Shown here in pieces: positions 1-22,962 of a stretch of DNA of 22,962 bases; position 1 is the stretch's first letter; each line of letters begins with the position of its first letter. The stretch comes from a virus. Location of the stretch: positions 1 through 22,962 of IMG/VR virus record IMGVR_UViG_3300042475_003980, one strand, 5' to 3'. The translations under genes and the position numbers were made by a program. Below the pieces are notes generated by a model, which worked only from the letters and a program-made list of their open reading frames with translations, did not search any database and was not told the DNA's origin.

Positions 1-29
1 TCCCCTCGGGCAGTCAATGCCCCCGCGCT

Positions 30-66
30 AAAAAATTAGGGCCGCCCCGGTTTCCCAGAGCGGCCC
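30..66 (-). terminator. Rho-independent terminator of the leftward lipoprotein/integrase unit
   Basis: On the minus strand GGGCCGC (66-60) pairs with GCGGCCC (45-39), and the inner bases extend this to a 12-bp stem closed by a GAAA tetraloop (GNRA type), with two G-T wobbles. The stem is followed directly by TAATTTTTT (38-30), a U-run in the transcript. It lies about 55 bp beyond the stop of the lipoprotein gene, so it ends the integrase-lipoprotein transcript. Bases 1-29 show nothing I can name. Confidence 0.85.
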
Positions 67-120
67 AGCCCCGCACTCGCGGGACTCGTCCTTGTGGTTA
101 GGAGACACACTTGGACAAAG

Positions 121-555
121 TCATGGCTGCTGAATGTTCTCGGTATAGTAGATCGGCCGGCCGCGCGTGTCGATAGGTGCCGCATAGTATCCGGCAGGAA
201 ACAGCGGCGCATTGTTCCCGATGGTCGAGACAACAGTGGTCCCGCCGCGCGTGCTGGCAATGGTTGCCGCCGGGGAATTCGGGCCGACCACAATCACCGG
301 CTGCGGCCCCGAGTGGCCGTAGTTTTGGGCCATGGCCTGATTGAAGACGGTCGGATCGAACGCTGCGGGCGCGGGGCTGCCGTCCTCCATAACCCAAGGA
401 TGGCCAGACCCGAAGAAGCGTGTGCCTTTCGGGACCCACTTGCCGTCTTGCGTTCGGACCATTCCCTGAGCGTCCATCCTTGCGGCCTTTGCCTGTTTCG
501 TTTCGCAGCCCGTGGCGGCCATCACCACGGCGATTGATAGTATCATTGCTTTCAT
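121..555 (-). CDS. Small secreted lipoprotein, possible lysogenic-conversion gene
   Basis: A 144-residue protein. Its N-terminus is a short hydrophobic signal ending in MAATGCE, with a lipobox-like A-T-G-C and Cys at residue 17, so it is probably lipidated and exported. The rest is rich in Gly, Pro, Ala and Thr, with a stretch resembling small envelope lipoproteins (KWVPKGTRFFGSG) and no catalytic motif. The start is ATG at 555, preceded by AGGAG eight bases upstream; its ATG overlaps the integrase TGA (ATGA), so the two are probably translationally coupled. A gene between integrase and terminator, cotranscribed with the integrase, is typical of lysogenic conversion genes, but the function here is inference. 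I do not recognise a family. Confidence 0.75.
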   Translation of the reverse strand: MKAMILSIAVVMAATGCETKQAKAARMDAQGMVRTQDGKWVPKGTRFFGSGHPWVMEDGSPAPAAFDPTVFNQAMAQNYGHSGPQPVIVVGPNSPAATIASTRGGTTVVSTIGNNAPLFPAGYYAAPIDTRGRPIYYTENIQQP

Positions 556-1727
556 ATTGTCGGCTCCTCTTGGAATGCGGCTGGCATGACTACGGCACGC
601 TGCCATGTGGCATACCAGCGTTGCGTTGTTACATAGGACGAGTGCCCCAAAAGATATTGCACCTGGACGAGCGACCCCGTCGCCTCCAGCCAGTCGCTGC
701 CGGCTTGCTTGCGCAGCTCGTAGGCCGCTCCCTTGCGGTTCGGGATGTATTGCCGCAGCCATGTGTTGAAGTTTCGCAGCATGAAATTGTAGCGCAGGAA
801 CTCGGTGCCGAGCGGGATCAAGTAGTCGTCGGCGGCCAGCAGATGGTCGGCCATCCACGGCGCCAAGGTAATGTCGCGCTCGCGGCATCCTCCTGTCTTT
901 AGGGTGAACTCCTCATCGGGGCGCTCGCGGATGCACATGGTCTTGCCCTCGGGCCGGTCCTCGATCCATGTCTTGCGGGCATAGCTGACCTCCTTGGGCG
1001 TCATGCCCATGTAGCGACAGCAGATGAAGGCGCGGCGGATCTCGGGCATGCCCCGGCTGTCGCGCTCCATGGCGTCGAGCTTGTCCTTGGGGACGTGCTG
1101 GAAGCTGGTCGGGTTGTATTTCTGCTTGGCCTGCTTGCTGGCGGCACGGAAAGAGGCAATGTCCGGCAGCTTGAAGTCGATCCAGTCATTGCTGTCGGCG
1201 AAGACGCTCTTGGCACTGGCGAGGGTGCTGCCGGCCGTGTAAGCGCTCGTCCCGCAGTTGGTCAGGTATTGGCGCACCAGCTTGTCGTTCAATTCGGTGG
1301 AGCGGACGGCCATCACCTTGGCAATCTCGGCATCAGTCATCGGGATGGACCGGCTTTTTATCATGGGGTGCGGCCGGAACGGGGCGATGGCCTTGGCCCT
1401 GGCGATCACGCGCAACAGGCATTTGATGTTCTGCTCCTTGCTGGGGCAGTCGCTCCGCAAACGGTAGTGCTCGATGACCTTGCCGATGCTGGGGGATTCG
1501 TCGCGGCCGTGGGTTAGTTCGGTAAGGCGGGCGGTGCCCTCTTGCCCGAGGATGTTGAGGTAAGATATAGCCTTGGCCTTGGCCATCTTCGGGTCATTGG
1601 TCTTGAGGGAGACTCGGCGCATCTTCTTCTCATGCGTGTAACGCAGCCAAAGGTATCCCCGGCGTTGAAAGATTGTGCCCCTTAGCCCATACTTCGGGAC
1701 TTCTATGCGAAAACTTTGGATGTTCAT
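552..1727 (-). CDS. int: Tyrosine-family phage integrase
   Basis: A 391-residue site-specific recombinase of the phage integrase family that would catalyse insertion and excision at the neighbouring att site. The C-terminal catalytic part is clear: YELRK (Arg about 339), LGHSS (His about 362) and the nucleophile in RWYATW (Tyr about 372). The N-terminal half has a small arm-binding/SAM-like region followed by a core-binding region. The box I Arg, normally in a G-L-R-x-x-E motif, is not obvious: the corresponding stretch reads GMTPKEVSYAR. The start is taken at MNIQSF (ATG 1727); an in-frame TTG at 1766 would add 13 residues. No Shine-Dalgarno is seen before 1727. It is followed by the lipoprotein gene with a 4-bp overlap. 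Confidence 0.9.
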   Translation of the reverse strand: MNIQSFRIEVPKYGLRGTIFQRRGYLWLRYTHEKKMRRVSLKTNDPKMAKAKAISYLNILGQEGTARLTELTHGRDESPSIGKVIEHYRLRSDCPSKEQNIKCLLRVIARAKAIAPFRPHPMIKSRSIPMTDAEIAKVMAVRSTELNDKLVRQYLTNCGTSAYTAGSTLASAKSVFADSNDWIDFKLPDIASFRAASKQAKQKYNPTSFQHVPKDKLDAMERDSRGMPEIRRAFICCRYMGMTPKEVSYARKTWIEDRPEGKTMCIRERPDEEFTLKTGGCRERDITLAPWMADHLLAADDYLIPLGTEFLRYNFMLRNFNTWLRQYIPNRKGAAYELRKQAGSDWLEATGSLVQVQYLLGHSSYVTTQRWYATWQRAVVMPAAFQEEPTI

Positions 1728-1737
1728 AACGAATCCA

Positions 1738-1766
1738 TTGCTAAACCGTCTGCCCCATGGTGTCAA
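1738..1766 (-). promoter_or_regulatory. Candidate integrase promoter
   Basis: On the minus strand TTGACA (1766-1761) is followed after 17 bp by TAGCAA (1743-1738), a weak -10. Transcription would begin about 4 nt before the integrase ATG at 1727, giving a nearly leaderless message. The motif TTGACACC recurs on this strand at 1788-1781 and 1974-1967. The -35 is perfect, the -10 poor, so this is tentative. Confidence 0.3.
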
Positions 1767-1799
1767 GAGTGTGCATATCCGGTGTCAACGGAGAGCGGA

Positions 1800-1829
1800 T
1801 CGAAGTGGCATCAAAGTGGGTCAAAGTGG
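1800..1829 (+). repeat. Tandem direct repeats, probable integrase arm-type sites
   Basis: Three copies of a 9-bp unit: TCGAAGTGG (1800-1808), TCAAAGTGG (1811-1819) and TCAAAGTGG (1821-1829), spaced 11 and 10 bp, i.e. one helical turn. They lie between the integrase gene and the tRNA-like segment, where arm-type integrase sites are expected in an attP. Confidence 0.55.
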
Positions 1830-1855
1830 TCAGTTTATAGAGTAAGATTTAGTCA

Positions 1856-1893
1856 GCTCCCGTAGCTCAGGGGATAGAGCAGTAGATTTCTAA
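1856..1893 (+). other. tRNA-Arg(TCT) 5'-half-like segment, probable phage attachment site
   Basis: The sequence reads as the 5' half of a tRNA: 7-nt acceptor strand GCTCCCG, TA, D-stem GCTC/GAGC around AGGGGATA, then anticodon-stem GTAGA and loop TTTCTAA with anticodon TCT (Arg). The 3' anticodon strand (TCTAC expected) is absent, so no complete tRNA folds. The following AGGGCCGTGCGGTT resembles a variable region plus 5' T-stem but has no pairing partner. Next to an integrase gene and tandem repeats this is best read as the identity block of an att site whose crossover lies in the anticodon loop; a decayed tRNA pseudogene is the alternative. A -10-like TAAGAT (1843-1848) lies 7 bp before the first tRNA base. 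Confidence 0.55.
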
Positions 1894-1924
1894 AGGGCCG
1901 TGCGGTTTCTGGCGGCTCACAGAA

Positions 1925-1975
1925 TTACTCTGTAAAAGTGCGCTTGTGTGCTGGTAGCACACGCTTGGTGTCAAC
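1925..1975. promoter_or_regulatory. Palindrome and repeat cluster at the end of the leftward block
   Basis: The stretch holds TTACTCTGTAAA (1925-1936), a perfect hairpin GTGTGCT-GGT-AGCACAC (1946-1962), CTTGTGTGCT (1943-1952, repeated at 1975-1984) and GGTGTCAAC (1967-1975). TTACTCTGTAAA and, in inverted orientation, GCGCTTGTGTGC (1941-1952) both recur near the other end of the leftward gene block (5335-5346 and 5286-5297). The composition suggests operator or arm-type binding sites. Confidence 0.4.
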
Positions 1976-2005
1976 TTGTGTGCTTTCGGTGGATCGGGCG
2001 GCCAT
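1925..2005 (-). CDS. Very small Met-Ala-Ala-leader protein, uncertain
   Basis: A 26-codon frame beginning MAARSTEST, whose ATG overlaps the preceding gene's TGA in the TGATG manner used by several neighbours. Its first 18 bp of context are identical to the repeat at 3529-3546. It runs through the palindrome cluster and ends in TAA at 1927-1925. It may be a true micropeptide gene, or just the repeat element left at the end of the block. No family is recognised. Confidence 0.25.
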   Translation of the reverse strand: MAARSTESTQVDTKRVLPAHKRTFTE

Positions 2006-2262
2006 CACTCGTTGGCCAACTGGCGCTGCGTGATGACCTCGGCTCGGCCACCCGCTTCACGCTGCGACCGCCCCACCTGGTCGTTGCCGCCCAAGCCTAG
2101 CCCATGCCAGGGATCATCGAGCTTGCGCAACTCGGCCATCAGAACATCGACCTTCTTGCCAGCGGCTCGGTGCTTGCGGATCTCATCGACCAAAGCGGCT
2201 TTGAGCGCCCGCCTCTCGTCGTCGTTGTCGCAGTATCGTGTTTCCATGGTCTCAGCGGCCAT
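2005..2262 (-). CDS. Hypothetical small charged protein
   Basis: An 85-residue protein starting MAAETMETRYC. The middle (DDERRALKAALVDEIRKHR to about residue 50) is a charged, probably helical segment; the tail is Gly- and Gln-rich. The start is set at ATG 2262 inside the GTGATGGCCGC element; GTG 2265 and the METRY Met at 2247 are alternatives, and no Shine-Dalgarno precedes any of them. It is separated by a hairpin-containing gap from the gene upstream. Function unknown. Confidence 0.55.
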   Translation of the reverse strand: MAAETMETRYCDNDDERRALKAALVDEIRKHRAAGKKVDVLMAELRKLDDPWHGLGLGGNDQVGRSQREAGGRAEVITQRQLANE

Positions 2263-2277
2263 CACTTGCCGGCGAAA

Positions 2278-2302
2278 GGGAGAGGGCGATTTGCCCCCTC
2301 CC
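2278..2302. promoter_or_regulatory. GC-rich intergenic hairpin
   Basis: GGGAGAGGGC (2278-2287) pairs with GCCCCCTCCC (2293-2302) with one mismatch around a GATTT loop. It lies in the gap between two leftward genes. There is no U-run on either side, so an intrinsic terminator is not supported; it may be a processing or attenuation structure. Confidence 0.4.
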
Positions 2303-2319
2303 TTGTGAGCGGCGTGTGC

Positions 2320-2736
2320 TTATGCGGCCAAAGATTGCCACCTTGCCCTGCTTCTTTTGGTTGATCGCATGATGATCTCCTCATGCTTTTGGCTTACGCC
2401 ACCAACAGGCAGCCCCTGCTCAATGACAGCGTGGTGAGCCATCGCCCTTTCTCGCGTTGTCGCGTCACGCATGATGTGGCGGTAATCGCGCGCCCACCAG
2501 TAGGCAATTCCCATGTAATCCGGCGTCCCTACCATGGACTCGTCGATGCGATACAGGATCTCAAACATTCGGTCTGTCAGCATAGGACTCCCGCAAACAT
2601 TCCGAGAGTTGAACGCGTAGGTCCACCCTTCAAAGTCGGGTTTGCGCGTTGCGTATTTCCCTAAGTATTTTCGCAACCGAAGCAACGCTTCATCGCGCTC
2701 GTCGGCCGGTTTCCGTTTCTTGGGTGTGGCGGCCAT
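2320..2736 (-). CDS. Hypothetical phage protein, 138 aa
   Basis: Begins MAATPKKRKPADERDEALL, with a lysine/arginine-rich head, then a mixed alpha/beta body with many aromatic residues (FEGWTYAF; MGIAYWWARDYRHIM). It ends in a basic tail. The ATG at 2736 shares its A with the upstream gene's TGA (TGATG), and AAGGAGG lies about 10 bases before it, so the start is well supported. No known motif is seen. As part of the early leftward block it may act on the host, but that is inference only. Confidence 0.7.
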   Translation of the reverse strand: MAATPKKRKPADERDEALLRLRKYLGKYATRKPDFEGWTYAFNSRNVCGSPMLTDRMFEILYRIDESMVGTPDYMGIAYWWARDYRHIMRDATTRERAMAHHAVIEQGLPVGGVSQKHEEIIMRSTKRSRARWQSLAA

Positions 2737-3137
2737 CACTTCCCCCTCCTTACATACGAGTAAGCCGAGCGCGGCAGGTTGCGCAGGATTTCCCACAGGT
2801 CCGGCAAGGTGATAACCTTGGGCGGATCGGCCAATTCCTCGCCGTCCTTGCAGACAGTGAGAACGTGCATCACCACGCGGTCAGCGTATATCTCAAACAA
2901 CAACCGCAGCCCCGGCGTGGCATCGTCGCAGCCGATTAGGATGCGGCTTTGTTCGTTCTCCCCTTTTTGCGGGCCGGCCGACACGCTCCCGATAACGTCT
3001 TTGAACGGAAGCAGGGTCATGTAAGCCGATACTAGCAACGGGTCACTGTATTCCCTGACGTAATCTAGGGATGCGTTTTCGATGGCTGCCAAGATGGGCA
3101 GTTCGGTGACTTTGGGTTTCATGGGACTTGCGGCCAT
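2736..3137 (-). CDS. Hypothetical phage protein, 133 aa
   Basis: Begins MAASPMKPKVTELP and is joined to the preceding gene by a TGATG overlap at 3139-3135. It is an acidic to neutral protein with alternating hydrophobic segments (RLLFEIYADRVVMHVL) that look like the strands of a small alpha/beta domain, ending in a basic tail (YVRRGK). There is no recognisable catalytic motif. A start at the second Met (MKPKV) is possible, but the conserved junction favours the first. Confidence 0.7.
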   Translation of the reverse strand: MAASPMKPKVTELPILAAIENASLDYVREYSDPLLVSAYMTLLPFKDVIGSVSAGPQKGENEQSRILIGCDDATPGLRLLFEIYADRVVMHVLTVCKDGEELADPPKVITLPDLWEILRNLPRSAYSYVRRGK

Positions 3138-3346
3138 CACTGGACCGGCTCAAAGTCCGCGTAGTCATCAAGAAACGCGGCCACGTTGGCCAGGGTTGGC
3201 TTGCGTTGTTCCTCGGGCAGCTCATGCCAAGAGTCGTGCCGTTCGCACTCCTCAAGCCATGCGCCGAACGATTTTGTGATGCGGCGGCCGATGGATCGGT
3301 CCTTTGCGCTGAAATGATCCAGCGTGTGCGGTGTGTCGTTTGTCAT
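3137..3346 (-). CDS. Hypothetical small phage protein, 69 aa
   Basis: Starts MTNDTPHTLDHFSAKDRS with a strong AAGGAG and an ACACACA spacer, the same leader found at 4452. The pattern GAWLEECERHDSWHELPEEQ and AAFLDDYADFE suggests a small helical protein. An in-frame upstream start at 3379 (MAAPSKQRRHT) lies in another copy of GTGATGGCCGC and would place the Shine-Dalgarno inside the coding region, so the shorter form is chosen. Function unknown. Confidence 0.65.
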   Translation of the reverse strand: MTNDTPHTLDHFSAKDRSIGRRITKSFGAWLEECERHDSWHELPEEQRKPTLANVAAFLDDYADFEPVQ

Positions 3347-3447
3347 TGTGTGTCTCCTTTGTTTAGATGGTGCGGCCATCACCGGGAAAGCATGTTTGCC
3401 GTCCGTTCCGGCCTCTGCCCCCATTGGACAAAGGCCGGTGTCGGGCG

Positions 3448-3603
3448 TCAAGCGGCGTTGCGGTTCTTGTGTGTCATCATTTGTCTGACCTTGGCGGCCA
3501 TCACGGCCCACCATGGCCGCGTTTCAGCGGATCGGGCGGCCATCACCTGCCAGTATTGGCACCAGTTGACCAAGGGCCGGTCGTGCGTGTGGTGTGTGCT
3601 CAT
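3448..3603 (-). CDS. Hypothetical small protein carrying two in-frame repeat elements
   Basis: A 51-residue protein starting MSTHHTHDRPL. The ATG overlaps the upstream TGA (ATGA) and AGGA lies upstream. Two GTGATGGCCGCC elements (3536-3546 and 3494-3504) are read in frame as VMAA, so the second half looks like two nested repeat-borne leaders fused to a basic tail (MTHKNRNAA). This is unlike a folded globular protein; it may be a remnant built by repeat recombination. Confidence 0.45.
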   Translation of the reverse strand: MSTHHTHDRPLVNWCQYWQVMAARSAETRPWWAVMAAKVRQMMTHKNRNAA

Positions 3604-3836
3604 TCTTGGCCGGTCCTTTCTGCTTCGTAGTGCTCGGCGGCCATCCACATGCGCCCCTCTACGGCTTCGCGGCCCATCAGGTGCATGAAGTCTGCGAGCA
3701 TGTCGCACAGCATGGTTTCGTCATCTTCGCCTATATCGGTAATCTCGGCGTATGCTTCTAGCGTTTGGCGCGCATGAGCGGCGCGGGCGGCGTTTTCTCG
3801 CCTTTGCTTTGCTGTCAATTTGGGCGCGGTCTTCAT
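3600..3836 (-). CDS. Hypothetical small helical protein, 78 aa
   Basis: Starts MKTAPKLTAKQRRENAARAAH with GGAGG before the ATG. A basic N-terminal helix of about 30 residues is followed by an acidic segment (DIGEDDETMLCDMLADF) and a Met-rich helix. The layout (basic then acidic helical parts) would suit a DNA- or protein-binding accessory factor, but no family is recognised. It shares ATGA overlaps with both neighbours. Confidence 0.65.
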   Translation of the reverse strand: MKTAPKLTAKQRRENAARAAHARQTLEAYAEITDIGEDDETMLCDMLADFMHLMGREAVEGRMWMAAEHYEAERTGQE

Positions 3837-4003
3837 TGTTCGCCCTCCGTCCGTGCGATTACTTCGCGCGCAATCTCCACCATGCGGCCAGGATCGGTGT
3901 TCCCGGCCGCTATAGTTTTGAGAGCGTCGAAAAGGATTTCCCGCTGCCGATAGACGTTGTCGGCGGTGCATGAGTAGTCTTCGCTCGGTTTTGGCGCCTT
4001 CAT
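3833..4003 (-). CDS. Hypothetical small protein, 56 aa
   Basis: Begins MKAPKPSEDYSCTADNVYRQRE and continues as one or two helices (ILFDALKTIAAGNTDPGRMVEIAREVIAR). GGGAGG lies six bases before the ATG; both ends overlap neighbouring genes by ATGA. Proteins of this shape are common in phage early regions; no function can be given. Confidence 0.65.
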   Translation of the reverse strand: MKAPKPSEDYSCTADNVYRQREILFDALKTIAAGNTDPGRMVEIAREVIARTEGEQ

Positions 4004-4452
4004 GCGACCTCCCTTCCGGCCAGCGCCGTCTTGATCCAATGCGCTTCGGTTTGGAGCCGGTGCGCGTATTCGCTCAACGCTTTGGACGTGTGCGCCTCCG
4101 CGTCAAACTCGGCGAGGAAATCCTCGGCCGCTTTGCGCGCCTGGTCTGTCGTCGCAAACCATTCTTCGCGGTTGTTGACGACTGTTCCGAGAACGTCGAA
4201 GACCACAAAGCGCTTGTTGCGTTTGGTGTCTTCCGGCTTGCTGCTGACGCTCTCGACGATCAGGAACAGCAGACCGTCCGCGCGGTGTCCGGCGCGATTG
4301 ATGCGCGCCCCGAAATAACGCAGCGTGTCGGCGTCCGCGTAATGCGTGCGGCCCGCTAGATTTTGCTGCGCGTTGTTCTTTTCGTAACTGCTCTTGCATG
4401 TGAACAGTGACAGACCGGCGGCCCGCACTGCTTTCTCCATGTTGCTTCTCAT
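4000..4452 (-). CDS. Hypothetical phage protein, 150 aa
   Basis: Starts MRSNMEKAVRAAGLSLF after an AAAGGAGACACACA leader, which settles the start. The body appears alpha/beta (HRADGLLFLIVESVSSK; KRFVVFDVLGTVVNNREEW) followed by a long helical C-terminus (QARKAAEDFLAEFDAEA). The predicted strands and helices could form a small globular enzyme-like fold but there is no catalytic signature. Preceded by an 89-bp gap containing CCGGTT...AACCGG (4491-4496, 4520-4525) enclosing GGCAC-ACC-GTGCC, a possible structured spacer. Confidence 0.7.
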   Translation of the reverse strand: MRSNMEKAVRAAGLSLFTCKSSYEKNNAQQNLAGRTHYADADTLRYFGARINRAGHRADGLLFLIVESVSSKPEDTKRNKRFVVFDVLGTVVNNREEWFATTDQARKAAEDFLAEFDAEAHTSKALSEYAHRLQTEAHWIKTALAGREVA

Positions 4453-4541
4453 TGTGTGTCTCCTTTGGTTGTGTTGTTGTTGAATGGTGGCCGGTTGGCA
4501 CACCGTGCCGCCCCCGGCGAACCGGATGCGGTGTCGGTGGG

Positions 4542-4937
4542 TCAGTTGTTGGCGTGCGCTATCATGTCCATGTTGCAACGCGCTTCGGCGATTGCTTCAC
4601 GGACCATGCCGCTGAAGTAGCAGCAGACCGAGACCGGCCCGCCATGCTTCGCGGACAGTTCGCGTTCGTATGGGCGGATTCCGAAATGATTGCGGAATGC
4701 GTCCGGCGTTTCGTAGATGCACCCGCCCAGGTGATCGGCGCCCAGCTTGATCGGCGCGCTATACTCCCCGCAGAACGAGACGCGCGCCTCGACTCGGAAC
4801 GCGCACAGCTCGCCGTCTTCGATCTTCTGCGAGGTTTCGCCGGTCTCGTCAAATGACAGATCGAGGTCATCGTCTGGCAGTGCAACAACCTCGACGACGA
4901 ACCGCCGAGTCTGGAATTTGTAGATGGTCTGTTTCAT
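4542..4937 (-). CDS. Hypothetical acidic phage protein, 131 aa
   Basis: Starts MKQTIYKFQTRRFVVEVVAL with AAGGAGG seven bases before the ATG. The N-terminal two-thirds reads as beta strands (RFVVEVVAL; LCAFRVEARVSFCGEYS), with a strongly acidic DDDLDLSFDETGE loop; the C-terminus has a helical tail with several Cys (VSVCCYF, ARCNMDM). No known domain recognised. The leader upstream is A/C-rich like others in this block. Confidence 0.7.
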   Translation of the reverse strand: MKQTIYKFQTRRFVVEVVALPDDDLDLSFDETGETSQKIEDGELCAFRVEARVSFCGEYSAPIKLGADHLGGCIYETPDAFRNHFGIRPYERELSAKHGGPVSVCCYFSGMVREAIAEARCNMDMIAHANN

Positions 4938-4972
4938 GTGTGCCTCCTTGTGTGTTTGTTGGTGTTTGTGTG

Positions 4973-5044
4973 TTACAGTGCCAGCAGCAAAAAGCCGGTG
5001 GCGAAGATCAATAAGACCGTTAGGATTTCGGCGAGGGGTTGCAT
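4973..5044 (-). CDS. Putative 23-residue single-pass membrane peptide
   Basis: A short frame beginning MQPLAEIL and continuing as an uninterrupted hydrophobic helix (LTVLLIFATGFLLLAL), fitting one membrane segment. It begins two bases after the TAA of the gene upstream, inside an otherwise empty gap. There is no Shine-Dalgarno. Its position in a tight cotranscribed block and the intact helix favour a real micropeptide, but chance is possible. Confidence 0.4.
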   Translation of the reverse strand: MQPLAEILTVLLIFATGFLLLAL

Positions 5045-5045
5045 G

Positions 5046-5261
5046 TTAGGAAACCTTGGCCGTGTGTCCGGTTATAGTTAGGTGCGATTCAGCCCCTACC
5101 TTGCATAGCTCGATGATGCCGTCGCAAACCTCGCGCCGTGTCGCATAATCGCGCATTCCGGCGGTATAAGGAATTTCGACCGCCATTGTAACCATGACGA
5201 CCATGATATTATTTTTGCGCGCGGCGGAATCCCCGCGCCCGTTCGTGTGTGTGTCTCTCAT
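5046..5261 (-). CDS. Hypothetical small protein, first gene of the leftward block
   Basis: About 71 residues from MRDTHTNGRG; later Met starts (MVVMVTMAVEIPYTAG) are equally possible, since no Shine-Dalgarno marks the start. The core IPYTAGMRDYATRREVCDGIIELC and the end HLTITGHTAKVS suggest a small alpha/beta protein. Function unknown; start uncertain. Confidence 0.45.
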   Translation of the reverse strand: MRDTHTNGRGDSAARKNNIMVVMVTMAVEIPYTAGMRDYATRREVCDGIIELCKVGAESHLTITGHTAKVS

Positions 5262-5369
5262 AACGTGTGAAGAATCGTGCGGTTTGCACACAAGCGCAAG
5301 AAAAAAAGCGCATAGTGGGTCATCTTTTTTTACCTTACTCTGTAAATTTGGCGAAGATTAAACGGTCGT
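5262..5369. promoter_or_regulatory. AT-rich intergenic region, likely leftward promoter area
   Basis: This gap contains GCACACAAGCGC (5286-5297), T/A runs, and TTACTCTGTAAA (5335-5346), both also present at 1925-1952. AT content is much higher than in the neighbouring genes. On the minus strand TTTACA (5346-5341) could be a -35, but no convincing -10 follows at the right distance. Probably the control region for the leftward block. Confidence 0.35.
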
Positions 5370-5681
5370 TTAAGCCCTTTTCTTGTAGGTCACAGCGGCC
5401 CGCGCACCGGACAAATGGCCGGATGCTGGCTGCTCTACTGCCTCACGGACGCGGCCGGACATGGCTCTCGCTTGGGCGAGAATCGCGTCCCTCTCTAGGC
5501 TACTCAATAACCGATTGCCTGCCGCCGTGTAAAGCGCAAGGTAGATTGCCACCGCTTCCCGTATGGCGTCCGACATGCCTATGCCCTCAGACTGGCACAG
5601 ACGGTCAACGGCCGCGCGCATGTCTTCCGTCACTCTTGTATTCACGGCGATATCGTTCGCCTGTTTTGTCTGCTTTTTCAT
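5370..5681 (-). CDS. Ribbon-helix-helix (Arc/CopG-type) transcriptional regulator
   Basis: A 103-residue protein. Residues about 8-51 match the ribbon-helix-helix pattern: a short strand (IAVNTRVTED), helix A (MRAAVDRLCQSEG) and helix B after the turn (MSDAIREAVAIYLALY). Such proteins dimerise and insert the strand into the major groove at short palindromes. The C-terminal half (about 52-103) is basic and Ala-rich with no known domain. The start at MKKQTKQ (ATG 5681) is preferred over an upstream Met. It faces the rightward operon across the 5682-5804 switch, so it is the best candidate for the phage repressor or leftward-gene autoregulator; the GCACACA-type palindromes in the phage promoters are plausible operators, which is inference. 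Confidence 0.75.
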   Translation of the reverse strand: MKKQTKQANDIAVNTRVTEDMRAAVDRLCQSEGIGMSDAIREAVAIYLALYTAAGNRLLSSLERDAILAQARAMSGRVREAVEQPASGHLSGARAAVTYKKRA

Positions 5682-5765
5682 AACACCAGCACCAGACCAC
5701 ACACCTGCGCACGGCGCAAAGGAAATCGGCCTAGGTGTTCACCCCATATTGCCCAAGATTGACTG

Positions 5766-5794
5766 TTGACAACTTGCACACATTCGCACAAGAT
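5766..5794 (+). promoter_or_regulatory. Rightward early promoter
   Basis: Consensus -35 TTGACA (5766-5771), 17-bp spacer, -10 CAAGAT (5789-5794). The spacer contains GCACACAT (5776-5783), shared with promoters at 10917 and 19992. The predicted start site is 3-4 nt before the ATG at 5805, i.e. almost leaderless. The rest of the switch (5682-5765) holds TGCGC-ACG-GCGCA (about 5705-5717), a possible operator; no clear leftward promoter was found. Confidence 0.7.
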
Positions 5795-5804
5795 CGCCGC
5801 AATC

Positions 5805-6008
5805 ATGGTTGAATACCTAAGGCCGCGCGAAGTCTGTGAACGTCTCGGGATCGGGAGAACCACGTTCGTCCGCTGGGTCAATGCTGGGAAGATTCGCGTT
5901 TCGCGGCCCACCCTGCGGACCACCTACGTTTCGACCGCCGAGCTTGCGCGGTTCCACAATGCCAACTTGCAACCGGTTCCCGGTGCGAATAACCGCGCGG
6001 CTGCCTAA
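5805..6008 (+). CDS. Excisionase/MerR-like helix-turn-helix protein
   Basis: A 67-residue protein, MVEYLRPREVCERLGIGRTT and onward, matching the helix_turn_helix_17 pattern: the helix-turn-helix spans residues about 5-27 (REVCERLGIGRTTFVRWVNAG), followed by a wing (RVSRPTLRTTYVSTAEL). Such phage proteins are excisionases or small activators. The ATG lies 10 bp after the -10 of the early promoter, without Shine-Dalgarno. Its TAA overlaps the next ATG (TAATG). As the first gene right of the switch it could be the excisionase or a Cro-like factor; the two cannot be separated by sequence. Confidence 0.7.
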   Translation: MVEYLRPREVCERLGIGRTTFVRWVNAGKIRVSRPTLRTTYVSTAELARFHNANLQPVPGANNRAAA

Positions 6009-6772
6009 TGCCTAAGACCTCAACAGGACGGCCGAGGAAGGTTGCCAAGGCGCAACCGGCCAAGGCCAGCGAGCAACCGCCCCAAGACCGGCAGCCGGTG
6101 CGCACGAATGCAGGCTTTACCGGCATGAACATTCCCGAGGAGACGGCGCAGAAGATCGCCGCCTTGCACCTCGCCGGTGTGCCTGTCACACGGATTGCCA
6201 AGGAGCTTGGCGTGAGTTATCACACGATAACGGCCCTTGTCCGCAACCGGCCCGAACTACTTGAAGCGGCCCGAGATGTGACCGCGAAGAACTGGAAGAC
6301 GCTTGCGGCCCTTGGGACTGCCGAGCTTGTTGACAGGCTGCCCGAGATGAAGGACCAGGCGCTTTCAGTGCTCGCAGCGATAGCGACCGAGAAATCTGAA
6401 TTGCTTGCAGGTGGTGCAACCAGCCGGATCGAAGTGGTGTCCGCGCCCTCGGCGGATGAATGGCTCGATGTGGTGGATGGTGTGGTGATTGAGTCGGCAC
6501 CAGCAACGGGTATCACCGGCCAGACGTGCGCCACAAAAGCACACAAGCGCACACAATCGCCCCGCCTGGAGGCCCCAGACGGTGAACAACCGCTTGTTTC
6601 CGAGTGTTCTGTCTCTGTAGATGCTGCCGGTGTGTCAGTTTTTGAGCCAGACGAGGCCCGCTTTTTACCGCCCCCTCCCCCCTCGGATGGAGGGGGGGCG
6701 GGGGTTCGTCCTTCTTCTGGATCATCATACCCCGATTCAACCGATGACGAAAAATTTTTTACTAAAAGATAA
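6008..6772 (+). CDS. Helix-turn-helix DNA-binding protein with disordered tail
   Basis: A 254-residue protein. Residues 1-35 are basic and Pro/Ala-rich; a resolvase-like helix-turn-helix lies at about 44-80 (AGVPVTRIAKELGVSYHTIT); residues 85-150 are helical, with an IATEKSELLAGGATSRIEV segment seen in phage small-terminase-like and regulatory proteins. From about 150 the sequence is low complexity, Ser/Pro/Asp rich, with a PPPPPP-SDGGG stretch encoded by a G/C hairpin. It could be a replication or transcription regulator or a small terminase-like factor; the position in the early operon favours a regulator. Confidence 0.6.
   Translation: MPKTSTGRPRKVAKAQPAKASEQPPQDRQPVRTNAGFTGMNIPEETAQKIAALHLAGVPVTRIAKELGVSYHTITALVRNRPELLEAARDVTAKNWKTLAALGTAELVDRLPEMKDQALSVLAAIATEKSELLAGGATSRIEVVSAPSADEWLDVVDGVVIESAPATGITGQTCATKAHKRTQSPRLEAPDGEQPLVSECSVSVDAAGVSVFEPDEARFLPPPPPSDGGGAGVRPSSGSSYPDSTDDEKFFTKR
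6668..6704. promoter_or_regulatory. Very GC-rich hairpin inside the HTH gene
   Basis: CCGCCCCC (6668-6675) and TCC (6676-6678) can pair with GGA (6689-6691) and GGGGGCGG (6694-6701); the 3' arm is a long G-run that could also form a G-quadruplex. In frame it encodes a proline tract then a glycine tract. It lies about 70 bp before the stop codon, followed by TTCGTCCTTCTTCTGG but no U-run. Confidence 0.4.
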
Positions 6773-6811
6773 CCCCCACACCCATAAACCCACCCGAATA
6801 GACCCAAACCC

Positions 6812-7252
6812 ATGCCCCAAGACCTCCTCTCCAAGCTGCGCCGCATCGGCCGCAAGCTAGAACCGACCACTCCTGTATCAGAATCTACTAACGAGCAGCC
6901 CCCAGAAGCCCCCGTAATTGCGCCGGAAGGCCCCTCAGAGGCGCCGGCCGTGGTCAGTGAGCACACGACCGCACCCGAAGTGGCCAAGGTCAACACGGTG
7001 GCTGGCTTTAAGAAGTATGAAGAGTATGCCGCATCAGTGTCGGTGAAGGAGGCGGGGCGCGGAAAGCAGGAGAACGCCAACCGCATGTGGATCAAGGTCG
7101 AGGACTACGAGGGCGACTGCCTCTGTGAAGTGGCCAACCGCCACAAGTGGCGCCCCCATGAGCGGCTAACGGTAATCTTCAGCGGCACGATGGTCGGCCC
7201 GTGGCCGGTGTTCGGCCACAAGTTCGGGGCGGGAGACGCCAAGCGGAGGTAG
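6812..7252 (+). CDS. Hypothetical protein with basic head and disordered linker
   Basis: A 146-residue protein starting MPQDLLSKLRRIGRKLEP. Residues 20-70 are Pro/Glu/Ala-rich and probably disordered; the C-terminal 70 residues contain KKYEEYAASVSVKEAG and a Trp/Gly-rich end (HKWRPHERLTVIFSG, GPWPVFGHKFGAG). The C-rich leader has no Shine-Dalgarno. A short gap separates it from the upstream gene. Function unknown. Confidence 0.6.
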   Translation: MPQDLLSKLRRIGRKLEPTTPVSESTNEQPPEAPVIAPEGPSEAPAVVSEHTTAPEVAKVNTVAGFKKYEEYAASVSVKEAGRGKQENANRMWIKVEDYEGDCLCEVANRHKWRPHERLTVIFSGTMVGPWPVFGHKFGAGDAKRR

Positions 7253-7255
7253 CCG

Positions 7256-7483
7256 ATGACCAAGCTCGCCGCAAGTCTCGCCCTCTGTGCGCTTTGCGCC
7301 GGCTGCACCGCCAAGAGCTGGCAGCACACGGCCCCCTGGAACTCGCCCGAGGCGTGGGAGTTCAACGGTAAAATGGAGGGCTGGCAGTCGCTGGTCGCCG
7401 GCTACCGTCAACTAGGGGCGCCCAAGGGGTTTATCTGGGACGATCTGACGCAAACCTATCAACAGGATTTATCACATGAATAA
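7256..7483 (+). CDS. Small lipoprotein
   Basis: A 75-residue protein with a signal MTKLAASLALCALCAGCTAK: lipobox L-C-A-G-C, Cys at residue 17. The mature part is Trp-rich (WQHTAPWNSPEAWEF, MEGWQSL). GGAGG lies before the ATG. It overlaps the replication gene by 8 bp. It may be an exclusion or envelope-modifying lipoprotein, but its expression with early genes is the only clue. Confidence 0.7.
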   Translation: MTKLAASLALCALCAGCTAKSWQHTAPWNSPEAWEFNGKMEGWQSLVAGYRQLGAPKGFIWDDLTQTYQQDLSHE

Positions 7484-8228
7484 CGCCGCAACTTCTACCG
7501 TGGATCTGTTTAAGTGGATTTGGGACGAGTGCCCCGCCAAGAACGGGGACAAGCTGCTCCTGTTGGCCATTGCCATTTTCTGTGACGGCAAGGGGGATGG
7601 CTGGGTGTCTCGGGGAATCTTGGAGGCCAAGACCGGCATGACGCCCCGAAACATCAGCCGTTGCATCGACCATTGCGTGGAGCAGGGGTGGCTGGAAATC
7701 ACCCAAGATTCCAAGACGGTGGCCGGCCGAAGGCTATCTCGACACTATCGTATCAAATTTAGGGAGTTGGACAAATTGTCCGATTCCGATGCCAGTTTGG
7801 ACAAATTGTCCGAAAAACCGGACAAATTGTCCCCCCACAATAATACAATATATTCTTTACCTTCTTCTCCCAAAGACGAGAAGACAACTGCAATACCATT
7901 CTCAAACAAATCCCTTAACCAACCCCTTCTTTCTAACGGTAAAGAAAAAGTGCCGCCGCGAGAAAGCGTTCTCGGAAAGGGCCTGTCTGACGATGACTGG
8001 TTAGACCACCTAGCCACCCTCCCCCAATACCGGGGAGTCAACGTCCGCGCGAAGTTTGAGCATTTGCTCAAGTGGTGCGCCGACAAGGGCGAGACGCCCA
8101 CCCGCCAACGGCTGAAGGTCTGGCTGGACAAGGACGCCAAGCAGCAGCGGATGGCACCCCCTGCCCCAAAGATCGTGAAGATCGTGCGGGATGACTTCTC
8201 GGAACTCATGCAGGAGCTGGCGGTATGA
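7476..8228 (+). CDS. Phage replication initiator (O-like) with winged helix
   Basis: A 250-residue protein. The N-terminal about 95 residues form a winged-helix domain of the phage replisome-organiser type (TVDLFKWIWDECPAKNGDK; SRGILEAKTGMTPRNISRCI; CVEQGWLEI). A linker (about 98-150) encoded by the iterons and AT-rich region is low complexity (LDKLS repeats, then Ser/Pro/Asn/Lys). A basic C-terminus follows (RAKFEHLLKWCADKGE; RQRLKVWLDKDAK). Genes with initiator domain, in-gene origin and downstream helicase match the lambda O layout, with DnaB encoded by the phage rather than recruited from the host. The ATG overlaps the previous lipoprotein gene by 8 bp. Confidence 0.75.
   Translation: MNNAATSTVDLFKWIWDECPAKNGDKLLLLAIAIFCDGKGDGWVSRGILEAKTGMTPRNISRCIDHCVEQGWLEITQDSKTVAGRRLSRHYRIKFRELDKLSDSDASLDKLSEKPDKLSPHNNTIYSLPSSPKDEKTTAIPFSNKSLNQPLLSNGKEKVPPRESVLGKGLSDDDWLDHLATLPQYRGVNVRAKFEHLLKWCADKGETPTRQRLKVWLDKDAKQQRMAPPAPKIVKIVRDDFSELMQELAV
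7769..7935. repeat. Probable replication origin: three palindromic iterons plus AT-rich region
   Basis: The 13-mer GGACAAATTGTCC, a palindrome around a central A, occurs exactly three times at 7769-7781, 7799-7811 and 7820-7832. It is followed by about 100 bp that are far more AT-rich than the surroundings (beginning ACAATAATACAATATATTC at about 7838). The arrangement lies inside the initiator gene, as lambda ori lies inside gene O with dyad-symmetric iterons followed by an AT-rich stretch. Confidence 0.7.
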
Positions 8229-8617
8229 ACTCGTCCCAGAAAGGCAACCACGCCGAACTGCTGTTTTGCGCCGAGGCCGGCGCTCGGGGCTACGGCATCT
8301 ACGCCCCGTGGGGGGGCGACCAAAAAGTTGACGTATGCTTGTCTAGCCCCAATGGCGGCTATATCGGCGTCCAGGTCAAGCGCGCCTGCATCCGCGCGTC
8401 CAACCCTGACTTCTACCAAGTCAACACCAGCAGCCGCAGTTCCGGCCTCTACGCCGGCGGGGCCTTTGACGTGTTGGCCGCCTACCTGCCCGACCGCAAC
8501 GAGTTCGTCTTCTGGCACATCGACGAGATCCGGCAATACGGCCAGATCAGCTATTCGCCCAAGAAGCACCGCAAGCCCGGCAACTGGCAACTCTTGGAGG
8601 AATTGGTCGCCGCATGA
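8225..8617 (+). CDS. PD-(D/E)XK nuclease-like protein
   Basis: A 130-residue protein resembling group-I-intron-associated/Holliday-resolvase-like PD-(D/E)XK nucleases: an N-terminal helix with Glu 11 (QKGNHAELLF), then Asp 36 (KVDVCL), then QVK (residues 50-52) in the strand GGYIGVQVKRA. These fit the E...D...QxK active site. C-terminal sequence reads FDVLAAYLPDRNEFVFWHI, typical of this family. Overlaps neighbours by ATGA. It could resolve replication intermediates or act in DNA processing; a homing endonuclease role is less likely without an intron nearby. Confidence 0.75.
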   Translation: MNSSQKGNHAELLFCAEAGARGYGIYAPWGGDQKVDVCLSSPNGGYIGVQVKRACIRASNPDFYQVNTSSRSSGLYAGGAFDVLAAYLPDRNEFVFWHIDEIRQYGQISYSPKKHRKPGNWQLLEELVAA

Positions 8618-9210
8618 AAACCCTCATCCTCACCTGCTCCCGCAACGACAGCTACTGCGGCGGCTACGTCACGGGCCTCATGCAAGCCATGACCAGCCCC
8701 AGCTTCGGCGGCTGGCTCAAGATGGAGCATGAGTCAGACATCGCCCGAGGTCGCAGCAAGCTGATGTGCCAGGCGCTCGGCACCAAGTTCGACAGCTTCC
8801 TCTGGGTGGACGACGACATCGTCTGGACCCGCGACGACTTCGACGCCATCTGCTCGTTGCCGGTGGATTGCGCCGGCGGCCTATACGTCAAGCGCCACCA
8901 CCTGCAAACCGAAGTGGCCAACGGCGCCACCGGCGAAACGCTCAAGGGCCACGACAATGTGCATGCCGTCAAAGAAGTCGGCACCGGCTTTCTCCGTGTA
9001 ACGCGCAAAGCGGTCAAGCGCCTCGACGGCATCGTGCCCGAGGCCAACGGCTGGCGGCACTACTTCAACGCCGGCATCCAACCGGACGGCGACTACCTAT
9101 CCGAAGACTACGCCTTCTGCGCCAATCTGCGCTTTGCCGGCGTCCCGATCTACCTCCATCGCGGGGTGAAGCTGGGCCATGTCGGGTCAAACGTCTACCG
9201 CCCGCAATGA
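8614..9210 (+). CDS. GT-A-type glycosyltransferase-like protein
   Basis: A 198-residue protein with a Rossmann-like start (MKTLILTCSRNDSYCGGYV), a metal-binding DDD at residues 66-68 in FLWVDDDIVW, and further GT-A hallmarks (GTGFLRVTRKAV; DYLSEDYAFCANLRFAG; LGHVGSNVY). The SEDYAFC segment is where many GT2-like enzymes place their catalytic Asp. It transfers sugar from a nucleotide sugar to an unknown acceptor, perhaps phage DNA, a virion protein, or host surface glycan. The next gene is also a glycosyltransferase. Confidence 0.75.
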   Translation: MKTLILTCSRNDSYCGGYVTGLMQAMTSPSFGGWLKMEHESDIARGRSKLMCQALGTKFDSFLWVDDDIVWTRDDFDAICSLPVDCAGGLYVKRHHLQTEVANGATGETLKGHDNVHAVKEVGTGFLRVTRKAVKRLDGIVPEANGWRHYFNAGIQPDGDYLSEDYAFCANLRFAGVPIYLHRGVKLGHVGSNVYRPQ

Positions 9211-9965
9211 AAATCACCATCGTCATCCCCTGCTACAACGCGGCAAAGACGCTGAAGCGCGCATTGGACAGCGCCGTGGAGCAGGGCGCCGACGAGGTGG
9301 TTGTCGTGGACGACTGTTCCACGGACGGAAGCTATGAGTTGGCGTGCAGCTACGAAGGTGTCCGCGTCCTTCGCCACCCCGAGAAAAGCAAGGACTGGAT
9401 GCGCGCCATGGAGCCGGTCATCGAAGCCTTGGACGCCGACTACGTCATCTGTCTAGCCGCCGACGACGTGCTTTACCCGATGATGGTGGCCTGCGTGCGT
9501 TACGCGCGCCTTGAGGCAGCAGAGCCGCCCGGAGTCATCTTCTGCGACTTCGACTACCGCACGCCCGAGGGCAAGGTCATCTTCACCCGCCGCTACTGCC
9601 CGCAGGTGATCTGGATGAACTCCGAGCGCGTCCGCTCATGGATGGGCGGCGACCCAAGGCGTTACGAGTGCGGCGTGGGCGCGGCCATCCGCCACGACCT
9701 GCTCGTCTGGCTGCAACGCGAAGACTACGCCAGCCTCGGCCCGTGGTCCGACGCCTGGGGCTACCCCCTTGCCGCCATCCGCGCAGGCGCCGTCTATGTG
9801 CCGGGGCCGCTGGCTGGCTTCACCGTGGACAGCGAGAACCCAAGCTACGGCGAGCGAGTCCGCCGCGACCCCGCCCAATGCGAGAAATATCACGAAGCCG
9901 CCCTCAAGTGGCTCCAGCGCGAAAACATCCAGCCCTACGCGCGGGGCATCAAATTCGGAATGTAA
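9207..9965 (+). CDS. Family 2 glycosyltransferase
   Basis: A 252-residue GT2 enzyme. It starts MKITIVIPCYNAAKTLKRAL, has the nucleotide-binding DDCSTDGS (residues 35-42) and the AADD motif at about 85-87. The acceptor half has CDFDYRTPEGK, WMGGDPRRYECGVGAAIR and GPWSDAWGYPLAAIRAGA. The ATG overlaps the TGA of the preceding glycosyltransferase gene. Two tandem enzymes suggest a two-step glycosylation of one target. No nucleotide-modifying partner gene (for example a hydroxymethylase) is visible in the window, which weakens the DNA-modification explanation. Confidence 0.85.
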   Translation: MKITIVIPCYNAAKTLKRALDSAVEQGADEVVVVDDCSTDGSYELACSYEGVRVLRHPEKSKDWMRAMEPVIEALDADYVICLAADDVLYPMMVACVRYARLEAAEPPGVIFCDFDYRTPEGKVIFTRRYCPQVIWMNSERVRSWMGGDPRRYECGVGAAIRHDLLVWLQREDYASLGPWSDAWGYPLAAIRAGAVYVPGPLAGFTVDSENPSYGERVRRDPAQCEKYHEAALKWLQRENIQPYARGIKFGM

Positions 9966-9969
9966 TCCA

Positions 9970-10182
9970 ATGAGCAAACCAGAACCCACCCACACCGTAG
10001 GAAGCGTCGGCTTCGGAACGAACTTCGGCGCCTACAACGAAATCGCCCTTGAAGACCGTGTCCGCGAGCTGGTCCGCAGCAACGACCGGCTCATCCGCGT
10101 CATTGGGCGATGCGTGAAACCCAGCAACGAAATTGCCTCCGAGGCGCATGACGCCGTCGAGGAAGCGATGGCCCTGCGATGA
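9970..10182 (+). CDS. Hypothetical small protein, 70 aa
   Basis: Begins MSKPEPTHTVGSVGFGTNFG, with a flexible head and a helical rest (LEDRVRELVRSNDRLIRVIG) that may form a short coiled coil. A 4-bp gap separates it from the glycosyltransferase; its stop overlaps the next ATG. Function unknown. Confidence 0.65.
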   Translation: MSKPEPTHTVGSVGFGTNFGAYNEIALEDRVRELVRSNDRLIRVIGRCVKPSNEIASEAHDAVEEAMALR

Positions 10183-10439
10183 GCTTGCCCACCGAACAGG
10201 CCCGCGCCCTAGCCGTGGCCCGCCACTTCATTGTGGGCATTTGCAGCCGCAAGACCAAGCGCATCCCCACGGCCGTGCGCCAAGAGGCCCGCCGCTGCTT
10301 GAAGCACTTCCCAATGAGCTACGACCTGCCCGGTATTGTGGGCGACGAGGTGGCCATGGAGCACATGGCCGAGATGGAGGAGCACTACCGGAAGCTGTTC
10401 TGGGAGGAATGCAACAACCCCAAGGCGGAGGACGCATGA
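10179..10439 (+). CDS. BPSL0761-like phage protein
   Basis: An 86-residue protein. The pattern of an N-terminal EQARALAVARHFIVGI helix followed by IPTAVRQEARRCLKHFP and a short DLPGIV segment resembles small phage proteins annotated as BPSL0761 family, from memory. The C-terminal helix is acidic. Function of that family is not known to me. Confidence 0.6.
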   Translation: MSLPTEQARALAVARHFIVGICSRKTKRIPTAVRQEARRCLKHFPMSYDLPGIVGDEVAMEHMAEMEEHYRKLFWEECNNPKAEDA

Positions 10440-10690
10440 GTGCCGGCAAGGGAGACGCCCCTCGCCCCGTAGCCGGCGAAACCTACCGCGCCAACTACGA
10501 TGCGATCTTCAGCAAGGGCAAGCCCTACCCTTGGTGGATCTGCCGACCCTGCGGCTTCGCCTACGGCCGATTCCCCTGCCAAGACCGCGTCAGCACCTAC
10601 CACACCGACACCTGCGGCATCTGCGGCGAAGTGACCGCATGCAGTGAACCCCGCGACTTTGGTCATCTCCGCGAGTGGCCCATCAAATGA
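10436..10690 (+). CDS. Small zinc-ribbon protein
   Basis: An 84-residue protein with two CxxC knuckles: C36-R-P-C39 and C60-G-I-C63 (plus further Cys at about 48 and 69), i.e. a zinc-ribbon. The N-terminus GKGDAPRP with NYDAIFSKGK is widespread in small phage proteins. It may bind nucleic acid or a partner protein. ATGA junctions on both sides. Confidence 0.7.
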   Translation: MSAGKGDAPRPVAGETYRANYDAIFSKGKPYPWWICRPCGFAYGRFPCQDRVSTYHTDTCGICGEVTACSEPRDFGHLREWPIK

Positions 10691-10920
10691 TCTCGCCCGA
10701 GCAGTTTAGCGAGTTCTTCGACAAGGGGGCCAAGCGCATGAACCGAGAGGTTCTGCACTACCGCATCGAAGCGGCCGAACCGCAGTGGCCCTCGGAGGCC
10801 GACTTGAAGGCCGTGGGCGAGGCATGCGACCGCTGGCTGGCGCAGCGCAAACTCCTGCGCGGAGCGTGGAAAAACCACGACTTTTTGTTCCCCCAAAATT
10901 CCCCAAAAAAAGACTGTTGA
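10687..10920 (+). CDS. Hypothetical small helical protein, 77 aa
   Basis: Begins MISPEQFSEFFDKGAKRMN; mostly helical with Trp/Ala/Glu-rich middle (LKAVGEACDRWLAQRKLL), ending FLFPQNSPKKDC. The last codons overlap the -35 of the next promoter, and contain a near-duplicate CCCCAAAATTCCCCAAAAA. Function unknown. Confidence 0.6.
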   Translation: MISPEQFSEFFDKGAKRMNREVLHYRIEAAEPQWPSEADLKAVGEACDRWLAQRKLLRGAWKNHDFLFPQNSPKKDC

Positions 10921-10945
10921 CACACCGCACACATCCGTCTACAAC
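10917..10945 (+). promoter_or_regulatory. Rightward promoter for the helicase operon
   Basis: TTGACA (10917-10922), 17-bp spacer, TACAAC (10940-10945). The spacer holds GCACACAT (10927-10934) at the same distance from the -35 as in the promoter at 5766. Start of transcription is predicted about 5 nt before the ATG at 10957, again nearly leaderless. Confidence 0.65.
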
Positions 10946-10956
10946 TCACCACAGTT

Positions 10957-11055
10957 ATGAACGACATTGAAATGAGCGCCCTCGTTTTAATCTTCGCCAT
11001 CCTCGGAACCATCGCCGTTTTACTCAGCGACGACGACGACCCGCGCTTCCCATGA
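10957..11055 (+). CDS. Putative 32-residue single-pass membrane protein
   Basis: The frame begins MNDIEMSALVLIF, contains one hydrophobic helix (about residues 7-23) and ends in an acidic tail SDDDDPRFP. It starts 11 bp after the -10 of a good promoter and its TGA overlaps the ATG of the helicase gene, which strongly suggests a true gene. The topology (short head, one helix, acidic tail) resembles small phage membrane modulators. Function unknown. Confidence 0.6.
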   Translation: MNDIEMSALVLIFAILGTIAVLLSDDDDPRFP

Positions 11056-12449
11056 AAAAGCAACAAGCCATTCCCCACGACACGCAAGCCGAGCAGTGCG
11101 TCCTTGGCGGACTCATGTGCTACGGCGACTTGATCGACGAGTGGAACGAGTTGACCGGCGAGCATTTCTTCACGCCCGCCAACGCCACGATCCTCGACAC
11201 GATCAAGGCCATCCGCGCCGAGGCCGGACAGCCCGACCTTATTAGCGTCACACAGCATCTCTCCTCGCAGGGCAAGCTGGAGAATGTCGGCGGCGCCGGG
11301 GCCTTGGCCGAAATCTATTCCATGGCCGGTCCCCGCGACTTGTCCTACTACGTCAACATCCTGCGCGAGCATGTCGCCCGCCGCCGCATGGTTGAGGCCG
11401 GTGTGCGCATGGCCGCCGCTGGGCGCGACATCGCGCAGAACGTCAGCGAAGTGGTGGCCGAGGCCGGTGAGAGCATCCTGTCCATCAACCTCGACGGCCC
11501 CAGCCAAGGCAGCGTGCATGTCGGCAGCGTGGTCAGCGATGCCGCTGCCGAGATCGAGCAAGCCATGGCCAGCAAGGGCCAGCCCCGAGGACTGTCTACC
11601 GGCTACCGCGAGCTGGACGTGCTGACCGGCGGCTTGCGCGAGGGCCAGCTGATCGTGGTCGGTGGCCGCCCCGGCATGGGCAAGAGCGCCCTACTCATCA
11701 ACATGTGCGACCGCATGGCCGCCGCTGGAAGTCCTGTGCTGCTGTTCTCCCTAGAAATGCCAGCCAAGAGCATCGCCAACCGCATCGTCATGGCCAGAGC
11801 GAGGGCCAACAGTGCCCGCGTCCGCTTGGGGGCGATCAGCGCCAGCGAGGCCAAGACCTTGGGCAACCACTTCTTCAAGCTGGCCGACCAACCGCTCTAC
11901 ATCGACGAGGCGCGCGGGGCCAACATCATGGACATCCGTGGCCGGGCACGGCGCGATCTTCGCCGCCACGGCATCAAGGCCGTCTTCGTGGACTACGCCC
12001 AGCTCTTGGAAGCCAAGGGCTACAATACCAGCTACGAGCGGGTCAGCGCCGTCAGTCGCGGCCTCAAGGCCATGGCGCTGGAGTTGGGTGTGCCGGTCAT
12101 TGCCGCCGCCCAAGTCGGCCGCAAAGCCGACGAGCGCAGCGATACCCGGCCCAAGATGAGCGACTTGAAAGACTCCGGTTCCTTGGAGCAGGACGCCGAC
12201 ATCATCATCCTTCTTCACCGCGAAGGCTACTACGAGGCCGGCAGTGGCGCCGACAGCACGGACAACCAGGATGCCGAGATGATCGTGGCCAAGCACCGGG
12301 AAGGCCAGACCCGCAGCTTCCCCATGGTCTGGTCGCCGAGCTGCACCCGCTTTGACCACGCCAACATCAGCCGCATGACCGACGAGGCCCCGCAGCCCTA
12401 CGGCAACCAGCCCGACCTCCACACCATTAACGCCGTCCTCAATGAATAG
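11052..12449 (+). CDS. dnaB: Replicative DNA helicase, DnaB family
   Basis: A 465-residue hexameric 5'-3' helicase. The N-terminal primase-interaction domain (residues about 5-110: AEQCVLGGLMCYGDLIDE...) is joined to the RecA-like domain. The Walker A GGRPGMGKS (204-212), the DYAQLL Walker B region and the motif KDSGSLEQDADIIILLHRE are present. Length fits the family. It would be loaded at the phage origin by the O-like initiator and replace the host helicase. Overlaps the micropeptide gene at its start and the nuclease gene by 8 bp at its end. Confidence 0.95.
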   Translation: MKKQQAIPHDTQAEQCVLGGLMCYGDLIDEWNELTGEHFFTPANATILDTIKAIRAEAGQPDLISVTQHLSSQGKLENVGGAGALAEIYSMAGPRDLSYYVNILREHVARRRMVEAGVRMAAAGRDIAQNVSEVVAEAGESILSINLDGPSQGSVHVGSVVSDAAAEIEQAMASKGQPRGLSTGYRELDVLTGGLREGQLIVVGGRPGMGKSALLINMCDRMAAAGSPVLLFSLEMPAKSIANRIVMARARANSARVRLGAISASEAKTLGNHFFKLADQPLYIDEARGANIMDIRGRARRDLRRHGIKAVFVDYAQLLEAKGYNTSYERVSAVSRGLKAMALELGVPVIAAAQVGRKADERSDTRPKMSDLKDSGSLEQDADIIILLHREGYYEAGSGADSTDNQDAEMIVAKHREGQTRSFPMVWSPSCTRFDHANISRMTDEAPQPYGNQPDLHTINAVLNE

Positions 12450-12771
12450 CCGCCAAAAAGGAAAACGCGGGGAACTGGAAGCCGCCAAGTTCCTCACCGC
12501 CGAGGGATTCCCCGCCCGCCGCAGCCAGCAGTATTGCGGCGACACGAAGGGCGACAGCAGTGACGTGCTCTGCGAGTGCCTGCCCAAGCTGCATTTCGAG
12601 GTAAAGCGCACTGAGAAAGGAAATCTTTACAACTGGATCGCCCAGGCCAAGCGCGATGCCGGCGAGAAGCTGCCCGTAGTCATGCACCGCCGCAACGACA
12701 GTGAGTGGCTGGCCATCCTGCCGGCCGAGACCTTCCTCGTCATCCTGCGCAACTCCAATTTCGTCGAGTAG
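12442..12771 (+). CDS. Holliday-junction-resolvase-like PD-(D/E)XK nuclease
   Basis: A 109-residue protein beginning MNSRQKGKRGELEAAKFL, with catalytic pattern Glu 11, Asp 41 (SSDVLCE) and E53-V-K55 (HFEVKR), closely matching small phage/archaeal Hjc-like resolvases. It probably cuts branched DNA before packaging. It overlaps the helicase gene by 8 bp, and its TAG is followed by an A/C-rich leader. Confidence 0.8.
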   Translation: MNSRQKGKRGELEAAKFLTAEGFPARRSQQYCGDTKGDSSDVLCECLPKLHFEVKRTEKGNLYNWIAQAKRDAGEKLPVVMHRRNDSEWLAILPAETFLVILRNSNFVE

Positions 12772-12807
12772 TAAAACACAACAACAAACAAACACACACA
12801 AAACAAC

Positions 12808-13296
12808 ATGGCTAAAATACCAGAAAACAAAACATCGGCACTCGCTAACCTCGGTGAGCCGCCGCCCAAAGGCACATACCTCGCGGTCTGCGTGGATGTG
12901 ATCGACCAATACAACGTCGAACGCCAGAAGTATCAGAGCGAAGAGACGGAAATCGTCAACCTCACCCGGTTCGTCTTCGGCGTGAAATGTAAGGATGGCT
13001 CGCTGCGCAAGATCCCCAGCAGGGCCATGAAGATCAGCAACCATGAGAACAGCGCCCTCCGCGCGTTCCTGGTGAGCTGGCTCGGCGAGGCCCCCAAGTC
13101 GGGCTTCGACACGGCATCCCTCAAGGGCAAAGGCGCACAGCTCACGCTCGTCGAGGACCAGAAAGGCGACAAGACCTACATCAACATCGGCACATGCACC
13201 GAAGTGATGGAGGAACTGCTGAACAAAGTGCCCAAGGTCGAAGACTTCGGCGCCTCGGCCGACAACGACAACACCGGAGCGGAGATTCCGTTTTGA
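12808..13296 (+). CDS. Putative single-stranded-DNA-binding protein
   Basis: A 162-residue protein starting MAKIPENKTSALANLGEPPP. The body appears as repeated beta strands (GTYLAVCVDVIDQYNV; NLTRFVFGVKCKDGSLRKI; AQLTLVEDQKGDKTYINIG), compatible with an OB fold. The acidic C-terminal tail ends AEIPF, close to the bacterial SSB tip DDIPF used to recruit partners. It lies between resolvase and exonuclease genes, the expected place. The leader is A/C-rich without Shine-Dalgarno. Other phage OB-fold families are possible. Confidence 0.6.
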   Translation: MAKIPENKTSALANLGEPPPKGTYLAVCVDVIDQYNVERQKYQSEETEIVNLTRFVFGVKCKDGSLRKIPSRAMKISNHENSALRAFLVSWLGEAPKSGFDTASLKGKGAQLTLVEDQKGDKTYINIGTCTEVMEELLNKVPKVEDFGASADNDNTGAEIPF

Positions 13297-13298
13297 TT

Positions 13299-13490
13299 AT
13301 GGCCGCCCGCAATCCCGCACTCTCCTGCGAAGGCTTTAGCTGCTTCGCCGGACCCTATCTGGCCAGTGAGGAACACATGATCCTTCCCGTCCTTTTGGAT
13401 GCCGCTAAGGCCAACAAGGAAACCCGCGTGGACCGCAACGAGTCCGGCGCGTGGATCTGGCAGCGCAGCCGCAAGCGCAACGCGGCATAG
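13299..13490 (+). CDS. Hypothetical small protein, Met-Ala-Ala start
   Basis: A 63-residue protein, MAARNPALSCEGFSCFAGPY, with a central VLLDAAKANKETRVDRNE and an Arg-rich end. Its start context (ATTATGGCCGCCCG) resembles the GTGATGGCCGCC element of the leftward block. Two bp separate it from the SSB stop. Function unknown. Confidence 0.5.
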   Translation: MAARNPALSCEGFSCFAGPYLASEEHMILPVLLDAAKANKETRVDRNESGAWIWQRSRKRNAA

Positions 13491-13499
13491 GTGGCAACA

Positions 13500-13529
13500 G
13501 CGGGGGTCGGTCGCAACACCGGCCCCCGC
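13500..13529 (+). promoter_or_regulatory. Strong intergenic hairpin
   Basis: GCGGGGGTCGGT (13500-13511) pairs over 12 bp (one G-T wobble) with ACCGGCCCCCGC (13518-13529) around CGCAAC. It sits between a small gene and the exonuclease gene, ending 16 bp before the ATG. There is no U-run, so an attenuator or mRNA-stability/translation-control hairpin is more likely than a classical terminator. Confidence 0.55.
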
Positions 13530-13545
13530 ATCACCAACCAAAGTT

Positions 13546-14376
13546 ATGGCAATCCTATCCGAAGCAAAATCCGTAGACGGCGGCCACTGGTATAAGCCGG
13601 ACGGCACACCCTGCCACCAGCTTCCCAAGAAAGACGGCAGCGGACTCAAAGACACCACCTTGGCCGACGCCAAGAAGCTCCTGCTTCTGCCCTCTGTCAC
13701 CGGCTACACCGGCATTCTCGACAAGCCCGCCCTCCTCAACTGGAAGGCCACGCAAGTTGCGATAGCCGCCTTCAATACCCCGCCCAAGCCCGAGGAAACC
13801 ATCGAGTATTTCTGCGAGCGGGTCATCGGCGCCAGCAAAGCCCCGGTGGCAGCCGCCGCTGATCTCGGCAGCAAGGTGCATGACGCCTTGGAAAATCTGC
13901 TCATGGAAGGCCCGAGCGCAGTCCCCGAAGACATGTGGGCCTATGTCGCCCCGGTCATGGACTGGAAGCAGAAGAACAAGATCACCTACAGCGACATCGA
14001 AGTTGTCTTGGTTAGCCACGAATACGGCTACGCCGGCCGCTGCGATGCCCTTGGCACCGACAAGGACGGCAACAAGCTCGTCATCGACTACAAGACCCGC
14101 AAGACCAAGCCCAAGCAGAAGGTCGGGCCATACGACACCCAAGGCATGCAGCTCGCCGCTTATGCCGTGGCCAAGTGGGGCGAAGACCAACTGCACACCG
14201 TCCACGGTTACAACGTCTACATCTCCACCACCGAAGTCGGCCGCGTCGAACCCTACAAGCACGACAGCCTGGTGCCGCATTGGGAAGCATTCAAAGCGGC
14301 CTGCGTCTTGTGGAGGCACGTCAAAGGCTACGACCCGAGGCAACCGGCGTTCACGACCTTGGCCCAAGCCGCATGA
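13546..14376 (+). CDS. RecB/Cas4-like exonuclease (recombination)
   Basis: A 276-residue PD-(D/E)XK exonuclease. Motifs in order: GSKVH (His 112), GYAGRCD (Asp 167), IDYK (Asp 181, Lys 183), QLAAY (Gln 202, Tyr 206), the RecB/Cas4-type set with a QxxxY motif. It lacks the four Cys of an iron-sulfur cluster seen in Cas4. With the SSB-like protein it suggests a Red-like or RecT-less recombination module; no annealing protein is obvious in the window. The start ATG at 13546 has no Shine-Dalgarno. Confidence 0.8.
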   Translation: MAILSEAKSVDGGHWYKPDGTPCHQLPKKDGSGLKDTTLADAKKLLLLPSVTGYTGILDKPALLNWKATQVAIAAFNTPPKPEETIEYFCERVIGASKAPVAAAADLGSKVHDALENLLMEGPSAVPEDMWAYVAPVMDWKQKNKITYSDIEVVLVSHEYGYAGRCDALGTDKDGNKLVIDYKTRKTKPKQKVGPYDTQGMQLAAYAVAKWGEDQLHTVHGYNVYISTTEVGRVEPYKHDSLVPHWEAFKAACVLWRHVKGYDPRQPAFTTLAQAA

Positions 14377-14732
14377 AAAAGCCACGCCGCTTCACCGTCA
14401 ACGAGAACACCTTCGGGCTACGCGTAGAGTTCTACGTCAGCACCCCGCAGGCGATGGCGTTGAAGCGTTGCGCGGCCCTCATGGAGATGGACGCAGATGA
14501 TCCCGAGAACGCCCCCGACGACTCAGCCGCCGCCTGGTGCATGAGTCACGGCAACTGGGCGCTTATCTGGATCGAGAATCACCACGAAGACCACGGCAGC
14601 TTGGTGCATGAGTTGTATCACGTTGTCAGCGACTTCCTAAGACACATCGAATCCAGCGACGAGGAGACCGGGGCCTACCTCATCGCCTACCTCTACAAGC
14701 AGGCCCGCACAAAATTAGACAAAAAAGTATGA
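14373..14732 (+). CDS. HExxH zincin-like protein
   Basis: A 119-residue protein with H79-E-L-Y-H83 in the helix GSLVHELYHVVSDF and acidic Glu 97/98 plus a following helix (EETGAYLIAYLYKQ), the pattern of a minimal metalloprotease (third ligand downstream). It may be a peptidase or an inactive zincin; phages and mobile elements carry such proteins. Overlaps both neighbours by ATGA. Confidence 0.65.
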   Translation: MKKPRRFTVNENTFGLRVEFYVSTPQAMALKRCAALMEMDADDPENAPDDSAAAWCMSHGNWALIWIENHHEDHGSLVHELYHVVSDFLRHIESSDEETGAYLIAYLYKQARTKLDKKV

Positions 14733-14986
14733 GCATCAAATACCGGGGCGAGTCATTCGCCGGCTACAACAAACCCAAGCGCACACCGGACGGCCCCAAG
14801 AAGTTTGCCGTGCTGGCCAAGTCTGGCGACCAGACCAAATTGGTCCGCTTTGGTGATCCCAACATGTCGATCAAGAAAGACCAACCCGCCCGCAAGGCCA
14901 GCTACTGCGCACGCAGCGGCGGCATCAAGGGCACAGATAACAAACTGTCGGCCAACTACTGGAGCCGAAAAGCCTGGAGCTGCTAA
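14729..14986 (+). CDS. Small phage protein, DUF6321-like
   Basis: An 85-residue protein with the pattern MSIKYRGESFAGYNKPKRTP, then VLAKSGDQTKLVRFGDPNMS, ending SANYWSRKAWSC. This is a widespread phage-associated pattern that I recall under DUF6321-type annotation. Role unknown, probably a virion- or DNA-associated accessory. Confidence 0.65.
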   Translation: MSIKYRGESFAGYNKPKRTPDGPKKFAVLAKSGDQTKLVRFGDPNMSIKKDQPARKASYCARSGGIKGTDNKLSANYWSRKAWSC

Positions 14987-14988
14987 CT

Positions 14989-15123
14989 ATGAAAAAAGGA
15001 CTATACGCCAACATCAACGCCCGCAAAGCGGCCGGCACCAGCCGGCCCAAGAGCAAGTCAACCGTCAGCCCGAAGGTCTACTCCGACATGAAGGCCAAGC
15101 GCGGAGGATTCAAGGCCAAGTGA
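14989..15123 (+). CDS. Very small basic phage protein, 44 aa
   Basis: The frame begins MKKGLYANINARKAAGTSRP and ends KRGGFKAK; it is strongly basic and matches a family of tiny phage proteins with the same KKGLYANIN and SRPKSKS pattern. It starts two bp after the previous TAA and its TGA overlaps a GTG start. Function unknown. Confidence 0.65.
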   Translation: MKKGLYANINARKAAGTSRPKSKSTVSPKVYSDMKAKRGGFKAK

Positions 15124-15275
15124 CCTTCACGCCCCTTCTCATCACCACCATCTGCTACCTGCTCACCGCAGTGGGCTTTTACCGCGAGGGCAACGCGGGT
15201 CTCGCCGTGGCCTTTGCTGGCTATGCGTTTGCCAACTTTGGCTTCCTTTACATCACCGTGAATGGCCAGCCCTGA
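15120..15275 (+). CDS. Putative two-pass membrane protein
   Basis: A 51-residue frame starting at GTG 15120 that overlaps the preceding stop (GTGA). Two hydrophobic segments (residues about 4-18 and 27-45) are separated by a short polar turn (REGN), so it is a hairpin membrane protein. Holin-like in shape, but there is no endolysin next to it, so the role is open. Confidence 0.5.
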   Translation: MTFTPLLITTICYLLTAVGFYREGNAGLAVAFAGYAFANFGFLYITVNGQP

Positions 15276-15279
15276 CATT

Positions 15280-15432
15280 ATGGAAAAGTATCGAATTATG
15301 ACACCGGAGATTGAGGCGATAGACCAAGAGATCATGCGCCTCAAATCACTGCGCGCCAGCATGGTCGCCAAAGCAGCCAAGCGCAAAGCCGATGCCTTGT
15401 GCGCGGAGATGAGGAAGCGCAAGGGCAAATGA
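15280..15432 (+). CDS. Small basic helical protein, 50 aa
   Basis: The frame begins MEKYRIMTPEIEAIDQEIMR and continues as one basic amphipathic helix to RKRKGK. It could form a coiled coil. The start at 15280 follows the upstream stop by 4 bp; ATG 15262 would extend it by six residues into the neighbour. Its TGA overlaps the next ATG. Function unknown. Confidence 0.5.
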   Translation: MEKYRIMTPEIEAIDQEIMRLKSLRASMVAKAAKRKADALCAEMRKRKGK

Positions 15433-15809
15433 ATTTTCAAGCAGCAGTCAAAGGTATTGCGCCGGCAGGAGGCATTCGCCCCGCTAGTCACATAACCGCC
15501 AGCTTCGTAAGCGCAACAAAAGCGAAGCCTGCTGCCCATTACTTTGTCGGGCAGCGCAGTAAACGAGGAGCACCGTATGGTGTGTCCTGTGGTCGGGAGA
15601 GGGATACGGCTTATCGGCCTGTGTCGGCCTATAACACGGCACCCCACTACCCTCGTCACCATGGCAACCCGTGCGCTGAAAAGGTGAGCGCTCACCGTTT
15701 CCGGCAGAGCAGTGCCCCCGTGGGCCACAGACAGGGAACGCTAACCATCACCGGCTCCAATGTGCGTCTGGGCACTGAAATGCCGGTGGCCCTGTCTCTC
15801 TTTCCATGA
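15429..15809 (+). CDS. Hypothetical protein, composition unlike its neighbours
   Basis: A 126-residue frame from ATG 15429 (MNFQAAVKGIAPAGG) to TGA 15807-15809, bounded by ATGA overlaps on both sides. It is rich in Arg, His, Ser, Tyr with little sign of regular secondary structure (HHGNPCAEKVSAHRF). A perfect 14-bp palindrome GGTGAGCGCTCACC lies at 15683-15696. It could be a genuine gene of unknown function, or a sequence with a DNA-level role. No family recognised. Confidence 0.4.
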   Translation: MNFQAAVKGIAPAGGIRPASHITASFVSATKAKPAAHYFVGQRSKRGAPYGVSCGRERDTAYRPVSAYNTAPHYPRHHGNPCAEKVSAHRFRQSSAPVGHRQGTLTITGSNVRLGTEMPVALSLFP

Positions 15810-16018
15810 TCGCCTTCTGCCCAGACCGCGACCGCGTCTACGTTGACGGCATCCCCTGCCCTTGCCGCACCTACGTCTATTGCAAGAACGGTGGCGGCGA
15901 GAACGACTACCTCACCGTCATCCGCGAGGACAACGGCCGGCCGCTCACCGCCCGCATCGACCAACTGGCTTTTGCGCCGAATCCGACTTTGGACATTGAG
16001 GAGGAGCCAAGTGAATGA
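15806..16018 (+). CDS. Hypothetical small Cys-containing protein, 70 aa
   Basis: Begins MIAFCPDRDRVYVDGIPCPC, rich in strands, with Cys 5, 18, 20 and 26 that could form a small metal site. Ends with an acidic tail (LDIEEEPSE). Its final codons overlap both the GTG (16011) and ATG (16015) starts of the next two frames. Confidence 0.6.
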   Translation: MIAFCPDRDRVYVDGIPCPCRTYVYCKNGGGENDYLTVIREDNGRPLTARIDQLAFAPNPTLDIEEEPSE

Positions 16019-16736
16019 GCTGGCACTTTTCGCAGGCGCTGGTGGAGGCATACTTGGAGGCAAACTCCTCGGCTGGCGAACCGTCTGCGCCGTCGAATGG
16101 GACGCCTACGCACGGGATGTTTTGGTCGCCCGGCAAAACGACGGATGCCTCCACCCCTTCCCGATCTGGGATGATGTTCAGACCTTTGACGGACGCCCAT
16201 GGCGAGGCCGTATTGATGTCGTGTCTGGAGGCTTCCCTTGTCAGGACATCAGCGCCGCAGGCAAGGGAGCCGGAATCGAAGGAGAGCGAAGTGGAATGTG
16301 GAAACACATGGCACGAATTATCGGTGAAGTTCGACCCCGCTTCGTCTTCGTGGAAAACTCACCAATGCTTGTGGGAAGAGGTCTTGCCGTGGTCCTCGGT
16401 GACCTTGCCCAAATGGGGTTTGATGCGCGATGGGGTATTGTGGGAGCGGCCAGCGCCGGATTTTGTCATGAACGAAACCGATGTTGGATCGTGGCCCACT
16501 CCGCAAAGAGTGGACTACAAGGGAACGACAAGCGGCTCGGAGTTCGGCCAAAGAGCGCATCAATTCAAAGTTTGGACAAACGGGGAAGCTGTTACGGGAA
16601 CAATTTACCCGAACCCAGATACCTACGACGCCTTAATGGGGTGGCCAACGGGGTGGACCGCATTAAGTGCGCTGGCAACGGACAAGTTCCAGCAGTGGCT
16701 GCGCTCGCATGGCGTCTCCTCGGCGGACCACGATAG
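16011..16736 (+). CDS. dcm: Cytosine-5 DNA methyltransferase
   Basis: A 241-residue C5 methyltransferase that would methylate cytosine using AdoMet, protecting phage DNA from restriction. Motif I FAGAGGG (7-13), catalytic GGFPCQDIS (Cys 77), ENS (115-117, in place of ENV), the HERNR region of motif VIII (153-157) and motif X GNGQVPAVAALAWRLL near the end are all present. The target-recognition part is unusually short. GTG 16011 has AGGAG five bases upstream. The coding region lies almost wholly within another long frame shifted by one base (16015-16761). Phage enzymes of this class with the ENSPML sequence are common. Confidence 0.85.
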   Translation: MNELALFAGAGGGILGGKLLGWRTVCAVEWDAYARDVLVARQNDGCLHPFPIWDDVQTFDGRPWRGRIDVVSGGFPCQDISAAGKGAGIEGERSGMWKHMARIIGEVRPRFVFVENSPMLVGRGLAVVLGDLAQMGFDARWGIVGAASAGFCHERNRCWIVAHSAKSGLQGNDKRLGVRPKSASIQSLDKRGSCYGNNLPEPRYLRRLNGVANGVDRIKCAGNGQVPAVAALAWRLLGGPR

Positions 16737-16761
16737 CACACAACCGCACACACCCGCATGA
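16015..16761 (+). CDS. Overlapping +1-frame protein nested with the methyltransferase
   Basis: A 248-residue frame, MSWHFSQALVEAYLEANSSA and onward, shifted one base from the methyltransferase and covering its whole length. It is bounded at both ends by the operon's standard ATGA: its ATG overlaps the TGA of the 70-aa gene and its TGA (16759-16761) overlaps the ATG at 16758. It resembles phage proteins I recall as standalone genes, with features SSWKTHQCLWEEV, LPKWGLMRDGVLWE, SWPTPQ, LMGWPTGWTAL and DKFQQWLRSHG. A random 747-bp alternative frame without stops and with these junctions is unlikely. Function unknown; it may have arisen by overprinting. Confidence 0.7.
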   Translation: MSWHFSQALVEAYLEANSSAGEPSAPSNGTPTHGMFWSPGKTTDASTPSRSGMMFRPLTDAHGEAVLMSCLEASLVRTSAPQAREPESKESEVECGNTWHELSVKFDPASSSWKTHQCLWEEVLPWSSVTLPKWGLMRDGVLWERPAPDFVMNETDVGSWPTPQRVDYKGTTSGSEFGQRAHQFKVWTNGEAVTGTIYPNPDTYDALMGWPTGWTALSALATDKFQQWLRSHGVSSADHDSTQPHTPA

Positions 16762-17228
16762 AATCCGACCAGCAATTCCTCGGCGACTTGAGCGCCAGCC
16801 GGCGGGCGGTCAACGACTTTGCCGACAAGCTGCGTCAGACCGGCATGCAAGTCTGGCTGCCGCCGCAGCGCACCCGCCCCGATGCGACCGTGCGCGAGCA
16901 ATACGCCGACAACGGCGACTTGATGGTGCAAGGCCGCGTCGAGCACAAGGTCCGCACCAACCTGCATTTCACCGGCCGCGAGGATTATCCGTATCCCACC
17001 GTCATCGTGGACGAGGCTTACAAGGTCGATGCCAAAGCCGACACGCCGGTCTTGGCCTATATCATCGAGAACGCCACCCGCACCGTGGCCGCCGTGGTCT
17101 ATGGCTGGACCCGCAAGCACTGGCAGGTCGAGGAAGTCTACGACCCCAAGCAAGGCCGCAAGTGCCGCAACTATACGGTGCCCAAGCAGCATGTGCGGTT
17201 CTGTGAGCCGCAGGAGGCATTCGCGTGA
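16758..17228 (+). CDS. Putative PD-(D/E)XK-like nuclease
   Basis: A 156-residue protein. The segment DNGDLMVQGRVEHKVRTN has Asp 54 and E62-H-K64 spaced like a D...ExK nuclease site; the remainder is alpha/beta with a Trp/Tyr-rich end (YGWTRKHWQVEEVY). Its ATG overlaps the stop of the 248-aa frame, not the methyltransferase. Function in DNA processing is plausible, not proven. Confidence 0.55.
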   Translation: MKSDQQFLGDLSASRRAVNDFADKLRQTGMQVWLPPQRTRPDATVREQYADNGDLMVQGRVEHKVRTNLHFTGREDYPYPTVIVDEAYKVDAKADTPVLAYIIENATRTVAAVVYGWTRKHWQVEEVYDPKQGRKCRNYTVPKQHVRFCEPQEAFA

Positions 17229-17470
17229 AGGCCCGCCCTGCAAAGAAACCAAGGAGCACGGCGGGTGGAACCTTTTGGATCATCCACAAGTCCGAGCTGG
17301 GTCCGGTGATGGAGTGCAAGGCGCGGAAGGCGGGCACCGGATGGTCCGTCTTGGTGCGGCCGGAATCGCGCACTTGGGATTTTGTCAAAGAGATGTGCGA
17401 GCGCGAGTCGCTTGCCGATCTCAAACTCGACCACACGCTCATCGAAGGCGAGTGGCCCGACGAACGATGA
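17225..17470 (+). CDS. Hypothetical small protein, 81 aa
   Basis: GTG start at 17225 (GTGA overlap). Basic head MKARPAKKPRSTAGGTFWII, then strands and a helix (WDFVKEMCERESLADLK), ending LIEGEWPDER. No domain recognised. Ends in ATGA overlap with the next frame. Confidence 0.6.
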   Translation: MKARPAKKPRSTAGGTFWIIHKSELGPVMECKARKAGTGWSVLVRPESRTWDFVKEMCERESLADLKLDHTLIEGEWPDER

Positions 17471-17604
17471 CTTTGCGCAAAGGACAACGGGCGGCAAGCA
17501 AGAGCACGACAAGAGGGTGTGCGACTGCTTGCGGCTGCCTGCCGATGCGCGGCGGGAAGCGGGCATCTTGGGGATTTTGCCCGCCCCCGCCATTTTTTAG
17601 ATGA
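17467..17604 (+). CDS. Short frame before terminase; reading frame uncertain
   Basis: The junction logic (ATGA at both ends) favours a 45-residue protein MTLRKGQRAASKSTTRGC. However, the codon third positions and the peptide in the -1 frame over 17490-17600 (HDKRVCDCLRLPADARREAG, ending LPAPAIF before TAG 17598-17600) look much more protein-like. So either the start in that second frame is missed, there is a frameshift, or the region is degraded. A small terminase subunit would be expected here but neither frame can be recognised as one. Confidence 0.35.
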   Translation: MTLRKGQRAASKSTTRGCATACGCLPMRGGKRASWGFCPPPPFFR

Positions 17605-19250
17605 GCGAAAAGAAATCCACCCCCCGCTCCCGCTTCACCCCGACACCGCATCCGGTGATGAAGCTGCCGCCCAAGGACGTGCTCTTGGCCATCGGGCCGG
17701 AGAAGGGCTGGGATCTGCTGCTCAAGCGGGAAGAACTAATCCTCAAGGAAAAAGTAGATCCTTATAGATACGGCTACCGCCCGCCGATCTGGAACAAGGC
17801 CAGTCAGCTATTGGAAGACAACCGCGAGATCCTTGTCCTCGGCGGCAACCGCAGCGGCAAGACCGAATGGGCCGCGCGCGAAGTGATCCACAGATTGTAT
17901 CACAAAAAGCAATCTGTTGCCTGGTGCTTCCAAACGACGGCGCCCAACTCGGTGGAAATGCAACAGCCCCGCGTCTTCAAATATATGCCGGCCGATTGGC
18001 GGCAGGCGCGCAAGAGCACCGTCACGAATATCACCTACTCGGTCAAAGGCGGCTTCACCGAAAACAAGTTCGTCGCCCCCAATGGCGCCCAATGTATCTT
18101 CCGCAATTACAGTCAGGACATTTCCACCATTGAGGGCGGCGAGGTCGATGTCGTCTGGTGCGACGAGCTGGTGCCCATAGATTTCTTGGAGACCCTGCGC
18201 TTCCGCCTGCTCGACCGCAACGGCGTGCTCATCGTCACCTTCACCCCCATCGAAGGCTACTCGCCAACGGTCAAAGATTACCTCACAGGGGCGCGCAACG
18301 TGGAGGAATGCGATGCGGAGTTGCTGCCCAAGTTTGAGGACAAGCAAGGCGAGAAGGTTATCGCCGGCTACGAGAAAGTGCCCATCGTCCAGACCGGACG
18401 CAAGGGCCGGCCGATCATTTACTTTCAGACCAAGGGAAATCCATGGGCTGGATGGGACCGCATGCAGCAGGAGCTACGCAACGAGACGCGGGAGAAGATC
18501 CTCTGCCGTGCCTATGGCGTCCCGACCCGCTCCATCAACAACCGCTTCCCGCTATTCAACGACAAGATTCACGTCATCAAACACGAATGGATTCCCAAGG
18601 AAGGCACCCGCTATCACTTTGTCGATCCGTGTTCCGGCAGGAACTGGTTTATGATTTGGGCGCTGTTCGACAAGGCCAACCGCTGCTTCATCTACCGCGA
18701 GTGGCCCTGCCCCAACGAGTATGTCGAAGGCGTCGGCTACCCCGGCATGTGGGCGGAGCCGGACGGCAAGAAGGCGGACGGACGCCAAGGTCCCGCGCAG
18801 AAAGACTTTGGATTCGGGCTGGAGCGCTACGTTGAAGAAGTCCACAGCGTGGAGAACGGCGAGCGCATATTTGAGAGATGGATGGACAGCCGCTACGGCA
18901 ACGCACAGACGCTGGCCAAGGAGCGCCCCACCACACTGATCGAGGAGATGAGCGACCTCGGTATGGACTTCACCGCCACTCCGGGGGACACGATTGATGA
19001 AGGTGTCGGACTCATCAACGACTGGCTGCACTACAACACGCAGAAACCGCTCGATGCATTAAACCAGCCCAAACTCTACATCAGCGAGCAGTGCCAAAAT
19101 CTAATTTGGTGTATGAAGGAATGGACTGGCGCGGACGGCGCGCGCGGTAGCTCAAAAGATCCCGTAGATTTAGTGAGATACTTAGTTCTTTCCGGCTGCA
19201 ACAACGTCGAAGGCGACATCCTGCGCCCGCGTGGAGGAGGGAGTTACTAA
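17601..19250 (+). CDS. Terminase large subunit
   Basis: A 549-residue ATP-driven DNA packaging motor and nuclease. The ATPase part has Walker A GGNRSGKT (81-88), Walker B VDVVWCDE (182-189, catalytic Glu 189) and a coupling motif VTFTP (212-216). The nuclease half has the conserved Asp (342) in HFVDPCSGRNWFMIW and later acidic residues. Length fits. The ATG overlaps the preceding stop (ATGA) and the TAA overlaps the next ATG. Confidence 0.95.
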   Translation: MSEKKSTPRSRFTPTPHPVMKLPPKDVLLAIGPEKGWDLLLKREELILKEKVDPYRYGYRPPIWNKASQLLEDNREILVLGGNRSGKTEWAAREVIHRLYHKKQSVAWCFQTTAPNSVEMQQPRVFKYMPADWRQARKSTVTNITYSVKGGFTENKFVAPNGAQCIFRNYSQDISTIEGGEVDVVWCDELVPIDFLETLRFRLLDRNGVLIVTFTPIEGYSPTVKDYLTGARNVEECDAELLPKFEDKQGEKVIAGYEKVPIVQTGRKGRPIIYFQTKGNPWAGWDRMQQELRNETREKILCRAYGVPTRSINNRFPLFNDKIHVIKHEWIPKEGTRYHFVDPCSGRNWFMIWALFDKANRCFIYREWPCPNEYVEGVGYPGMWAEPDGKKADGRQGPAQKDFGFGLERYVEEVHSVENGERIFERWMDSRYGNAQTLAKERPTTLIEEMSDLGMDFTATPGDTIDEGVGLINDWLHYNTQKPLDALNQPKLYISEQCQNLIWCMKEWTGADGARGSSKDPVDLVRYLVLSGCNNVEGDILRPRGGGSY

Positions 19251-19456
19251 TGGCCCCCAGCAGCACAGTTCCCCCACCCCCGCGCGTGCGCCCGTGGCGA
19301 GGCCGCAGCAAGGAGCCGCCGCGCTGCGGCGTGTGTTCCAAGCAGCTTCGTATTGACGACATCCACGGAGTTGACGAACAACTCGGCCCCATCTGCCGCG
19401 AGTGCGGCCCGCACGTCATCGTAGCCAACAAGCTCATGTATCCTTTCTGGATCTAA
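19250..19456 (+). CDS. Small zinc-ribbon protein
   Basis: A 68-residue protein with a Pro/Arg-rich head (MAPSSTVPPPPRVRPWRGRS), and two CxxC knuckles C26-G-V-C29 and C49-R-E-C52, i.e. one zinc-binding site. The ATG overlaps the terminase TAA (TAATG). Possibly an HNH-like remnant or a DNA-binding accessory of packaging; no His-Asn-His is seen. Confidence 0.65.
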   Translation: MAPSSTVPPPPRVRPWRGRSKEPPRCGVCSKQLRIDDIHGVDEQLGPICRECGPHVIVANKLMYPFWI

Positions 19457-19460
19457 CTTT

Positions 19461-19751
19461 ATGTTCACCAAAACGAAAACCATCCCCCTCGACCGCTACC
19501 CCGTTTCTGAAGACGAAGAGTTCGACTTCAAAGGCGCCCTCGCTTTCACCCGAGACCAGGCCCCGCCCTGCTGGCGAGCCGTCATGGTCGCCCTGCAAGA
19601 CCGCATCGCGGACGGCGTGGCCTTGGCCAGCAATATGGCCACCGCCAAAGACCCCGGCCTCCTCGCCCACGCCAACGGCCAGCTCAATGCGCTGGTGGAA
19701 TTGTGGGACTACTTGGAAGCCACTAGGGCCGAGGCGGCAAAAGTCCAGTAG
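19461..19751 (+). CDS. Hypothetical protein, 96 aa
   Basis: Starts MFTKTKTIPLDRYPVSEDEE; acidic head, central FTRDQAPPCWRAVMVALQDR, then a long Ala-rich helix (LALVELWDYLEATRAEAAKVQ-type end). No Shine-Dalgarno. Last gene before the 359-bp non-coding gap. Function unknown. Confidence 0.6.
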   Translation: MFTKTKTIPLDRYPVSEDEEFDFKGALAFTRDQAPPCWRAVMVALQDRIADGVALASNMATAKDPGLLAHANGQLNALVELWDYLEATRAEAAKVQ

Positions 19752-19797
19752 ACGCATACAAATTTGAACTATTCGACAAAATCGAAATGTTCCCGCT

Positions 19798-19865
19798 CGG
19801 CAACTCACAAGTATTTCTTACAGGTTGCCGTTCGCCGACACGGCAAAATGTTGCCGTTCGGCAAC
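19798..19865. promoter_or_regulatory. Alternating GTTGCCG/CGGCAAC half-site cluster
   Basis: CGGCAAC at 19798, GTTGCCG at 19824, CGGCAA at 19841, GTTGCCG at 19850, CGGCAAC at 19859 (overlapping into a GTTGCCGTTCGGCAAC hairpin at 19850-19865). GTTGCCGTTCG is directly repeated at 19824-19834 and 19850-19860. The half-sites can pair in several mutually exclusive ways, suggesting alternative hairpins (attenuation) or a protein-binding cluster downstream of the terminase transcript. Confidence 0.6.
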
Positions 19866-19875
19866 ACTACGCCGG

Positions 19876-19967
19876 CTTAATGTAGCGTGAAGCTGTCATT
19901 AAGTGACTGGTCGTTGCAAAAACACCGCACATTTTGTGACACAAAGTGCAGTCACTTGTGAACAAGT
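19876..19967. promoter_or_regulatory. Group of three inverted repeats upstream of capsid promoter
   Basis: CTTAATG (19876-19882) with CATTAAG (19897-19903); TTTGTG-A-CACAAA (19933-19945) flanked by GCAC and GTGC (19927-19949); ACTTGT-GA-ACAAGT (19954-19967). These fill the space between the hairpin cluster and the promoter at 19992 and look like operator sites for one or more dimeric regulators. No protein-coding frame of note is seen here. Confidence 0.55.
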
Positions 19968-19991
19968 CTAGTATAACGATACAATCCCGTA

Positions 19992-20020
19992 TTGACACCG
20001 CACACATTGTGTGCTATGTG
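19992..20020 (+). promoter_or_regulatory. Capsid-operon promoter with perfect operator palindrome
   Basis: TTGACA (19992-19997), 17 bp, TATGTG (20015-20020). The spacer is filled by GCACACATTGTGTGC (20000-20014), perfectly symmetric around its central T. The first half, GCACACAT, also occurs in the spacers at 5776 and 10927. Binding here would block RNA polymerase directly. Confidence 0.7.
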
Positions 20021-20110
20021 TGAGGATAGAGAGGCGTATCGCGCTTCACTCCGGTTCTAAGGCTCCGGTTCCCCCCAAGTCTTTGGCGCACCTCTTAGGG
20101 GTTTTATCCT
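20021..20110 (+). promoter_or_regulatory. Structured 5' leader of the capsid operon
   Basis: About 85 nt between the promoter and the ATG at 20111. It has a repeat CTCCGGTTC twice (at about 20049 and 20063), and an AGAGGCG near 20029 that can pair with CGCACCTCT near 20088. AGGGG precedes the ATG by 14 bases, farther than ideal. The long leader contrasts with the nearly leaderless promoters elsewhere. Confidence 0.4.
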
Positions 20111-21160
20111 ATGGCGACAGACAATGTGGCCGCGACAGCGGCGGGAGCGGACGATGTAGTTTCAATGGCACTAGCCGAGTTGGGCGTTAAACGCCCGACC
20201 GAGGAACCCAAAGAAGAGTCCGCTGAAAAAACGATCTCTGACAACGCAGACACAACAGAGGAGCCAGAGGAGAAATCTGAAGATTCCGCTGAAGATGTAG
20301 ACAAGGAGGAGCCGGCGACTGAAGCCGATCTTGACGAAGAACCCGAGGATAGCGAGGACACCGCCGCAGAAGAACCTGCTGGCGAGGAGGTTACGAAGGA
20401 CAAGGTTCAGCGCAGGATTGATAAACTCGTTGCAAAACAACGGGAGGCCGAAGAAAAGGCCCAGGCTGCCGCTAGTGAGCTAGAGCAACTAAAGACCGCC
20501 AAAGCGGACCTAGAAGCCCAGCTCAACCAGACCTCCCGCCCCGTTCTCACCCCATCCGCTGACAACCCGTTGGCCGACGTGGACAGTGACGAGGCCCTTC
20601 AACAGCGCATCCAGAATGCCCAAGCGGTTCGCCGATGGGCGCTTCAGAATACGGACGGCGCCACGATCAAGCAGCCAGACGGCTCGGAGAAGTATATCGA
20701 GCCAGCCGAAGTAAAGGACTACTTGGTCAAAGCCGACGACATCCTGACCATCCACGTTCCGGCAAGGAAAGAGTGGCTGGCCCAGCGTGAGCCGGCGGTG
20801 CAAGCCGCCAAGAGCGTGTTCCCCGATCTATTCAAGGAGGGCAGCCAGCTCAACCAGGCTTACAAGGCCACGATCAAATCGGCCCCCGATCTCCTCAAGA
20901 TCCCCCAGCACGAATACTGGGTCGGCCTCGCCCTCTACGGAGAGCAAGCCCTCATGGCCAAGCAGCAGACCGAAGCTGCCAAAGACAAGGCCAAGAAAAC
21001 TGTGTCCGCGAAGAAAGAGAAAACCGTCACACCCGTCCAGCCCGTTAGCGCGCCCCGCTCTGCCACAAAGGGCAGCTCTACGGCTGCGAAAAATCGGTTC
21101 TTCAAATCAAGCGGGTCCATGTCGGACATCGAGGACTTGGTGGGAGAACTGATCGGATAA
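20111..21160 (+). CDS. Putative scaffold protein
   Basis: A 349-residue protein. Residues 1-100 are extremely acidic and disordered (runs such as EEPEEKSEDSAEDVDKEEPA); a probable coiled coil spans about 100-145 (RRIDKLVAKQREAEEKAQ); a helical middle and a Lys-rich tail (KDKAKKTVSAKKEKTV) follow; the C-terminus (FKSSGSMSDIEDLVGEL) forms a short helix. Charge segregation, coiled coil, helical ending and position directly before the major capsid gene are typical of scaffolds. No protease-cleavage domain is seen. Confidence 0.7.
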   Translation: MATDNVAATAAGADDVVSMALAELGVKRPTEEPKEESAEKTISDNADTTEEPEEKSEDSAEDVDKEEPATEADLDEEPEDSEDTAAEEPAGEEVTKDKVQRRIDKLVAKQREAEEKAQAAASELEQLKTAKADLEAQLNQTSRPVLTPSADNPLADVDSDEALQQRIQNAQAVRRWALQNTDGATIKQPDGSEKYIEPAEVKDYLVKADDILTIHVPARKEWLAQREPAVQAAKSVFPDLFKEGSQLNQAYKATIKSAPDLLKIPQHEYWVGLALYGEQALMAKQQTEAAKDKAKKTVSAKKEKTVTPVQPVSAPRSATKGSSTAAKNRFFKSSGSMSDIEDLVGELIG

Positions 21161-21188
21161 ACCCCATCACTTAGAAAACTCACAAAAT

Positions 21189-22193
21189 ATGTCACAAGGA
21201 TTAGTTCATCCGGCGACTGGTTTGCGCGAAGATTTGGCTGATGTTATTTCTGTAATCGACCAGAAAAACACGCCCGTAACTTCCAGAATCAAGGCCGGCT
21301 CAGACCTCACTAATGGCTCTGTCTTCAGTTGGCAGGCCGACAGCTATAACGACCCGTCGTTCGACGGTGTCCTCACCAACGCCGACGTTACCACGTTCGA
21401 CGATCCCGCCAAAAACCGCGTCCTCCTTTCCGGCCGCGCCCAGAAGTTCCGCCGTTCCATCAAAGTCGATGACTTTGCCCAGAACGTCGATAACATCGCT
21501 GGCGTTGGCAAGAAGAAGGAAATGGCTCGCGGCGTTTCCCGCGCCCTCATCGAACTGAAGCGCGACATGGAAAGCGCCTTCTGCTCTAGCAACGATTCGC
21601 AAGAGCAGAGCGGCACCAACCCGTATAAAACTCGCGGCCTCGGCTCCTGGATTTCCAGCTCGGCCCAGACGGATCTCCCCGTCCCCGCGTCGTTCCGCAC
21701 GCCGTCCGCTTCGATCAACACGACTGCTACCTCCTCTCTCACCGAGAGCGATGTCGCCGCCGTTCTTCAGAGCGTCTACGAGCAGACCGGCACCATCGAC
21801 ACGATGGATCTGGTCACTGGCCCGAACCTCAAGAAGCGCTTCAGCGAGTTCACCCGCTACTCCAGCGGCAGCAACACTGCTCTGAGCACCCGTCAATACA
21901 CCGCTTCGCTCAATGACCGCACGGTCATCAGCACGGTGGACACCTACATCGGCGACTTCGGCACAATTAATTTGGTGCCGACCTTGTTCAATGCGAAGGA
22001 CGCAGCCGCTGCCGTTCAGTCGGCCCGTGGCTACCTCCTCAACATGGACATGCTGGAGTCCCGGTATGGCCGTCGCCCCCGCTTCCAAGAATTGGAAGAC
22101 CAAGGCGGTGGACCGCGTGGCCTCGTTGATGCGATTGCCGCGTTGGTGTGCTGGAACCCGAAGGGCCTCGGCGAGTTCGCCGCGACTTCCTAG
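21189..22193 (+). CDS. Major capsid protein, SU10/DUF5309 family
   Basis: A 334-residue protein. The N-terminus LREDLADVISVIDQKNTPVT followed by RIKAGSDLTNGSVFSW matches the DUF5309/phage SU10-type major head protein. Central parts show the HK97-like features: a mixed strand/loop region (SSGSNTALSTRQYTASLNDR) and the conserved C-terminal domain (TINLVPTLFNAKDAA; GYLLNMDMLESRYGRRPRF). High Ser/Thr content. The ATG follows an A-rich leader with no Shine-Dalgarno. Assembles the icosahedral head with the upstream scaffold. Confidence 0.85.
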   Translation: MSQGLVHPATGLREDLADVISVIDQKNTPVTSRIKAGSDLTNGSVFSWQADSYNDPSFDGVLTNADVTTFDDPAKNRVLLSGRAQKFRRSIKVDDFAQNVDNIAGVGKKKEMARGVSRALIELKRDMESAFCSSNDSQEQSGTNPYKTRGLGSWISSSAQTDLPVPASFRTPSASINTTATSSLTESDVAAVLQSVYEQTGTIDTMDLVTGPNLKKRFSEFTRYSSGSNTALSTRQYTASLNDRTVISTVDTYIGDFGTINLVPTLFNAKDAAAAVQSARGYLLNMDMLESRYGRRPRFQELEDQGGGPRGLVDAIAALVCWNPKGLGEFAATS

Positions 22194-22224
22194 TAGCAAC
22201 AATTAACCAAGGAAATCACGGAAG

Positions 22225-22674
22225 ATGAAACTCTACGAACTCCCTAACGAAACGAAGCTCAACGGCTTCTCTCACAAGGCCATCGTGACCCACGCTGACC
22301 TCACGACCACCACCGCGAACACCGCCCAGAGCGTCACGCTCTTGGAGGTTGAACCCGGTGACATCGTGCAGGCCGTTGCGGTCAAACTTGTCACCGCGTT
22401 TGAAGACACGGCTGACACCGCCTTCAACGTGACCACGCTCGCAGTCGGAGACGACGACGTGGATCGCTTTGTCGATGAGCACGAAGTCAACGATAACGGA
22501 AGCGAAGTGCTGTTTGCCGGCGAAATCGCCGACAGCACCCCGGCCGTCTACACCGCTGCTTCGACTGGCCCGATCACGGCCACGTTCATGTCGATGGCTG
22601 CGAAGAACCTTGCCGCGCTCAACGCCGGTGAGGCGCACATCTATCTGAAGATCGCCAAACTGAGCGACCTCTAA
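22225..22674 (+). CDS. Putative head decoration or minor structural protein
   Basis: A 149-residue, strand-rich, Thr/Ala/Asp-rich protein starting MKLYELPNETKLNGFSHKAI; repeated short strands (TTTTANTAQSVTLLEVEPGD; ADTAFNVTTLAVGDDDVDRF) and a GPITATFMSMAAKNL end. Purine-rich AAGGAAATCACGGAAG precedes the ATG. Immediately downstream of the capsid gene, as decoration proteins often are. Other virion roles are possible. Confidence 0.65.
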   Translation: MKLYELPNETKLNGFSHKAIVTHADLTTTTANTAQSVTLLEVEPGDIVQAVAVKLVTAFEDTADTAFNVTTLAVGDDDVDRFVDEHEVNDNGSEVLFAGEIADSTPAVYTAASTGPITATFMSMAAKNLAALNAGEAHIYLKIAKLSDL

Positions 22675-22691
22675 GGTGTCTTAACACTCTG

Positions 22692-22711
22692 CGGCCCCAG
22701 CAATGGGGCCG
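22692..22711 (+). terminator. Hairpin with GNRA loop after the head genes
   Basis: CGGCCCCA (22692-22699) pairs perfectly with TGGGGCCG (22704-22711) around the tetraloop GCAA. The following TAGCAGTTAGG is not a U-run, so intrinsic termination is weak; it may reduce read-through or protect the high-level capsid message. Confidence 0.5.
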
Positions 22712-22722
22712 TAGCAGTTAGG

Positions 22723-22962
22723 ATGTCAGACAATCTATGGTCAGAACTCGTCCTCGATCTCGGGGATGAGATGGCCGACGCGGTCAAGCAAGAGCTGATT
22801 GCCGGTTGGAACGCCGATGCTGTTCTTGCCGCCACCCGCCAACGCCAGATCGCCGAAGCCAGTGCGCGCATAGAGCAATGCGCCATCGAAGGCATCGGCC
22901 AGAAGGACATGAGCATAGACGCTGACGCTTATTGGTCTTGGGAAGCAGCGGAGCCGGGATGC
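22723..22962 (+). CDS. Truncated gene at window edge, helical protein
   Basis: Begins MSDNLWSELVLDLGDEMADA and runs open for 80 codons to the end of the window. Almost entirely helical and acidic, with ARIEQCAIEGIGQKDMSIDA and an aromatic DAYWSWEA end. The ATG has only GG immediately before it. Could be a head-tail connector or virion protein; a portal is not indicated by what is visible. Confidence 0.6.
   Translation, partial: MSDNLWSELVLDLGDEMADAVKQELIAGWNADAVLAATRQRQIAEASARIEQCAIEGIGQKDMSIDADAYWSWEAAEPGC

Follow-up and report, generated by a model that had tools for sequence, protein, structure and literature searches.

Gene layout and the repeated element

The window, by which we mean the whole stretch of 22,962 bases analysed, is an IMG/VR record of a temperate phage, with genes for a tyrosine integrase, a replication initiator, a DnaB-like helicase, an exonuclease, a methyltransferase, a terminase, and a major head protein. 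Small leftward genes sit between a divergent regulatory region and the integrase, and a short element, whose first half is the 11-mer GTGATGGCCGC, recurs along them. The features are as follows.

121..555, minus strand: gene following the integrase, for a putative lipoprotein; no family match, lipobox seen in the sequence itself
501..525, minus strand: element copy; falls in the putative lipoprotein gene's signal peptide (VVMAATGC)
552..1727, minus strand: tyrosine integrase (phrog_1)
1292..1316, minus strand: one-mismatch element, in frame in the integrase (KVMAVRSTEL)
1984..2008, minus strand: element copy 7, TGATG junction where gene A ends, adjoining the tRNA-like, probable att segment
2005..2262, minus strand: gene A, 85 aa
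2241..2265, minus strand: element copy 6, after a hairpin; start of gene A (MAAETMETR)
2276..2304, minus strand: 12-bp stem-loop upstream of copy 6; stem kept by compensatory changes in relatives
2320..2736, minus strand: gene B, 138 aa, no family
2715..2739, minus strand: element copy 5, TGATG junction between the gene C stop and the gene B start (MAATPKKRK)
2736..3137, minus strand: gene C, 133 aa, no family
3116..3140, minus strand: element copy 4, TGATG junction between the gene D stop and the gene C start (MAASPMKPK)
3137..3346, minus strand: gene D, 69 aa
3358..3382, minus strand: element copy 3, in a leader; own Shine–Dalgarno (SD) sequence (AAAGGAG) and ATG 36 nt downstream
3408..3438, minus strand: 13-bp stem-loop upstream of copy 3, in a conserved leader
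3448..3603, minus strand: 51-aa ORF containing copies 1 and 2 in frame
3480..3504, minus strand: element copy 2, 42 bp beyond copy 1 and in the reading frame of the 51-aa ORF
3522..3546, minus strand: element copy 1, 11-mer (3536–3546) plus downstream half; shares the frame of the 51-aa ORF
5370..5681, minus strand: ribbon-helix-helix (RHH) protein, candidate regulator only
5805..6008, plus strand: HTH_17 (excisionase-like) protein, candidate regulator only
6008..6772, plus strand: 254-aa HTH protein, candidate regulator only

The RHH and HTH_17 genes mark the divergent regulatory region; these two proteins and the 254-aa HTH protein are found in every record that covers their region. Family searches assigned no family to most of the cassette proteins, and a single-sequence search with gene B gave no relative. 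No DNA relatives of positions 1850–3650 were found among sequenced phages, no relative of the integrase in the phage collection, and no match in host genome contigs searched with the integrase and leader patterns. At 2844–3535 of record L047, a cassette protein family (phrog_1273) is found nearby. The plus strand of the window also encodes a glycosyltransferase like phage O-antigen conversion proteins (8766–9965; phrog_13126/841) and two PD-(D/E)XK endonuclease-like proteins (8225–8617 and 12442–12771).

Positions 1857–1899 (plus strand) match the 5′ part of tRNA-Arg(TCT), up to the anticodon loop, and in the relative G004 a whole tRNA-Arg(TCT) adjoins the integrase; in L048, the tRNA-Arg(TCT) site is at 2622–2697. 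Because the phage carries a fragment of the tRNA that is whole beside the integrase in G004, the attachment site is probably at this segment, between the cassette zone and the integrase. An imperfect inverted repeat, TTACTCTGTAA(A), occurs both near this site (1925–1936) and upstream of the leftward operon (5335–5347), and is a possible operator.

Eight exact copies of GTGATGGCCGC occur in the window, all eight on the minus strand and none on the plus strand (515–525, 1998–2008, 2255–2265, 2729–2739, 3130–3140, 3372–3382, 3494–3504, and 3536–3546). The first-pass annotation had noted seven copies in 1991–3546, several on TGATG stop–start junctions, two identical over 18 bp, and others in frame inside a 51-residue protein. 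All of these were located, the identical pair being the copies at 1998 and 3536 (GTGATGGCCGCCCGATCC); the eighth exact copy, at 515–525, and a one-mismatch copy within the integrase gene (1306–1316) lie outside that interval. It had also considered that the 11-mer might simply be common. The number expected in the window on both strands is 0.05 (Markov order 2) to 0.28 (order 5); GTGATGGCCGC is the most frequent 11-mer of the window, with a count that no other 11-mer matches. With up to two mismatches, 31 matches are seen, against 12.7 ± 3.8 expected.

A further 21 related IMG/VR records were found via gene C, the integrase, the two-copy pattern, the conserved leader, and the full consensus. 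Most of the 22 records are metagenomic fragments, and G004 is isolate-derived. Together, they hold at least 116 exact copies, all on the integrase-coding strand: the first 17 relatives account for 97, the window for 8, and parts of four further records (L064/L083, L067, L073, and L082) for 11. The reversed pattern, used as a control, gave 2 exact matches in 17 records. In every record, the exact copies are clustered and confined to the left region, with a load of about 6–10 elements per genome along the cassette zone and the integrase and lipoprotein genes, and the 11-mer is not common elsewhere within these related records. An assembly artefact is unlikely, since the repeats are only 11–25 bp long and many independent metagenomes show this arrangement; the isolate-derived G004 also has the integrase and lipoprotein copies. 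No description of the element was found in the open-licence literature, where the 11-mer itself turns up in 16 papers, the ten listed being unrelated by title. The element is lineage-specific.

The 11-mer that was first described is only half of the element, and a second conserved block had been missed. The consensus is asymmetric, bipartite, and about 25 nt long: (R)GTGATGGCCGC-N3-R-N-CCA-NN-S-AAA. Beyond the search word, 94 distinct exact copies have A23 in 92, A24 in 93, A19 in 77, C18 in 71, and a purine at position 15 in 90; C17 is also constrained, and A or G stands just before the first base in 92 of the 94. On the sense strand, AA at 23–24 is present in 101 of 103 exact copies, the two exceptions both coming from one record, and in 31 of 41 one-mismatch copies. 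Among matches with 0–1 mismatches, this gives 132 with AA on the sense strand versus 0 on the opposite strand. The asymmetric logo has no inverted core arms, its sole inverted match being a 3-bp TGG/CCA. Because both blocks are fixed and the middle varies, recognition by a factor seems likelier than mere homogenisation by recombination. Given its length of about 25 nt and its two blocks, the element is better called a nucleic-acid recognition site that doubles as a seam.

Contexts of the copies

A total of 133 copies were classified by simple rules. About 24 lie on TGATG junctions that end an ORF of at least 30 codons, a further 11 open an ORF, and 40 are leader copies, with their own Shine–Dalgarno sequence and an ATG 33–57 nt downstream. 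About 25 are paired within an ORF of about 50 residues, 14 are in the integrase, and 14 are in the lipoprotein signal peptide; in 5 copies, a stop follows within 7 codons of the element ATG. In the window, the copies at 3130, 2729, 2255, and 1998 are TGATG stop–starts with an ORF on both sides, the downstream ORFs having 133, 138, 85, and 26 codons, and the 51-aa ORF reads VMAA in frame through those at 3494 and 3536. Several segments ahead of an element end in frame as EPVMAA, and the 11-mer is immediately followed by the stop codon.

The ATG is not the conserved feature, and the constraint is independent of reading frame and coding. Aborted copies, with a stop after Met-Ala-Ala, mostly retain AA at 23–24. 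In the lipoprotein gene copies, the Cys moves by one residue, and the AA spacing is unchanged. The copies that are in frame are always in the V-M-A-A frame. At the integrase copy, 14 integrases read KVMAVR(S/A)TEL, and the codons GTG, ATG, GCC, and GAA are invariant in 14/14, while the flanking residues vary. Of the 149 invariant degenerate residues of the integrases, only 34 have an unchanged codon as well, and VMA is among the joint-longest stretches of unchanged codons. Protein-level constraint may contribute at this copy, where it is not fully separable from nucleotide constraint.

Some copies are closely preceded by a member of a family of stem-loops that follow CGCCGCTCAC. Across the 12 stem pairs of this family, pairing holds at 96.6%; two-sided changes number 16, versus 7.1 in shuffles, and sliding of the partner abolishes the signal. 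Taken together, the 85-mers upstream of the copies have more stable folds than controls (mean −27.8 vs −23.3). Many copies have no upstream hairpin, and the stem-loops that are present at a subset have no T-run. A conserved-structure test found no shared RNA fold across the element, and Rfam gave no known RNA family in positions 1–7000 of the window. Sigma-70-like promoters in 400–6000 were not above shuffles, with none at copies, and intrinsic terminators at copies were not above chance. Pairing of the element with the 3′ end of 16S rRNA was considered too and dropped, because a helix of the ribosome would have to open for it.

Segments and seams

Cutting 17 genomes at the elements gave 61 segment families, many of which have differing neighbours between genomes; one family (S08) has five different predecessors and three successors. 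In 173 copy pairs, which are not independent events, the upstream flanks are alike and the downstream flanks unlike, with identity high to about +19 and at background by about +50. The tail to about +50 arises partly from shared leader sequence. The reverse, with downstream flanks alike, is seen in 18 copy pairs, likewise not independent, in which identity jumps from about 0.2–0.5 to 1.0 at element positions 1–2. With strict scoring, 40% of homology ends fall at +8 to +35 of the element, versus 8% expected. The excess of homology starts near the element is weak (8.7% vs 5.5%), partly because some conserved leaders begin 30–80 nt upstream.

These comparisons show the exchange of gene modules at the element. 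The first-pass annotation had cast it both as a translation-coupling junction and as a possible recombination seam. The former describes one of several contexts and does not hold as a general rule, given the roughly 24 of 133 copies so placed. The latter is supported, in that identity switches on or off at the element, segments are shuffled, and, in the comparison of relatives that it had proposed, gene gain, loss, and exchange fall exactly at unchanged repeats. A leader with a AAAGGAGACACACAATG-like SD sequence and start is also repeated before different genes, at 3334–3364 and 4440–4470, 87% identical over 31 nt.

Possible function and known systems

What is the function of the element? It keeps to one strand, has two parts, is indifferent to reading frame, and is distributed along a single transcription unit, and so best fits a site for a factor that acts on transcription or on the transcript. 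Tentatively, and with somewhat less than even confidence, we favour a dispersed, asymmetric, stoperator-like site that acts in cis on the leftward operon through recognition by a sequence-specific factor, and whose identity from copy to copy makes it the module seam. A putative phage- or host-encoded factor would bind each copy and, once bound, would affect how the leftward transcript is elongated or expressed; most likely, the copies would serve as oriented roadblocks and so keep the operon quiet. Selection would keep the copies identical, and identical copies would let recombination join unrelated modules without loss of the site, each incoming cassette retaining a working element at its edge. 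No binding protein was identified, and nothing ties the RHH, HTH_17, or 254-aa HTH candidates to the element. Against this proposal, the RHH protein diverges to about 31% identity while the element is unchanged. Furthermore, positions 3700–6000 contain no copy with up to one mismatch, nor one with two mismatches and AA, and there is no copy near the divergent promoter region (about 5260–5810) or in the rightward operon, the expected binding places of a lysogeny repressor.

A broader version, which we regard as rather unlikely, is an undescribed phage module system in which the element of about 25 nt would be every cassette's regulatory site as well as its exchange seam, with the in-frame integrase copy putting integration under the same regulator. 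If so, any acquired gene would fall under the same control. 

More generally, the element offers a clean, testable example of how modular evolution might be organised by a short regulatory site, in that incoming genes join at it and would thereby inherit its control. It also marks a hypervariable zone of tiny uncharacterised early genes, which the motif can be used to mine, and it predicts a sequence-specific factor.

The main rival to the stoperator-like site is action at the RNA level, which is possible, if on the unlikely side: the element in the leftward mRNA would be the site for a translational repressor, a processing or decay factor, or an RNA partner, often with an upstream stem-loop. 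Because the stem-loop before some copies covaries (16 two-sided changes vs 7.1), RNA-level action is equally compatible with the strand bias. Copies on the sense strand only, a start codon inside the element in about 24 of them, another 40 at 33–57 nt before an SD sequence and ATG, and the constant V-M-A-A frame are consistent with it. However, the distance to the start codon varies (0, about 36 nt, codon 12, and codon ~139), and neither a shared RNA structure over the element nor an Rfam family was found. A precedent would be T4 RegA or RegB, which act on early mRNAs.

A dedicated recombination site, where a site-specific or targeted recombinase would insert or delete cassettes, is improbable. 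Module borders do coincide with the element, and the copies are direct repeats around cassettes, near the integrase, but there are no inverted core arms at the crossover, as tyrosine and serine recombinases and attC need, and the order of the integrase and lipoprotein copies is the same in all the genomes. The seams are explained without a dedicated enzyme by exchange at short homologies through phage recombination functions (the phage has an exonuclease gene; PMC3945230). It is still less probable that each element starts the transcription of the next cassette, as the promoter in a PeSL-like composite of promoter and stem-loop. The placement at junctions, the upstream stem-loops of some copies, and the shuffled modules would suit such a promoter, but the element is G+C-rich with no AT-rich −10-like block except AAA, sigma-70-like sites are not above chance, some copies lie deep within the integrase gene, and stem-loops occur at a subset only. 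A favoured start-codon context or N-terminal Met-Ala-Ala tag with no other role is very improbable. Many unrelated small proteins do begin MAA at the element, but it is equally conserved where the ATG is no start, meets an immediate stop, or is intragenic, and AA at 23–24 is retained in most non-start copies; the aborted and internal copies led us to reject this reading. Chance, or a common word in a G+C-rich genome, has next to no probability with 8 copies against 0.05–0.28 expected, in one 3-kb region on one strand and conserved in 22 records, although single or paired 11-mers do arise in unrelated viral contigs (such contigs also came up when viral contigs were screened for two copies, with the 11-mer there by chance, mostly in coding-like sequence).

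The first-pass annotation knew of no described element of this form. Comparable forms are known (L5 stoperators, cluster K SAS, and T4 PeSLs), but none has the sequence or distribution of the element, and by the tests run, it falls outside all three classes on the features compared. Integron attC and other site-specific sites have inverted core arms, whereas the element is asymmetric and has none. Temperate phages exchange genes at short shared sequences by relaxed phage recombination (PMC3945230); here, by contrast, one conserved, functional-looking 25-nt element, not arbitrary homology, is at nearly all seams of the zone. The PeSLs of T4-like phages, as they are cited in PMC4503421, consist of an early promoter and a stem-loop and are mobile regulatory cassettes bordering shuffled small genes. 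The element likewise borders shuffled modules, but no sigma-70-like promoter was seen with it, and a stem-loop is at a subset of copies.

The SAS/ESAS of cluster K mycobacteriophages are short asymmetric repeats, mostly in one orientation, at the starts of genes of different families, and their function is unknown (PMC3203893). The element shares this short, asymmetric, one-orientation form tied to gene starts. However, the SAS sequence, GGGATAGGAGCCC, is unrelated to the element consensus, and SAS lie just upstream of starts, whereas the element contains the ATG or is at gene ends or inside genes.

Among known systems, the closest working analogue is the stoperators of cluster A mycobacteriophages, at which the bound phage immunity repressor blocks elongation. 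Those of L5 and Bxb1 are asymmetric, multi-copy, oriented with transcription, and mostly at gene junctions, and the protein that binds them does so as a monomer and has two DNA-binding domains (PMC3029335, PMC6550527, PMC9283540). They differ from the element in being 13 bp long (GGTGGMTGTCAAG) rather than about 25 nt, with another sequence, and in being spread over the genome rather than confined to one leftward region. Unlike them, the element has no copy at the early lytic promoter (operator), has several copies in frame inside genes, and belongs to an unrelated phage group with no known repressor. The likeness is that of an asymmetric, multi-copy site oriented with transcription, 116 of 116 exact copies being on the integrase strand, and a binder with two DNA-binding domains, as for the stoperators, would fit a bipartite site.
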